This document shows positions 1-64,000 of a stretch of DNA of 64,000 nt, piece after piece. The stretch covers positions 62,001 through 126,000 of the forward strand of contig NZ_JAPVBJ010000001.1 of assembly GCF_026967985.1 (NCBI RefSeq), in the 5' to 3' direction. The first letter of the stretch is position 1; every line of letters begins with the position of its first letter. Source of the DNA: Modestobacter sp. VKM Ac-2984. Lineage in GTDB: Bacteria > Actinomycetota > Actinomycetes > Mycobacteriales > Geodermatophilaceae. Position numbers and translations under genes: made by a program. Below the pieces are notes generated by a model. It did not search any database. It was not told where the DNA came from and was given only the letters and a program-made list of their open reading frames with translations.

Positions 1-1
1 C

Positions 2-952
2 GTCATGGCGCTCGTGCTCGCCGCGGCGATGGTCGTCATCGCGGTCGGCTCGGTCACCTCGGTGACCGTGCTGACGGCCGGGCTGTTCGTGATGGGCCTG
101 TCCAACGGCGCCTGGGACGTCGGGATGAACGTCCAGGGCGCCGTGGTCGAGCGGCACCTGGGCCGGATCGTCATGTCCCGCTTCCACGCCGGCTTCAGCC
201 TGGGCACGGTTGCCGGGGCGCTCCTGGGGACGGCGATGGTCGCCCTCGACGTGCCGGTGCCGGTCCACCTTGCCGGGGTCGCGGTGCTGGTCGCGGTGGT
301 CGTGCCGCTGACCACCCGGGGCTTCGTCCCCGACGTCGACACCGACCCCGACGGCGTCCCGGCCGAGCGGGTGAGCGCACTGGCTGCCTGGCGGGAGCCA
401 CGCACGCTGGTCATCGGCGTGGTCGTGCTGGCCTTCTCCTTCGCCGAGGGCGCTGCCAACGACTGGCTGGCGGTGGCGTTGATCGACGACCACGGCACCT
501 CGGCGACCGCCGGCACGCTCGGGTTCGCCCTGTTCCTCACGGCGATGACGCTGGCCCGCTGGTTCGGCGGCTCGCTGCTGGACCGCTACGGCCGGGTGCC
601 GGTGATCCGGCTGCTGGCCGGGTTGGCCGTCGTCGGGCTGCTGCTGTTCGTGTTCGGTTCCCCGCCGGTCGCCTTCCTCGGTGCCCTGCTCTGGGGCGCC
701 GGGGCGTCGCTGGGCTTCCCCACCGGGATGAGCGCCGCGGCCGACGACCCGGCGAAGGCCGCCGCGCGGGTGAGCGTCGTCGCCTCCATCGGCTACTGCG
801 CGTTCCTGGCCGGGCCACCGCTGATCGGGCTGCTCGGGCAGCAGGTCACCGTGCTGCGCGCGCTCACCGTCGTCGCCGTCCTGCTGGGCGTCGCCGTCCT
901 GGTCGCCGGCTCGCTCCGCCCGCCGGCCGGACCGCCGGAGCAGCAGGTGTGA
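2..952 (+). CDS. MFS transporter, C-terminal part (5' end outside window)
   Basis: An integral membrane protein of the major facilitator superfamily, probably an exporter or sugar-type permease; the substrate cannot be read. The open frame enters from the left edge. The visible 315 or so residues hold about nine or ten hydrophobic helices, and complete family members have about 400 residues and 12 helices, so the first two or three helices are missing. A cytoplasmic loop between helix groups is visible (about residues 100-130), and a basic loop with RYGR, typical of MFS intracellular loops, lies near residues 195-200. It ends 57 bases before malQ on the same strand, but a shared role is not evident. 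Confidence 0.8.
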   Translation, partial: VMALVLAAAMVVIAVGSVTSVTVLTAGLFVMGLSNGAWDVGMNVQGAVVERHLGRIVMSRFHAGFSLGTVAGALLGTAMVALDVPVPVHLAGVAVLVAVVVPLTTRGFVPDVDTDPDGVPAERVSALAAWREPRTLVIGVVVLAFSFAEGAANDWLAVALIDDHGTSATAGTLGFALFLTAMTLARWFGGSLLDRYGRVPVIRLLAGLAVVGLLLFVFGSPPVAFLGALLWGAGASLGFPTGMSAAADDPAKAAARVSVVASIGYCAFLAGPPLIGLLGQQVTVLRALTVVAVLLGVAVLVAGSLRPPAGPPEQQV

Positions 953-1009
953 CGGCCTCCGCAGCCACCCCAGTGGGCAGAGCCCGCCGCGACCGGTGAG
1001 GATCGGGGG

Positions 1010-2941
1010 GTGACCAGCACCGCCCCACCGCCGAAGCCCGCGACCGCCCCGCCCACGGACGCCTGGGGCATCGACGCCAGCTGGCTCGACGCCCTCGACG
1101 AGGAGCACACCGTCTCCCGGTCGACGATCGACCGGCTGCGGGAGGTGATCGGCACCCCGCCCGCGGACCTGCCGGACCGCGCCCCGATCGTCGCCCGGCC
1201 CGGGGACGCCCTGGAGGTCGACCTCGCCGACGTCGAGTGCGAAGACGGGCGGACCCTTCAGATCGACGGCGAGCTGCCCGAGGACTTCCCGCTCGGCTAC
1301 CACCGGCTGCGCACCCCCGACGGCCGGGAGCGGCGGCTGATCGTCTCCCCCGGGCGCTGCTGGCTGCCCGAGGGCTGGCGCGCCTGGGGCTGGGCGGTGC
1401 AGCTCTACGCCACCCGCGGCCGGGAGAGCTGGGGCATCGGCGACCTCGGCGACCTGCGCACCGTGCGCGAGCTCGCCCAGGCGCAGGGCGCGGGCTTCGT
1501 GCTGGTCAACCCGCTGCACGCGGTGGCCCCGACGCCGGCCCAGGAGGACAGCCCCTACCTGCCGGCCACCCGCCGGTTCCGCAACCCGGTCTACCTGCGG
1601 ATCGCCGAGGTGCCCGGCGCCGACGCGGTCGACGTGGAGGCCGAGGCCGGCCGGGCGCTCAACGACGGGGAGCTCATCGACCGCGACGCCATCTGGGCGC
1701 TCAAGCGCCGGGTGCTCCAGCGGGTCTTCGACGCCGGGGTCGACGAGGCGCCCTTCCGTGACTGGTGGTGGCACGAGGGCCAGCCGCTGATGGACTGGGC
1801 CACCTGGTGCGCGATCGCCGACGAGCACGGCCCGGACTGGCACACCTGGCCCGAGCCGCTCCGCGACCCCCGCGGCGCCGCGGTGGCCGACTTCGTGGCC
1901 GGCCACGACCGGGAGATCGCCTTCCACGCCTGGCTGCAGTGGCTGCTCGACGTCCAGCTGCGGGCGGCCACCGAGGGCACCACCGTGATCCAGGACCTGC
2001 CGATCGGGGTTGCCGGCGGCGGTGCGGACGCGTGGGCCTGGCAGGACGTGCTCGCCCAGGGCGTGAGCGTCGGTGCCCCGCCGGACGCCTTCAACAGCCA
2101 GGGGCAGGACTGGGGCTCACCCCCGCTGGTCCCCTGGCGGCTGCAGGCCGCCGACTACGAGCCGTTCATCCAGTCGATCCGGGCGACCATGGCCGGCGCC
2201 GGCGGCCTGCGGGTCGACCACGTGATGGGCCTGTTCCGGCTGTGGTGGGTGCCGTCCGACGGTGGCGCGGCCGAGGGTGCCTACGTCCGTTACCCGCACG
2301 AGGACCTGCTCGACATCGTCGCGCTGGAGAGCCACCGCGCGCAGGCGATCGTCGTCGGCGAGGACCTGGGCACCGTCGAGGACGGCGTCCGGGAGGCGAT
2401 GGCCGAGCACGGGATCCTCTCCTACCGGCTGCTGTGGTTCGAGGACGACGAGCCCGCCCAGTGGCCGGCCGAGGCGATGGCCGCCATCACCACCCACGAC
2501 CTGCCGACGGTGGCCGGGCTGTGGACCGGGTCGGACCTCGCCGAGCAGCGGGAACGCGGGCTGGGCACCGAGGAGGAGCTGCTGCGTGGCCGCGCCTCGC
2601 TGCTCGCGCACCTGGACTTCATCGCCGAGGACGCCACCCCGGCCCAGGCGGTCGAGGCTGCCCACCGGCAGCTGGCCACCGCGCCCTCGACCCTGCTGTC
2701 GGCGACGCTGGACGACGCGCTCGCCGAGGAGCGCCGGCCGAACATGCCCGGCGCGAACTCCCGGCCCAACTGGTGCCTGCCGCTGCCGGTGCCCACCGAG
2801 GAACTGGCCGCGCACCCCGGCGTCCAGGCCGTCGCCGGCGTGCTGAACGCGGGGCTGCACCCGGTCACCACCAAGGGCAAGGTCAAGAGCGGCAAGCGCA
2901 GCAAGAGCACCGGCCGGAGCACCCGCACCAAGCACAGGTGA
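1010..2941 (+). CDS. malQ: 4-alpha-glucanotransferase (amylomaltase, GH77)
   Basis: Cytosolic enzyme that transfers alpha-1,4-glucan chains between maltodextrins in glycogen and maltose metabolism. The 643-residue protein has the GH77 catalytic set: nucleophile Asp403 in RVDHVMG, acid/base Glu451 in VGEDLGT, and Asp497 in THDLPT. The N-terminal 110 residues form the extra domain usual in actinobacterial MalQ. The GTG at 1010 is chosen because GTGAGG lies 8 bases upstream. The last 22 or so residues are a Lys/Arg/Ser/Thr tail (KSGKRSKSTGRS and on) that is not part of the GH77 fold. A strong hairpin follows the stop. Confidence 0.93.
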   Translation: MTSTAPPPKPATAPPTDAWGIDASWLDALDEEHTVSRSTIDRLREVIGTPPADLPDRAPIVARPGDALEVDLADVECEDGRTLQIDGELPEDFPLGYHRLRTPDGRERRLIVSPGRCWLPEGWRAWGWAVQLYATRGRESWGIGDLGDLRTVRELAQAQGAGFVLVNPLHAVAPTPAQEDSPYLPATRRFRNPVYLRIAEVPGADAVDVEAEAGRALNDGELIDRDAIWALKRRVLQRVFDAGVDEAPFRDWWWHEGQPLMDWATWCAIADEHGPDWHTWPEPLRDPRGAAVADFVAGHDREIAFHAWLQWLLDVQLRAATEGTTVIQDLPIGVAGGGADAWAWQDVLAQGVSVGAPPDAFNSQGQDWGSPPLVPWRLQAADYEPFIQSIRATMAGAGGLRVDHVMGLFRLWWVPSDGGAAEGAYVRYPHEDLLDIVALESHRAQAIVVGEDLGTVEDGVREAMAEHGILSYRLLWFEDDEPAQWPAEAMAAITTHDLPTVAGLWTGSDLAEQRERGLGTEEELLRGRASLLAHLDFIAEDATPAQAVEAAHRQLATAPSTLLSATLDDALAEERRPNMPGANSRPNWCLPLPVPTEELAAHPGVQAVAGVLNAGLHPVTTKGKVKSGKRSKSTGRSTRTKHR

Positions 2942-2949
2942 GCCGAGAC

Positions 2950-2994
2950 CGGGCTGGTGGCTGCCTCGACCATCACGAGACAGCCACCAGCCCG
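2950..2994. terminator. Terminator hairpin after malQ
   Basis: A 14-bp perfect stem (2950-2963 with 2981-2994) and a 17-base loop begin 9 bases past the malQ stop. There is no U tract, as is common in actinobacteria. It sits between convergent genes and could act in both directions. Confidence 0.7.
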
Positions 2995-3007
2995 CGGTCG
3001 GCGCCGG

Positions 3008-3034
3008 CGGGGCGTGCCGCGCGGGCACGCCCCG
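3008..3034. terminator. Terminator hairpin after the alpha/beta hydrolase
   Basis: An 11-bp GC stem (3008-3018 with 3024-3034) and a 5-base loop lie 7 bases beyond the hydrolase stop on the minus strand. Together with the hairpin at 2950-2994 it makes a two-hairpin barrier between convergent malQ and the hydrolase. Confidence 0.6.
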
Positions 3035-3041
3035 GTCGTCG

Positions 3042-3920
3042 TCAGCTCTGGATGAACTCCAGCAGGTCGGCGTTGATCGTCTCTGCCTGGGTGGTCGGCA
3101 TGCCGTGCGGGAAGCCCGCGTAGGTCTTCAGCGTCCCGTTCGGCAGCAGCTCGACTGCCAGCGGAGCGGAGTCCGCGTAGGTCTTCAGCGTCCCGTTCGG
3201 CAGCAGCTCGACTGCCAGCGGAGCGGAGTCCGCGTAGGGCACGACCTGGTCGTCGTCGCCGTGCATGACCAGCACCGGCACCGTGATCTTCTTCAGGTCG
3301 TCGGTGAAGTCGGTCCGGGAGAAGGCGACGACGCCGTCGTGGTGGGCCTTCGCCCCGCCCGTCATGCCCTGGCGCCACCAGTTCGCGATGATCGCCTCGT
3401 TCGGCTCCACGCCGGGCCGGTTGAACCCGTAGAACGGCCCGGACGGCAGGTCGCGGTAGAAGCTCGACCGGTTGGTGGCCACCTGCTCCTGGATGCCGTC
3501 GAAGACGCTCTGCGGCAGCCCGCCGGGGTTGGCGTCGGTCTGCACCATGATCGGCGTCACCGCGCTGATCAGGACGGCCTTGGCGACCCGGTCCTCGCCG
3601 TGCCGGGCGAGGTGGCGGACGACCTCCCCACCGCCGGTCGAGTGACCGACGTGCACGGCACCGTGCAGGTCCAGGTGGGCGGTGAGCGCCGCCAGGTCGT
3701 CGGCGTAGTGGTCCATGTCGTGCCCGTCGGCGACCTGGGTCGAGCGGCCGTGCCCCCGGCGGTCGTGCGCGATGACGCGGTAGCCGCGCTGCACGAAGAA
3801 CATCAGCTGGGCGTCCCAGTCGTCCGACGACAGCGGCCAGCCGTGGCTGAACACGATCGGCTGCCCGGTCCCCCAGTCCTTGTAGTAGGTCTCGATGCCG
3901 TCGTGGCTCAGGACGGGCAT
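3042..3920 (-). CDS. Alpha/beta hydrolase, non-heme chloroperoxidase-like, with internal 19-residue duplication
   Basis: A 292-residue alpha/beta hydrolase of the cofactor-free haloperoxidase/esterase group. The oxyanion segment is FSHGWP, the nucleophile is Ser94 in GHSTGG, the acid is Asp222 or Asp224 in HGDDDQVVP, and the base is His272 in FPHGM. The ATG at 3920 has GAAGGAGA just upstream; longer frames run into the divergent AraC gene. Family members are about 273 residues. The extra 19 are an exact second copy of residues 229-247 at 248-266, lying between the catalytic acid and histidine. Whether the enzyme still folds is unclear. It is divergent from an AraC-type regulator, which may control it. 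Confidence 0.85.
   Translation of the reverse strand: MPVLSHDGIETYYKDWGTGQPIVFSHGWPLSSDDWDAQLMFFVQRGYRVIAHDRRGHGRSTQVADGHDMDHYADDLAALTAHLDLHGAVHVGHSTGGGEVVRHLARHGEDRVAKAVLISAVTPIMVQTDANPGGLPQSVFDGIQEQVATNRSSFYRDLPSGPFYGFNRPGVEPNEAIIANWWRQGMTGGAKAHHDGVVAFSRTDFTDDLKKITVPVLVMHGDDDQVVPYADSAPLAVELLPNGTLKTYADSAPLAVELLPNGTLKTYAGFPHGMPTTQAETINADLLEFIQS
3118..3231. repeat. Perfect 57-bp tandem duplication inside the hydrolase gene
   Basis: Bases 3118-3174 are repeated without a mismatch at 3175-3231, and the first 7 bases of a further copy follow. Because 57 is a multiple of three, the frame is kept and 19 codons are added. Perfect identity implies a recent slippage or unequal-exchange event, or an assembly error. 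Confidence 0.97.
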
Positions 3921-4122
3921 GGCGTCTCCTTCGTCGGTGCTGCGGTCAGTGGCGGTCAGCACGCTAGGGACGACGACGCCCCGGGACTGTGCCCTCGGTG
4001 CCCGGTGCTGGCCCCTGGGTGCCGACCCGCCCAGGGCGGACCCCCTTCCCCCGCAACCCGTCGGGGCGACAGGATGTCGGCGCCCGCGGCAGCGTCGCCG
4101 ACCACCCGAACAGGGAGGCGCG

Positions 4123-5076
4123 ATGGTCACGCTCCTGGACAGCCGGCAGCTCACCGGCGCCGACCGCCACCCGGCCGCGGTGGTCGCACGGCTGCAGGCC
4201 GGCATGAGCTCCCGGGTGCGCTTGCGCGAGCCGGCAGCATCCGTGCAGGTGCGGCTGGACACCTGGCAGCTCGGCGGCCTGCCGGTGCTGCGCGCCGACG
4301 TCGTCGGCCCGCTGGTGGTCAGCCGCCGCCGGACCCCGGCGGACACCCCGCCGGTGCTGTCGCTCTACGTGCAGGAGCGTGGCACCGGCCGGCACGAGCA
4401 GGGCGGACGGCGCCGCGCGCTGCCGCCCGGCACCCTCACGGTCACCGACATCAGCTCGCCGTACGACTTCTGCTGGGGCGACACCGAGGGTGCGGGCAGC
4501 GCCCTGCAGGTCCCGGTCGCCCGGCTCGGGCTGTCGGTGGACGTCGTGCGCCGGGCGGCTCCGCGCGCGCCGGACAGCCCGCTGTACGAGCTGGTCCGGG
4601 CGCACGTCGACCGGGTCACCCGGGACGCCGAGCGGCTGGCCGCCGACCCGGGGTGGCCGGCGCTGTCCGTGGCCACCCTCGAGCTGGTGCGGGCGCTCCT
4701 GGTCTCGGCCGACGGCGCCGGCGACACGGTGCCGGGTGAGAGCCTGCTGCCCCGCATCCGCACCTGGGTGGGCCAGCACCTGACCGACCCCGGCCTCGAT
4801 GCCACCCGCGTCGCGGCCGAGCACGCGATCAGCGTCCGCCAGCTCTACCGGCTGTGCTCCGCGGCCGGGTTCAGCCTGGAGCAGTGGGTCATCGACCAGC
4901 GCCTGGAGGGTGCCCGGGCGGAGCTGGCCCGGCCCGGTGGCCGGCCGATCGCCGCCGTCGCCCGGTCGTGGGGGTTCGGCGACCCGTCGCACTTCAGCCG
5001 CCGGTTCCGGGCCGCCTTCGGCACCACGCCCCGGGAGTGGCGGGCCCAGCAAGCCAGCGGGGCCGTCACCGAGTGA
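4123..5076 (+). CDS. AraC-family transcriptional regulator
   Basis: A 317-residue DNA-binding regulator. Residues 1-200 form a cupin-like sensing domain of the AraC_binding type (conserved LPPGTLTVTD segment). Residues about 215-315 are a double helix-turn-helix AraC domain ending in WGFGDPSHFSRRFRAAFG and TPREWR, which fits the family signature well. The ATG at 4123 has AGGGAGG 5 bases upstream; longer readings overlap the divergent hydrolase. Divergence from the hydrolase across a 202-bp gap suggests it controls that gene, itself, or both. A hairpin follows the stop. Confidence 0.9.
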   Translation: MVTLLDSRQLTGADRHPAAVVARLQAGMSSRVRLREPAASVQVRLDTWQLGGLPVLRADVVGPLVVSRRRTPADTPPVLSLYVQERGTGRHEQGGRRRALPPGTLTVTDISSPYDFCWGDTEGAGSALQVPVARLGLSVDVVRRAAPRAPDSPLYELVRAHVDRVTRDAERLAADPGWPALSVATLELVRALLVSADGAGDTVPGESLLPRIRTWVGQHLTDPGLDATRVAAEHAISVRQLYRLCSAAGFSLEQWVIDQRLEGARAELARPGGRPIAAVARSWGFGDPSHFSRRFRAAFGTTPREWRAQQASGAVTE

Positions 5077-5084
5077 CAGCTGAG

Positions 5085-5110
5085 CGGGCATCCCGAGCGC
5101 GGGAAGCCCG
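5085..5110 (+). terminator. Terminator hairpin after the AraC gene
   Basis: 11-base arms CGGGCATCCCG and CGGGAAGCCCG pair except for one A-A mismatch, with a 4-base loop, 8 bases past the AraC stop; TTCT follows. It insulates AraC from the SOS-box gene downstream. Confidence 0.5.
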
Positions 5111-5143
5111 TTCTGCTGACACTCGCCACCCGGGTGCCCTTTG

Positions 5144-5159
5144 TCGAACGTGTGTTCGA
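5144..5159. promoter_or_regulatory. LexA operator (SOS box)
   Basis: TCGAAC and GTTCGA separated by GTGT form a perfect match to the actinobacterial/mycobacterial LexA box (TCGAAC-N4-GTTCGA). It ends 20 bases before the proposed start of the proline-rich gene and is set apart from AraC by a hairpin, so it should repress the downstream gene until DNA damage. Confidence 0.85.
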
Positions 5160-5179
5160 ATCCGTGCGACGATGTCCGG

Positions 5180-5569
5180 GTGGCCGGGGGGATGCAGCGC
5201 GGGCGGCACGGCGGCTCGCTGGCCGACCGCGCCGCCCGTTCCGGGGTGCCCGCTCCCCCGCCGGAGCCGCCCGCCCCGCCGGAGCCGCCCGCCCCGCCGG
5301 AGCCGCCCGCCCCGCCGGAGGCGCCTGCCCCGCCGGAGGCGCCTGCCCCGCCGGCCGCCGAGGCCCGGCGTCCGGCGGGCAACGGGCACGGCCGGCACTG
5401 CTGGGTGCAGGACCCCCCCGACGCACCCGGCACCTGGCCGGGCCTGCTGGTGGAGTGGCGGCAGCGGGAAGACGCCTGGCACGGCCGGGTCGCCTACACC
5501 GTCGTCGGCGCGCACGGCCCGGTGCTGGTCGAGGCCTGGCTGCCCGCTGAGCAGCTCAGCCGGGGCTGA
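5180..5569 (+). CDS. Proline-rich small protein, predicted LexA-controlled
   Basis: Function unknown; a hypothetical protein of about 129 residues. A short basic head (about residues 1-26) leads to a rigid Pro/Glu/Ala spacer made of five 6-residue repeats (EPPAPP three times, EAPAPP twice). A folded C-terminal part of about 65 residues follows, with CWVQDPP, GLLVEWRQ, AWHGRV and VEAWLPAEQL. The perfect SOS box 20 bases upstream makes it a likely DNA-damage gene. The GTG at 5180 is chosen because it follows the operator; ATG at 5192 in the same frame is an alternative. The start at 5141 overlaps the operator and is unlikely. Confidence 0.65.
   Translation: MAGGMQRGRHGGSLADRAARSGVPAPPPEPPAPPEPPAPPEPPAPPEAPAPPEAPAPPAAEARRPAGNGHGRHCWVQDPPDAPGTWPGLLVEWRQREDAWHGRVAYTVVGAHGPVLVEAWLPAEQLSRG
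5264..5353 (+). repeat. Five 18-bp tandem repeats coding the proline spacer
   Basis: Units begin at 5264, 5282, 5300, 5318 and 5336. The first three are identical; the last two share two or three base changes that turn a Pro codon into Ala. Such arrays expand and contract by slippage, so repeat number probably varies among strains. Confidence 0.9.
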
Positions 5570-5587
5570 CCCCCTACCGTGCGCGGC

Positions 5588-6064
5588 ATGACGGAGGAGC
5601 AGGGGCAGCCGGTCGTCGTCCGGGCTCAGGGCCGGCCGGACGGCGGGGAGCTGCCGGTCATCGGCCTCCCGCCACGCCCCGGGGAACGACACCCCGGCGT
5701 CGGCGTCCGGTGGGTCGAGGCCGGCGCCCTCCTCGCGGTGACCACCTGGGGCAGCAGCAGCCATCCCACCGTGCCCCGGGCTGCCCGGGTGCAGGACGGC
5801 GAGCTGACGCTGACGATCGGCCGCAGGGAGTCCGCCCCGCTCCCCCCGGGCTCCGTCGACGTGATGACCGCGGACCTGGCCTCGCACACGACGGTGATCG
5901 AGCCCCCGGCCGGGCTGGACCCGCACACGCCGACCCGGGTGCACGTCGGCGAGCAGGTCGTGGAGCTGCCCCCGGCGGGGACCCCGCTGCCCCCGCCAGT
6001 CCAGCTCCGGTCGGGACCATCGCCCCAGCCGCCGTCACCTCACTCGGGTCCGCCTGAGGCGTGA
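5588..6064 (+). CDS. Hypothetical protein, probably leaderless
   Basis: A 158-residue protein that I cannot assign. Its middle reads as a beta-rich domain with GALLAVTTWGSSSHP and MTADLASHTTV; the C-terminal 30 residues are Pro/Ser-rich. No signal peptide is visible. The ATG at 5588 lacks a ribosome site but has TACCGT exactly 7 bases upstream, the leaderless-promoter pattern seen at many starts in this window. That promoter lies in the last codons and stop region of the preceding SOS-box gene. Confidence 0.55.
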   Translation: MTEEQGQPVVVRAQGRPDGGELPVIGLPPRPGERHPGVGVRWVEAGALLAVTTWGSSSHPTVPRAARVQDGELTLTIGRRESAPLPPGSVDVMTADLASHTTVIEPPAGLDPHTPTRVHVGEQVVELPPAGTPLPPPVQLRSGPSPQPPSPHSGPPEA

Positions 6065-6197
6065 CCGGCGCCCACGTGCGGCCCGGCAGCCGGCGACGGG
6101 ACGAGTCCGTGGCCGCGACCGCGCCCGTGCACCCCGACCCGGGCGCTGCGAGCAGCCGGCTCTGCGCCACCACGTCGGGGCCCCAGCGTGAGGCGGA

Positions 6198-7136
6198 TCA
6201 GTGCCTGGCGGTGCCGAGCGCGGTCCGGTAGCGCATGGGGCTGGTGCCGACGACGGCGGAGAACCGCGCCCGGAGGTTGGTGGCCGAGCCGAGCCCGCTG
6301 GCCGTGGCGATGCGCTCGACGGACCAATCGGTGGTCTCCAGCAACCGTTGCGCCCGCCGGACCCGGGACCGGGTGAGCCAGGCGCTGGGAGTGGTGCCGA
6401 CCTCGTCGGCGAAGCGGCGGTTCAGGGTCCGCACGCTGACGGCGCTCACCTGGGCGATGTCGGCGATGGTCACGGGCCCGGCTGCGTGGTCCTCGATCCA
6501 CTGCAGCGTCGCCGCCAGCCCGCCGTTGCCCAGTCCGTCGTCCCGGATGTACTGCGCCTGGCCGGCGTCCCGGGTGAGCGGCACCACCGCGGTCCGGGCG
6601 GCCTCGGCGGCCACCGCTCCTCCGTGGTCCCGGGAGATCATGTGCAGGCACAGGTCCAGGCCGGCCGCCGCGCCGGCGGAGGTGAGGACCTGCCCGTTGT
6701 CCACGAACAGGGAACCGGCGTCGACGTCGACCGCCGGGTACCGGGCGGCGAGGACGCCGGCGGCCTGCCAGTGGGTCGTTGCCCGCAGCCCGTCGAGCAG
6801 TCCGGCGGCAGCGAGGTCGAGGGCGCCGACGCAGATGGAGGCGATGCCCGCGCCCCGCCGGGCCGCCTCCTGGAGGGCGGCCAGCGCCCTCGGCTCCGGT
6901 GAGGCGCTGGGATCGCTCCGGCCCGGGACGACCACGGTGTCCGCAGCGATCAGCCGGTCCAGGCCGTGGGGCACGGACAAGGAGGTCGGCCCCGCAGCGG
7001 CGGTCCGCCGGGGACCGGCGACGACCACCTCGTAGGCGGGCGCGCCGTCGACGGCGGTCCGCCCGAACACCTCCACCGGTGTGGCGAGGTCGAAGGCGAT
7101 GACGCCGTCCAGGGCCAGGACCGCAACGGTGTGCAC
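6198..7136 (-). CDS. GlxA-family transcriptional regulator (DJ-1/PfpI plus AraC HTH)
   Basis: A 312-residue regulator. Residues 1-175 form a DJ-1/PfpI-type sensing domain with the cysteine elbow ASICVGAL; residues about 215-310 form an AraC double helix-turn-helix (VSVRTLNRRFADEVG, ATNLRARFSAVVG). GTG at 7136 is preferred: TACCGT (7144-7149) lies exactly 7 bases upstream, suggesting a leaderless message. ATG at 7160 would add 8 residues and has no ribosome site. It is divergent from a stand-alone DJ-1 domain protein 118 bp away, a frequent pairing for this family. Confidence 0.85.
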   Translation of the reverse strand: MHTVAVLALDGVIAFDLATPVEVFGRTAVDGAPAYEVVVAGPRRTAAAGPTSLSVPHGLDRLIAADTVVVPGRSDPSASPEPRALAALQEAARRGAGIASICVGALDLAAAGLLDGLRATTHWQAAGVLAARYPAVDVDAGSLFVDNGQVLTSAGAAAGLDLCLHMISRDHGGAVAAEAARTAVVPLTRDAGQAQYIRDDGLGNGGLAATLQWIEDHAAGPVTIADIAQVSAVSVRTLNRRFADEVGTTPSAWLTRSRVRRAQRLLETTDWSVERIATASGLGSATNLRARFSAVVGTSPMRYRTALGTARH

Positions 7137-7254
7137 GCCGTGGACGGTAGCGCTGGGCATGGCGAGATGGTTGCGGAGCATGGCTGATGAGCCACTCGTG
7201 CGACGGCCGCACCGGTTCCTACGCTCGCTGCACACCCCCGAGAGAGGAAGCCCT

Positions 7255-7908
7255 GTGCTGGCCCAGATCGTCTTGTTCGACGGGTTCGACCCGCTGGACG
7301 TCATCGCACCCTTCGAGGTGCTCAGCGCTGGCGCTGCCGCAGTCGGCGGCCGGCTCGAGGTCCGGCTGGTCGGCATCGACGCCCCGGGCCCGGTCACCAG
7401 CGGCACCGGTGGCCTGCAGCTCACCGCCACCCACGTGCTCGCCCCCACCGAACCGGGCTTCGTGATCGTGCCGGGCGCAGCCGGCCCGGTGTCCGCCGAC
7501 CCCGACGTCGTGGACACCATCCCCGTCCTGCTGGCCCGCGTGGGTGAGACCGGCCTGCCCGGCAAGGTGCGGCAGGCGTTCGGCGCACCGGACACCGTGG
7601 TGGCCACGGTCTGCGGCGGGTCCCTCGCGCTGGCCATGGCCGGGCTGCTCGAGGGGCGTCACGCCGTCACCCACCACCTGGGCAACGACGTCCTCGAGGC
7701 CACGGGCACGCACCTCGTCCGCGCCCGCGTCGTCGACGACGGCGACCTGGTCAGCGCCGGCGGGGTCACCTCCGGCCTGGACCTCGCACTGCACCTGCTG
7801 GACCGGCAGTTCGGGCCGCAGATCGCCCATGCGGTGGAGGAGCTCTTCGAGCACGAACGCCGCGGCACCGTCTGGCGCCCCATCGGCTCCCAGCCCCTCC
7901 CGGCCTGA
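7255..7908 (+). CDS. DJ-1/PfpI family protein
   Basis: A 217-residue class-I glutamine-amidotransferase-like protein. The N-terminal strand is IVLFDGFDPLDVIAPFEVL, the nucleophile elbow is TVCGGSLALAMAG with Cys at about residue 121, and the hydrophobic segment AGGVTSGLDLALHLL is typical of the isonitrile hydratase/ThiJ-like subgroup. GTG at 7255 follows GAGAGGAAG at good distance; earlier starts overlap the divergent regulator. The substrate is unknown. The next gene begins 4 bases after the stop, so the two are probably co-transcribed. Confidence 0.8.
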   Translation: MLAQIVLFDGFDPLDVIAPFEVLSAGAAAVGGRLEVRLVGIDAPGPVTSGTGGLQLTATHVLAPTEPGFVIVPGAAGPVSADPDVVDTIPVLLARVGETGLPGKVRQAFGAPDTVVATVCGGSLALAMAGLLEGRHAVTHHLGNDVLEATGTHLVRARVVDDGDLVSAGGVTSGLDLALHLLDRQFGPQIAHAVEELFEHERRGTVWRPIGSQPLPA

Positions 7909-7912
7909 CCCC

Positions 7913-8230
7913 GTGAGCCAGCTCCCCGGCCGCTGGGCCCTGCGCATGCGGACCCCGATCGGCAGCATCGAGGCAGAGATGACGTTCACCGAGCACGACG
8001 ACGGCCTCACCGGCCAGGCCGCCGGGAAGGGCGAGACGGTCCCACTGCACGACGTCCGGACGGCGCCCCACCAGGACGGGGAACGGGTGACGTGGACGCA
8101 GACCATCACCCGGCCGCTGCGGCTCAGCCTGGCCTTCGACGTCGTCGTCGCCGGCGACGAGCTGCACGGCCACTCCCGCGCCGGCCGTCTCCCGCAGTCC
8201 ACCGTCACCGGGCACCGCCTCCCGGACTGA
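7913..8230 (+). CDS. Small conserved hypothetical protein (beta-barrel-like)
   Basis: A 105-residue protein beginning with GTG 4 bases past the DJ-1 gene stop. It has alternating strands (GRWALRMRTPIGSIEAEM, GLTGQAAGKGETVPLHDV, LSLAFDVVVAGDELHGHS), resembling the repeated small barrel found in many bacterial proteins that begin GxWxLxxxTPIG. No catalytic residues can be named. Its position suggests a shared function with the DJ-1 protein. Confidence 0.65.
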   Translation: MSQLPGRWALRMRTPIGSIEAEMTFTEHDDGLTGQAAGKGETVPLHDVRTAPHQDGERVTWTQTITRPLRLSLAFDVVVAGDELHGHSRAGRLPQSTVTGHRLPD

Positions 8231-8328
8231 CCGTGCCCGCGACCGGGCCGGTTTGCGCAGGCACCCTCTCGGGATACCGGGGAGGGAACGCCGCCCGGAG
8301 TCGCCGGGCCACGAGAGCGGAGGACGCG

Positions 8329-8532
8329 ATGACCAGCCCGCACGACGAGCCGACGCTCGACGACGTGATCACCCCCGAGGAGCCGGCCCCCCGGGACCGC
8401 ACCGAGCACGCCAAGGACCCGCACCTGTCCGACGAGGTCCTCGAGCACCGCACCGAGCTCGAGCGCCAGGCGGTGCAGTCCGACGACGCCGACCCGGCCG
8501 GCGCCTATGAGCACGACGCCACCGAGGCCTGA
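8329..8532 (+). CDS. Small acidic hypothetical protein (67 aa)
   Basis: A 67-residue, strongly acidic and probably disordered protein (many Asp/Glu/His, no hydrophobic core). Support comes from a good ribosome site, GAGCGGAGGA, about 6 bases before ATG at 8329, codon bias like the neighbours, and a 15-bp hairpin right after the stop. The 98-bp gap from the previous gene could hold its own promoter. Function unknown. Confidence 0.6.
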   Translation: MTSPHDEPTLDDVITPEEPAPRDRTEHAKDPHLSDEVLEHRTELERQAVQSDDADPAGAYEHDATEA

Positions 8533-8555
8533 GACACCGAGGCCTGAGCCGGCTC

Positions 8556-8602
8556 CGACGAGGGCGGCGCACCGGGGACCACCCGGGGCGCCGCCCTCGT
8601 CG
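8556..8602. terminator. Bidirectional terminator hairpin
   Basis: A perfect 15-bp stem (8556-8570 with 8588-8602) and a 17-base loop lie between the small acidic gene and the convergent MFS gene, serving both. Confidence 0.75.
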
Positions 8603-8610
8603 CGTCCGGG

Positions 8611-9822
8611 TCAGGGCTGCAGCGAACGGGTGCGGCCGAGCACGCCGGTGAGCACCAGGGCCGCGAGCGCGCACCCGCCGGCGAGCAGCGCGACCCCGGG
8701 CCAGCCGGCGTCCTGCCAGGCCCGGCCGGCGAGCGTGCCGCCCACCGAGGAGCCGACGTAGTACCAGAACGAGTACAGCGAGGCGGCCTGCCCGACCGGC
8801 CGACCGCCCAGCTGGGCCCGTGCCGCGACCCAGCCGCTGGCCACGCCGTGGGCGGCGAAGAACCCGATGGTCAGCACGCACAGCCCCAGGACGACGCACC
8901 ACAGCGGCGTCGGCAGGGTCAGGGCGATCCCCGCCGCCATCAGCGCCACGGCGCCGGGCACCACCACCCGCCGCCCCATCCGGTCGGCCAGCCAGCCGGC
9001 GGTCGGTGAGCTCGCCGACCCGAGCAGGTAGGCGAGGAACACCAGCCCGGCCACCGCGGGCGTCAGCGAGTAGGGCGCGGACTCCAGCCGGAAGGTGCCG
9101 GCGTTGTAGACGGCGACGAACCCGCCCATCAGCAGCGCGGCCAGCCCGTACAGCGCCAGCAGCGCCGGGTCGGTGAAGGCCGCGCCGAGCTGGCGGAGCA
9201 GCCGGCCCTGCCGGAGCAGCGGGGTGAACCGGCGGGCCGGGGGCAGCAGCAGCCGGACGGCGACCGCGCAGCCGACGGCCACCACGGCGGCACCGCCCAG
9301 CGCCGTCCGCCAGCCGCCCAGCTCGGTGAGGACACCGGTGAGCAGCCGGCCGGACAGGCCGCCGATCGCGGTGCCGCTGACGTAGAGCCCGATCGCCCGC
9401 GAGCTCATCGCCGGGTGCAGCTCCTCGCGCAGGTAGGCCACCGCCACGGCGGGCAGCCCGGCCAGGGCGAAGCCCTGCAGACCGCGGAGCACCAGCAGCG
9501 CCTCCCACCCGGGGGCCAGCGCGATCAGCACGGCGAGCAGCGCCGCGGCGGCGAGGCTGGCGTGCAGGATGCCGGTGCGGCCGCGGCGGTCCGAGAGCGG
9601 CCCGAGCACCAGCAGGCCCACGGCCAGCGCGGCGGTGCTGACCGAGATGACCAGGGTCGAGGCCGCCGGGGTCACCCCGAAGGAGCGGCTGAACTCCGGC
9701 AGCAGCGCCTGCGGGGCGTACAGGCTGACGAAGACGGCGACGCCGGCGAGGAAGACGGCGGTCGCGGCCCGGCGGAAGGCCGGCTCACCGGCCCGGTGGC
9801 CCGGCCACTCCCCCGTCGTCAC
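8611..9822 (-). CDS. MFS transporter (YnfM-like)
   Basis: A complete 403-residue major facilitator with 12 predicted helices. The motif-A loop GPLSDRRGRTG lies between helices 2 and 3, and the second-half counterpart GWLADRMGRR is present. It resembles the YnfM/arabinose-efflux group of proton-driven exporters; the substrate is unknown. GTG at 9822 has CAGGCT exactly 7 bases upstream and no ribosome site, so the message may be leaderless. It lies 45 bases downstream of the MurE-like gene on the same strand. Confidence 0.85.
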   Translation of the reverse strand: MTTGEWPGHRAGEPAFRRAATAVFLAGVAVFVSLYAPQALLPEFSRSFGVTPAASTLVISVSTAALAVGLLVLGPLSDRRGRTGILHASLAAAALLAVLIALAPGWEALLVLRGLQGFALAGLPAVAVAYLREELHPAMSSRAIGLYVSGTAIGGLSGRLLTGVLTELGGWRTALGGAAVVAVGCAVAVRLLLPPARRFTPLLRQGRLLRQLGAAFTDPALLALYGLAALLMGGFVAVYNAGTFRLESAPYSLTPAVAGLVFLAYLLGSASSPTAGWLADRMGRRVVVPGAVALMAAGIALTLPTPLWCVVLGLCVLTIGFFAAHGVASGWVAARAQLGGRPVGQAASLYSFWYYVGSSVGGTLAGRAWQDAGWPGVALLAGGCALAALVLTGVLGRTRSLQP

Positions 9823-9867
9823 GCCCGGGAGCCTGCCCGTGTGGAGCTCGGCACCCAGCGCGGGGGG

Positions 9868-11385
9868 TCAGCAGGCCTGCTCGTCCAGCAGCTCGGCGGC
9901 CCGGGAGTCCAGCGCGTCCTGCGCCACCTCGGCGTCGTCGAGCGGCACGGGGGCACCGTCGTCGGTCAGCGTGGTCTCGTGGCCGCGACCGACGACGAGC
10001 ACCACGTCCCGGCTGCCGGCGGCCGCCACGGCGGCGGTGATCGCCTCCCGGCGGTCCAGCACGGTGCGCACGGTCGCGGTGCTGCCGATCAGCCCGACCC
10101 GCAGCTCCTCGACGATCGCCTCCGGGCGCTCACCGTGGCTGCCCTCGTTGGTCAGCCACACCTCGTCCGCCGCGCGGGCGGAGACGCCGAGCCCCTGGCG
10201 CTTGTACCGGTCGCGGCGACCGCGGGCCCCGAGCACCAGGTGCACCTGACCGGCGGGGCCGGTGAGGTCGCGGGCGGTCTGCACGGCGGCGGCCAGCGCC
10301 CGGGGGGTGTGCGCGTAGTCGACGACGACGAGCGGGCCGCCCGGCCCGCGCAGCAGGGTGTTCCGCCCCGCGGGTGCCGCGGTGGCGGCCAGGCCGGCGA
10401 CGATCGTCTCCGGCGCCAGCCCGAGCGAGCGGCCGGTCGCCCATGCCGCGGCGATGTTGCCCACGTGCACCCGGCCGACCAACGGCGAGCAGACCCAGTG
10501 CCGCCCGCCGTCGTCCTCGACGACCAGGCTGGTGCCGTCCGCGCCGGTGCGCCAGGCCAGCACCCGGACGTCGGCCGGCTCCCCCGGCCGGGTGGCCACC
10601 CGGGCCACCGGCACCCGCGCCTGGTCGGCCAGCCGGCGGCCCCATGGGTCGTCGACCACGATCACGGCGCTGTCGGCGCGCTCCGGGGTGAACAGCAGCG
10701 CCTTGCTCGCCCAGTACTGCTCGATCGTGCCGTGGTGGTCGAGGTGGTCCTCCTCGAAGCCGGTGAAGACCGCCACCTCGACGTGGACGGCGTCGACCCG
10801 GCCGACGTCCAGCGCGATGGAGGAGGCCTCGACCACCGCGCTGGTGGCGCCCGCCTCGAGCATCCAGCGCAGCAGCCCGTGCAGCTCCGGCGCCTCCGGG
10901 GTGGTCAGCCGGGTGCCCCGGGTCTGCCCGGCGACCCGCGCACCCAGCGTGGTCACCACCCCGGCGCACTCCCCCGCCGCCTCGAGCACCCCACGCACCA
11001 GCGTGCTGGTCGTGGTCTTGCCGTTGCTGCCGGTCACGCCGACCAGCCGCAGCTGCTCCCCGGGGTCCCCGGCCAGCAGTGCGCCCAGCGGGCCGAGCAG
11101 GGCCCGGACCGAGGGCACCAGCAGCTGGGGCGCCGCCACCGGCAGCGGCCGGTCGACGAGAAGCGCCGCGGCGCCGCGGGCCAGGGCCGACTCGGCGAAC
11201 CGGTGGCCGTCGCTGTGCGCCCCGCGCACGCAGGCGAACAGGCAGCCGGGGGTCACCGCCCGGGAGTCGGTGACGAGATCGTGCAGCAGCAGGTGGTCCT
11301 CGCCGCCGGAGCGGACGACGGGGCCGGCGGCCACGGTGCGGGCACGGGACTCGACGGATGCCCAGGACACCGCGGGGAGCGACAC
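9868..11385 (-). CDS. Mur ligase family protein, MurE-like but lacking the DNPR motif
   Basis: A 505-residue ATP-dependent amide ligase with the three MurE-type domains. The P-loop GVTGSNGKTTT lies at residues 116-126, the central DHLDHHG is present, the carbamylated-lysine segment is WASKALLF, and GRGHE is at about 466-470. Two MurE marks are altered: the usual SSHAL is SSIAL, and the DNPR segment that recognises meso-diaminopimelate is replaced by NEGSH (about 413-417). No cell-wall (dcw) genes are nearby, so this is probably a paralog with a different amino-acid or nucleotide substrate. GTG at 11385 has TACCGT 7 bases upstream (leaderless type). Confidence 0.8.
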   Translation of the reverse strand: MSLPAVSWASVESRARTVAAGPVVRSGGEDHLLLHDLVTDSRAVTPGCLFACVRGAHSDGHRFAESALARGAAALLVDRPLPVAAPQLLVPSVRALLGPLGALLAGDPGEQLRLVGVTGSNGKTTTSTLVRGVLEAAGECAGVVTTLGARVAGQTRGTRLTTPEAPELHGLLRWMLEAGATSAVVEASSIALDVGRVDAVHVEVAVFTGFEEDHLDHHGTIEQYWASKALLFTPERADSAVIVVDDPWGRRLADQARVPVARVATRPGEPADVRVLAWRTGADGTSLVVEDDGGRHWVCSPLVGRVHVGNIAAAWATGRSLGLAPETIVAGLAATAAPAGRNTLLRGPGGPLVVVDYAHTPRALAAAVQTARDLTGPAGQVHLVLGARGRRDRYKRQGLGVSARAADEVWLTNEGSHGERPEAIVEELRVGLIGSTATVRTVLDRREAITAAVAAAGSRDVVLVVGRGHETTLTDDGAPVPLDDAEVAQDALDSRAAELLDEQAC

Positions 11386-11487
11386 GCGGCCGACGGTAGG
11401 CGAGCGACCGACACTCGGCAGCGCGAGACCCGGTGGTGCACGACCGTTCAAGCTCCGACACGCGAGGCGAGCTGGTTGGCTCAGGGC

Positions 11488-11919
11488 GTGCCGCAGCTGA
11501 CCGCCGAGGACGTCGCCTGCTGGGTGCTGAAGAGCAGCCGGCCGCCGGAGGCACTGCTCCCCGACTGGCAGCCCGGCGCCGTCGCCGTGCTGGACCGGTG
11601 CGTCCGGCCCTCCTACCGGCTCGCGCTGATGACCCCGGGCCGGCCGTGCCTGCTGTGGGTGAGCGGCCGCGACCGGCCCGGGGTGCACGCCCTCGGTGAG
11701 CTGGCCGGGCCGGTGGACGCCGCGGCCCCGGGCGGGCCGGCGGTCGCCGTCCGGTGGACCCGACTGGCCGACCCGGTCGACCGGGCGGAACTGCTGGCCG
11801 ACCCGGCGACCCGCTCGGCCGAGGTGCTGCGGATGCCCGCCGGGAGCAACCCGTCGTGGCTGTCGCCCGACCAGTACGCGGCCGTGCTCGGCCACGCCCG
11901 GACCCGGCCCGGCGCCTGA
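11488..11919 (+). CDS. Hypothetical protein
   Basis: A 143-residue protein of unknown function, divergent from the MurE-like gene across about 100 bp. It has a Trp/Pro-rich N-terminal half (VACWVLKSSRPPEALLPDW), a beta-type centre (RLALMTPGRPCLLWVSGRD) and an alpha-helical end with no signal peptide or membrane segment. GTG at 11488 is the likely start; upstream frame overlaps the opposite promoter. Codon bias supports a real gene. Confidence 0.55.
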   Translation: MPQLTAEDVACWVLKSSRPPEALLPDWQPGAVAVLDRCVRPSYRLALMTPGRPCLLWVSGRDRPGVHALGELAGPVDAAAPGGPAVAVRWTRLADPVDRAELLADPATRSAEVLRMPAGSNPSWLSPDQYAAVLGHARTRPGA

Positions 11920-11928
11920 ACGGTGCGC

Positions 11929-12261
11929 TCAGGCGCCTCGGGGCGCGTACATGATCAGCGCGACGCCGAGGAGGCAGACCAACGCGCCGGCGACGTCCCA
12001 GCGGTCGGGCCGGAAGCCGTCGGCGGCCATCCCCCAGAGCAGCGACCCAGCGACGAAGACGCCGCCGTAGGCGGCGAGCACCCGGCCGAAGGCGGCCTCG
12101 GGCTGCAGCGTGGCGACCATGCCGTAGAGCGCCAGCGACACCATCCCGATGCCCACCCAGAGCCAGCCGCGGTGTTCCCGCAGGCCCTGCCAGACCAGCC
12201 ATGCGCCGCCGATCTCCAGCAGGGCGGCGAGCACGAACAGGGCGATGGAGCGGATGGTCAC
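11929..12261 (-). CDS. YnfA family (UPF0060) membrane protein
   Basis: A 110-residue inner-membrane protein with four hydrophobic helices and the family hallmark [17 protein letters not shown], then [12 protein letters not shown] and [16 protein letters not shown]. Family length is 108-112, so it is complete. Members look like small multidrug-resistance proteins, but their substrate is not settled. GTG at 12261 has GAGACT 7 bases upstream and no ribosome site. It converges on the hypothetical gene with a 9-base gap. Confidence 0.9.
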
Positions 12262-12310
12262 ACCGGCCAGTCTCCCGGTCGCACAGCCGGGGCTGGGACC
12301 ATGGCTCACC

Positions 12311-13123
12311 GTGACGGACAGCCGGTACCGCTGGGGCGGGCTCGCGTGGGTGCTGACCCTGCAGTTCTTCGTCGTCGAGGCGATCGCGGCGCTGCAGTAC
12401 GAGGGCTACTCGTACTCCGCGGACGTGATCAGCGACCTGGGGACGGCGACCTCGCCCGCCCGGCTGCTGATGAACGCCTCCTTCGTCCTGCAGGGGGTGC
12501 TGATCATCACCGGGGCACTGCTGCTGCGGCCGGGGCTGGCCGGCACGGGTGGCCGGCTGGCCCGCCCGGTGCTGGTCGTGGCCGGGCTCGGGGTGCTCCT
12601 GGTCGGGCTCTTCCCCTCCGACGGCAACACCACGGTCCACACGATCGCGGCCGGCGCACACTTCCTCGGCGGCGGGATCGGGCTGATCGCGCTGGCCTAC
12701 GGGGTGCGGCCGCGCTCGGAGGCGCTGGGCACCACGCTGGCCCTGCTCGGGCTGGTCGGCGTCATCGCGACGATCTTCTTCGCCTCGGCGGTCTTCGTCG
12801 GGCTCGGCGAGGGTGGCATGGAGCGGGTGGCCGGCTACGTCGTGCCGCTGGGCCTCCCCCTGGCCGGCGCGACGCTCTGGCGGCAGAAGGACGACTGGCT
12901 GGCGCTCACCAACCCCGACGGGACGCCGAGCCGCCGGCAGCTGCGGGAGGACGCCCGGCTGGAGCGGGCCCAGCGGGCCGCGGAGCGGGACGCCGCCCTG
13001 GAGGCCGCCGCCCACCGCCCGTCCGAGGGTGCGACACCGGTGGGCACCAGCGCCGCGGGCACCCCGGTGGAGGAGTCCGACGACTTCGACCCCGACGACC
13101 CCTGGGCCCCCCGCCGGCGCTGA
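12311..13123 (+). CDS. DUF998-type membrane protein with disordered acidic tail
   Basis: A 270-residue membrane protein. Residues 1-195 carry six or so helices with the DUF998 pattern ([40 protein letters not shown]). The tail from about residue 200 is charged, coiled-coil-like ([19 protein letters not shown]) and then acidic ([13 protein letters not shown]). The role of the family is unknown. GTG at 12311 is 49 bases from the divergent YnfA gene start. No partner gene is obvious. Confidence 0.75.
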
Positions 13124-13141
13124 CGGACGGCCCAGGTCTGA

Positions 13142-13501
13142 TCAGGAGCAGCAGGCGTCGGCGCCCTCGGGGGTCAGCGCCGCCAGCGTGGCCAGCGCCT
13201 TCACCGGCCCGGCGAGGGCCTCGCAGCACAGCGCGTAGACGTTGCTGCGGCCCTTCGGCGTGATCGTGACCAGCCCCTGCTCGCGCAACGGCGCCAGGTG
13301 GTGGCTGACCAGGGTCTGGCTCATGCCGGCGGCGTCGGTCAGCTCCCGGACCGTGCGCGGGCCCTCGGCCAGCAGCAGGAGCAGGTGCAGCCGGTTCGGG
13401 TCGCCGAGCGCCTTGAGCTGCGGGGCGAGCAGGCGGGCACGGTCGGCGGGAGAGGTCAGCTCGTCGACGTCGAGCAGTCGCACGTCCAGGTCCTGGCGCA
13501 T
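13142..13501 (-). CDS. ArsR/SmtB-family metal(loid) regulator
   Basis: A 119-residue winged-helix repressor: LKALGDPNRLHLLLLLAEGP, recognition helix SQTLVSHHLAPLREQGLV and wing ITPKGRSNVYAL. It lacks the classical CVC site in helix 3; instead it has vicinal pairs Cys92-Cys93 and Cys117-Cys118, a plausible site for arsenite, antimonite or a soft metal. ATG at 13501 has CAGACT 7 bases upstream (leaderless type). A 22-bp inverted repeat in the gap to the divergent flavoprotein is the likely operator. Confidence 0.88.
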   Translation of the reverse strand: MRQDLDVRLLDVDELTSPADRARLLAPQLKALGDPNRLHLLLLLAEGPRTVRELTDAAGMSQTLVSHHLAPLREQGLVTITPKGRSNVYALCCEALAGPVKALATLAALTPEGADACCS

Positions 13502-13530
13502 GCCGACCAGTCTGCCATACGGTGGTTGTT

Positions 13531-13552
13531 GTCAACAGCGTTCGCTGTTAAC
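13531..13552. promoter_or_regulatory. Probable ArsR operator
   Basis: Ten-base arms GTCAACAGCG and CGCTGTTAAC are complementary at 9 of 10 positions and separated by TT. The repeat sits midway in the 100-bp divergent gap between arsR and the flavoprotein gene, where repressor binding would block both promoters. Confidence 0.65.
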
Positions 13553-13601
13553 GTGCCTCGACGTTGGACGGATCACCGACGAGCGAGGACGTGAGCACGA
13601 C

Positions 13602-15014
13602 ATGAGCGCGTACACGACGAAGGACCTGCCGGTCGTGGTGATCGGCGCCGGCCCGGTGGGCCTGGCCGCCGCCGCACACCTGCTGGAGCGGGGCCTGGAA
13701 CCGCTTGTGCTGGAGGCCGGTGACCACCCCGCGGCCGCGGTGCGGGACTGGGGGCACGTGCGGCTGTTCTCCCCGTGGGAGTACGACGTCGACGACGCCG
13801 CCGTCCGGCTGCTCGAGCAGACCGGGTGGGAGTCCCCCGACCGGACCGCGTTGCCCACCGGCGCCGAGCTCGTCGAGCGGTACCTGGCGCCCCTGGCCGC
13901 GACGCCGCAGCTGGCCGGCCGGATCCGCACCGGCACCCGGGTGGTCGCGGTCAGCCGGGCCGGGGTGGACAAGACCCGCACCGTCGGGCGGGAGGGCCGG
14001 GCGTACGTGGTGCGCACCGTCGTCGACGGCCGGGTGCAGGACGTGACCGCCCGGGCGGTCGTCGACGCCTCGGGCACCTGGGGGCAGCGCAACCCGCTCG
14101 GCGCCGCCGGCCTCCCCGCGATCGGGGAGGAGCAGGCCGGCGACTGGCTGGTCGGGCCGCTGCCCGACGTGCTCGGCCGGGACCGCGCCCGGTTCGCCGG
14201 GAAGCACACCGTGGTGGTCGGCATGGGCCACTCGGCGGCGAACACGCTGCTGGCCCTGGTGGAGCTGCAGCAGCGCGAGCCCGGCACGCGGATCAGCTGG
14301 ACGATCCGGGGCCGCTCCCCCGCCCGGCTCTACGGCGGCGGCGACTCCGACGGACTCCCCGCCCGCGGGCTGCTCGGCTCGACGCTGAAGGCCGCCGTCC
14401 AGGCCGGGCACGTCGAGCTGCACCGTGAGGTCACCTGGACCGAGCTCGCACCGACCGGGAACGGCCGGCTGCGGCTGCTCGGGACCGGCCGGGACGGCGC
14501 CCCGCTGGAGCTGGTGGTCGACGCGGTGGCCGCCGCCACCGGCTTCCGCCCCGACCTGGACGTGCTGCGCGAGGTGCGGCTCGACCTCGACCCCGCCCTC
14601 GAGGCCCCGGCCCGGCTGGCGCCCCTGATCGACCCGAACTCCCACTCCTGCGGCACCGTGCCGCCGCACGGGCACCGCGACCTGGCCCACCCCGACGAGG
14701 GCTTCTACCTGGTCGGCATGAAGTCCTACGGGCGCGCTCCCACGTTCCTGCTGGCCACCGGCTACGAGCAGGTGCGTTCGATCGCCGCCGCGCTGGCCGG
14801 GGACACCGAGGCCGCGGACTCGGTGCAGCTGCACCTGCCCTCGACCGGCGTCTGCAGCACCGACCTGGGCGCCCGGGAGACCGCCGAGTCCGCCGGAGTC
14901 GGCTTCGCCACCGGCCGTGCCCACGGGTGGTCGGCCGAGGAGCCCGCGGCGGTGAGCTGCTGCGGTGCGGCCCCGCAGCCGGTCGGTTCCGGGGCCTCCT
15001 CCTCAGACCGCTGA
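13602..15014 (+). CDS. FAD/NAD(P)-binding flavoprotein (ArsO-like monooxygenase)
   Basis: A 470-residue two-dinucleotide-binding-domain flavoprotein. The FAD site is VVVIGAGPVGLAAAAHLLE at about residues 10-28; the second GxGxxA site is VVVGMGHSAANTLLALVEL at about 205. ArsO-like proteins of this shape are regularly found with arsR and are thought to act on organoarsenicals, but their reaction is not firmly settled. The C-terminal tail contains CCGAAPQ, a vicinal Cys pair that could bind the same metalloid as the divergent ArsR. ATG at 13602 has a GAGG about 13 bases upstream, a weak site. Confidence 0.75.
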   Translation: MSAYTTKDLPVVVIGAGPVGLAAAAHLLERGLEPLVLEAGDHPAAAVRDWGHVRLFSPWEYDVDDAAVRLLEQTGWESPDRTALPTGAELVERYLAPLAATPQLAGRIRTGTRVVAVSRAGVDKTRTVGREGRAYVVRTVVDGRVQDVTARAVVDASGTWGQRNPLGAAGLPAIGEEQAGDWLVGPLPDVLGRDRARFAGKHTVVVGMGHSAANTLLALVELQQREPGTRISWTIRGRSPARLYGGGDSDGLPARGLLGSTLKAAVQAGHVELHREVTWTELAPTGNGRLRLLGTGRDGAPLELVVDAVAAATGFRPDLDVLREVRLDLDPALEAPARLAPLIDPNSHSCGTVPPHGHRDLAHPDEGFYLVGMKSYGRAPTFLLATGYEQVRSIAAALAGDTEAADSVQLHLPSTGVCSTDLGARETAESAGVGFATGRAHGWSAEEPAAVSCCGAAPQPVGSGASSSDR

Positions 15015-15036
15015 CCCCCGCACCTCCGTCAGGGGA

Positions 15037-16290
15037 TCACCGGGCCGCCAGTCGCAGCCGGGTGGCCCGACAGGCGATGCCCACGGCGAAGACCGCGGTG
15101 CCGGTGACCACGGCCTGCCACGGCAGGGTCGCCACCAGGACCAGGCAGCCCACCAGGCCGAGGACCTGCAGCGCCCGGGGGAACCGGCGGTGCGCGCCGT
15201 CCTGGGTGAACGCCGCGGCGTTGGCGACGGCGTAGTAGAGCAGCACCCCGAAGGAGGAGAAGCCGATCGCGCCGCGCAGGTCGACGGTCAGCACGAGCAG
15301 GCAGACGACGACGCCGACGCTGACCTCGGCCCGGTGCGGCACGGAGAAGCGCGGGTGGACCGCGGCCAGGTACCGCGGCAGGTCGCCCTGCCGGCCCATC
15401 GCCAGGCTGGTCCGGCCGACGCCGGCGATCAGCGCCAGCAGCGCGCCGAGCGCCGCCGCGGCCGCGCCGATCCGCACGACCGGCCCGGCCCAGTCCCAGC
15501 TGCCGGCGGCCACGGCGGCGGCCAGCGGTTCGGCGGTGGCGGCGATGCCGTCGGCGCCCAGCGTCGTCAACAGGGACACCGCGACCACCAGGTAGACCGC
15601 GACGGTGAGGCCCAGTGCCAGCAGCACCGCGCGCGGGATGGTCCGCGCCGGGTCGCGGACCTCCTCGCCCATGGTCGCGATGCGCGCGTAGCCGGCGAAG
15701 GCGAAGAACAGCAGCCCCGCCGACTGCAGCACCCCGAGGACGCCGCCCTCGACCGCCCAGTCCCCCGGTGCCGTCCCGCCCGCCGGACCGCCGAGGAGCA
15801 TCGCGGCGACCGCGACGGCCAGCGCGGTCAGCACGACGGTGACGATGACCCGGGTGAGCCCGGCGGTGCGGGTGACGCCGCGGTAGTTCGTCGCGGTGAG
15901 CGCGAGCACGGCTGCCACGGCGACCGGGCGCTGCCAGCCGGCCGGCGCGGCGTACGCGGCGAAGGTGAGCGCCATCGCCGCGCAGCTGGCCGTCTTGCCG
16001 ATCACGAACCCCCAGCCGGCGAGGAAGCCCCACCAGTCCCCGAGCCGCTCCCGCCCGTAGACGTAGGTGCCCCCGGAGGCGGGGTACTGCGCGGCGAGCT
16101 GGGCCGACGCGGTGGCGTTGCACCAGGCGACCACGGCGGCGATCGCCAGCCCGATCAGCAGCCCCGCGCCGGCGGCCTGCGCGGCCGGGGCGAAGGCGGC
16201 GAACACGCCGGCCCCGATCATCGACCCCAGCCCGATGACGACGGCGTCGCCGGTGCCGAGCCGGCGGGACAGGCCTGGTCCGACGGTCAC
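15037..16290 (-). CDS. APC-superfamily amino-acid permease
   Basis: A 417-residue membrane transporter with about 12 helices. The APC signature in helix 1 is GLGSMIGAGVFAAFAPAAQ, followed by the helix 2-3 motif QYPASGGTYVYGRERLG. It probably imports or exchanges amino acids or polyamines; the substrate cannot be read. GTG at 16290 is preceded by GAGGAG at good spacing. It converges with the ArsO-like gene (22-bp gap) and is flanked by arsenic genes on both sides, without evidence of a role in arsenic handling. Confidence 0.85.
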   Translation of the reverse strand: MTVGPGLSRRLGTGDAVVIGLGSMIGAGVFAAFAPAAQAAGAGLLIGLAIAAVVAWCNATASAQLAAQYPASGGTYVYGRERLGDWWGFLAGWGFVIGKTASCAAMALTFAAYAAPAGWQRPVAVAAVLALTATNYRGVTRTAGLTRVIVTVVLTALAVAVAAMLLGGPAGGTAPGDWAVEGGVLGVLQSAGLLFFAFAGYARIATMGEEVRDPARTIPRAVLLALGLTVAVYLVVAVSLLTTLGADGIAATAEPLAAAVAAGSWDWAGPVVRIGAAAAALGALLALIAGVGRTSLAMGRQGDLPRYLAAVHPRFSVPHRAEVSVGVVVCLLVLTVDLRGAIGFSSFGVLLYYAVANAAAFTQDGAHRRFPRALQVLGLVGCLVLVATLPWQAVVTGTAVFAVGIACRATRLRLAAR

Positions 16291-16451
16291 ACCGACTCCT
16301 CGTTCCCGGTCTGCAGCTCGGCTCCTGCCCTCGCGCCCCGATCGAGTCGGGTCCGGACGCCGACATCGTCCCCCAGCACCCCTGGCGCACCACCGTGATC
16401 CACGCCACGATGACGGCGTCTGCGGGTCACCGACCGAACCGGAGCACGAGC

Positions 16452-16907
16452 ATGCGCCACTGCCTGATCGTCGCCAACCAGACCCTCACCACCGACACCC
16501 TCAGTGCCGCCGTGGAACGACGCATCGCCGCCGAACCGCACGAGTTCCACGTCGTGGCCCCGGCCACGCCGCTGGACGACCAGCTGGACGGCCCCAGCGC
16601 CTACGCGAGCCTGGGACCCTCGGCTGCCGACCGCGCCTATGCCGTGGCCGCCCAGCGCCTCGAGCAGGCGCTCGAACACCTCCGGACGCTGGGTGCCACG
16701 GTCGACGGCGAGGTCGGCGACCCGGATGTGCTCGAGGCGGTCCGCGAGGCCCTCCAGCACGTCGCAGCCGACGAGATCGTCGTCTCCATCCTGCCGCACG
16801 GGCTCTCGAAGTGGTTGCGCCGCGACCTCCCGGCCCGGCTGCGCAAGGCCACGGACGTCCCGGTCACCCACCTCACGGCCGACCAGGACGCCGGCGCCCC
16901 CGCCTGA
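16452..16907 (+). CDS. Universal-stress-protein-like small protein
   Basis: A 151-residue protein with an alpha/beta pattern: first strand HCLIVANQTL, helix AERAYAV-type segment, strand EIVVSILPHGLSKWLRRDLPARL, last strand DVPVTHL. This resembles single-domain UspA-fold proteins but lacks a clear ATP-binding G-2x-G-9x-G motif, so it is probably a non-ATP member. The ATG at 16452 follows GGAG by about 7 bases; longer frames lack one. It converges with arsC. Confidence 0.65.
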   Translation: MRHCLIVANQTLTTDTLSAAVERRIAAEPHEFHVVAPATPLDDQLDGPSAYASLGPSAADRAYAVAAQRLEQALEHLRTLGATVDGEVGDPDVLEAVREALQHVAADEIVVSILPHGLSKWLRRDLPARLRKATDVPVTHLTADQDAGAPA

Positions 16908-16939
16908 CCGGAGGCCGCACCCGCGGTCGCGCCCCGGGC

Positions 16940-17365
16940 TCACCGCCGGCGCAGGTCGACGCCGAGCTCGGCGGCCAGCGACCGCACCTGACGGGCGATG
17001 TCGTCCCGGACCAGCCGCATCCGGTCCATGCCCTCGACGCCGCGCGCGGACGGCTCGTCGACGTCCCAGGTGAGGAGACGGGTGCCGGTCACCGGCTCGA
17101 CCCGGGCCTCCTGGCCGAGGGTCACCACGACGTCGGCGTCCCGCACCAGCTGCTCGGTGACCGGCTTCGGGCGCTCGCCGGAGATGTCGATGCCCAGCTC
17201 CTGCAGGGCTCGGACCGACTGCTCGTTCAGCGCGTCGCCGGGCGCCGTCCCGGCCGAGCGCACCTCGACGGCGTCCCCGGCCAGGTCCGCCATCAGCGCT
17301 GCGGCCAGCTGCGACTTCCCGGAGTTGCGCGCGCAGACGAACAGCACGCTGGGCCGGCCGGTCAT
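16940..17365 (-). CDS. arsC: Arsenate-mycothiol transferase-type ArsC
   Basis: A 141-residue low-molecular-weight-phosphatase-fold protein. The P-loop reads C11-ARNSG-K17-S: lysine stands where phosphatases have arginine, and Cys11 is the only cysteine in the protein. This matches the Corynebacterium ArsC1/ArsC2 enzymes, which join arsenate to mycothiol for later reduction by mycoredoxin. The tail EPSARGVEGMDRMRLVRDD also fits that group. Its start overlaps the stop of the second arsC by 4 bases (17362-17365), so it is the last gene of the acr3-arsC-arsC operon. Confidence 0.85.
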   Translation of the reverse strand: MTGRPSVLFVCARNSGKSQLAAALMADLAGDAVEVRSAGTAPGDALNEQSVRALQELGIDISGERPKPVTEQLVRDADVVVTLGQEARVEPVTGTRLLTWDVDEPSARGVEGMDRMRLVRDDIARQVRSLAAELGVDLRRR

Positions 17366-17772
17366 CGGGTGGCGGGCGCCTGCAGCTCGGCGAGCAGGCT
17401 GCGGATCCGGCCCTCGATGTCGTCCCGGATGGGGCGTACGGACTCCACGCCCTTGCCGGCCGGGTCCTCCAGGGCCCAGTCGAGGTACCGCTTGCCGGGG
17501 AAGACCGGGCAGGCGTCCCCGCAGCCCATGGTGATGACGACGTCGGAGGCCTCGACGGCGTCGGTGGTCAGCACCTTGGGCCGCTGGTCGGAGATGTCGA
17601 TGCCGACCTCGGCCATCGCCGCGACGGCCGAGGGGTTGACCTGGTCGCCGGGCACCGAACCGGCCGAGCGCACCTCGACCGCGTCCCCGGCCAGGTGGCG
17701 CAGCCAGCCGGCGGCCATCTGGGAGCGGCCGGCGTTGTGCACGCAGACGAACAGGACGCTGGGCTTGGTCAT
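17362..17772 (-). CDS. arsC: Arsenate reductase ArsC, three-cysteine type
   Basis: A 136-residue cytosolic arsenate reductase of the low-molecular-weight-phosphatase fold. The loop is C10-VHNAG-R16-S, and two further cysteines, Cys84 and Cys88 in MGCGDACPVFPGKRY, form the redox relay of the thioredoxin-coupled class. So the operon carries two mechanistically different arsenate enzymes side by side. It overlaps the acr3 stop by 4 bases upstream and the next arsC by 4 bases downstream. Confidence 0.92.
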   Translation of the reverse strand: MTKPSVLFVCVHNAGRSQMAAGWLRHLAGDAVEVRSAGSVPGDQVNPSAVAAMAEVGIDISDQRPKVLTTDAVEASDVVITMGCGDACPVFPGKRYLDWALEDPAGKGVESVRPIRDDIEGRIRSLLAELQAPATR

Positions 17773-18902
17773 GCGTTCCTCCGGGAGGGGTCGGGGACGG
17801 CGGGGACGGTCGGGTCACCAGGGAACCAGCGGCGGGCGGCCCAGAGGGAGACGTAGACCAGCCCGACCAGCACCGGCACCTCGATCAGCGGCCCGACGAC
17901 GCCGGCCAGCGCCTGCCCGGAGGTGACCCCGAAGGTGCCGATCGCCACCGCGATGGCGAGCTCGAAGTTGTTGCCGGCCGCGGTGAAGGCGAGGGTCGCG
18001 GTCTTGGCGTAGCCCAGCCCCAGCCGCATGCCGAGCAGGAACGACCCGCCGAACATCAGCGCGAAGTAGGCCAGCAGCGGCAGCGCGATCCGGGCGACGT
18101 CCCACGGGTTGGAGGTGATCGCGTCGCCCTGGAGGGCGAAGAGCATGACGATGGTGAACAGCAGGCCGTAGAGGGCGACCGGGCCGATCTTCGGCAGGAA
18201 CGTCCCCTCGTACCAGTCGCGGCCCTTGGCGCGCTCGCCGATCGTGCGGGTCAGGAAGCCGGCGACCAGCGGGATGCCGAGGAAGACCAGCACCGAGAGC
18301 ACGATCGCCCAGAAGCTGAACTCCGCCGACGTGGTCGACAGCCCCAGCCAGCCGGGCAGCACCTGGAGGTAGAACCAGCCGAGGACGGCGAAGGCGAGGA
18401 TCTGGAAGACCGAGTTGATCGCCACCAGCAGCGCCCCGGCCTCCCGGTCGCCGCAGGACAGGTCGTTCCAGATCAGCACCATGGCGATGCACCGGGCCAG
18501 GCCCACGATGATCAGCCCGGTGCGGTACTCGGGCAGGTCGGGCAGCAGCAGCCAGGCCAGCGCGAACATCAGCGCCGGCCCGACCAGCCAGTTCAGCGCC
18601 AGCGAGGCGCCCAGCAGCTTCCGGTCCCCGGTCACCCGGTCGAGCTCGGAGTACCGCACCTTGGCCAGCACCGGGTACATCATCAGCAGCAGCCCGATGG
18701 CGATCGGCAGGCTGACCTCACCGACCCGGACGGCGTCCAGCGCGTCGTCCAGCCCGGGGACGAACCGGCCGAGCAGCAGGCCGAGGACCATCGCGGCGAC
18801 GATCCACACCGGCAGGAAGCGGTCCAGGGTGGACAACCGGGCCAGCACCGGGGTCTCGAGGTCGGTGCCGGAGCGGGGGGTCTCCGCGGCGAGATCGCTC
18901 AT
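17769..18902 (-). CDS. acr3: ACR3-family arsenite efflux permease
   Basis: A 377-residue membrane protein with ten helices that exports As(III) by proton exchange. The essential cysteine is Cys138 in LARCIAMVLIWNDLSCGD, and TAAGNNFELAIAVAIG and the end GPLIEVPVLVGLVYVSLW are conserved. It is the first gene of the acr3-arsC-arsC operon and is divergent from arsR. The start ATG is at 18902. Arsenate entering the cell is reduced by the two ArsC proteins and expelled here. Confidence 0.94.
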   Translation of the reverse strand: MSDLAAETPRSGTDLETPVLARLSTLDRFLPVWIVAAMVLGLLLGRFVPGLDDALDAVRVGEVSLPIAIGLLLMMYPVLAKVRYSELDRVTGDRKLLGASLALNWLVGPALMFALAWLLLPDLPEYRTGLIIVGLARCIAMVLIWNDLSCGDREAGALLVAINSVFQILAFAVLGWFYLQVLPGWLGLSTTSAEFSFWAIVLSVLVFLGIPLVAGFLTRTIGERAKGRDWYEGTFLPKIGPVALYGLLFTIVMLFALQGDAITSNPWDVARIALPLLAYFALMFGGSFLLGMRLGLGYAKTATLAFTAAGNNFELAIAVAIGTFGVTSGQALAGVVGPLIEVPVLVGLVYVSLWAARRWFPGDPTVPAVPDPSRRNA

Positions 18903-18980
18903 GGGGTGGGCTGCTCCTCTGCCCCCGGTGCGGGAGGCTGTGCATCGACGTCGGTCTATCTGTCCCAGAGGATGCCGGGG

Positions 18981-19011
18981 GTATCGACAGCCGTCAATGC
19001 CCCGTCGATAC
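18981..19011. promoter_or_regulatory. ArsR operator in the acr3-arsR gap
   Basis: Perfect 8-base arms GTATCGAC (18981-18988) and GTCGATAC (19004-19011) with a 15-base centre. The right arm contains most of GATACT, the proposed -10 element 6 bases before the arsR GTG, so binding of ArsR would repress arsR itself and could block acr3. Confidence 0.7.
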
Positions 19012-19018
19012 TGGCCGG

Positions 19019-19405
19019 GTGAACAGCAGCCGAACGGCGGGGCTGGACCTCGAGCTGGTCGACGTCGGTGCGCCCGGGTGCTCCCCCGCCGAGCTCGCCG
19101 GCGCGATGAGCGCCGAGCAGGCCGCCGACCTGGCCCGCACCCTCAAGGCGCTGGCGGACCCGGCCCGGCTCCGGGTGCTCGCCCTGGTGGCCGGCAACGA
19201 GGGCCGTGAGGTCTGCGTCTGCGACCTCACCGAGCCGCTGGGCCTGTCCCAGCCGACCGTGTCCCACCACCTCAAGGTGCTGGTGGACGCCGGCTTCCTC
19301 ACCCGGGACAAGCGCGGGGTCTGGGCCTACTTCTCCCTGGTGCCCGGTGCGCTGGACGCGGTCGTGACCGCGCTGCCCGGCGGCGGAGAGCCCGGCCCCC
19401 GCTAG
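19019..19405 (+). CDS. arsR: ArsR-family arsenic-responsive repressor
   Basis: A 128-residue winged-helix repressor with the classical As(III) site CVCDL just before the recognition helix SQPTVSHHLKVLVDAGFL and the wing KRGVWAYFSL. GTG at 19019 has GATACT 6 bases upstream and no ribosome site (leaderless type). It controls the divergent acr3 operon through the palindrome at 18981-19011. Its stop codon shares the tetranucleotide CTAG with the stop of the convergent DMT transporter. Confidence 0.92.
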   Translation: MNSSRTAGLDLELVDVGAPGCSPAELAGAMSAEQAADLARTLKALADPARLRVLALVAGNEGREVCVCDLTEPLGLSQPTVSHHLKVLVDAGFLTRDKRGVWAYFSLVPGALDAVVTALPGGGEPGPR

Positions 19406-20325
19406 ACGGTCGAGGTCCCCGCCTCCTGCGGCACCGGCACCGGCCTGCGCACCCGGGTGCGCCGGCGGGAGAGGGCCACGCCCAGCAGGCAGACGCCGCC
19501 CCCGACGACGGCCAGTGCCGGCGGCACCTCGTCCAGCAGCCCCCAGCCCAGCAGCACGACGATCGGCGGCACCAGGTAGGTGGTCGCTCCCAGCCGGCCG
19601 GCGTCCATCCGGCGCAGCGCGTAGGCCCAGGTGCTGAACGCCAGCGCGGTCGGCACTGCCCCGAGGTAGACGGTGCCGGCGATCGAGGACGCGGGCGCGG
19701 TGCCCAGCTCGTCGACGAGCACCCCGGCCCAGGGCAGGCAGCAGACCGCCCCCATCGCACAGGCGGTGAAGGTCACCTGCAGCGCGGGCAGCCGGCGCAG
19801 CAACGGCTTCTGCGCCACGACGCCGGCGGCGTAGGTGACCGCGGCGACCACGCACAGCGCGACGCCCAGCAGGTCGGCACCGGCACTGCGGGTGGCGAAG
19901 CCGATCAGCAGCACCCCGCAGAAGGCCACGCCCAGGCCGATGACCAGCCAGCGCGGGAAGCCCTCGCCCAACAGCAGGCCGGCGAAGACCGCGATCAGCA
20001 CCGGGCCGATGTTGACCAGCATCGCCGTGGTGCCGGCGTCCAGGTGCTGCTCGGCGGCGTTGAGCGCCACGTTGTAGATGCCGAACCAGCCGATCCCGCA
20101 GACGGCGAGCAGCCGCCACTCCCCCGCGGTCGGTGCCACCCAGCCGCGCCGGGTGAGCAGCGCACCGAGGACGGCGGTGCCGACGGCCAGCCGGCCGAGC
20201 GCGAGTGCCCCGGGTGAGAGGTCCTCGCCCACCGCACGGATGCCGATGAACGCCGACGCCCAGGCCAGGACGGTGACGCTGACGGCGAGGAGGGTGAGCG
20301 GGTCGCGCGGGGCGGGGCTGGACAC
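19402..20325 (-). CDS. DMT-family (EamA) transporter
   Basis: A 307-residue membrane protein with ten helices made of two EamA repeats (first half LAVSVTVLAWASAFIGIRAVG, cut here to its start; second half ending WGLLDEVPPALAVVGGGVCLLG). It is probably a metabolite exporter of the RhaT/YdcZ type with unknown substrate. GTG at 20325 has TAGCGT exactly 7 bases upstream, a leaderless-type start. It converges on arsR with overlapping stop codons. Confidence 0.85.
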   Translation of the reverse strand: MSSPAPRDPLTLLAVSVTVLAWASAFIGIRAVGEDLSPGALALGRLAVGTAVLGALLTRRGWVAPTAGEWRLLAVCGIGWFGIYNVALNAAEQHLDAGTTAMLVNIGPVLIAVFAGLLLGEGFPRWLVIGLGVAFCGVLLIGFATRSAGADLLGVALCVVAAVTYAAGVVAQKPLLRRLPALQVTFTACAMGAVCCLPWAGVLVDELGTAPASSIAGTVYLGAVPTALAFSTWAYALRRMDAGRLGATTYLVPPIVVLLGWGLLDEVPPALAVVGGGVCLLGVALSRRRTRVRRPVPVPQEAGTSTV

Positions 20326-20425
20326 GCACCGGACGCTAGGGGGCGCCGCCGACGGGATCCGGCGGTTTCCGGTCGTCGCACCCGCATTGGCCGTCCCGCC
20401 CCGGACGATGGCCGGATCGATGCGG

Positions 20426-21076
20426 TCAGACCGGGGACCCGGGGTCCGGGTGGTCGGCGAGGAACCGCGCCGCCCGTCGGCCCTGCCGCCACATCAGCCC
20501 GGCCACGGCGAGCAGGACACCCGTCGCCACCGCCGTGAAGGCCACGGTCGACGGCGTCGGATCACCGATCGCGCGCCCCAGTTGTTGCACGAGGACACCG
20601 ACGAGCAGCAGGAGCTGGTCGCGCTGCAGCAGCAGCCGTCGGGCCTGGGCCCTGGCCAGCGGCAGCCGCGCCGGGTCGACCGCCGCCCGCCCGCGGACCT
20701 GGGCGTGCAGGCTGCGTCGCTGTGCCCGGCTGAGCACGGCGGTCGGCTGCCACCATGCGGCCTGGAACAGCCCGGTCCGCCACGCGACGAACCCGTAGCC
20801 GACCATCACCGCCAGGCCGGCGCCCTGGACGGCGAGACCGGCCGCCTCCCAGCCGCCGGACGGTCCGGGCTCGGGCACCAGTGCCTCCGTGGACAGCACC
20901 GCCACGAGCAGCACGCCGGCCAGCGCCAGCACCGTCAGGGCCAGCACCCATGACCAGGTCAGCAGCCGTGGGCGTGTTCTGGCGCCCTGCGCCCGTCCAG
21001 CGCTGGCCAGCGCCTGGGCCCAGCGGGGGTCGTCGTCCGTCTCCGCAGGTCGGGTGCGCGCCGAGATGGGGTCCAC
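20426..21076 (-). CDS. Hypothetical membrane protein
   Basis: A 216-residue protein with an N-terminal cytosolic segment, two hydrophobic helices at about residues 38-60 and 78-100, an amphipathic Arg/Gln-rich middle (LLLQRDQLLLLVGVLVQQL), and a last helix pair before a basic C-terminus. No family is recognised. GTG at 21076 is proposed, with CACCCT 7 bases upstream; longer frames overlap the divergent SRPBCC gene. Function unknown. Confidence 0.55.
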   Translation of the reverse strand: MDPISARTRPAETDDDPRWAQALASAGRAQGARTRPRLLTWSWVLALTVLALAGVLLVAVLSTEALVPEPGPSGGWEAAGLAVQGAGLAVMVGYGFVAWRTGLFQAAWWQPTAVLSRAQRRSLHAQVRGRAAVDPARLPLARAQARRLLLQRDQLLLLVGVLVQQLGRAIGDPTPSTVAFTAVATGVLLAVAGLMWRQGRRAARFLADHPDPGSPV

Positions 21077-21137
21077 GATGGGCAGGGTGTCGCAGGTGAC
21101 CCCGCCGATGCCAGCCCGTGACTGGCACGATGCCGGC

Positions 21138-21533
21138 ATGAGCGAGTCCCGGCACCTCACCGTCTCCGTCGACCGCCCCGCCGCCGCGGTGTACGCCTGG
21201 GTCCGCGACCCGGCCCACCTGCCGCTGTGGGCCGCGGGCCTGGCCAGTGGGATCCGACGGGAGCGCGGCGAGTGGGTCGCCGAGTCACCGATGGGCCGGG
21301 TGCTGGTGCGGTTCGTGCCGGTCAACGAGTACGGCGTGCTGGACCACGACGTCGTCCTGCCCGACGGCACGACCACCACCAACCCGGTGCGGGTGCTCGC
21401 CGACGGCGCCGGCAGCGAGGTGGTCTTCACCCTCCGCCGGGCGGCCGGCGCCACGGCCGAGGAGTTCGAGGCCGACTCCGCAGCGGTGGCCGCCGACCTC
21501 GAGACCCTGCAGCGGGTGCTCGAGGCCGGCTGA
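21138..21533 (+). CDS. SRPBCC (polyketide cyclase-like) family protein
   Basis: A 131-residue helix-grip fold protein: LTVSVDRPAAAVYAWVRDPAHLPLWAAGL at the start (the usual P-x-V-a-ydwvrDp pattern), central strands VLVRFVPVNEYGVLDHDV, and a long C-terminal helix EEFEADSAAVAADLETL. Such proteins bind small hydrophobic ligands; no catalytic role can be assigned. ATG at 21138 has CACGAT 6 bases upstream (leaderless type) and is divergent from the membrane protein by 61 bp. Confidence 0.7.
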   Translation: MSESRHLTVSVDRPAAAVYAWVRDPAHLPLWAAGLASGIRRERGEWVAESPMGRVLVRFVPVNEYGVLDHDVVLPDGTTTTNPVRVLADGAGSEVVFTLRRAAGATAEEFEADSAAVAADLETLQRVLEAG

Positions 21534-21551
21534 CCCCCACTGCTGGCTGTC

Positions 21552-22310
21552 TCAGCGCTCCTGGTCGGTGGGGCGCACCAGCACCTCGTTGACCGCCACG
21601 TGGCTCGGCTGGCTGACCACGTAGAGCACCGCCCGGGCGATGTCCTCCGCCTGCAGCCGCGTCATCCCCGCGGCCATCTCCTGCGAGGCCCGCTTGGCCT
21701 CGGGCTGGGTGATGTGGTCGGTCAGCTCGGTGGCCACCGCACCCGGCTCCACCAGGCTGATCCGCACGCCGCGGCCGGTGACCTCCTGGCGCAGCGACTC
21801 GCTGAAGGCGTTCACCGCCCACTTGCTGGCGTTGTAGACCCCGGCGCCCTTGCGGGCGGTCCGGCCGGCGACGCTGGACATGTTCACCACGTCGCCCCAC
21901 CCCTGTTCGACCATGCCCTCGATCGCCGCGTGGGTCATGTAGAGCACACCCAGCACGTTCGTGTCGATCATGCGGCGCCAGTCCTCCGGGTCGGCGCCGA
22001 CGATGGTGCCCAGCAGCATCACCCCGGCGTTGTTGACCAGGACGTCGAGCCCGCCCAGCTCCTCGCGGGTGCGGGCGATCGCCGTGGCGCAGGCCTGCTC
22101 GTCGGTGACGTCCAGGTCCAGCTGCAGCACCCGGGCACCGTCGTTCCGCAGCTTCGTGGCCAGCGCGTCGAGCCGGTCCTTGCGCCGAGCGCCGATGGCG
22201 ACCGCCGCCCCGGCCTCGGCCAGCGCGACCGCGGTCGCCTCGCCGATCCCCGACGAGGCCCCCGTGACCAGGGCGACCTTCCCCTGCAGCGGCCGGCTGT
22301 TCTCCGTCAT
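21552..22310 (-). CDS. Short-chain dehydrogenase/reductase (SDR)
   Basis: A 252-residue classical SDR oxidoreductase. The cofactor site TGASSGIG is at about residues 17-24, GARRKDR suggests NADP preference, NNAG is present, and the catalytic Ser (MSSVAG), Tyr and Lys (YNASK) are intact. It resembles the YdfG/serine-dehydrogenase-like group of broad-range SDRs; the substrate is unknown. ATG at 22310 follows GAGAGAGGG. A weak hairpin separates it from the upstream VOC gene. Confidence 0.88.
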   Translation of the reverse strand: MTENSRPLQGKVALVTGASSGIGEATAVALAEAGAAVAIGARRKDRLDALATKLRNDGARVLQLDLDVTDEQACATAIARTREELGGLDVLVNNAGVMLLGTIVGADPEDWRRMIDTNVLGVLYMTHAAIEGMVEQGWGDVVNMSSVAGRTARKGAGVYNASKWAVNAFSESLRQEVTGRGVRISLVEPGAVATELTDHITQPEAKRASQEMAAGMTRLQAEDIARAVLYVVSQPSHVAVNEVLVRPTDQER

Positions 22311-22346
22311 GCGTCCCTCTCTCCCGGGCCGACCGGTGCGGCCCCG

Positions 22347-22376
22347 GAGCCCCAGTGCCCCGGGACGGCGGGGCTC
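22347..22376 (-). terminator. Possible terminator after the VOC gene
   Basis: Seven-bp stem GAGCCCC (22347-22353) with GGGGCTC (22370-22376), 16-base loop, about 30 bases past the VOC stop. It is modest in strength. Confidence 0.3.
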
Positions 22377-22405
22377 ACGCCCGCGCGCCGCCCCCGACCG
22401 GGTGT

Positions 22406-22777
22406 TCAGCCGAGGCGGGGCGGCTGGTGCACCGACCAGCCGTTGCCGTCGGGGTCGGCGAAGAAGCAGAAGCTGCCCCAGGGGTGCTCCTGGACGTCGG
22501 TGACCGCCACACCGCCGGCGCGCAGGGCGGCGTGTGCCTCGTGGACGTCGTCGACGTCGAGCTGCACGCCGCGCAGCGAGCCGGGTTCGGCGTCGACGTA
22601 GCCGGCGGTCAGGGCGATCGAGCAGGCCGAACCCGGTGGCACGAGCTCGACGAACCGGTGGCCCTCGTCGACCTCGACGTCCTGCTGGACCTGGAAGCCG
22701 ACCTGGTCGACGTAGAACACCTTGGCCCGGTCCACGTCCGAGACGGGGACGGTGACGAGCTGGAGTCGGAAGTCCAC
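22406..22777 (-). CDS. VOC-superfamily (glyoxalase/dioxygenase-like) protein
   Basis: A 123-residue two-repeat vicinal-oxygen-chelate protein: LQLVTVPVSDVDRAKVFY at the start and GVQLDVDDVHEAHAALRAGG at the start of the second repeat, ending in FFADPDGNGWSVHQPP. Candidate metal ligands are few, so a binding or resistance role is as likely as catalysis. The permease terminator lies just beyond it. No operon partner is clear. Confidence 0.8.
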   Translation of the reverse strand: MDFRLQLVTVPVSDVDRAKVFYVDQVGFQVQQDVEVDEGHRFVELVPPGSACSIALTAGYVDAEPGSLRGVQLDVDDVHEAHAALRAGGVAVTDVQEHPWGSFCFFADPDGNGWSVHQPPRLG

Positions 22778-22891
22778 GTGGCCTCCTGGCTGTCCGTGCT
22801 GATCAGGCGTCCCGGCTGGTGTCGGCGGCCATCATCACGTGACCGGGCGGGATCCGTACAGGCACGCCGTCGCGGGACGGTCCGGACGTGC

Positions 22892-22927
22892 CACCGGCCC
22901 GGCTCCTCGGGAGGAGCCGGGCCGGTG
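22892..22927 (-). terminator. Strong terminator after the NCS2 permease
   Basis: A perfect 16-bp stem (22892-22907 with 22912-22927) and a CGGG loop lie about 10 bases past the permease stop on the minus strand. Confidence 0.8.
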
Positions 22928-22937
22928 CGCACGAGGG

Positions 22938-24380
22938 TCAGCGGGTCCGGTTCACCCGGTCGACGTCGGAGGGGTCGGGCCCACCCGGGTCCGTGTTGTG
23001 ACTGCCGGTGGCCCTGAGAGCCGGGCCGGTGCCGGCGGCGAAGCCACCCTCCTGGTACAGCGACGCCTTCATCTCCGCCGGGGCCAGCATCCGGGCGACG
23101 TGCCAGCCGACGACGGCGACGATCGTGCCCAGCGCGATGCCACCGATGGAGTACTCGCTGCTGAACCGCAGCTGGACGTCACCGATGCCGATGATGATCC
23201 CGGCCGCCAGGGGCACCAGGTTGATCGGGTTGGCGAAGTCGACCCGGTTCTCCTTCCAGATCTTGGCGCCGAGCAGACCGATCATCCCGTAGAGGACGAC
23301 GGTGATCCCGCCGAGCACCGCACCGGGGGTGGCGTTGACGATGGCGCCGAACTTGGGCACCAGCCCGAGCATGATCGCCACCAGCGCGGCGACGTAGTAG
23401 GCCGCGGTCGAGTAGACCCGGGTGGCGGCCATGACGCCGATGTTCTCCGCGTAGGTGGTGGTCGGGGAGCCACCGACCGAGGTGGCGACCACGGTGGCGG
23501 CACCATCGGCGAAGACCGCTCGGCCGAGCACCGGGTCCAGGTCGCGCTTGGTCATCTCGCCGACCGCCTTGACGTGGCCGGCGTTCTCCGCGACCAGCGC
23601 AATGACCGCGGGCAGCACCAGCAGTGCGAAGTTGACCGAGAACGACGGCGCGGTGAGCTCGGGGAGCCCGAACCACGAGGCCTCGCCGACGCCGCTGAGG
23701 TCGACCCGGTCGTGCGCCGTCCCCACGCCTGCCGCGTCGTAGGTGACCGCCTGGGAGAAGGTGTCCAGCAGCAGGGACAGCAGGTAGCCGAAGACCAGGC
23801 CGAGCAGGATCGAGATCCTGGCCCAGAACCCGCGCAGCGCCAGCGAGACCACGATGACGAACGCCATGGTCGCCAGCGCGACCCACTGGTCCTGCGGCCA
23901 GTACAGGCCTGCGGCGACGGGTGCGAGGTTGAAGCCGATGAGCAGGACCACCGCGCCGGTCACCGCCGGGGGCAGCACCCGGTTCACCACGGTCACCCCG
24001 GCGGCCTGGATGAGCAGGCCGACCAGCGCGAGCACGATGCCGGAGACGAGGATCGCGCCGACCACGTCGGAGCTGTCCCCGCCCTGGGCGCGGACCGCCG
24101 CGACGCCGCCGACGAACGCGGCGCTGGTGCCCAGGTAGGAGGGCACCTTCCCCTGCACGATGAGCAGGAAGATGATCGTGGCGATCCCGCTCATCATGAT
24201 CGCCAGGTTGGCGTCCAGCCCCATGATCAGCGGGAAGACGAACGTGGCGCCGAACATGGCGACCACGTGCTGGGCGCCGATGCCGACGGTCAACGGCCAG
24301 GACAGCCGCTCGTCGGGCGCCACCGCGTCACCCAGCGGCGGGGTCTTCCCGTCCCCGTAGAGCTTCCAGCCGAACGCCAT
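22938..24380 (-). CDS. NCS2-family uracil/xanthine permease
   Basis: A 480-residue nucleobase:proton symporter with about 14 helices. NCS2 hallmarks are GIGAQHVVAMFGATFVFP near the start, the ALVAENAGH motif in helix 8, and GGSPTTTYAENIGV in helix 10. The AENxGH/TTYAENIG combination fits the uracil or xanthine group. ATG at 24380 follows GCGAGGAGG. A near-perfect 18-bp palindrome lies 30 bases upstream. The PucR regulator is the next gene upstream on the same strand and is a good candidate controller. Confidence 0.9.
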   Translation of the reverse strand: MAFGWKLYGDGKTPPLGDAVAPDERLSWPLTVGIGAQHVVAMFGATFVFPLIMGLDANLAIMMSGIATIIFLLIVQGKVPSYLGTSAAFVGGVAAVRAQGGDSSDVVGAILVSGIVLALVGLLIQAAGVTVVNRVLPPAVTGAVVLLIGFNLAPVAAGLYWPQDQWVALATMAFVIVVSLALRGFWARISILLGLVFGYLLSLLLDTFSQAVTYDAAGVGTAHDRVDLSGVGEASWFGLPELTAPSFSVNFALLVLPAVIALVAENAGHVKAVGEMTKRDLDPVLGRAVFADGAATVVATSVGGSPTTTYAENIGVMAATRVYSTAAYYVAALVAIMLGLVPKFGAIVNATPGAVLGGITVVLYGMIGLLGAKIWKENRVDFANPINLVPLAAGIIIGIGDVQLRFSSEYSIGGIALGTIVAVVGWHVARMLAPAEMKASLYQEGGFAAGTGPALRATGSHNTDPGGPDPSDVDRVNRTR

Positions 24381-24409
24381 CGGTCCTCCTCGCAGCTCCG
24401 CCGAACAGG

Positions 24410-24427
24410 TAGCTCAGCGCTGAGGTA
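24410..24427. promoter_or_regulatory. Palindromic operator candidate before the NCS2 permease
   Basis: The 12-base core CTCAGCGCTGAG (24413-24424) is perfectly self-complementary and is flanked by TAg/gTA, giving 16 of 18 positions symmetric. It lies 30-47 bases before the permease ATG, over the expected promoter or leader. Confidence 0.5.
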
Positions 24428-24533
24428 CCGGACAGTGGCAGAAGTCCGTCGATCACACCAGGGGGTCCTGGACACGTTCCCATCACGGACCGGCAGATGA
24501 ACGGCGCCGCAACACGGCGGACACGCCGCCGCC

Positions 24534-26495
24534 TCAGACCAGGGACTCGAGCCCGTCGTCCAGGACGGCGGCGACCACGCTCTCCACCGGCGGCCGGTGC
24601 GGCTGGTCCAGCCCGCGGATGCGGGCGGCGTGCAGCGCGAGCAGCAGGTTGAGCCGCAGCGTGGGGTCGCTGGTGAAGGGGCCGAGCAGCCGCTCCAGCT
24701 TGCCGATCCGGTACCGCATCGTGTTGTAGTGGAAGTGCAGCCGGCGCGCGGACTCCGCGACGTTGAGGTTGGTCTCCAGCAGCACCCGCAGGGTCTCCCG
24801 CAGGTCCACCGCATCCGCGTCGGAGGAGTCGGCGAGGGTGCCGAGCACCTCGTCGACGTAGGAGCGCAGCTCGTTGCTGTCCGGGATCAGCGACAGCAGC
24901 CGGAACACGCCGAGCTGGTCGAAGTGGGTGACCGCGTGGCCGCCGTGGATCTCCTGCCCGACCACGAGGGCGCGCTGGGACTGCTGGTAGGCCTCCCCCA
25001 GCGCCGACAGCGACTCGGCCGGCCGGCCGATCCCGGTGCCCAGCAGCCGGCCCACCCGGCGCAGCCGGGCGTTCACCCGGGCGGTCACCGAGGCGACCAG
25101 GTTGGAGAGCTCCTCGGGCGTGCGCCCGTCCAACGGGAGCACGGTGACGATCTCGGTGGCGAGCCCGGCGACCGCGGCGCCGGCGACCTCGCTGTCGACC
25201 GCGGCCCGCCAGCCGTCGGCCAGCCGGTCCAGCACGTCCAGTGCCCGGGTCGGGTCCGCGCCGGCGTCGGCCACCGTCTCCGTGGCGGTCACCAGGACGA
25301 CGACCGGCCCGTCGAGCCGCCAGCCGAAGGAGCGCGCGTAGGCCAGCGCCCGCTCGGTGTGCGCGAAGGTGCCACCGACCAGGCGGCGCACCATGTCGCC
25401 CTGGAACCGCAGCTCCACCGAGTGCACCGCCTGCGAACGGATCTCCGACAGCGCGGCGATGACCGCGGCCTGCTCGAGGACCGCACCGGCGCCCAGCAGC
25501 ATCGGGCCGTGCCGGTTCACCGCGACCAGCCAGCCGTGCCGCTGGTCACCGGCCATGATCGGCGCGACCGCGTACTCCCCGATCCCCCCGGGCAGCTCGT
25601 GGTGCCCGGGCACCAGCAGGATGCCGTCGGCCGGCGAGAGGTCGGCGTCGGCGAGCACGTCGGCGGGGGTGACCACGCTCTGATCGGCGCGGTTGCCCGA
25701 GAGCCGACGGGAGGGGGTCAGGTCGGCGAACGCGTCGTCGGCCGCGGCGTCGAGCAGCCACAGCCAGTCGCGGATCTCGGCGACCTCCTCCGGCGGGCCG
25801 GCGTGGGTGGCGACCTCACGGTCCGGGCCCAGGCCGAGCACGGCAGCCCCGGCGAGGAAGGTCGACACCTGCGCGGTGACCTCGGACAGTCCCCCGCCGG
25901 ACAGCGCCACGTCGATGAACTGGTTGTGCATCCGGTTGGCGAGGCTCAGCGCCTGGGTCTGCTTGTCGATGATGGCGCCGAGCACCTCGGCGACCACCTC
26001 GTCCAGCCGGGCCCGCGCGGGCAGGGCGAGCACCGGGAAGCCGCGGCGGTCGGCCTCGGCGAGCAGCTCGGCGGGGACGTCGCCGGCCGGGTTGCCCGAG
26101 CCGGCCTCCGAGCGGTAGGCGAGTGCGCCGCTGCCGGCCCGGTGCAGCCGATCGATCAGCGCACGGCTCTGCGCCGGGTCGCCGCTGGGCAGCCGGGCAC
26201 CGAGGACGACGAGCAGGTCCGGGCCGGCACCCCCGACGGGGTCGGCCGGGTCCTCCACGGACACGTGCCGGACGATCCGGCGGGTGCCGGTGGCCCCGCC
26301 GACGACGAGCGCGCCGGTCAGCCCGGGCAGCTGCAGGAGCTGGTCGACCGTCAGCCCCATGCTGTCCTGGAGGGCGGTCCGGTCGGCTGGCGGGAGCTGG
26401 GAGAGGACAGGCTCGGCGGATGCGGGGATGGTGCTGAAAGTAGCCACCCGGTCGCTGTGCGAAGCGTATGTCACAGACGTATCACGTTCAGTCAC
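24534..26495 (-). CDS. PucR-family transcriptional regulator
   Basis: A 653-residue regulator. Residues about 40-165 form the PucR purine-catabolism sensing domain (LTVDQLLQLPGLTGALVVGG), the middle holds a CdaR GGDEF-like region (about 420-520), and residues about 560-605 are the helix-turn-helix with LNVAESARRLHFHYNTMRYR. Family members usually activate purine or allantoin use genes. GTG at 26495 is chosen because GGGGGAA precedes it; GTG at 26474 is an alternative. It lies between the permease and the divergent DUF2877 gene, which are its likely targets. Confidence 0.88.
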   Translation of the reverse strand: MTERDTSVTYASHSDRVATFSTIPASAEPVLSQLPPADRTALQDSMGLTVDQLLQLPGLTGALVVGGATGTRRIVRHVSVEDPADPVGGAGPDLLVVLGARLPSGDPAQSRALIDRLHRAGSGALAYRSEAGSGNPAGDVPAELLAEADRRGFPVLALPARARLDEVVAEVLGAIIDKQTQALSLANRMHNQFIDVALSGGGLSEVTAQVSTFLAGAAVLGLGPDREVATHAGPPEEVAEIRDWLWLLDAAADDAFADLTPSRRLSGNRADQSVVTPADVLADADLSPADGILLVPGHHELPGGIGEYAVAPIMAGDQRHGWLVAVNRHGPMLLGAGAVLEQAAVIAALSEIRSQAVHSVELRFQGDMVRRLVGGTFAHTERALAYARSFGWRLDGPVVVLVTATETVADAGADPTRALDVLDRLADGWRAAVDSEVAGAAVAGLATEIVTVLPLDGRTPEELSNLVASVTARVNARLRRVGRLLGTGIGRPAESLSALGEAYQQSQRALVVGQEIHGGHAVTHFDQLGVFRLLSLIPDSNELRSYVDEVLGTLADSSDADAVDLRETLRVLLETNLNVAESARRLHFHYNTMRYRIGKLERLLGPFTSDPTLRLNLLLALHAARIRGLDQPHRPPVESVVAAVLDDGLESLV

Positions 26496-26575
26496 TGTAC
26501 GTTCCCCCAAAACACCGTGCACGAGCCTGCTGTGCGAGATTCTGTCAGACGTCTCTGGACGGCAGAAGGCACACT

Positions 26576-26590
26576 TGGCGACAATCGCCA
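26576..26590. promoter_or_regulatory. Inverted repeat in the pucR-DUF2877 gap
   Basis: TGGCGA and TCGCCA separated by CAA form a perfect repeat 80 bases upstream of pucR and 168 upstream of the DUF2877 gene. It is a candidate PucR operator; nothing else in the gap explains it. Confidence 0.4.
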
Positions 26591-26660
26591 TACAGGCACG
26601 GGGGACGCGCCACCAGGTTCGAGCCCCCGTCCTGCGTCCCGGCTCGGATGGTAGGCGGCT

Positions 26661-26674
26661 CCGTCGATCGACGG
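26661..26674. promoter_or_regulatory. 14-bp perfect palindrome upstream of the DUF2877 gene
   Basis: CCGTCGATCGACGG is fully self-complementary and lies 84 bases before the DUF2877 ATG in the same divergent gap. It may be a second regulator site. Confidence 0.35.
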
Positions 26675-26758
26675 GTGGCCCGGCGTCCCGGCTGGGAAAG
26701 CCAGACCGGGACGGGCCCGCTGCAGGCGACGCCCGTCGACCGCACGGGTGGAGGGCAC

Positions 26759-27754
26759 ATGCGCACCATCGACGAGAGCACCGGCGGCCACGACCGGGAC
26801 ACGAGCCCCGACGACACCGGCACCGGGCGCGCTGCCCGGGCCGGCGTCCCGACCATCCCCCTGCCACGTGGGTCCGCAGCCCCCGGCGCCCGGGCGCCGG
26901 GCGCCTCGGTGCCCGCCCAGGCCAGCACCGGCATCGCCGACCTGCTGCGCGGGCCGGTCCGGTCGGCGCGGGTCCTGCTGTCGGTCCCCGCAGCGGTGTA
27001 CCTGACCGTGCAGACCCCGCAGGGCCCCGACGTGGTGGGCGTGCTGACCTCCGACGCCGCCCGGCTGCCGCTGGGGTGCGTGCTCTTCCGGCCCTCCAAC
27101 GGCCGGCCCCTGGTCTCGGTGCCCAGCGGCGCCCCCGCCCGGCTGGGCGGCGGCCGGTTGACCGTCGGCGACCTGACCGTCAGCGCCGCCGCGTGGTGGG
27201 ACCCCCGGCCCAAGCTGCCCACCGCACGCCCGGCGCTGCTCCCCGAAGGGGTCCGCCAGCTCCGTTCGGCCCTCTACGGCGAGGGCGTGCCGCACAGCGC
27301 ATTCGTCCTCCCCGGCCTGCCCAGCGGGCCCAGCGGTCCGCTGGCCGCACTGCGCGGCGCCGTCCGTCGGGCCGACGTCGACGCCGCGCTGCGCACCGCG
27401 ACCCGTCTGATCGGGCTGGGCCCCGGCCTCACCCCCGCCGGCGACGACGTGCTGGCCGGTGTCACCGCGGGGCTCGTGCTGCTGGGGCACCCCGCCGCCG
27501 AGCGCTTCGGCGCCGGCGTGACGGGGCTGGCCGCCGGGCGCACCACCGAGCTGTCCCGGGCGCTGCTGCGGCATGCCGCCGCCGGCCGGGTCAGCGGGGA
27601 GTTCGCCGCCGTGCTGCGCGGCTTGGTCGGCCACGGTGCGCTCGCACCGGCGATCACCACCCTGCTGGCCACCGGCTCGACCAGCGGGCGGGCGATGGCG
27701 TTGGGGCTGTGCACCGCGATCGACCTCGCCGACCGGACCAGCCGGCCCCGCTGA
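26759..27754 (+). CDS. DUF2877 (AllH-like) domain protein
   Basis: A 331-residue protein. The first 55 or so residues are Pro/Gly/Thr-rich and probably disordered. The rest is DUF2877, with the core LIGLGPGLTPAGDDVLAGV, then TTELSRALLRHAAAGRVSGEF. In enterobacteria DUF2877 is AllH, one of three subunits of oxamate carbamoyltransferase at the end of allantoin breakdown. Here no AllF or AllG partner is nearby, so the substrate is open. ATG at 26759 follows GGTGGAGGG. Divergence from PucR and a nearby nucleobase permease support a purine-linked role. Confidence 0.8.
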   Translation: MRTIDESTGGHDRDTSPDDTGTGRAARAGVPTIPLPRGSAAPGARAPGASVPAQASTGIADLLRGPVRSARVLLSVPAAVYLTVQTPQGPDVVGVLTSDAARLPLGCVLFRPSNGRPLVSVPSGAPARLGGGRLTVGDLTVSAAAWWDPRPKLPTARPALLPEGVRQLRSALYGEGVPHSAFVLPGLPSGPSGPLAALRGAVRRADVDAALRTATRLIGLGPGLTPAGDDVLAGVTAGLVLLGHPAAERFGAGVTGLAAGRTTELSRALLRHAAAGRVSGEFAAVLRGLVGHGALAPAITTLLATGSTSGRAMALGLCTAIDLADRTSRPR

Positions 27755-27772
27755 CCCGCGCGGGCCGGCCGC

Positions 27773-28264
27773 TCAGCCGGCCGGTCCCGGGAGCAGCGGT
27801 CCGAGCCGCTCCCACTGCGCGATCCGGCAGCCGTCGGTGCGGGAGAGCTGGAGGTCGACCGGTTCACCCCGCCACACGCCGGTGACGTGCGCCGTCTGGG
27901 GCCCGCCGTACTGCTGGGTGCAGATCGCGTCGTCCGGCACCGGGGCGAACGGCTCCTCGAGCTCCATCAGGTGTTCGCAGGCCGCCTCGGCGTCGGGGAG
28001 GTCGCCCTCAACGGTCTCTCCGCAGGTGAGGGTGTAGCGCTCCACCGGTGCCCCCTCGCCCGGGTCGTACTCGACCACCAGGTCGAAGTCGGCGCCGTCG
28101 GCGTCCCCCGGAGTGGTGGCCGGGTCCGACGCGGTCGGCTCCGCCGGGGAGCCGGTCACGGGTGGCGTCGAGGAGCCGACGGCCGGACCGGCGTCGTCTG
28201 CGGTACCGCAGGCGGCGAGCAGCATCAGCGGGACGACCAGGGACAGCAGGACGGCGCGGCGCAT
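27773..28264 (-). CDS. Secreted lipoprotein with a subtilisin-inhibitor-like (SSI) domain
   Basis: A 163-residue exported lipoprotein. The signal peptide MRRAVLLSLVVPLMLLAAC ends in a lipobox with acceptor Cys19, followed by a Thr/Pro/Ser linker to about residue 60. The C-terminal 100 residues resemble Streptomyces subtilisin inhibitors: YTLTCG, a paired Cys in AACEHL, ICTQQYGGP, and GVWRGEPV, ending WERLGPLLP. A membrane-held protease inhibitor is likely. The reactive-loop sequence cannot be placed with certainty. ATG at 28264 has CAGACT 7 bases upstream (leaderless type). Confidence 0.7.
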   Translation of the reverse strand: MRRAVLLSLVVPLMLLAACGTADDAGPAVGSSTPPVTGSPAEPTASDPATTPGDADGADFDLVVEYDPGEGAPVERYTLTCGETVEGDLPDAEAACEHLMELEEPFAPVPDDAICTQQYGGPQTAHVTGVWRGEPVDLQLSRTDGCRIAQWERLGPLLPGPAG

Positions 28265-28283
28265 GCCCGCCAGTCTGCCCGGG

Positions 28284-29147
28284 TCAGATGCGGGACGCAG
28301 CGATGCTGGTGACCAGGATCGCCCGCGCGCCGAGCTCCCACAGCTCGTCCATCACCCGGTTGGTGTCCTCCTTGCGGACCATCGCCCGCACCGCCGACCA
28401 GCCCGGCGTCTGCAGCGGGCTCACCGTCGGCCCCTCCAGCCCCGGGGTGCGGGTGGTGGCCTGGGCCAGCAGGTCGTTGGGGCAGTCGTAGTCGAGCATC
28501 ACGTAGCGCCGGGCCACCAGGACACCCTGCAGCCGCCGGCGCAGCTGGGCGACGGCCGGCACCTCGTCGGCACCGGCCCGGCCGACGAGCACGGCCTCGC
28601 TGGCCAGCACCGGCTCGCCGATGATCCGCAGCCCGGCCGCGCGCAGCGTCGTGCCGGTCTCCACCACGTCGCAGACGGCGTCGGCGACGCCGAGCCGGCA
28701 CGCGGTCTCCACGGCGCCGTCGAGCTTGACCACGGCGGCCTTCATGCCCGTCTCGTCCAGGAAGCGCTGCAGCAGCCCCGGGTAGGCGGTGGCGATCCGC
28801 TTGCCCTCCAGCTTCGCCACCTCGTCGACCGGGGACTCCGCCGGGCTGGCGAAGCGGAACGACGACCGGCCGAAGCCCAGCGGCATCACCTCGGCCGCCA
28901 CGTCGCCACCCTCGGGCGGGGTGGTCTCCAGCAGCATGTCGCGACCGGTGATGCCGACGTCCAGCGTGCCGGCCGCGACGTAGATCGCGATGTCCCGCGG
29001 GCGCAGGTAGAAGAACTCGGTGTCGTTCTCGGGGTCGTAGACCGCCAGCTCACTGGTGGTGCGCCGCTGCCGGTACCCGCTCTCGGCCAGCATCGCGGCC
29101 GCGGGCTCGCTGAGGACACCCTTGTTGGGCACGGCAACGCGCAGCAC
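28284..29147 (-). CDS. hisG: ATP phosphoribosyltransferase, long form
   Basis: A 287-residue first enzyme of histidine synthesis (ATP plus PRPP to phosphoribosyl-ATP). It contains RVAVPNKG at the start, DVGITGRDML, the PRPP site in the catalytic domain (DAVCDVVETGTTLRAAGL), and the C-terminal ACT-like feedback domain (AMVRKEDTNRVMDELWELGA), making it the long HisG that works without HisZ. GTG at 29147 follows AAAGGAG. It is last in the rpe-rib-his operon, separated from hisE by 93 bases that hold the structured repeat. Confidence 0.95.
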   Translation of the reverse strand: MLRVAVPNKGVLSEPAAAMLAESGYRQRRTTSELAVYDPENDTEFFYLRPRDIAIYVAAGTLDVGITGRDMLLETTPPEGGDVAAEVMPLGFGRSSFRFASPAESPVDEVAKLEGKRIATAYPGLLQRFLDETGMKAAVVKLDGAVETACRLGVADAVCDVVETGTTLRAAGLRIIGEPVLASEAVLVGRAGADEVPAVAQLRRRLQGVLVARRYVMLDYDCPNDLLAQATTRTPGLEGPTVSPLQTPGWSAVRAMVRKEDTNRVMDELWELGARAILVTSIAASRI

Positions 29148-29180
29148 AGAACAGCTCCTTTGAACCCGGGGGTGGCACCG

Positions 29181-29238
29181 TCGGCCCCCTTCAGAGGCTC
29201 GCCCCGAGCTTGCGAGGGGTGAGGAGAAGGGGGTCCTT
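29181..29238 (-). repeat. Structured palindromic repeat, copy A (between hisE and hisG)
   Basis: On the minus strand the element starts AAGGACCCCCT, has the loop TCGCAAGCTC, and ends AGGGGGCCGA. It folds into an outer stem CCCCCTTC/GAAGGGGG (29185-29192 with 29226-29233) and an inner 8-bp stem CUCGCCCC/GGGGUGAG-type (29198-29205 with 29216-29223). Copy B (45678-45733) shares the ends and loop but has different paired stem bases. It lies inside the rib-his operon. Confidence 0.75.
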
Positions 29239-29240
29239 GC

Positions 29241-30094
<854 letters not shown>

Positions 30095-31390
30095 TCACAT
30101 CGGCTGCTCGTCGGCGCGCCGTCCCGGCGCGGGCGGCTCGCCGCCGGTGTCGGGGGCGTCGGGCTCGATGATCTCCAGCAGGTGGCCCATCCGGTCGCGC
30201 TTGGTGCGCAGGTACCCGACGTTGTCGACGGTGACGTTGCTGGGCAGGGCGACCCGGCCGGTGATCTTCAGGCCGTACCCCTCCAGCCCGGCGCGCTTGG
30301 CCGGGTTGTTGGTCAGCAGCCGCATGGTGTGGATGCCCAGGTCGACCAGGATCTGCGCGCCGGTGCCGTAGTCGCGGGCGTCGGCGGGGAGCCCGAGGTC
30401 GAGGTTGGCGTCGACGGTGTCCACACCGGTGTCCTGCAGCTGGTAGGCCTGCAGCTTGTGCAGCAGGCCGATGCCCCGGCCCTCGTGACCACGGATGTAG
30501 AGGACGACGCCGCGGCCCTCCTGGGCGACGGCGGCGAGCGCGGCATCGAGCTGCGGGCCGCAGTCGCAGCGCAGCGAGCCGAACACGTCGCCGGTGAGGC
30601 ACTCGGAGTGCACGCGCACCAGCACGTCCTCACCGTCGTTCGCGGTGATGTCGCCGTAGACGAAGGCCACGTGCTCGCGCTCGTCGTAGGAGCTGCGGTA
30701 GCCGACCGCGGTGAACTCCCCGGCGCGCAACGGCACCCGGGCCTCGGCGACCCGCTCGACCAGCTTGTCGAAGCGCTTGCGGTAGGCGATGAGGTCGGCG
30801 ATCGAGACCATGACCAGGTCGTGCTCGTCGGCGAAGACCCGCAGCTCCTCCCCGCGCGCCATGCCGGTCGGGTCCTTCTCGCTGACCACCTCGCACAGCG
30901 TCCCCGAGGGACGCAGACCGGCCAGGACGGCGAGGTCGACGGCGGCCTCGGTGTGGCCGGGGCGGCGCAGCACGCCGCCGTCCTTGGCGCGGAGCGGCAC
31001 CACGTGCCCGGGGCGGGCCAGGTCGGCAGAGCTGGTCTCCGCAGACGCCAGGGTGCGGATGGTGTGTGCCCGGTCGGCGGCGGAGATGCCGGTGGTCACG
31101 CCCTCCCGGGCGTCGACGGTGACGGTGTAGGCGGTGCCGCGGCGGTCCTGGTTCACCCGGAACATCGGGGGGAGGTCGAGCCGGTCGGCGTCCTCCTCGG
31201 TCACCGCGACGCAGACGTAGCCCGAGGTGTAGCGGACCATGAAGGCCACCACCTCGGGGGTGGCGAGCTCGGAGGCGAAGATCAGGTCGCCCTCGTTCTC
31301 CCGGTCCTCGTCGTCGATGACGACGACGGGCCGGCCGCTCTTGACCGCCGCGATCGCGCTCTCCACGGAGTCCAACCGGAATCCGCTCAT
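30095..31390 (-). CDS. ribBA: Bifunctional dihydroxybutanone-phosphate synthase / GTP cyclohydrolase II
   Basis: A 431-residue fusion that starts both branches of riboflavin synthesis. Residues 1-200 are RibB ([29 protein letters not shown]); residues about 205-400 are RibA with zinc cysteines in [20 protein letters not shown] and the catalytic [13 protein letters not shown]. All key residues are present in both halves. The last 25 residues are a Pro/Arg tail. Start ATG at 31390 overlaps the ribE stop by 4 bases. Confidence 0.97.
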
Positions 31391-32004
31391 CGGCGTGCTC
31401 CCAACAGTCGTTCGACGTACTTGGCGATGACGTCCACCTCCAGGTTGACCCGGTCACCGGGGGCGCGGTCGCCCAGGGTGGTCTCGCGCAGCGTGGTGGG
31501 GATCAGGCTGACCTCGAACCAGGGCTCCGGGGAGTCGGCGAGCGCGCTCACGGTCAGCGAGACGCCGTCCACGGTGATCGAGCCCTTCTCCACGACGTAG
31601 CGGGCGAGCTCGGCCGGGACGGCGATCCGCACGACCTCCCAGTCGTCGCCGGGGGTGCGGGAGACCACGGTGCCGACGCCGTCGACGTGGCCCTGCACGA
31701 TGTGGCCGCCCAGTCGGGTCTGCGGGGTGACGGCGCGCTCGAGGTTGACCCGGTCGCCGGAGCCGGTGGCGCCGAGGCTGCTGCGGCGCAGGGTCTCGGC
31801 CATCACGTCGGTGCTCCAGACGCCGCCGCCGTCGGGGCCGGGCTCGACCCCGGTCACGGTCAGGCAGACGCCGTTGACCGCGATCGAGTCGCCCAGCGCG
31901 ACGTCCTGCAGCGCCTTGCGTGCGCGGATGCGCAGCACCGCGCTGTCCGCGCCGTCCTCACGCGCGACCAGGGTGCCGAGCTCTTCCACGATGCCGGTGA
32001 ACAC
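31387..32004 (-). CDS. ribE: Riboflavin synthase, alpha chain
   Basis: A 205-residue enzyme that dismutates two lumazines to riboflavin. The two beta-barrel repeats each start with the family motif: [10 protein letters not shown] with VNGVCLTV, and [12 protein letters not shown] with [11 protein letters not shown] at 32004 is correct because VFTGI is the invariant N-terminus; it lies one base after the ribD stop. It overlaps ribBA by 4 bases. Confidence 0.96.
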
Positions 32005-32005
32005 C

Positions 32006-33061
32006 TCAGCTCCCTCCGCCGGTCGAGATTCCCCGCCCAGTGTGCCCGGTGGGCCGCAACCGGATCTGCACGTCCCCGCCCATGCGGGTGACGTCCGTGA
32101 CCTGCAGGTGCAGCGCCCCGGTGATCGTGCTGATTCCCAGCCCGCCCACCATGGCGGCGCCGGCCCCGAGCAGCGTGGGCGCGACGTGCACCACGGCCTC
32201 GTCGACCAGGCCGGCGGCGAGGAAGGCGGCGGCCAGCGTGGGCCCGCCCTCCAGCAGCACCCGGCGGACGTCGGCGTCGAACAGCTCGGCCAGCAGCGCG
32301 GCCGGGGTGGCGGCCCGGCTGACCAGGGTGGGTGCGGCGTCGTCGTGCACCCGGGCGGTGGCGGGCACCCGGCCGCGGCGGTCCAGCACCACGCGCAACG
32401 GCTGGCGGTCGGCGGGGCGGCCGTCGGCGTCGCGGGCGGTGAGCTGCGGGTCGTCGGCGAGCGCCGTCCCGGACCCGACGAGCACCGCGTCACAGGTCGC
32501 CCGCAGCGCGTGCACGGCGGCCCGGGCCTGGGGCCCGGTGATCCAGCGGCTGGTGCCGTCGGCGGCCGCGACCCGCCCGTCCAGGGTGGTGGCGACCTTC
32601 CAGACCACCTGGGGCCGGTGCTGGTGCACCCCGGTCAGCCAGCCGGCCAGGGCCCCCTCGGCGGCCGCGGCCTGCTCGGCGCCCAGTTCGACGTCGACTC
32701 CGGCTGCGCGGAGCCGGGCCGCGCCGCCGGTGGCCAGCCGGGTCGGCTCGGGAACGGCGACGACGACCCGGGCGACCCCGGCGGCGATCAGCGCGTCGGC
32801 GCAGGGCCCGGTGCGGCCGGTGTGCGCGCACGGCTCCAGGGTGACGACGGCGGTGCCCCCACGGGCGCGCTCCCCCGCCGAGGCGAGCGCGTGCACCTCG
32901 GCGTGCGGGCCACCCGGCGGGGAGGTCGCCCCCTCCCCCACGACGGCGCCGGCCGCGTCCAGCACGACCGCACCGACCGGCGGGTTCGGGCTGGTGGTGC
33001 CCAGCACCCGCAGCCCCAGCTCCCGGGCCCGGGCCATCGCCGCCTGCTCGGCGGCGTTCAC
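32006..33061 (-). CDS. ribD: Bifunctional pyrimidine deaminase/reductase
   Basis: A 351-residue two-domain enzyme of riboflavin synthesis. The deaminase half has the zinc site [10 protein letters not shown] and [15 protein letters not shown]; the reductase half has [20 protein letters not shown] and [13 protein letters not shown]. Both active sites look intact. GTG at 33061 overlaps the rpe stop by 4 bases. Normal length for the family. Confidence 0.95.
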
Positions 33062-33723
33062 CGTGCGCGCGCGGCCTGGGCCCGCAGGGCGGCGATCGCC
33101 CGGCCGGGGTCGTCGGCGCCGTAGACGGCCGAGCCCGCGACGAAGACGTCGGCGCCGGCCTCGGCGGCCTGCTCGATGGTGTCGGCGTTGATCCCGCCGT
33201 CGACCTCCAGGAACAGCTGGAGGTGGCCGGCCTCGACCAGCCGCCGGGCCTCCCGCACCTTCGGCAGCACCTCGGGCATGAACGACTGCCCGCCGAAGCC
33301 GGGCTCCACCGTCATCACCAGCAGGGTGTCGAACTCCGGCAGCACGTCGAGGTAGTCCTCCAACGGGGTGCCCGGCTTGATCGCCAGCCCGGCGAGCGCG
33401 CCGGCGGCCTTCAGGTCCCGGGCCACGGCACGCGGGTCGGTGCAGGCCTCGGCGTGCACGGTGACGTTGCGGGCACCGGCCTCGGCGTAGCCGGGAGCCC
33501 ACCGCTCCGGGTCGTCGATCATCAGGTGGCAGTCCAGCGGGACCGGGCTGACCGCCTGGATCGCCTTGACCACCGGCAGGCCGAGGGTCAGGTTGGGCAC
33601 GAAGTGGGCGTCCATGACGTCGACGTGGACCCAGTCGGCGTCGGCGATCCGCTGCACCTCGTCGGCGAGCCGGGCGAAGTCCGCGGACAGCAGACTGGGC
33701 GCGATCATGGGTTCCCGGGACAC
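33058..33723 (-). CDS. rpe: Ribulose-phosphate 3-epimerase
   Basis: A 221-residue TIM-barrel enzyme of the pentose phosphate pathway; it interconverts ribulose-5-phosphate and xylulose-5-phosphate. Motifs: [17 protein letters not shown], the catalytic Asp in [13 protein letters not shown], and [18 protein letters not shown] at 33723 is preferred because TACGAT lies exactly 6 bases upstream (leaderless type); ATG at 33708 is an alternative. It heads the operon feeding ribulose-5-phosphate chemistry into ribD-ribE-ribBA-ribH. No FMN riboswitch consensus was found upstream. Confidence 0.94.
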
Positions 33724-33846
33724 GCGCTGATCGTAGGGGCCGCGCTCAGCGCCCCGGCCGGGCGACCGGGGAGCCGGCGGCACTCCCCTGGACTGCCGCC
33801 GGGCGGAGGACGTGTCCGTTGCGCACGACCGGGTACGCGGTCCCCC

Positions 33847-35325
33847 ATGGCATCGGAGAACTCAGCACCTGCCCGCTACGACGGCTTCGACCGGATGCCG
33901 ATCGCCGGCACCTGGCGCGCCGGCCGGGCCGGGAAGACCGCGACCGACACCAACCCCTACACCGGCGAGACGTTGACCGAGATCCCGCTCGCCAACGCCG
34001 ACGACCTCGACGAGGCCTACGCCCGGGCGAAGGAGGCCCAGCGGGACTGGGCCGCCCGGCTGCCCAGCGAGCGCGCCGCGGTGATGCGCCGGGCCGGCCA
34101 GATCATGGAGGCCCGCGAGGAGGAGATCGTCGACTGGCACATCAAGGAGAGCGGCGCCACCGCCCCCACCGCGGCCTTCGAGTTCGCCATCACGCTGCGC
34201 GACTTCCACGAGACGGCGTCCTACCCCTACCGGGTCGAGGGCCGGATCCTGCCGGCCGACATCGAGGGCAAGGAGAGCCGGGTCTACCGGCGCCCGGTCG
34301 GGGTGGTCGCGGTGATCAGCCCGTGGAACGTGCCGATGCACCTGTCCAACCGCTCCGTCGCCCCGGCCCTGGCCGTCGGCAACGCCGTCGTCCTCAAGCC
34401 CGCCGGTGACACCCCGGTCACCGGCGGCCTGCTGCTGGCCAAGATCTACGAGGAGGCCGGGCTGCCCGAGGGCCTGCTGTCGGTGGTGATCGGCTCCGGC
34501 AGCGACATCGGCGACGCGATCGTCTCCCACCCCACGCCCCGGGTCGTCTCCTTCACCGGCTCCACCCCGGTGGGCAAGGGGATCGCCGAGAAGGCCGGGC
34601 TGAAGAAGCTGTCGCTGGAGCTGGGCGGCAACGGGCCGCTGGTGGTGCTGGACGACGCCGACCTCGGCTACGCGGTGGACGCCGCCGTGTTCGGGAAGTT
34701 CTTCCACCAGGGCCAGGTCTGCATGATCACCAACCGGATCATCGTGGACGACGCCGTGCACGACGAGTTCGTGGAGCGCTACGTCGAGCGGGTGCGCGGG
34801 CTCAAGGTCGGCGACCCGACCGAGCCGGACACGGTGATCGGCCCGATCATCAACGCCAAGCAGCTGGAGGGCATCCAGGAGAAGGTCGCCCAGTCGATCT
34901 CCGACGGCGCCCAGCAGGTCCTCGGCGGTGACCCGACCGGCCCGATCGGCTCGGTGCTGCCCCCGCACGTGCTGCTCGGCGGCAACGACGTCGCGACCGC
35001 CCGCCAGGAGGTGTTCGGGCCGGTGGCCACGATCATCCGGGCCCGCGACGAGGACGATGCGCTGGCGATCGCCAACGACACCGAGTACGGCCTGTCCAGC
35101 GCCGTGTTCACCGAGAACACGCTGCGCGGGGTGGACTTCGCGCTGCGGGTGGACGCCGGGATGACCCACGTCAACGACTCCCCGCTCAACGACGAGAACA
35201 ACACCGCGTTCGGCGGGGAGAAGGAGTCGGGGCTGGGTCGCTTCGGCGGCGACTGGGCGATCGAGGAGTTCACCACCGACCACTGGGTGAGCGTCCAGCA
35301 CACCAAGCGGCAGTTCCCCTTCTGA
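33847..35325 (+). CDS. Aldehyde dehydrogenase family protein
   Basis: A 492-residue NAD(P)-dependent aldehyde dehydrogenase. Motifs: [20 protein letters not shown] (cofactor pocket), [17 protein letters not shown], catalytic Glu in [17 protein letters not shown], catalytic Cys in [13 protein letters not shown], and [19 protein letters not shown]. It resembles benzaldehyde/vanillin dehydrogenases more than betaine-aldehyde types, but the substrate is a guess. The true start is ATG at 33847; longer frames run through rpe on the opposite strand. Two strong hairpins follow the stop. Confidence 0.9.
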
Positions 35326-35327
35326 GC

Positions 35328-35343
35328 CGTTCCCGCGGGAACG
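35328..35343. terminator. 16-bp perfect palindrome just after the aldehyde dehydrogenase stop
   Basis: CGTTCCCG and CGGGAACG form a perfect palindrome two bases past the stop. With a hairpin at 35349-35389 it makes a double stop signal. Confidence 0.45.
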
Positions 35344-35348
35344 TCTGA

Positions 35349-35389
35349 CGGGCGGTCGGTGGCCGATCCCGTTGCCCACCGGCCGCCCG
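35349..35389 (+). terminator. Terminator hairpin after the aldehyde dehydrogenase
   Basis: A 14-bp stem with one G-T wobble (35349-35362 with 35376-35389) and a 13-base loop. It is followed at 35408 by a short leader frame. Confidence 0.65.
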
Positions 35390-35407
35390 GCACCCCACGC
35401 TGACCGC

Positions 35408-35461
35408 ATGTCCCCGCACCCGGACCGGCTCGGCGCCGCCCCTCGCCCAGCCCGCCGATGA
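35408..35461 (+). CDS. Possible 17-residue leader peptide (uORF)
   Basis: ATG at 35408 begins a 17-codon frame (Met-Ser-Pro-His-Pro and on, rich in Pro/Arg/Ala) whose TGA shares ATGA with the start of the next gene at 35458. CACGCT lies exactly 6 bases before it, matching the leaderless-start pattern, while the downstream gene has no ribosome site of its own. This implies the second gene is read by translational coupling. The peptide itself is unlikely to have a function. Confidence 0.4.
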   Translation: MSPHPDRLGAAPRPARR

Positions 35462-35844
35462 ACCACCACGCCGCCCTGTTCCGCATCCACGAGCGGTACG
35501 CGGCCACCCCGGAGGCGCGGGCGCGACTGCTGAACCCGTACACGCTCAGCCCGCACGAGGCGGTCCGGCTGGTGACCGGCCTGGCCGGGGGCAGCCTCGC
35601 CTACACCGACGACGCCGAGCCCTCGGTGCAGGGCGAGGACCTGGTCGCAGCACTCAGCCTGCTCCCGCTGTTGCGGGCGGAGGTGGACGACCTCGAAGTC
35701 GGCCTGCTGACCATGGCCCGCGGTGAGGGGCTGACCTGGACCCAGATCGCGGACCGGCTGGGCCTGGACGGTGCACAGGAGGCGCAGGAGCGGCACGAGC
35801 AGCTGACCCGCCGGAGCGCCGACCCGGCCGACGAAGCCGGCTGA
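35458..35844 (+). CDS. Small HTH-type hypothetical protein
   Basis: A 128-residue protein whose C-terminal half contains a helix-turn-helix-like segment (LTMARGEGLTWTQIADRLGL) and a basic end. The N-terminal half is helical (HERYAATPEARARLLNPYTL). It may be a small DNA-binding regulator; no target is visible. ATG at 35458 overlaps the TGA of a 17-codon leader frame. A strong hairpin follows. Confidence 0.55.
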   Translation: MNHHAALFRIHERYAATPEARARLLNPYTLSPHEAVRLVTGLAGGSLAYTDDAEPSVQGEDLVAALSLLPLLRAEVDDLEVGLLTMARGEGLTWTQIADRLGLDGAQEAQERHEQLTRRSADPADEAG

Positions 35845-35858
35845 CGCCCACCGCTCAG

Positions 35859-35899
35859 GAGCCCCGGCACGGCTGCGGACACCAGCCGTGCCGGGGCTC
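35859..35899. terminator. Strong bidirectional terminator
   Basis: A perfect 16-bp stem (35859-35874 with 35884-35899) and a 9-base loop between the HTH gene and the convergent rsmB. Confidence 0.8.
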
Positions 35900-35916
35900 C
35901 CCGGTCACCCGGTTCC

Positions 35917-37332
35917 TCAGCGGGTGCGGCGGAGCAGGGCCATGAACATCGCGTCGGTGCCGTGCCGGTGCGGCCACAGCTGGGCGTGCTCGCCGCGCTC
36001 GATGCCGGGCACCTCGGGGAACAGCGGGGCCACGGGGAGCACCTCGACGTCGTCCCGGCCGGCGACCGCATCGACGATGGCGACGGTCTCGGCGGTGTGC
36101 GGCGAGCAGGTCACGTAGGCGACCACTCCCCCGGGCCGGACCGAGGCCAGTGCGCTGTCCAGCAGCTGCCGCTGCAGCTCGGCCAGCGGCGGGACGTCGG
36201 CAGGGGTCCGGCGCCAGCGCACCTCCGGCCGGCGGCGCAGGGCGCCCAGGCCGGTGCACGGTGCGTCCAGCAGCACCCGGTCGAACGACCCGGCCGGCCA
36301 GTCCGGTGCCGTGCCGTCGGCGACCAGGACCTCGACGTCCTCGGCGCCGGCCAGCGCGCCGCGGACCAGTTCGGCGCGGTGCTCGCTGCGGTCGACGGCG
36401 GTCAGGTGCACCCCGGCCGGCCGGACGGCGGCCAGCAGCCCCGCCTTGCCGCCCGGGCCGGCGCACATGTCCAGCCAGCGCACGTCGGGGCCCTCCAGCG
36501 GCGCCCGGACCAGGGCGAGGGCAGCCAGCTGGCTCCCCTCGTCCTGCACCGCCGCGGCGCCGGAGCGGACCGCGGCGAGCTTGCCGGGGTCACCGCCGTG
36601 CAGCCGGACGGCGTGCGGCGACCACGGGCCGGGGTCGCCACCGGAGTCGGCGGCCAGCTCGTCACGGTCGACGTGCCGGGCGACGAGGTGCACCTCGGGC
36701 GCGGCGTCGTCGGCCAGCAGCGCGGCCTCCACCTCGGCGTCGTCGGCGAGCGCGTCGCGCCAGGCGTCGACGATCCAGCGCGGGTGGTCGGTGGTGAGGG
36801 TGAGCCGCTCGTCGTCGTCGGCCGGGGCGAGCGCGGTGACCCAGGCCGCCCGGTCACCGCCGGCCGCGACCTTGCGCAGCACGGCGTTGACCAGCCCGGA
36901 GGCGCCGGTGCCGACGATCGCCCGGGTGAGCGCCACCGTGGTGTCGACCGCGGCGTGCGCCGGCACCCGCAGGTCGATCAACTGGTAGGCGCCCAGCCGC
37001 AGCAGGTCCAGCACCTTGGGGTCGAGCTCGGCCAGCGGCCGGGACACCAGCGTGGTCAGGACGGCGTCCAGGGTGCCGGTGGCGCGCAGCGTGCCGTAGG
37101 CCAGCTGGGTGGCGAAGGCGGCGTCCCGGGGCTCCAGCTGCCGTTCGCGCAGCAGCTGGGGCAGCAGCAGGTTGGCGTAGGCCGCTCGGCTGGAGACCCC
37201 GTCGAGCACGTCGTAGGCGGTCAGCCGGGCGCCGTCCAGGACGGGCCGGTGCCGGCGGGACTGCGGGCGCTGGTTGCCGGTGCCGGGGTCGTTGCGCCGC
37301 TTGTGGGCGGCGCGCTCGTCCGGGCCGGTCAT
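35917..37332 (-). CDS. rsmB: 16S rRNA (cytosine-967-C5)-methyltransferase
   Basis: A 471-residue rRNA modification enzyme. A basic 25-residue head is followed by a NusB-like RNA-binding domain (about 28-165) and a Rossmann methyltransferase domain. SAM site: [17 protein letters not shown]; catalytic cysteines lie in [19 protein letters not shown] and [13 protein letters not shown] at 37332 overlaps the fmt stop by 4 bases, so rsmB is the last gene of a def-fmt-rsmB operon. Confidence 0.95.
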
Positions 37333-38270
37333 GCCGCCACCTGCTCACCGAGTCGCTCGCCCGGTTCCAGGCGCGCGCCGCGCGCCCAGTCGGCCGCCGC
37401 GAGCATCTTCTTGCCGGCCGGCTGCACCGACGACAGGCGCACCGCACCGCGCCCGGTGCCCACCAGGACACCGGTCGACCCGATCGACAGCTCACCGGGT
37501 GCGAGCGCCAGCGACGAGGACAGCGGCTCCACCGGTGCCAGCCGCAGCCGGTTGCCGCGCCACGTCGTCCAGGCGCCCGGGGCCGGCGTCACGCCACGCA
37601 CCCGCCGGTCGACGACATGGGCCGGCAGGGCCCAGTCGACCTGGGCGTCCTCGGTCTCGATCCGCGGCGCCAGGCTGACCCCCTCGGCCGGCTGGGGCTC
37701 CGGCCGCAGCGAGCCGTCGGCGATGCCGTCCAGGGTCGCGACCAGCAGCCGGGCACCGCTGACCGCCAGCCGGTCCAGCAGGTCGCCGGCGGTGTCGGTG
37801 GCCCCGATCGGCTCGGTGACGACGCCGAAGACCGGGCCGGTGTCCAGGCCGGCCTCCAGCTGGAAGGTGGCCGCGCCGGTGACCTCGTCGCCGGCCATGA
37901 TCGCGTGCTGCACCGGTGCCGCACCGCGCCAGGCGGGCAGCAGCGAGAAGTGCAGGTTCACCCAGCCGTGCCGCGGGACCTCCAGCGCCGCCGGCGGCAC
38001 CAGGGCGCCGTAGGCGACGACCGGGGCGCAGTCGACGGCGAGGTCGGCCAGCTGGGTGAGGAACTCCGGCTCGCGGGGCGAGCGTGGCTGGAGCACCGGG
38101 ATGCCCGCGGCGTCGGCGCGCTCGGCGACCGGTGACCGGCTGGTGCGCCGGCCGCGGCCGGACGGGGCATCGGGCCGGGTGAGGACGGCGACGACCTCGT
38201 GGGCGGAGTCCAGCAGCGCGTCGAGGGCGACGACGGCCGGCGCCGGGGTACCGGCGAACAGGAGCCTCAG
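37329..38270 (-). CDS. fmt: Methionyl-tRNA formyltransferase (apparent CTG start)
   Basis: A 313-residue enzyme that formylates initiator Met-tRNA using 10-formyl-THF. Motifs: [15 protein letters not shown] at the N-terminus, [20 protein letters not shown] (catalytic His and SLLPxxRG), and [11 protein letters not shown]. No ATG, GTG or TTG exists before the conserved FAGTP, but CTG at 38270 is at the expected position. It overlaps the def stop (CTGA) just as the other genes overlap by ATGA or GTGA, and GGTGAG lies 6 bases upstream. So fmt probably begins with CTG. Length is normal for the family. Confidence 0.9.
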
Positions 38271-38824
38271 TGGGGGCTCACCTTCACCACGGGCGCCGGC
38301 ACCGGTGCGCCGTCGGGCAGCCAGGACTGCGCCCCCTGCCACTCCGCGTCCTGCAGGACGGCGAGCGCGGCCGCGCGGTCCTCGGTGTCGAGCCGGTCGA
38401 CGAACAGCACGCCGTCGAGGTGGTCGGTCTCGTGCTGGATGGCGCGGGCCAGCTTGTGCGACCCCTCCACCCGGACCGGGTCGCCGTACATGTTCCAGCC
38501 GGTCGCGGCGACGTAGAGGTGCCGGCGGCAGTCGAACCGGAAGCCGGGGATCGACAGGCACCCCTCGGCGTCCTCTTCGGTCTCCTCGCCCACCGGCGTG
38601 ACGTCGGGGTTGACCAGGTGGCCGACCTCGCCGTCGACGTACCAGGTGAAGACCCGCAGGCCGACGCCGATCTGCGGAGCGGCGATGCCGGCACCGCCGG
38701 CCGCGTGCATCGTGTCGGTCAGGTCGGCGACGAGCTGACGCAGTTCGGCGTCGAAGTCGACGACGGGGGCGGCCGGGGTGCGCAGCACCGGGTCGCCCAT
38801 GATCCGGATGGGGGTCACGCTCAC
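38267..38824 (-). CDS. def: Peptide deformylase
   Basis: A 185-residue metallo-hydrolase that removes the formyl group from nascent proteins. All three family motifs are present: [16 protein letters not shown] (metal Cys) and QHETDHLDG (HExxH metal and catalytic Glu). GTG at 38824 is supported by TACGAT exactly 7 bases upstream (leaderless type). It heads the def-fmt-rsmB operon and is divergent from a small membrane-associated protein; the two promoters face each other within 63 bp. Confidence 0.95.
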
Positions 38825-38886
38825 GCGGACGATCGTAGGTGCCGGGGGCTGCGGCGCCTGCAGGGTGATCTGGCTACGGTGCAGCA

Positions 38887-39381
38887 ATGGCCTCACTCGC
38901 CGCCCACCGCGTCCACGCCGTGATCAGCACCCTCGTCGACGGGATGATGGTCGGCGGCGCCGAAGCCGCCCTCGACCTGCCACCCCGGTCCGCGGCCCGG
39001 TGGCGCGTCTACCTGGCCCTGATGGCGGCGACGGCCGCCGACACGGTGGCCTACGACCTGCCGGCGCTGCGGCGCACCTTCCAGGGCATGCCGACCGAGC
39101 CGACGCCCCCGGCCGACCGGGCGGTGACCCGCCACCAGGCCCTGGCGACGACGGCCTGGGGGCTGGCGGCTACGGCTGTCCACCGCCCGGCCGCCCGGGC
39201 CCTGCGCCGGCGCGGCCACCGCCGTCCGCACCTGCTGCTGGGGGTGGTGGTCGGGGTGGGCGCCGCCGCGTCGACGCTCCCGGTGCGCTGGCGCCGGGCC
39301 ACCGAGCGGGCGATCGAGGACATGGCCACCGCCCAGCTGGACGCCGAACTGGTGCAACTGCTGGACCAGCCGACCAGCTGA
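38887..39381 (+). CDS. Hypothetical membrane-associated protein
   Basis: A 164-residue protein with an amphipathic N-terminus (HRVHAVISTLVDGMMVGGAE), a helix at about residues 45-62, a charged Arg-rich stretch (about 100-115), one clear hydrophobic helix LLLGVVVGVGAAASTLPV, and a soluble acidic tail. No family is recognised. ATG at 38887 has TACGGT exactly 6 bases upstream (leaderless type). Function unknown. Confidence 0.55.
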   Translation: MASLAAHRVHAVISTLVDGMMVGGAEAALDLPPRSAARWRVYLALMAATAADTVAYDLPALRRTFQGMPTEPTPPADRAVTRHQALATTAWGLAATAVHRPAARALRRRGHRRPHLLLGVVVGVGAAASTLPVRWRRATERAIEDMATAQLDAELVQLLDQPTS

Positions 39382-39407
39382 GCACCCGGGGCAGTTCGCA
39401 CCGGAGA

Positions 39408-40199
39408 TCAGGCCGGGACGGAGAGCTCCTGCAGCCAGGTCTGCCAGGCCGGCTGTTCGCGCCGCACGTGGTCAGCGGCGTCGGCGGAGAACAGGTACGC
39501 CCGCACCCCTGCCGTCGCCGTGCCGTCACCCAGGCCGTACGTGAAGACGCGCAGCATCCCGGGGACCGGCGCGGTGAGCCGGACCAGCGCCTGCCGCTCG
39601 CCGACACGTTCGACCGTGCCGGTGGCGCCGCGCACCTCGACCGGCGCGCCCTCGTCACCCAGCCCGAGCGCGTCGCGCAGCGTCGACCAGAGCGCCTCCG
39701 CCTCGCCGGGGTGGGAGGCGGTGGCCTCCAGCTGCGTGGCCTCCTGGCCGGGGAAGTGCGCCAGGTACAGGCGCAGGTTGTCGAAGAACGGCGTCCAGCT
39801 CGAGCCCATGTCGTCCCACCACTCCGACTCCCAGGTGGCGCCGGTCCCGAAGCCGCTGCTGGTGACGCGCACGACGCAGGTGCCGCCGGACCGTGCCTCG
39901 ACGAGGAACTCCGAGGTCAGCGGGCTCAGCGCATCCGGGTCCTTGCCCATGAGGGCGGCCCAGTCCTCTTCGTAGGCGATGCGGTGCGGCGGGTCCCAGC
40001 CGGTGACCCGGCCGTCCGAGCCCATCTCGGGACCCATCGAGAAGTGCAGGGAGCCGCCTTCGCGCTCCTCCATCTCGGTCGGCAGGAACCAGGCGCTCAT
40101 GCCCTGGGCGGTCGCGATGGCCTGCCAGACCTGTTCTGGGGTGCCCGGGACCTCGACGCTGAACTCCAGGCGGTACGGGACGTCCGTGGTCGTGCTCAT
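39408..40199 (-). CDS. SRPBCC/AHSA1-like domain protein
   Basis: A 263-residue protein with an N-terminal AHSA1-type helix-grip fold (RLEFSVEVPGTPEQVWQAIA, then WFLPTEMEEREGG, WDPPHRIAYEEDW) and a second similar half from about residue 150. Proteins like this often follow an ArsR-type gene. The ATG overlaps the stop of the upstream regulator by 4 bases, so the two are co-translated. A role in handling a hydrophobic ligand or as a co-regulator is plausible. Confidence 0.75.
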   Translation of the reverse strand: MSTTTDVPYRLEFSVEVPGTPEQVWQAIATAQGMSAWFLPTEMEEREGGSLHFSMGPEMGSDGRVTGWDPPHRIAYEEDWAALMGKDPDALSPLTSEFLVEARSGGTCVVRVTSSGFGTGATWESEWWDDMGSSWTPFFDNLRLYLAHFPGQEATQLEATASHPGEAEALWSTLRDALGLGDEGAPVEVRGATGTVERVGERQALVRLTAPVPGMLRVFTYGLGDGTATAGVRAYLFSADAADHVRREQPAWQTWLQELSVPA

Positions 40200-40774
40200 G
40201 TTCTCTCCTCGGGAACGGGATGGGCGGCGACGACGAGCCGGTGCGGGCGCCCGTCGTCGTGGTGGTACCGAGCGGCCAGGTCGAGCACCGCCGCGGTCAG
40301 GTCGTCGGCGAAGGCAGCCCGGTCGGCGGCCGAGCGGAAGCCGATCTTCGTGTCGATGGTCAGCGTCGGCAGGCGCGTGCCGGATGCGCCGGCCCGGCGC
40401 GCCAGGGCGCCGACCTCGCGCACCAGCCGGCCGGCCAGGGCGACGAGGTAGCCCGCCGACAGGTGGTCGGCGTTGGCGTCGGGGTCGGCCGCGGCCGCGC
40501 TGACGGCCGCCGGCGACACGACGTAGGACGCCGCCGACGCCTGCAGCACCCGCTCGGTGATGCCCCCGTGCCGGCGCTCCTCGGACAGCTCCACCAGGCC
40601 GTGCGCCTCGAGCGCCTTGAGGTGGTAGTTGACCTTCTGGCGCGCGATGCCGACCCGGGCGGCCAGCCCGGCGGCGGAGGCCGGGACGGCCAGCTCGCCG
40701 AGCAGCTGGGCCCGGACCGGGTCCAGCGCGGCGGCGGCGGCTCCCGCGTCCTCGATGACCTCGACGTCCTGCAT
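40196..40774 (-). CDS. ArsR-type helix-turn-helix regulator
   Basis: A 192-residue regulator. Residues about 12-80 form a winged HTH (LDPVRAQLLGELAVPASAAG, VNYHLKALEAHGLVELSEE); the remaining part is a helical ligand or dimer domain. No metal-binding cysteines are visible, so it probably senses a small molecule. It overlaps the SRPBCC gene by 4 bases. An 18-bp imperfect inverted repeat containing a TTGACG -35-like hexamer lies upstream, which may be its own operator. Confidence 0.8.
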   Translation of the reverse strand: MQDVEVIEDAGAAAAALDPVRAQLLGELAVPASAAGLAARVGIARQKVNYHLKALEAHGLVELSEERRHGGITERVLQASAASYVVSPAAVSAAAADPDANADHLSAGYLVALAGRLVREVGALARRAGASGTRLPTLTIDTKIGFRSAADRAAFADDLTAAVLDLAARYHHDDGRPHRLVVAAHPVPEERT

Positions 40775-40790
40775 GAGGTCACCGTTCTCC

Positions 40791-40808
40791 TGACAAGAAA
40801 AGTCGTCA
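40791..40808. promoter_or_regulatory. Inverted repeat upstream of the ArsR-type/SRPBCC pair
   Basis: TGACAAG and AGTCGTCA form an imperfect 18-bp repeat (TGACxA ... TxGTCA symmetric) about 17 bases before the ATG. The minus strand reads TTGACG across it, a good -35 element, so a dimeric regulator here would block its own promoter. Confidence 0.4.
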
Positions 40809-40955
40809 AGGCCTCCGGGCGTGCTGCCCCGCCCGATGGCCGGTTCCCGTCCGGCACGGATGCGCCCGGGCCGACCAGGCCGGACGGGGCGGCACGACGA
40901 TTTCGGCGGCCGTGCGCCGATCAGCCGCTGCCACCGGCGTGACGGTCACGCCCAC

Positions 40956-42929
40956 CTAGGCGAGGTCGAGCGGGTCCAGCTGCACGCGGACGTGCTCGGC
41001 GACCTTCTTGGCGCTCCGCACCCCCTGGACGTCGTGCAGTGCCCGCGCCAGCACCGCCCCGTCGCTGCGCCGCACCCGGACCAGGTAGCGCTCCCGCTCG
41101 CCCTCCTGCCCGGGCCGGGGGGGCTCGGGCACCGGACCGAGGACGTCGGCGCCCTCGGGCAGCCGCAGCGCCGCCAGGAAGTCCGCCAGCGCAGCCGGGG
41201 ACGCCGCCAGGGAGGCCATCCGGGTGACCGGCGGGAACCCGAGCTCCCGGCGGTCGGCCAGCTCCCGGGTGGCCAGCCCGGCCGGGTCCCAGCGGACCAG
41301 CGCCTGCACGACCGGGTGGGCCGCGTCGGCGGCGACCACCACCTGGCCGCCGGCGCGCACCAGCGCCGCGGCGTTCATCCAGCGCCGCATCGTCTCCTCC
41401 CCCGCCCGCAGGTCCGCCCGGCCCAGCAGCGCCCAGGAGTCCAGCAGCAGCGCCGCGCCGTAGCCGCCCTCGGCCACCGGCTCGGCGCCGGGGGTGGCGA
41501 CCACGATCGCCGGGTCACCGGAGACCGTGGCCAGCACGCCGGAGGTGCGGCCGGAGACCCGCACGGCCGCGCCGGGGAACGCCCGGCCCAGCTCCTCGGC
41601 CGTGCGCGAGGCGCCGATGACGGCGGCACGCAGCTTGGTGCCGTGGCAGTGCGGGCAGTCGAAGGTCGCCGCGGGCCGGGCGCACCAGCGGCAGGCCGCG
41701 ATCCGCACGCCACCGGGCCCCGGCGCCGGGGCGATCCCCAGCGGGCCGGCGCAGTGCGCGCAGCGGGCCGGCGCGCGGCACCAGTCGCAGACCAGGGAGG
41801 GCACGTAGCCCGAGCGGGGCACCTGGATCAGCACGGGCGCACCGTCGGCCAGCGCCCGCCGGGCCACGGTGAACCCGAGGGTCGGCAGCCGGGCCGAGCG
41901 GGCGGCCGGGTCCCGGGCCAGCTCGAAGTCGCTGCCCAGCGCCTCCACCCGCGGTGCGGCGGCGCGCAGGGTGGCGCGGTCGGCGATCAGCTCGTGCGCC
42001 CACCCGGACTCCACCAGCAGCGCCGCCTCCGCCGTCCGTGCGGTCCCGGCGACCACGGCTGCGCAGGAGGCCAGGTGTGCCCGGTGGACCAGCACGTCGC
42101 GGGCGTGCGGGTAGGGCGCCCGCGGCTCGGCGTGCAGGTCGTCACCGTCGTCCCAGATGACCACCAGGCCCAGCTCCCGCACCGGCGCGAAGACCGAGCC
42201 CCGGGTGCCGAGCACCACCTGGGCGGTGCCGCGGGAGGCGGCGAGGAACCGGCCGTAGCGGGTGTCCGGCGAGGAGTCCGCGCGCAGCACGGCGACCGAG
42301 CCGGCCGGCAGCAGCCGGTCGGCCGCGGCGGCCAGCCGGTCCAGGTCCTTGCCGTCGGGGACCACGACCAGCGCACCGCGACCGCCGGACAGCGCGGCCT
42401 GCGCCAGCTCGGCCAGCCGGGTCGGCCAGTCCTCCCCGGGCAGCGCGGTCCAGACCGCGCGCGCCGGCCGCCCCTCGGCGACGGCGGTCAACAGCTGCGG
42501 CCCGGTCGGGTAACGGGCGAAGCCCGCCGGGTCGGGGGCCTCGGGTGCCGGCGGCGGGTCGAGCCGGGGTCGCTTCTCCGGGGCTCCGCGGCGCGGCGGC
42601 AGGGCCAACCGCAGCACGTCGGTCAGCGAGCCGGCGTACCGGTCGGCGACCGAGCGGGCCAGCTCGGCGACCTCCGGGGTGAGCACCGGCTCCGCGGAGA
42701 CCACCTTGGCCAGCGGGGCCAGCTTCCCGGTGTGGTCGGTGTGGGCGGCCAGCTCGAGGACGACGCCGTCCACCAGCTTGCCGGCGAAGCGCACCCGGAC
42801 CCGGCAGCCGGCCACCACCTGCTCGGCGAGCTCGTCGGGGACGGCGTAGTCGAAGGGCCGGTCCAGGTGGGCCAACGGCACGTCGACGACGACCCGGGCG
42901 ACCCGCACCGGACCAGTCTCCCCGCTCAC
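40956..42929 (-). CDS. priA: Primosomal protein N' (PriA), helicase motifs degenerate
   Basis: A 657-residue replication-restart protein in the actinobacterial form. The N-terminal DNA-binding domain (VVVDVPLAHLDRPFDYAVP) and the zinc region with eight cysteines (CDWC ... CAHC, CRWC ... CPHC) are present. The Walker A loop is absent (sequence GGRGALVVVPDG instead of GxTGSGKT), and DEEH is replaced by DDGDD, so ATP hydrolysis is not expected. Such proteins can still aid restart by binding DNA and partners. GTG at 42929. It follows metK with a hairpin between. Confidence 0.9.
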   Translation of the reverse strand: MSGETGPVRVARVVVDVPLAHLDRPFDYAVPDELAEQVVAGCRVRVRFAGKLVDGVVLELAAHTDHTGKLAPLAKVVSAEPVLTPEVAELARSVADRYAGSLTDVLRLALPPRRGAPEKRPRLDPPPAPEAPDPAGFARYPTGPQLLTAVAEGRPARAVWTALPGEDWPTRLAELAQAALSGGRGALVVVPDGKDLDRLAAAADRLLPAGSVAVLRADSSPDTRYGRFLAASRGTAQVVLGTRGSVFAPVRELGLVVIWDDGDDLHAEPRAPYPHARDVLVHRAHLASCAAVVAGTARTAEAALLVESGWAHELIADRATLRAAAPRVEALGSDFELARDPAARSARLPTLGFTVARRALADGAPVLIQVPRSGYVPSLVCDWCRAPARCAHCAGPLGIAPAPGPGGVRIAACRWCARPAATFDCPHCHGTKLRAAVIGASRTAEELGRAFPGAAVRVSGRTSGVLATVSGDPAIVVATPGAEPVAEGGYGAALLLDSWALLGRADLRAGEETMRRWMNAAALVRAGGQVVVAADAAHPVVQALVRWDPAGLATRELADRRELGFPPVTRMASLAASPAALADFLAALRLPEGADVLGPVPEPPRPGQEGERERYLVRVRRSDGAVLARALHDVQGVRSAKKVAEHVRVQLDPLDLA

Positions 42930-42973
42930 TCCGACAGTCCCCGGCGACGTGCTGGCACGGCCCTCCTGCAGTG

Positions 42974-43001
42974 CCCCGCTGCGCGTCGGTGCGCAGCGGG
43001 G
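42974..43001 (-). terminator. Terminator hairpin after metK
   Basis: An 11-bp stem (42974-42984 with 42991-43001) and a 6-base loop, 13 bases past the metK stop, ahead of priA. Confidence 0.65.
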
Positions 43002-43014
43002 TGCCCGGAGGTCC

Positions 43015-44235
43015 TTATGCCACCGCCGACTTCAGCGCGTCGACCCGGTCCAGCCGCTCCCAGGGCAACTCGATGTCGGTGCGGCCGAAGTGGCCGTAGG
43101 CCGCCGTCGGCGCGTAGATCGGCCGCAGCAGGTCCAGGTCCCGCACGATCGCGCCGGGCCGCAGGTCGAACACCGCGGTGATCGCCTTCTCCAGCACGTC
43201 CTCGGGGATCGTGTTGGTGCCGAAGGTCTCCACGAAGAGGCCGACCGGGTGGGCGGCACCGATCGCGTAGGCGACCTGGACCTCGCACCGGCGGGCCAGC
43301 CCGGCGGCGACCACGTTCTTCGCCACCCAGCGCATCGCGTAGGCCCCGGACCGGTCGACCTTCGAGGGGTCCTTGCCGGAGAACGCGCCGCCGCCGTGCC
43401 GGGCCATGCCACCGTAGGTGTCGACGATGATCTTGCGGCCGGTCAGCCCGGCGTCGCCCATCGGGCCACCGATGACGAACTTGCCGGTCGGGTTCACCAG
43501 CAGCCGGTAGCCGGTGGTGGGCAGGCCCAGCTCGCGCAGCGCGGGCTCGACCACGAACTCCTGGACGTCCGGGGCGAGCAGCGTGTCGATGGAGATGTCC
43601 TCGGCGTGCTGGGAGGAGACCACCACGGTGTCCACGGCGACCGGCCGGTCGTCCTCGTAGACGACGGTGACCTGGGTCTTGCCGTCGGGGCGCAGGTAGG
43701 GCACCGACCCGTCCTTGCGGACGGCCGACAGCCGCCGGGACAGCCGGTGGGCCAGCGCGATCGGCAGCGGCATCAGCTCGGGGGTCTCGTCCGTCGCGTA
43801 CCCGAACATCAGGCCCTGGTCGCCGGCGCCCTGCCGCGCGATCAGGTCGTCGGCCGCCGCGGCCCGGTGCTCGGCCGCGCTCAGCTCGCCGGTGCGGGTC
43901 TCGTAGCCGACGTCCACGCCCTGGGCGATGTCCGGGGACTGCGCGCCGATGGAGACGCTGACGCCGCAGGAGGCGCCGTCGAAGCCCTTGCGGGAGGAGT
44001 CGTAGCCGATGCGGAGGATCGTCTTGCGCACGATGTCGGCGATGTCGACGTAGCCGGAGGTGGTGACCTCACCGGCGATGTGCACCTGGCCGGTGGTGAT
44101 GAGGGTCTCGACGGCGACGCGGCTGCGCGGGTCCTGGGCGAGCATCGCGTCCAGGATCGAGTCGCTGATCTGGTCCGCGATCTTGTCGGGGTGGCCCTCG
44201 GTCACCGACTCGGACGTGAACAGACGGCGTGGCAC
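43015..44235 (-). CDS. metK: S-adenosylmethionine synthase
   Basis: A 406-residue tetrameric enzyme that makes SAM from methionine and ATP. Motifs: [18 protein letters not shown] (His and Asp of the metal site), [12 protein letters not shown], and [20 protein letters not shown] (P-loop-like). GTG at 44235 follows AGGGAGAA. I found no SAM riboswitch in the short 126-bp upstream gap; it holds a 16-bp palindrome. It is downstream of coaBC on the same strand. Confidence 0.97.
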
Positions 44236-44325
44236 TCGGTTCTCCCTGCGGTCGGCTGCCGAGCGCGTTGCTCGCGGTCGGCCGGGCTGCACCACATGGT
44301 GGACGGCCCGACGGCTGAGGCTACC

Positions 44326-44341
44326 GGCGGGAGCTCCCGCC
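44326..44341. other. 16-bp perfect palindrome between coaBC and metK
   Basis: GGCGGGAG and CTCCCGCC form a perfect palindrome 20 bases past the coaBC stop on the minus strand and 91 bases before metK. It may be a terminator or protein-binding site. Confidence 0.35.
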
Positions 44342-44361
44342 CGTTCGGTGAGGCGGTGGTG

Positions 44362-45618
44362 TCAGGCCTGCCGGGGCAGCCGGTCGGACACCACGTCCCA
44401 GATCGCGGCGGCGACCGCGTCCTTGCGACCGGGCGGCACGGCGGTCGCCGACCCGTCGGTGGCCAGCACCGTCACCTCGTTCTCGGCCCGGCCGAAGACG
44501 CGGCCGGCGGAGACGTCGTTGACCACCAGCAGGTCGGTGCCCTTGCGGGCCAGCTTGGCGCGGGCGTGGGTCAGCACGTCGCCCTCGGCGTCACCGGTCT
44601 CCGCGGCGAAGCCGACGACGAGCTGCCCGGGCAGCCGGGCGCCCACCAGCTCGACCAGGACGTCGGGGTTGCGGACCAGCTCCACCGAGCTGGGCTCGGC
44701 GGCCCCGCCCTTCTTCAGCTTGCTGCCGGCGACCGTGGCGGGCCGGAAGTCGGCGACCGCGGCGGCCATGACGACGACGTCGGCCGGCCGAGCCGCCCCC
44801 TGCCCGGAGGACCCGGGGTCCCCGGACGACTCGGCGTGCATCGCGGTCCGGAGCTCCTCGGCGCTCTCCACCGGCACCACCCGCACCCCGAACGGGGCCG
44901 GCAGCTCGACGTTGGCGGCGACCAGCACGACCTCGGCGCCCCGGGCCGCGGCGACCCGGGCCAGCGCCCAGCCCTGCAGCCCGGACGAGCGGTTGCCCAG
45001 GAACCGCACCGGGTCCAGCGGCTCCCGGGTGCCGCCGGCGCTGATCACGACCCGGCGGCCGGTGAGGTCGGGGGCGAGCGCGCCGGCACCGGCGGAGAGC
45101 ACCAGCTCGGCCAGCGCCGCGACGTCGGCGGGCTCGGGCAGCCGCCCGGGGCCGGAGTCCGGGCCGGTGAGGCGCCCCACCGCGGGGGGCAGCACGACCG
45201 CGCCGCGGCGGCGCAGCGTCGCGACGTTGTCCTGGGTGGCCGGGTGCAGCCACATCTCGGTGTGCATGGCCGGGACGAAGACGACCGGGCAGTGCGCGGT
45301 GAGCAGCGTGGCGGTGAGCAGGTCGTCGGCCCGCCCGGCCGCCGCCCGGGCCAGCAGGTCCGCGGTGGCCGGGTTGACCAGGACCAGGTCGGCGTGCTGC
45401 CCGATCCGGACGTGGGCGACCTCCGGGACGTCGTCCCAGACCTCGGTGGACACCGGGTTCCCGCTGAGCGCCTCGAACGTCGCGGCGCCGACGAAGCGCA
45501 GCGCCGACGCCGTGGGCACCACCCGGACGTCGTGGCCGGACTCGGTGAGGGCGCGCAGCAACAGGGCGGACTTGTAGGCCGCGACGCCACCACCCACGCC
45601 CAGGACGATCTGGCTCAT
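44362..45618 (-). CDS. coaBC: Phosphopantothenoylcysteine synthase/decarboxylase
   Basis: A 418-residue bifunctional enzyme of coenzyme A synthesis. The N-terminal CoaC part has the FMN site GVGGGVAAYKSALLLRAL and the catalytic His in PAMHTEMW; the C-terminal CoaB part has VISAGGTREPLDPVRFLGN, AAAVADFRP and the SKLKKGG lysine motif. ATG at 45618 is chosen because GGAGG lies 9 bases upstream; ATG at 45627 would place that site too close. A 15-bp hairpin ends 20 bases before it. It lies between rpoZ and metK, as in most actinobacteria. Confidence 0.95.
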   Translation of the reverse strand: MSQIVLGVGGGVAAYKSALLLRALTESGHDVRVVPTASALRFVGAATFEALSGNPVSTEVWDDVPEVAHVRIGQHADLVLVNPATADLLARAAAGRADDLLTATLLTAHCPVVFVPAMHTEMWLHPATQDNVATLRRRGAVVLPPAVGRLTGPDSGPGRLPEPADVAALAELVLSAGAGALAPDLTGRRVVISAGGTREPLDPVRFLGNRSSGLQGWALARVAAARGAEVVLVAANVELPAPFGVRVVPVESAEELRTAMHAESSGDPGSSGQGAARPADVVVMAAAVADFRPATVAGSKLKKGGAAEPSSVELVRNPDVLVELVGARLPGQLVVGFAAETGDAEGDVLTHARAKLARKGTDLLVVNDVSAGRVFGRAENEVTVLATDGSATAVPPGRKDAVAAAIWDVVSDRLPRQA

Positions 45619-45638
45619 GCGGTCCATCCTCCACACAC

Positions 45639-45672
45639 GACGAAGCCCCCGGCACCAGCCGGGGGCTTCGTC
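45639..45672. terminator. Terminator-like hairpin between rpoZ and coaBC
   Basis: A perfect 15-bp stem GACGAAGCCCCCGGC with GCCGGGGGCTTCGTC and loop ACCA. It would end rpoZ transcripts but lies only 20 bases from the coaBC ATG, so coaBC would need a promoter inside or read-through. Copy B of the structured repeat starts 5 bases away. Confidence 0.75.
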
Positions 45673-45677
45673 ATTGA

Positions 45678-45733
45678 AAGGACCCCCTCCCACGAGGCCT
45701 TCGCAAGCTCAGGCCACGACCGGAGGGGGCCGA
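45678..45733 (+). repeat. Structured palindromic repeat, copy B (between rpoZ and coaBC)
   Basis: On the plus strand it starts AAGGACCCCCT, has the loop TCGCAAGCTC at 45701-45710, and ends AGGGGGCCGA. It folds by CCCCCTCC/GGAGGGGG (45683-45690 with 45722-45729) and GGCCT/AGGCC (45696-45700 with 45711-45715). The ends and loop are identical to copy A (29181-29238), while the stems change in matched pairs. It is antisense to the surrounding rpoZ-coaBC direction. Confidence 0.75.
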
Positions 45734-45744
45734 AGAAGAACTAC

Positions 45745-46008
45745 TTAGTTCTCGCCGGCGGTGTGGGCGAGGAGGCCCTCGTTGATCTCGCGGAGCGCGA
45801 TCGACAGCGGCTTCTCCTGGGGCGCGGTGTCGACCAGCGGGCCGACGTACTCCAGCAGGCCCTCGGAGAGCTGGCTGTAGTAGGCGTTGATCTGGCGCGC
45901 ACGCTTGGCGGCGTAGATGACCAACCCGTACTTGCTGGTGGTCCGCTCGAGCAGCTCGTCGATCGGCGGGTTGGTGATGCCCTCAGGGGCAGGTGCGACT
46001 CCGGACAC
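45745..46008 (-). CDS. rpoZ: RNA polymerase omega subunit
   Basis: An 87-residue subunit that helps fold the beta' subunit. Typical features: [31 protein letters not shown] and [15 protein letters not shown] (cut here only in description). GTG at 46008 follows GAGGAG. It lies downstream of gmk and upstream of coaBC, the usual actinobacterial order. Confidence 0.96.
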
Positions 46009-46091
46009 GGGCGGGCGTGCTCCTCAACTCGGTGTGCGGGCGGGCGGCGGATGGCTCCGCACGGTCGCCTCGGGTGCGCCCTCGACCGCGG

Positions 46092-46667
46092 TCAGGGACC
46101 AGCGGGGGGAGACGCAGTCAGCAAGCCTACCAACTCGTCGGCGGCCCTGGCCACGTCGTCGTTGACGACGACCACGTCGAACTCCCCGGAGGCGTCCAGC
46201 TCGGCCTGCGCGAGCGCCAGTCGGCGGGACTGGACCTCGGGGTGCTCGGTACCCCGGCCGGCCAGCCGGCTGACCAGCTCCGCCCAGGACGGCGGGGCCA
46301 GGAACACCAGCTGGGCCTCCGGTGCGCGCTCGCGCACCTGCCGGGCGCCCTGCAACTCGATCTCCAGCAGCGCCGGGGCGCCGGAGGCCAGCTGCTCCTG
46401 CACCGGTGCCACCGGGGTGCCGTAGCGGTTGCCCGCGTACTCCGCCCACTCCAGCAGGCCGTCGTGCTCGATCAGCCAGTCGAAGTAGTCGTCGTCGACG
46501 AACCAGTAGTGCTCACCGTCGACCTCACCCGCACGGGGGGCACGGGTGGTGACCGACACCGACACCCAGACCTCCGGGTGCCGGCGCCGGACCTCGGCGA
46601 CGACCGTGCCCTTGCCCACCCCCGAGGGACCGGAGAGGACCGTCAGGCGGGCAGGGGTGCGGGCCAC
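46092..46667 (-). CDS. gmk: Guanylate kinase
   Basis: A 191-residue ATP:GMP phosphotransferase. The P-loop is [13 protein letters not shown], the GMP-binding loop includes [20 protein letters not shown], and the lid ends in [15 protein letters not shown] at 46667. It sits between mihF and rpoZ and supplies GDP. Confidence 0.96.
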
Positions 46668-46717
46668 GCTCGGCGTCCTCGGGCTGGGGGTGCGGGTCGG
46701 TCGGGACAGGGACGGAC

Positions 46718-47047
46718 TCAGGGCTCGACGACCTCGCCGGCGAACTCGGCTTCCAGCGCCTTGCGCTGGTTGGCGCCGAGGCCACGGACGCGACGGGTCG
46801 GGGAGATCTCGAGCCGCTCCATGATCTTGGCCGCGCGCGCCTTGCCGACACCGGGGAGGGACTCCAGCACCGCGGAGACCCGCATCTTGCCGATGACCTC
46901 GTCGGTCTCGCCCTGCTTGAGGACGTCGCCGACCGTCGCGCCCTTGGTCTTCAGCCGCTCACGCAGCTCGGCGCGGGCCTTGCGGGCCGCGGCGGCCTTC
47001 TCCAGGGCTGCGGCGCGCTGTTCTGGGGACAACTCGGGAAGGGGCAC
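46718..47047 (-). CDS. mihF: Actinobacterial integration host factor
   Basis: A 109-residue, mostly helical nucleoid protein that bends DNA and is unrelated to enterobacterial IHF. The core [39 protein letters not shown] and [18 protein letters not shown] matches the Mycobacterium/Streptomyces family; the helix-two-turn-helix GVGKARA binds DNA. GTG at 47047 matches the family N-terminus [20 protein letters not shown]; a TTG at 47059 is a weaker choice. It also marks the phylum. Confidence 0.93.
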
Positions 47048-47254
47048 GGAGCAACCCAATCGTGATCGTGCCGGCGCTGCGACCGGCGGTGTCGTTCGGT
47101 GTGGAGTGTGCCTGGACGGCGGCCCTCGGTGTGAGCCTGGGCGCCAACCTAGTCACCTCGAACCCGCTGGTCATCCTGGACCCCGTGTCATCTGCGCCGG
47201 GCCGGTGTGCTGCACGGACACGCGATCGGACCGGGCGGTCCCGTAACCCTGCCG
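47048..47254. other. Gap upstream of mihF without a clear gene
   Basis: About 200 bases separate mihF from the end of the pyr operon. It probably holds the mihF promoter. A weak hairpin GGACC/GGTCC at 47228-47241 could end the pyr transcript. A plus-strand open frame from 47062 has no family signature and poor codon bias for its strand, so I do not call it. Confidence 0.4.
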
Positions 47255-47400
47255 TCACTGCTGGTCAACCGGTCGTCCGCCGCCCAGCGACCGACCGACC
47301 ACCCCGGCCAGCAGCAGGCCACCGAGGACCGCGACGCCTGTCACCACCACCAGCACGGCGACCGCACCGGGGGCCGGCCCGCCATGGCGACGACGGTCAC
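47255..47400 (-). pseudogene. Possible small membrane-protein gene with a frameshift in a C run
   Basis: GTG at 47400 overlaps the previous stop as GTGA, the same coupling seen across the whole operon, but the frame closes after 19 codons. If the run of five C/G bases at 47369-47373 had one more base, the frame would continue as 48 codons with one clear membrane helix (AVAVLVVVTGVAVLGGLLLA) ending in TGA at 47255. This may be a sequencing error or a genuine decayed gene. Confidence 0.35.
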
Positions 47401-47699
47401 CGGCCAGGCCGCCGCCGGCCCAGCAGCCACCCGGCCAGGCCGGACAGCACCAGCAGCCCGACCACGGCCAGCCCGGCACCGACGACGTGGCCGGCGGTCC
47501 AGAGCACCGCCCAGCGGTCGTCGTCGAAGGAGAGGGTCAGGCTGCTCTGGTACGCGGTCCCCGCCGGCAGGGGCGTGTAGGCGGCCCACCCGCCGTCGGT
47601 CGGTGACCCCGGCTGGTTCGCCCGCCAGAACAGCGCGACGCCCAGCGCACACAGCGCCGCCCCGAGGGCCAGCACCGCCCGGGGCGCCGCGCGTCTCAC
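47397..47699 (-). CDS. Small membrane protein at the end of the pyr operon
   Basis: A 100-residue protein with two helices: AVLALGAALCALGVALFWRA near the N-terminus and VVGAGLAVVGLLVLSGLAGW near the C-terminus, joined by an extracytoplasmic loop with PAGTAYQSSLTLSFDDDR. It ends in a basic RRRPGR. GTG at 47699 overlaps the pyrF stop by 4 bases. Unknown function; the coupled position suggests it is expressed with UMP synthesis genes. Confidence 0.65.
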   Translation of the reverse strand: MRRAAPRAVLALGAALCALGVALFWRANQPGSPTDGGWAAYTPLPAGTAYQSSLTLSFDDDRWAVLWTAGHVVGAGLAVVGLLVLSGLAGWLLGRRRPGR

Positions 47700-48574
47700 G
47701 CGGTGAGCTCGGCCGTCCAGCGGTCGGCTGCGGCCCGCAGCGCGGCGGCGTCCGGCCCGGCCTGCAGCACGTCCCGGGAGACGGTGGGGACGACGGCGCG
47801 TCCGGTCCCGAACAGCCGGCGCAGGTCGGCGGCCGACCCGCCCTGGGCGCCCAGGCCCGGGGCGAGCACCGGCCCGCCGAGCCCGTCGAGGTCGACGTCC
47901 AGGTCGGGCAGGGTGGCGCCCACGACGACGCCGAACGAGCCCGTGGTCGGGCCCCACCGGCCCGCCAGGTCGCGCACCGCGGCGATGTCGGGCAGCGGGT
48001 CGCCCACCACCCACCCCGGGGTGTTCCAGCCGCGCACGGTGTCGATGACGACCTGGGCGGCGGTGCGCTCCCCCACCAGTGCGTGCTGCAGCGTGCCGGC
48101 GTCCGGGTTCGAGGTGCGGGCCAGGACGAACAGCCCACCGCCGTGCAGGCGGGCGGTGTCCACGGCCGGCTGCAGGGACCCCGGGCCCAGGAAGGGGCTG
48201 ACCGTCAGGGCGTCCACGGCCAGGGGGTGCTCGGGGCGCAGGTAGTCGGCGTAGGCGTCCATGGTGGAGCCGATGTCACCGCGCTTGGCGTCCAGCAGGA
48301 CCAGCGCCCCGGCCGCCCGGGCGCGCACGACGGCCTCCTCCAGCACGGCCAGCCCGCGGGAGCCGTGCCGCTCGTAGAAGGCCAGCTGTGGCTTGAGCAC
48401 CGCCACGTGCCCGGCCAGCGCGTCCACGACGGCGTCGGTGAACCGGGCCAGCCCCTCCGGGCTGTCGGGCAGCCCCCAGCGCTCCAGCAGCGGCACGTGC
48501 GGGTCGATGCCCACGCAGAGCGGGCCGCGAGCGGCGACGGCGTCGGCCAGCCGCTCCCCGAACGTGCCGCTCAC
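47696..48574 (-). CDS. pyrF: Orotidine-5'-phosphate decarboxylase (long type)
   Basis: A 292-residue last enzyme of UMP synthesis, of the long actinobacterial/mycobacterial type. Motifs: LCVGIDPHVPLLERWGL, KPQLAFYERHGSRGL, and the catalytic LLDAKRGDIGSTMDAYADYL with Asp-Lys-Asp. GTG at 48574 overlaps the pyrD stop by 4 bases, and its stop overlaps the next small gene. Confidence 0.95.
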   Translation of the reverse strand: MSGTFGERLADAVAARGPLCVGIDPHVPLLERWGLPDSPEGLARFTDAVVDALAGHVAVLKPQLAFYERHGSRGLAVLEEAVVRARAAGALVLLDAKRGDIGSTMDAYADYLRPEHPLAVDALTVSPFLGPGSLQPAVDTARLHGGGLFVLARTSNPDAGTLQHALVGERTAAQVVIDTVRGWNTPGWVVGDPLPDIAAVRDLAGRWGPTTGSFGVVVGATLPDLDVDLDGLGGPVLAPGLGAQGGSAADLRRLFGTGRAVVPTVSRDVLQAGPDAAALRAAADRWTAELTA

Positions 48575-49934
48575 GCCGCGGCCCCGGCGAGCTCGGTGAC
48601 GCACGCCCGGGCGAGGAAGGGGTCGGCGAAGGCGCCGGTGGCGGTCTGCACGCCGGCCGCGCCGAGCTCCAGCAGCGCCGCGCAGCTCGCGGGGTCGGTC
48701 ACCCCGCCCATCGCCAGGACGTCGAAGTCGAACCCGCCGGCCGCCCGCAGGTCCAGCAGCCGGGCGGTGAAGTCCAGGGCGAGGTCGCGCACCGCGGCGC
48801 CGGAGACCCCGGCCAGCGGCCGCCCCGGGAAGGTGGGCCGGCCGTCGGCGCGCTGCACGGCGCACTGCACCGTGTTGATCGCGGCCACCCCGTCCAGCTG
48901 CGGGGCGATCCGCGGCAGCAGACCGGCCAGCGCGGGTGCGTCCAGCCAGGAGAGCTTGGCGACCAGCCCGGTGCTGCTGGACAGCGCGCGCCGGGTGGTC
49001 TCGACGATCGCGGTGGTCAGCTCGGCGTCCAGGCAGATCGGCGGTCGCACCCCGCCCTGGGCGGCGTCCAGCGCGTTGGGGCAGGACAGGTTGAGCTCCA
49101 CCACCGGGGCGCCGGCGGACTCCGCCAGCCGCGCCGTGCGGGCGAAGTCCTCGGCGATCGCCTGCAACTGCGGCGGGCCCTCGCCGACGTCCTCGCCCAG
49201 CACGCTGACCAGCAGCAGCTGGTCGGAGGCCAGGCAGCGGACGGCCGCGGCGACGTCCTCGGTCCAGACCGCCGGGTCCGGCGACGGCACCCCGAAGGAG
49301 TTCGCGCTGGTCACCGCCGGGTCGCCGGGCGGCACCCAGTCCGACGGCTCGGCGGTGACCACCGGCGGCGGGCCGTCGACCGCGAACGGCTCGCGCACCG
49401 AGGGCACGAACGCCCAGTTGGGGAACTGGTTGGCCGGGTGCGGGCGGCTGCGGACCGTCTTGTAGGTGAGCAGGTTGAAGCCGTTGCCGGCCAGGTACTG
49501 CACCCAGGCGGCGGTGCCGGTCATCGGGCAGGCCGGGACGCCGATCGGGAAGCCGGTCCGCCGGCCCAGCACCGACCAGCTGCCGGCGGCCCGCGGGCGG
49601 ACCGGCAGCCGGGGCCCCGGCGGTCCGACGCGCGCAGCGGCCACGTCGTCGGTGAGGGCGTAGGCCGGGAAGCACACCCCCGCCCGGGCCAGCAGCCGGT
49701 GCATCCCGGTGGTGGCCAGCAGCCGGACCAGGGCGGGCAGGTCGTCGGCGCCCAGCCCGTCCCGGTCCAGCTCGGTGGTCAGCTCGACGAGCCAGACCGG
49801 CTCGGGGGCGGGGGCGCCGTCCAGCCGGGTCACGGCGGCCGCGTGCAGGCCCCGGAGCACCGGACCGGTCAGCCCGGCCGCCCGCACCTCCCGGACGAGC
49901 TCGACCACGACCGTGTCTGCTCCCCCGCCCCCCG

Positions 49935-49938
<4 letters not shown>
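48571..49938 (-). CDS. pyrD: Dihydroorotate dehydrogenase-like protein with N-terminal extension
   Basis: A 455-residue flavoprotein. The FMN barrel spans about residues 129-455: [28 protein letters not shown] at 283-288 (the dihydroorotate-binding motif), AINTVQCAV and the phosphate-binding [19 protein letters not shown]. About 125 additional N-terminal residues have no DHODH counterpart, and family members are 310-380 residues. Position between carB and pyrF, with 4-base overlaps on both sides, supports the orotate-forming step. The electron acceptor class cannot be decided. Confidence 0.85.
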
Positions 49939-53249
<3,311 letters not shown>

Positions 53250-53250
53250 C

Positions 53251-54417
53251 TCAGGCCCCCTTCTCGCCGGTGGTGTCCTGCACTGTCAGCGGGGGGCTGA
53301 CCGCTTCCCCGCGCTCGCGCTCGGCGGCCATCAGGTCGACGAACCGGCCGAACAGCGGGTTGGCGTCGTGCGGCCCGGCCGCGGCCTCCGGGTGGAACTG
53401 CACGCTGAACGCCGGGGTCTCCAGCAGCCGCAGGCCCTCGACGACGTCGTCGTTGAGCCCGACGTGGCTGACCTCCACCGGCCCGAAGGGGGTGTCGACC
53501 GGCCGGTCCAGCGGGGCGTCGACGGCGAAGCCGTGGTTGTGGCTGGTGACCCGCACCGTGCCGCTGACCCGGTCCAGCACCGGCTGGTTGAGCCCGCGGT
53601 GGCCGAAGCGCAGCTTGTAGGTGCCCAGGCCCAGGGCCCGGCCGAGGATCTGGTTGCCGAAGCAGATGCCGAACAGCGGACGCCGGGCCGCCAGCACCCC
53701 GCGCACCGCGGCGACCGCGTAGTCGGCGGCCGCCGGGTCGCCGGGCCCGTTGGAGACGAACACGCCGTCCACCCCGGCCTCGAGCAGCTGCTCGGCGGTC
53801 GCCGTGGCCGGCAGCACGTGCGTCTCGACGCCGAGCTCGGCCAGGTACCGCGGGGTGGCGGTCTTGATGCCCAGGTCGAGGGCGGCGATGGTGAACCGCT
53901 TCTCCCCCACCGCCGGGACGACGTAGGGCTCGCTCGCGCTGACGCTCGGCGCGAGGTCCGCTCCGGTCATGCTCGGGCTGGCGGTCACCCGGGCCAGCAG
54001 CTCGTCGGCCCCCAGCTCGGTGCTGATCCCCGCCCGCATCGCGCCGCGGTCACGCAGGTGCCGGGTCAGCGCGCGGGTGTCGATGCCGCTGATCCCCACC
54101 ACGCCCTGGGCGACCAGCTCGTCGTCCAGGCTGCCGGTGGCCCGCCAGTTGGCCGGGCGTCGGGCCGGGTCGCGGACCACGAAGCCGGCCACCCACATCC
54201 GGCGGCTCTCGTCGTCCTCGCCGTTGACGCCGGTGTTGCCCACGTGCGGCGCCGTCATCGTGATGATCTGGCCCGCGTAGCTGGGGTCGGTGAGCGTCTC
54301 CTGGTAGCCGGTCATCCCGGTGGAGAACACCGCCTCGCCGACGGTCGTGCCGGTCGCGCCGTAGGCGTCGCCGTGAAAGGTCCTGCCGTCCTCGAGGACG
54401 AGGATCGCGTCGCTCAC
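53251..54417 (-). CDS. carA: Carbamoyl-phosphate synthase, small (glutaminase) subunit
   Basis: A 388-residue glutamine amidotransferase that feeds ammonia to CarB. The N-terminal domain has [20 protein letters not shown] and [16 protein letters not shown]; the class-I glutaminase triad is Cys in GICFGNQIL and His/Glu in FHPEA. GTG at 54417 overlaps the pyrC stop by 4 bases. Confidence 0.97.
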
Positions 54418-55714
54418 TTCTGTGCCTTCCCGTCCATCACGGTCGCCGTCCCCCGCAGGAACGTGGCGACCACCCGGCCGGGGAGCTCCCGGCCGGCATA
54501 GGGGCTGTTGCGGCTGCGGCTGGCCAGCGCGGCCGGGTCGACCGTGGCCCGGTGCGTGGGGTCCAGCAGCAGCAGGTTGGCCGGCTCGCCGACGGCGAGC
54601 GGTCGGCCGTGGGAGTCCGGACCACGATCGGCGAGGCGGCCGATGGCCGCCGGCCGGACCGACATGCGGTCGGCGACCCCGCGCCAGTCGAGCAGCCCGG
54701 GCTCGACCATGGTCTGCACGACGATCGAGAGCGCCTGCTCCAGGCCGAGCATCCCCGGCCGGGCCGAGGCCCACTCGCTCTCCTTGTCCTCCACCGCGTG
54801 CGGGGCGTGGTCGGTGGCGACGGCGTCGATCGTGCCGTCGGCCAGCCCGGCCCGCAGCGCCCGGACGTCGGCGTCCGTGCGCAGCGGCGGGTTCACCTTG
54901 AACACCGGGTCGTAGGTCTCCGCGCACTCGTCGGTGAGCAGCAGGTGGTGCGGGGTCACCTCGGCGGTGACCTGCACCCCGCGGGACTTCGCCCAGCGCA
55001 GGATCTCCACCGACCCGGCGGTGGAGACGTGGCAGACGTGCAGCCGTGCCCCGACGTGCCGGGCCAGCAGCACGTCGCGGGCGATCACCGCCTCCTCGGC
55101 CGCGGCCGGCCAGCCGACCAGCCCCAGCCGGGCGGAGCGGTCGCCCTCGTTCATCTGCGCGCCCACGGTGAGCCGCGGCTCCTCGGCGTGCTGGGCGACG
55201 ACCCCGTCGAGGGCCTTGACGTACTCCAGGGCGCGGCGCATCAGCGCCGGGTCGGCGACGCAGTGCCCGTCGTCGGAGAACACCCGCACCCGGGCGGCGG
55301 AGTCGGCCATCGCGCCGAGCTCGGCCAGCCGCTCCCCGCGCAGTCCGACGGTGACCGCCCCGACCGGGACGACGTCGACCAGGCCGGCCTCCTGGCCCAG
55401 CCGCCAGACCTGCTCCACCACACCGGCGGTGTCGGCGACCGGGTCGGTGTTGGCCATCGCGTGCACCGCGGTGAACCCGCCCAGCGCCGCGGCCCGGCTG
55501 CCGGTCTCGACCGTCTCGGCGTCCTCCCGGCCCGGCTCGCGCAGGTGGGTGTGCAGGTCGACCAGGCCGGGCAGCGCGATCAACCCGGCCGCCTCGACCA
55601 CCTGGGCGCCGTCGGCGGACAGGTCGGTGCCGACGGCGGTGATCACGCCGTCGGCCAGCAGCAGGTCGACGGCGTCCTCGCCGTACGGCTTCGCGTTCTT
55701 GATCAGGTACGTGG

Positions 55715-55718
<4 letters not shown>
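54414..55718 (-). CDS. pyrC: Dihydroorotase
   Basis: A 434-residue zinc amidohydrolase of the type-I class. Motifs: [11 protein letters not shown] (metal site), [17 protein letters not shown] metal His pair, AQHAEEPRL and [12 protein letters not shown] (catalytic Asp). It closes carbamoyl aspartate to dihydroorotate. GTG at 55718 overlaps the pyrB stop by 4 bases; the open frame beyond it upstream is antisense shadow over pyrB. Confidence 0.96.
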
Positions 55719-57297
<1,579 letters not shown>

Positions 57298-57483
57298 TTA
57301 AAGGAGATCAGCGCCGCCGGCCGGACCGGCCGACGACGAGGTGGACCGCCGAAGACGGTACTGCACCGCCGGAGGTGGCCCGCGTCGCACCCGGCAGGCG
57401 GTCGCTGCGATGGTTCCTGCCTCGGCCGGCGAGGGCTTCTGACCCGTTGGGGGCTCCCGGGCTGTCGCCACACCGGCTGTGCC

Positions 57484-57498
57484 AGTACTCTGCGTGAC
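57484..57498. promoter_or_regulatory. BldD-box candidate in the bldD promoter
   Basis: AGTACTCTGCGTGAC matches the palindromic BldD consensus (nTnACnCWGnGTnAn) at 9 of 10 fixed positions, only the first T being G. It overlaps TACTCT, a probable -10, 42-56 bases upstream of the bldD ATG, consistent with autorepression known in Streptomyces. Confidence 0.5.
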
Positions 57499-57539
57499 CA
57501 GAACCGTTCCCTACCGACGACAGTCAGTGAGCAGAGGTC

Positions 57540-58082
57540 ATGAGCACCGACTACTCCAGGGCGCTGGGCGCCCGCCTGCGGGCCATCCGCAACCAGCAAG
57601 GGCTGTCGTTGCAGGGCGTGGAAGACAAGTCCCACGGCCGGTGGAAGGCCGTCGTCGTCGGCTCCTACGAGCGCGGCGACCGCGCGGTCACCGTGCAGCG
57701 GCTGTCCGAGCTGGCCGTCTTCTACGGCGTGCCCGTCTCCGAGCTGCTGCCGGACCCGCGGCCGAGCTCCGCGGTCACCAAGAGCACGAAGATCGTGCTC
57801 AACCTGGAGTCGCTGGGCTCGCTGCCGGCCGACGAGGCCGGCCCGCTGGCCCGCTACGCCTCGACGATCCAGGCGCAGCGGCACGACTACAACGGCAAGG
57901 TGCTCTCGATCCGCGCCGAGGACCTGAAGTCGCTGGCGATCATCTACGACATGAGCCCCGACGAGCTGACCACCCGGCTCATCGAGTGGGGTGTGCTCTC
58001 CCCGGGCGCCGACGGCGTCGGCTACGCCACCGAGGACGACGACGAGGCGAACTGGGGCGACCGCCGCCGCGCGCCGCGCTGA
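57540..58082 (+). CDS. bldD: BldD-type developmental regulator with c-di-GMP motif
   Basis: A 180-residue repressor. The N-terminal XRE helix-turn-helix spans about residues 1-70 (ARLRAIRNQQGLSLQGVEDK). The C-terminal domain (about 80-160) carries R114-x-D116, eight residues, R125-x-x-D128, the RXD-X8-RXXD signature that binds tetrameric c-di-GMP in Streptomyces BldD, at the same residue numbers. Outside Streptomyces the role is less known; a global repressor of development or growth-phase genes is likely. A BldD-like box overlaps its promoter. ATG at 57540 follows GCAGAGG. Confidence 0.95.
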   Translation: MSTDYSRALGARLRAIRNQQGLSLQGVEDKSHGRWKAVVVGSYERGDRAVTVQRLSELAVFYGVPVSELLPDPRPSSAVTKSTKIVLNLESLGSLPADEAGPLARYASTIQAQRHDYNGKVLSIRAEDLKSLAIIYDMSPDELTTRLIEWGVLSPGADGVGYATEDDDEANWGDRRRAPR

Positions 58083-58112
58083 CGAAGGCCCCCGGCAGGG
58101 CGCTGAACGGGT

Positions 58113-58143
58113 ACGGCCCACTCTGGTCTCCAGAGTGGGCCGT
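58113..58143. terminator. Bidirectional terminator hairpin
   Basis: A 14-bp perfect stem (58113-58126 with 58130-58143) and a 3-base loop between bldD and the convergent nusB. Confidence 0.8.
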
Positions 58144-58173
58144 TCGCGTTCGCAGCAGGTGGCTGCGGCTGCC

Positions 58174-58578
58174 TCAGGTGGGGATCTCGGCGCGGACGAT
58201 GCCGCCGAGGACGCCGTTGACGTAGGCCGGCGAGTCGTCGGTGGACAGCGCCTTGGCCAGCTCCACCGCCTCGTCGATGACCACCGCGTCGGGGACGTCG
58301 TCGACCCACAGCAGCTCGAACACGGCCATCCGCAGGATCGCCCGGTCGACGTCGGGCAGCCGGTCCAGCGACCAGCCGGAGGCGTGCTCCTCGATCAGCG
58401 CGTCGATCCGGGCCTGCTGCGCGACGGCGCCCTCGACCAGCCGGACGGCGTGCTCGGGCACCGGCGGGTTGCCGTCGGCGATGCGGTCCCGCAGGACCGT
58501 GAGCGGATCGCTGGAGCGCAGGTCGGCCTCGTAGAGGACGTCGACCGCGCGCTTGCGCGCCTTGGTGCGGGCTGCCAC
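58174..58578 (-). CDS. nusB: Transcription antitermination factor NusB
   Basis: A 134-residue helical protein that, with NusE, binds boxA RNA in rRNA operons. Motifs: ARKRAVDVLYEADLRS (RNA-binding start), LDRLPDVDRAILRMAVFELL, and VINEAVELAK-like VVIDEAVELAKALS followed by YVNGVLGGI. It is normal in length and is last in the aroC-to-nusB series. GTG at 58578. Confidence 0.95.
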   Translation of the reverse strand: MAARTKARKRAVDVLYEADLRSSDPLTVLRDRIADGNPPVPEHAVRLVEGAVAQQARIDALIEEHASGWSLDRLPDVDRAILRMAVFELLWVDDVPDAVVIDEAVELAKALSTDDSPAYVNGVLGGIVRAEIPT

Positions 58579-58582
58579 GAGG

Positions 58583-59143
58583 TCAGCTGACCCGGCCGAG
58601 GTAGCGGCCGTCGCGGGTGTCGATCTTCAGCTTCTCGCCGGTGGTGATGAACAGCGGGACCTGGACCTCCGCACCGGTCTCCAGGGTCGCCGGCTTCGTG
58701 CCGCCGGTGGAGCGGTCGCCCTGCAGGCCCGGGTCGGTGTGCTGCACGACCAGCTCCATGGTCACCGGCAGCTCGACGTACAGCGGGGTCTCGTTGTGCA
58801 CCGCCACCGTGACCTCGGTGTTCTCCAGCAGGTAGTTCGCACCGTCCCCGAGGGTGGTGGCGGGGACGTAGATCTGCTCGAAGGTGTCACCGTCCATGAA
58901 GACGTAGTCGGTGCCGTCGGCGTAGAGGAACGTCATCGACCGCTTGTCGACGTTGGCCGTCTCGATCTTGAGGCCGGCGTTGAACGTCCGGTCGACGACC
59001 TTGCCGGAGAGCACGTTCTTCAGGGTGGTGCGCACGAAGGCGCCACCCTTGCCCGGCTTCACGTGCTGGAAGTCGGTGACTGTCCACAGCTGGCCGTCCA
59101 GGTTGAGGACGGTGCCGTTCTTGAGGTCGTTGGTGGTAGCCAT
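58583..59143 (-). CDS. efp: Elongation factor P
   Basis: A 186-residue tRNA-shaped factor that rescues ribosomes at polyproline. The N-terminal KOW-like domain contains [20 protein letters not shown]; the modified-residue loop reads PGKGG with Lys at the tip. The C-terminal OB domain ends [12 protein letters not shown]. The proline-rich gene at 5180 and other Pro runs in this genome would depend on it. ATG follows directly on the pepQ stop. Confidence 0.96.
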
Positions 59144-60256
59144 CTAGAGGACCAGCAGTTCCTTGCTCGTGAGGGTCAACAACTCGGGCTCGTCGTCCGT
59201 GACGATCAAGGTGTCCTCGATCCGGACACCGCCGTGGCCGGGCAGGTACACCCCTGGCTCCACGGTGACGGCCATGCCAGCGGCCAGGGTACCTGCGCCC
59301 AGTGCCGAGATGCCCGGAGCCTCGTGGATCTCCAGGCCGACGCCGTGCCCCAGCCCGTGGGTGAAGTGCTCGCCGTGCCCGGCGGCGACGATGACGTCGC
59401 GGGCTGCCGCGTCCACCGCGGTCACCTCGGCGCCGACCGCCAGCGCCGCCCGGCCGGCCGCCTGCGCGGCCGCCACCAGCTCGTACACCTCGCGCTGCCA
59501 GTCCGCCGCGTGCCCCAGCACCAGGGTGCGGGTCATGTCCGAGTGGTAGCCGTCGACGGTGGCCCCGAAGTCCAGCTTCAGGAAGTCGCCCTCGGTCAGC
59601 TCGGTGGAGTCGGGCCGGTGGTGCGGGATGGCCGAGTTCGCCCCGGCCGCCACGATCGTCTCGAAGCTCGGCGCCTCGGCACCCAGCGCGAGCATCCGGG
59701 CGTCCAGCTCCCGCCCCACCTGCAGCTCGGTGCGCCCGGGGCGCAGGGCACCCTCGGCGGCCAGCTCGGCCAGCGCCGCGTCGGCGACCGCGCAGGCCCG
59801 TCGCAGCGCCTCGATCTCGCCGTCGTCCTTGACCGCGCGCAGCGCCTCCACCGCCCGGCGGATGCTCACCAGCTCCACGGCCGCGCCGTCCTCACCGAGC
59901 AGCCGCTCCAGGCCGCGCAGCTCGTCGACGGTCACGACGTGGGACTCGAAGCCCAGCCGGGTCGCCCCGCCGGTGCGGGCGGCCCGGGCCAGGGCGGGCA
60001 TCGTGGCCCGGTCGACCAGCAGCTCCACGTCGGGCACCTGGGTGCCGGCCTGCGTGGTGTACCGGCCGTCGGTGCCGAAGAGGTCCCCGCTGCCCGCGGA
60101 GCCGCCGTCCGTACCCAGCAGCAGGGCGCCGTTGGAGCCGGTGAAGCCGGTCAGGTAGCGGACGTTGAGCAGGTCGGTGACCAGGACGGCGTCCAGCCCG
60201 GCGACCGCCGCGGCGGCGCGCAGCCGGTCCCGGCGGCCGGCCTCGGGGCGGGTCAC
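59144..60256 (-). CDS. pepQ: Xaa-Pro peptidase (M24 family)
   Basis: A 370-residue metallopeptidase with an N-terminal creatinase-like domain and a pita-bread C-terminal domain. Metal ligands: [17 protein letters not shown] (two Asp), [17 protein letters not shown] (His), and [17 protein letters not shown] (two Glu). It cleaves N-terminal X-Pro bonds. GTG at 60256 overlaps the aroQ stop by 4 bases; the larger frame beyond is antisense shadow over aroQ. Confidence 0.93.
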
Positions 60257-60687
60257 CGGGCTCCCCGGGCGGCCAGGTGGCGCAGCGCGAGCTCGTACCC
60301 CTGCACCCCGAGCCCGACGATCACCCCGTCGGCCACGGCCGAGACGTAGGAGTGGTGCCGGAACGGCTCGCGGGTGTGCACGTTGCTGATGTGCACCTCG
60401 ACCACCGGGGCGGGCACCGCCGCGAGCGCGTCGCGGAGGACGACCGAGGTGTGCGACCACCCGCCGGGGTTGATCACCACCGGGTCGCCGGCGTCGGTCG
60501 CGTCGTGCACCCAGCCGAGCAGCTCGCCCTCGGAGTCGGTCTGCCGGACGACGACGTCCAGCCCCAGCTCGGCGGCGGCGGCCTCGATCAGCTGCACCAG
60601 CTCGGCGTGGGTCGTCGTGCCGTAGACCTCGGGCTCGCGGGTCCCGAGCCGGCCGAGGTTGGCGCCGTTGAGCACCTGGATCGTCAT
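60253..60687 (-). CDS. aroQ: 3-dehydroquinate dehydratase, type II
   Basis: A 144-residue dodecameric shikimate-pathway enzyme. Active-site features are [17 protein letters not shown] (Arg and Tyr), [16 protein letters not shown] and [15 protein letters not shown]. Here the loop Asn-Leu-Gly and catalytic Tyr are both present. ATG at 60687 overlaps the aroB stop by 4 bases. Confidence 0.95.
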
Positions 60688-61748
60688 GCACGGTCTCCGT
60701 TCACGGCTTCCCAGGCGGCGTCCAGCCAGGCCTGGTCGGGGTCGGTCAGGATGCCCGGCGCACCGAGCCCGTCGAGGACGACGAAGCGCAGCGAGGCACC
60801 GCGGGCCTTCTTGTCCACCCGCATCACCGACTGCAGCTGGGCCCAGTCGCCCCGGTAGGTGGTGGGCAGCCCCATGGCGGCGACCAGCTCACGGTGCCGG
60901 TCGGCGTCGGCGCGGGACAGCCGCCCGGCCTGGCAGGCCAGTTCGGCGGCGAACACCAGCCCGACCGCCACCGCCTCGCCGTGCCGCCAGCCGAAGTCCT
61001 CGACCCGCTCGATCGCGTGCCCCAGGGTGTGCCCGTAGTTGAGGAACTCCCGGCGCCCGGTGTCGTAGAGGTCGTCGGTCACGGCGTCGGCCTTGACCTG
61101 GACGGCGCGTGCGATCAGCTCGGCGGTGTCCGCCCGGCCCGTCGGGTCGGCCGCCAGCAGCTCCAGGACGCGGCCGTCGGCGATGAACCCGCACTTGACG
61201 ACCTCGGCCAGCCCGGAGCGGAACTCCGCCGCGGGCAGCCCGGCCAGCGCGTCGGTGTCGGCCAGCACCGCCGCCGGCGGGTGGAAGGCCCCGACCAGGT
61301 TCTTGCCGGCCGCGGTGTTGATGCCGGTCTTGCCCCCGACCGCGGCGTCGACCATGGCCAGCAGGCTGGTGGGCACCTGCACCACCCGGATGCCGCGGGT
61401 CCAGGTGGCGGCGAGGAACCCGGCCAGGTCGGTGACCGCTCCCCCGCCGACGCCGACCACGGCGTCGGACCGGGTGAGCCCCAGCCGGCCGAACTCCTCC
61501 CAGGCCCCGGCGGCGACCTCGGCGGTCTTGGCCGCCTCGCCGTCGGGGACGACGACCGCCTCGGCGGCGACCCCGGCCTGCTGCAGCGTCTCGACCGCGG
61601 CACCGGCCGCCGCGGCCAGCGACCGGCTGTGCACGACGGCGGCGCGGGCGGTGCCGTCGAGCAGCAGCCCCAGCCGGGCCTGCACCCCCGGGCCGATGAG
61701 CACGTCGTAGGGCCGGTCGCCGCCGACGGTGATCCGCTGGGCGGTCAC
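60684..61748 (-). CDS. aroB: 3-dehydroquinate synthase
   Basis: A 354-residue NAD- and metal-dependent enzyme converting DAHP to dehydroquinate. Motifs: [26 protein letters not shown] (NAD loop), [20 protein letters not shown], and the metal-binding [15 protein letters not shown] at 61748 overlaps the aroK stop by 4 bases. Confidence 0.96.
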
Positions 61749-62275
61749 GGGGTGCCCGCCCCGACGGCGGTGAGCACGTCGGCCACCACGTCCTCGACCG
61801 GACGGGCCGAGGTGACGACGGTCGCGGTGGCGACCTCGGCGTAGAGCGGGGCGCGGGTCTCGAGCATGGTCCGCAGCATGGCGCGTGGGTTGACCGCCAG
61901 CAGCGGCCGGTCGCGGGACAGCCCCACCCGCTTGGCCGCCGAGGTGACGTCGACGTCCAGCCAGACCACCGCGCCGCCGGACCGCCCGTGGGCGACCAGC
62001 CGCTCCCGGGTGGCGGCGCTGGTGACCGCGCCGCCGCCGAGGGCCAGGACGCCGTCGTGCTCGGCCAGCGCACGGGCCACGGCCTGCTCCTCCAGCGCCC
62101 GGAAGTGCGGTTCGCCCTGCTGCACGAAGAGGTCGGCCACCGTGGTCCCGGTCTGGGCCTCCACGTCGGCGTCGGTGTCCCGGAACGGCAGGTCGAGGGC
62201 CCGCGCGACCGCTGCGCCCACCGTCGTCTTGCCCGACGCGGGCGGCCCCACCACGACCAGCGCGGGGCCGCTCAC
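61745..62275 (-). CDS. aroK: Shikimate kinase
   Basis: A 176-residue ATP-dependent kinase. P-loop [15 protein letters not shown], shikimate-binding [22 protein letters not shown], and the LGGGAV loop are all present. GTG at 62275 overlaps the aroC stop by 4 bases. Confidence 0.95.
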
Positions 62276-63450
62276 CGGTAGGTCAGGGCGTCGAGGTAGC
62301 CCTGCACGTTCCGGCGGGTCTCCGGCACCGAGTCCCCGCCGAACTTCTCCAGCACCGCGTCGGCGAGCACCAGGGCGACCATCGCCTCCATGACCACGCT
62401 GCCGCGGGGCACGGCACAGGCGTCGCTGCGCTGGTTGATCGCGACCGCGGCCTCACCGGTGGCGGTGTCGATGGTGGCCAGCGCACGCGGCACCGTGCTG
62501 ATCGGCTTCATCGCGGCGCGCACCCGCAGCACCTCGCCGTTGGTCATGCCGCCCTCGATGCCGCCGGCCCGGTCGGTGCGCCGGGACAGCCGGTCGCCGT
62601 CCACGTCGATCTCGTCGTGGGCGACCGAGCCGCGCCGGCGGGCGGTCTCCAGCCCGTCACCCACCTCGACGGCCTTGACCGACTGCACGCCCATCAGCGC
62701 CCCGGCCAGCCGGGAGTCCAGCCGGCGGTCCCAGTGCACGTGGCTGCCCAGGCCCGGCGGCAGGCCGTGGACGACCACCTCGATCACCCCGCCCAGGGTG
62801 TCGCCGGACTTGCGGGCGTCGTCGATCTCGGCGGTCATCCGCGCACTGGTGGCCGGGTCGGCACAGCGCACCGGGTCCTCGTCCACCCGCGGGTTGTCCT
62901 CCGGCCCGGGCAGCACCCCGTCGGGGACGGCGACCGGCCCGATCGCGACCACGTGGCTGACCACCCGCACCCCGAGCACCTGGTGCAGGAAGGCCTGCGC
63001 CACGGTGCCCAGCGCGACGCGGGCGGCGGTCTCCCGCGCGCTCGCCCGCTCCAGCACGGGGCGGACGTCGTCGAAGCCGTACTTCTGCATGCCGGCGAGG
63101 TCGGCGTGACCGGGGCGCGGGCGGGTGAGCGGGGCGTTGCGCGCCTGGCCATCCAGCACGTCCGGGTCGACCGGGTCCGCGGCCATCACGCTCTGCCACT
63201 TCGGCCATTCGGTGTTGCCGACCTGGACGGCGATCGGCCCACCCTGGGTCACCCCGTGCCGGACGCCGCCGGTGAGGGTGACGACGTCCTCCTCGAAGCT
63301 CATCCGCGCACTGCGGCCGTGGCCGAGGCGGCGGCGGGAGAGCTGGGCGTCGAGGTCGGTGGTCTGCACCCGCACCCCGGCGGGCAGCCCCTCCAGGATG
63401 GCGGTGAGCTGTTGACCGTGCGACTCACCTGCGGTCAACCAGCGCAACAT
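62272..63450 (-). CDS. aroC: Chorismate synthase
   Basis: A 392-residue FMN-dependent enzyme, the last of the shared aromatic pathway. Motifs: [49 protein letters not shown], and [23 protein letters not shown] at 63450 has CAGAAT exactly 7 bases upstream and no ribosome site, so a leaderless promoter in front of the aroC-K-B-Q operon is likely. The 35-bp gap to the prepilin peptidase gene supports an independent start. Confidence 0.96.
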
Positions 63451-63485
63451 GCCGGCGATTCTGCCAGTCGACGGCGCACCTCCCG

Positions 63486-64000
63486 TCAGGGCATGGGCAT
63501 CGCGGCAGCCAGCCCCAGGGCGACGTAGGCGCCCACCAGCAACGGCGGGCCGAACGCCACGGCCGTGCGCCAGCCGACTCGGCCCAGGGCGATGAGCAGC
63601 AGCGAGCCCAGCGCGCCGAGCACGAACCCGGCCAGCACCCCCGCCACCAGCACGCTCCAGCCCACCCAGCCCAGGAGGAGGGCGAGCAGGCCGAGCAGCT
63701 TGACGTCGCCGCCGCCGAGACCGCCGGGGTGGACGACCCGCGCGAGGGTGCCCAGGCCGAACACCACCGCGGCGGCGACGACCCCCCGGGCCAGCGCGGG
63801 CCAGGTGCCCAGCACCGCGGCGTCCACGAGCAGGGCGAGGGCGCAGGCAGCGACCGCCGGGAAGGTGACCCGGTCGGGCAGCCGGTGCCGGGCCAGGTCG
63901 ACCCCGGCCAGCACCACCGCGGCCGCCCCGAACCAGGCGAACGCGACGGTGGCCGGCCGCAGACCGGCCAGTGCCGGTGCGGCGGCGAGCGCCACGGCGG
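63486..64000 (-). CDS. Type IV prepilin peptidase (A24), probably cut by the window edge
   Basis: About 170 visible residues with six hydrophobic helices and both catalytic aspartates of the TadA/prepilin-peptidase group: Asp in [16 protein letters not shown] and Asp in [16 protein letters not shown]. It processes pilins or competence/secretion pseudopilins in the membrane. A GTG at 63995 could be the start, but the frame continues to the edge, so the 5' end may be missing. Lack of the N-terminal methyltransferase domain fits the short actinobacterial form. Confidence 0.75.

Follow-up and report, generated by a model that had tools for sequence, protein, structure and literature searches.

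The systems closest to the repeat reported here are the REP elements. GTAG REPs are abundant extragenic palindromes of 20–40 nt with stem irregularities, associated with the RAYT/TnpA-REP transposase (PMC3733652, PMC8266576), which recognises a REP by the stem irregularities of its folded single strand (PMC8266576). They lie close to gene 3′ ends, between tandem and convergent genes, and their GTAG termini often provide the TAG stop codon of the flanking genes, so proximity to stops has precedent (PMC3733652). For CGTC REPs, which have stems of 8–9 bp, loops of 4–5 bases and a CGTC tag, the same source reports no dedicated transposase (PMC3733652). In mycobacteria, the MIRU are small actinobacterial repeats, apparently mobile, that sit at start codons and carry an ORF coupled to the following gene (PMC12548453).

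Here we report that a hairpin of Modestobacter sp. VKM Ac-2984 belongs to a large dispersed family of units of about 57 bases spread through the Geodermatophilaceae. To the Actinobacteria it adds a REP-like mobile hairpin that is abundant throughout one family, follows a tight docking rule, in gene sense and mostly at a distance of 1 or 4 nt past a stop codon, and lacks the enzyme by which the best-known REPs are explained. What moves transposase-less REPs becomes testable in soil bacteria, where sister species range from 0 to more than 100 copies. Through this family, dozens of genes, including hisE here and rpoZ in relatives, also carry a strong hairpin at their 3′ ends. A search by title and abstract, with subscription journals lying mostly outside it, returned no publication describing this repeat.

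Hairpin elements of the window

The window, which is the whole stretch of 64,000 nucleotides analysed, contains two copies (A and B, Table 1) whose coordinates and sequence are exactly those given in the initial annotation. Both carry AAGGACCCCCT, a left spacer of 12 nt, the loop TCGCAAGCTC and the right end AGGGGGCCGA, and their differing stems still pair as it had described; on its own strand, each folds better than 200/200 dinucleotide shuffles (A, z = −2.67; B, z = −3.28). The opposite strand of copy A also reaches z = −2.67, yet there 4/200 shuffles fold equally well. Copy A starts 2 nt past the hisE stop codon and has the foot AAGG-A-CC, the outer stem CCCCCTTC/GAAGGGGG, a single A.C mismatch in the inner stem and the end GGCC, while copy B is preceded by TTGA, which is not a gene stop. 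Both copies had been described as opposite in sense to the genes around them; this holds for copy B, which is antisense to rpoZ and to the coaBC-like gene, but not for copy A, which lies on the minus strand like hisE and hisG. The description as a two-copy repeat was right about A and B and was an undercount, since the genome holds 109 copies and the window a third one. The third copy has a different loop, a 14-bp inner stem and a TGCCAGCACGTC-like extension behind it, and the AA of its foot lies within the TAA stop codon of the gene upstream, which by its sequence is probably metK-like.

Table 1. Coordinates of the hairpin elements and of neighbouring features in the window.
Feature	Position	Strand	Remarks
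Copy A, hairpin element of subtype 1	29181..29238	−	between hisE and hisG
Loop of copy A, TCGCAAGCTC	29206..29215	−	
hisG, ATP phosphoribosyltransferase	28284..29147	−	downstream of copy A; PF01634, PF08029
hisE, phosphoribosyl-ATP pyrophosphohydrolase	29241..29504	−	stop codon precedes copy A; PF01503
Third, diverged family member	42958..43016	−	covariance model E 5.8e-4
Gene with TAA stop overlapped by third copy	43015..44235	−	
coaBC-like gene, Flavoprotein and DFP domains	44362..45627	−	beyond copy B; PF02441, PF04127
Separate hairpin GAAGCCCCCGGC/GCCGGGGGCTTC, outside the family	45642..45673		gap between rpoZ and coaBC-like gene
Copy B, hairpin element of subtype 3	45678..45733	+	between rpoZ and coaBC-like gene
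Loop of copy B, TCGCAAGCTC	45701..45710	+	
rpoZ-like gene, RNA polymerase omega, Rpb6 domain	45745..46008	−	PF01192

The separate hairpin beside copy B is perfect and was kept, with stem changes, in 17/17 same-genus loci read that far, regardless of whether an element is present at rpoZ; it probably serves rpoZ as a terminator or coaBC as a leader hairpin. Rfam 15 at gathering score gave 0 matches in the 64-kb window, and a tRNA scan of the window found none.

Family members are typically 55–60 nt long. Read on the top strand, an element runs from the foot GAAGG-A-CC, whose A is bulged, through an outer arm of about 9 bases (outer stem ~9 bp), a C-rich run and an inner arm of about 8 with a conserved A (inner stem ~8 bp) to the loop TCGC-NN-GCTC; then follow the second inner arm with a C opposite the conserved A, a CCCTG-like joint, the second outer arm and the end GGCC. 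Four rough subtypes were distinguished, the labels being approximate: 1 (CCCCGTCCTCCTCACC), 2 (CCCCCTGCCCCCCACC), 3 (CCCCCTCCCACGAG) and 4 (inner hairpin CGACGCGCTTCGCACGCCG). A GTTCCAGCACGTCAC-like (GTTCCA-type) extension follows only 30/192 parsed copies and was rejected as a constant part of the element. At five loci of relatives (L143, L160, L162, L090 and L226), the right half of another copy stands directly after a GTTCCAGCACGTCAC-type extension, joined near the loop.

Size and distribution of the family

The initial annotation had named further copies in the genome and its relatives as a check, and these are abundant. A degenerate two-part pattern, allowing 3 mismatches at most, gave 51 matches in the own genome, and its reversed control gave 5. 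When 59 genomes were scanned with this pattern, 22 same-genus relatives gave 8 to 152 matches, and other families of the order stayed at control level. A covariance model built from 43 copies (threshold E ≤ 1e-3) recovered the 109 copies of the own genome, and 148, 144, 88, 150 and 66 copies in five relatives, up to 150 candidates being scored in each.

Of the Geodermatophilaceae genomes surveyed, 101/112 had a match; the 11 without one, several of them incomplete, were G059, G085, four of genus g6, one of g10 and four of g8. The distribution is patchy within genera, with 0 copies in G059, 4 in G065 and 2 in G075 against at least 49 in many sisters. In a survey of the order, 20/150 genomes matched, of which 18 were Geodermatophilaceae; the matches outside the family, in G164 (2 matches, best E 3.9e-12) and G173 (1 match, best E 7.4e-11), reflect either transfer or contamination. 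An exact subtype pattern, searched across bacteria and archaea with each species represented by one genome, returned 13 stretches, all of Geodermatophilus, Modestobacter or Blastococcus. Spread by phages or plasmids was rejected as an explanation, with 0 exact matches to one pattern in viral contigs and no match to copy A in plasmids.

Base pairing and strand asymmetry

An RNAalifold consensus on the mixed subtypes was poor (13 pairs) because stem lengths vary between subtypes, so foot and loop were used instead to parse the stems. The first parse gave 68 distinct copies and left out 41/109; the second gave 82 distinct copies, the rest being unparsed or duplicates. Among these 82 copies, with 37 different sequences in the outer left arm, 651/738 cells of the outer stem and 533/656 of the inner stem were Watson-Crick, where the best of 2000 within-column shuffles reached 485 and 445, respectively. 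The observed pairing was likewise above every shuffle within subtype 1 (28 copies) and within the remainder (54). Covariation above chance, the other check that the annotation had named, is thus borne out against 2000/2000 shuffles; the copies are related by descent and the counts not independent, so this excess cannot be read as a probability.

At the rpoZ and hisE sites shared between species, changes on both sides of a pair numbered 33, against 18 one-side changes making or breaking a Watson-Crick pair and 4 others, all counted pairwise with repeats included. Decay at a shared site was also found (own copy at 196992 compared with G001). The annotation had read the stem changes as selection on structure. 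Pairing is indeed often kept at shared sites, yet some copies decay and the copies of the family behave like insertions; selection on structure is a possible reading of the pairing, and arm-by-arm correction could preserve it as well.

The two strands of the element are not equivalent. On the top strand, an A.C mismatch occupies inner position 4 in 60/82 copies and position 1 in 24/82, and on the bottom strand both become G.T or G.U. Elsewhere in the stems of the 82 copies, A.C cells (26) and G.T cells (23) are about even, so the asymmetry is a signature confined to two positions and does not reflect a general pattern of drift. At the foot GG-A-CC, the A is bulged on top, while the bottom strand folds with a G.U pair and without the bulge. 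The bottom-strand loop reads GAG-CNNG-CGA, a form that would permit tandem G.A pairs. By predicted RNA energies, the bottom strand folds better in 103/106 copies (means −37.0 vs −31.3), and by DNA parameters the same strand, which is the one opposite to the gene, is favoured in 88/106.

Position relative to stop codons

Genes were called by our own codon model trained on contig C1. Only 8/109 own-genome copies overlap a called gene. Among the 101 others, 81 have a same-sense gene upstream, the next gene being same-sense in 46 and convergent in 35; the remaining 20 have no sense gene upstream, 13 being antisense to both neighbours and 7 lying between divergent genes. In total, 75/101 begin −2 to +9 nt from a sense stop, a rule which a random intergenic point and orientation meets in 2.9% of cases, and the other 6/81 with a sense upstream gene lie 56–751 nt from its stop. 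With 7 of the 109 junctions unparsed, 72 copies were classed as directly behind a stop. Of these, 65 follow TGA; the GG of the foot stands 4 nt from the stop in 38 copies and 1 nt from it in 14.

Copies away from sense stops follow a similar pattern: 20/30 have a stop-like triplet within 10 nt, where windows further up gave 0, 0, 2 and 3 of 30, and 10/30 have none. Real stops make up 18% (559/3097) of intergenic stop-like triplets, against 69 of the 89 triplet-bearing copies; real stops are therefore favoured beyond the triplet, via targeting or via survival of the insertion. In relatives and in named records of Geodermatophilus, Modestobacter and Blastococcus, 25/28 and 9/11 parsed copies stand behind the stop of a sense ORF (3/42 loci unparsed). 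In a listing of 108 copies, the right flanks start with G or GTCA or are mixed, and no T-run directly behind the hairpin was found.

Copies that are not at stops often follow GTAG or CAGNGTAG-like letters (C1:356246, C1:384097, C20:115233, C16:141721 and C1:354791), just upstream of the start of an antisense gene. These letters are perhaps the complement of a −10 box.

Site history

In the hisE-hisG gap, 15 of 20 same-genus loci have a clear element, of differing subtypes; a partial element is present in G017 and G007 and none in G005, G011 and G003. Element-free species and the five outgroups read have their hisE stop codon at the equivalent position. Behind rpoZ, the 18 same-genus loci comprise 11 with a sense copy right behind the stop, 6 empty ones and the own genome with its inverted copy B.

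For a broader comparison, 430 kb of the own genome was set against 400 kb each of G001 and G013, the flank identity being mostly 93–98% with extremes of 87 and 100%. Orthologous sites were occupied in one genome and empty in the other, at two sites the elements pointed in opposite directions, and newer elements were found inside the foot or arm of older ones; nested elements also occur in the own genome at C20:15683, C20:52707 and C20:164779. Judged by eye, insertions often replace about 10–30 bp. The insertion at G013 294191 has TGA on both sides, while the others, also by eye, lack a clear duplication, and neither a consistent target-site duplication nor a sharp right end was found among the insertions compared. 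From the occupied and empty sites, the opposite orientations and the elements within elements, all seen between species with one genome each, it follows that the family has been mobile.

Search for a mobilizing enzyme

The Y1_Tnp domain (PF01797) was absent from 35/35 family genomes, its 3 matches all lying in other families of the order, and RAYT/IS200 was accordingly rejected as the mover. In 20 chosen genomes, the reverse transcriptase domain PF00078 was present in 9 and gave no match in the copy-rich G060, G061, G064, G076, G080 and G088, while the IS110 domain PF02371 was present in the copy-free G059 and G085 and missing from the copy-rich G001 and G020; neither correlates with copy number and both were rejected as drivers. 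A reverse transcriptase domain lies in an open frame of 484 aa at G000:C3:19064-19714, and the frames with this domain in G020, G007 and G001 have 484, 484 and 476 aa.

Discussion

The comparison with REP-type elements made in the initial annotation is close in kind. The family resembles REPs in the wide sense, having many extragenic palindromic copies near gene 3′ ends (109, of which 75 are at sense stops), but neither the tags that mark the GTAG and CGTC superfamilies nor a RAYT transposase emerged as a feature of it when looked for. With GTAG REPs it shares the abundant extragenic palindromes, the stem irregularities and the 3′-end placement; it differs from them as a two-storey hairpin of 55–60 nt instead of a unit of 20–40 bp, and GTAG stands next to the stem foot in 0/101 parsed copies. 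Its stem irregularities also resemble those that TnpA-REP recognises on a folded single strand (PMC8266576). With CGTC REPs it shares the 3′-end location and the lack of a dedicated transposase among our findings; it differs in that CGTC adjoins the stem in 5/101 copies, the variants TGTC and CCTC, which PMC3733652 also names, not being counted as tags. Opposite dimers of the REP type are not frequent: the 109 copies include 6 pairs lying within 200 bp of each other, and 2 of these pairs are oppositely oriented.

Other described elements resemble the family in part. Like MITEs and similar small mobile repeats, it is short, non-autonomous and intergenic (PMC2229807); it may differ in target duplication, for which the insertion with TGA on both sides is the one candidate among those read by eye. 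Like an intrinsic terminator, it is a G+C-rich hairpin in gene sense behind genes, and it differs in its conserved foot and loop sequence, its insertion history and the missing T-run after GGCC. MIRU, like it, are small repeats of Actinobacteria, seemingly mobile and at gene boundaries; they have start codons and an ORF where the present element is a hairpin behind stops, the two being set apart here by description. MIRU prefer TGA-containing sites and are not known to have dyad symmetry.

We consider it likely that the element is a REP-like, non-autonomous mobile hairpin of the Geodermatophilaceae that docks behind TGA or TAG. A putative trans-acting activity would copy it as a folded single strand; we infer that the strand copied is most likely the one opposite to the gene, on which the gene-sense bulged A and A.C mismatches become G.U or G.T pairs. 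Joining would take place next to a TGA or TAG triplet, 1 or 4 nt past it and in some cases slightly further, with an expected junction of the form TGA-N-GAAGGACC, and would often replace some downstream bases. Stop codons would be the commonest dock because the triplet is present and insertion there spares the gene. Once inserted, the copy would form a strong 3′ hairpin of about −31 kcal/mol in the mRNA of the upstream gene, which may protect the 3′ end or slow the polymerase, and copies would later drift, be replaced or act as docks for newcomers.

Counting against this reading, a function conserved in situ would also account for the pairing preserved at rpoZ and hisE. The element could be a lineage-specific terminator or mRNA 3′-end element, selected where it stands, inherited vertically and kept by compensatory stem mutation, as its strength as a hairpin, its gene-sense position behind stops, the 35/101 copies between convergent genes and the excess of both-side over one-side changes at rpoZ and hisE would suggest. 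We regard this as unlikely, since presence, subtype and orientation vary among close species at one and the same site, rpoZ has another hairpin that is kept with or without the element, a T-run is missing, copy A lies between the co-directional hisE and hisG, and 109 copies stand against thousands of genes (735 were called on C1, which is 17% of the genome). The covariation itself might instead arise from correction of one arm on the other by template switching, in which case pairing would persist without function; between G009 and G012 at rpoZ, one C-G to G-C flip is the sole difference in an otherwise identical element. Under such correction, the bulged A and the A.C mismatch ought to disappear, yet both persist, and dispersal and docking are left unexplained. 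As a full account it is improbable; it may be a partial cause alongside the mobile hairpin.

The strand asymmetry also bears on a further reading, in which the copies are SINE-like retrocopies of a small structured bottom-strand RNA, laid down behind a nick after TGA-N in the manner of target-primed reverse transcription. The bottom strand has G.U where the top has A.C or the bulge and folds better in nearly all copies, the junction at the supposed 3′ end of the RNA is fixed at TGA or TAG while the other end is variable, and the GTTCCA-type extension of some copies and the bases replaced at insertion would fit as well. A single-stranded DNA intermediate would give the same geometry, however; the six copy-rich genomes named above have no PF00078 match, and no source RNA gene was identified. 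We therefore hold retrocopying to be very improbable; if true, it would mean about 100 or more retrocopies per genome without an element-borne enzyme. A mobile hairpin with a single-stranded intermediate remains the reading we prefer.

Other repeats in the window

Two further repeats were seen in the window. Positions 3113-3226 hold two 57-nt units, head-to-tail and 98% identical, and positions 5245-5370 hold 18-nt tandem repeats of the GGAGCCGCCCGCCCCGCC type.
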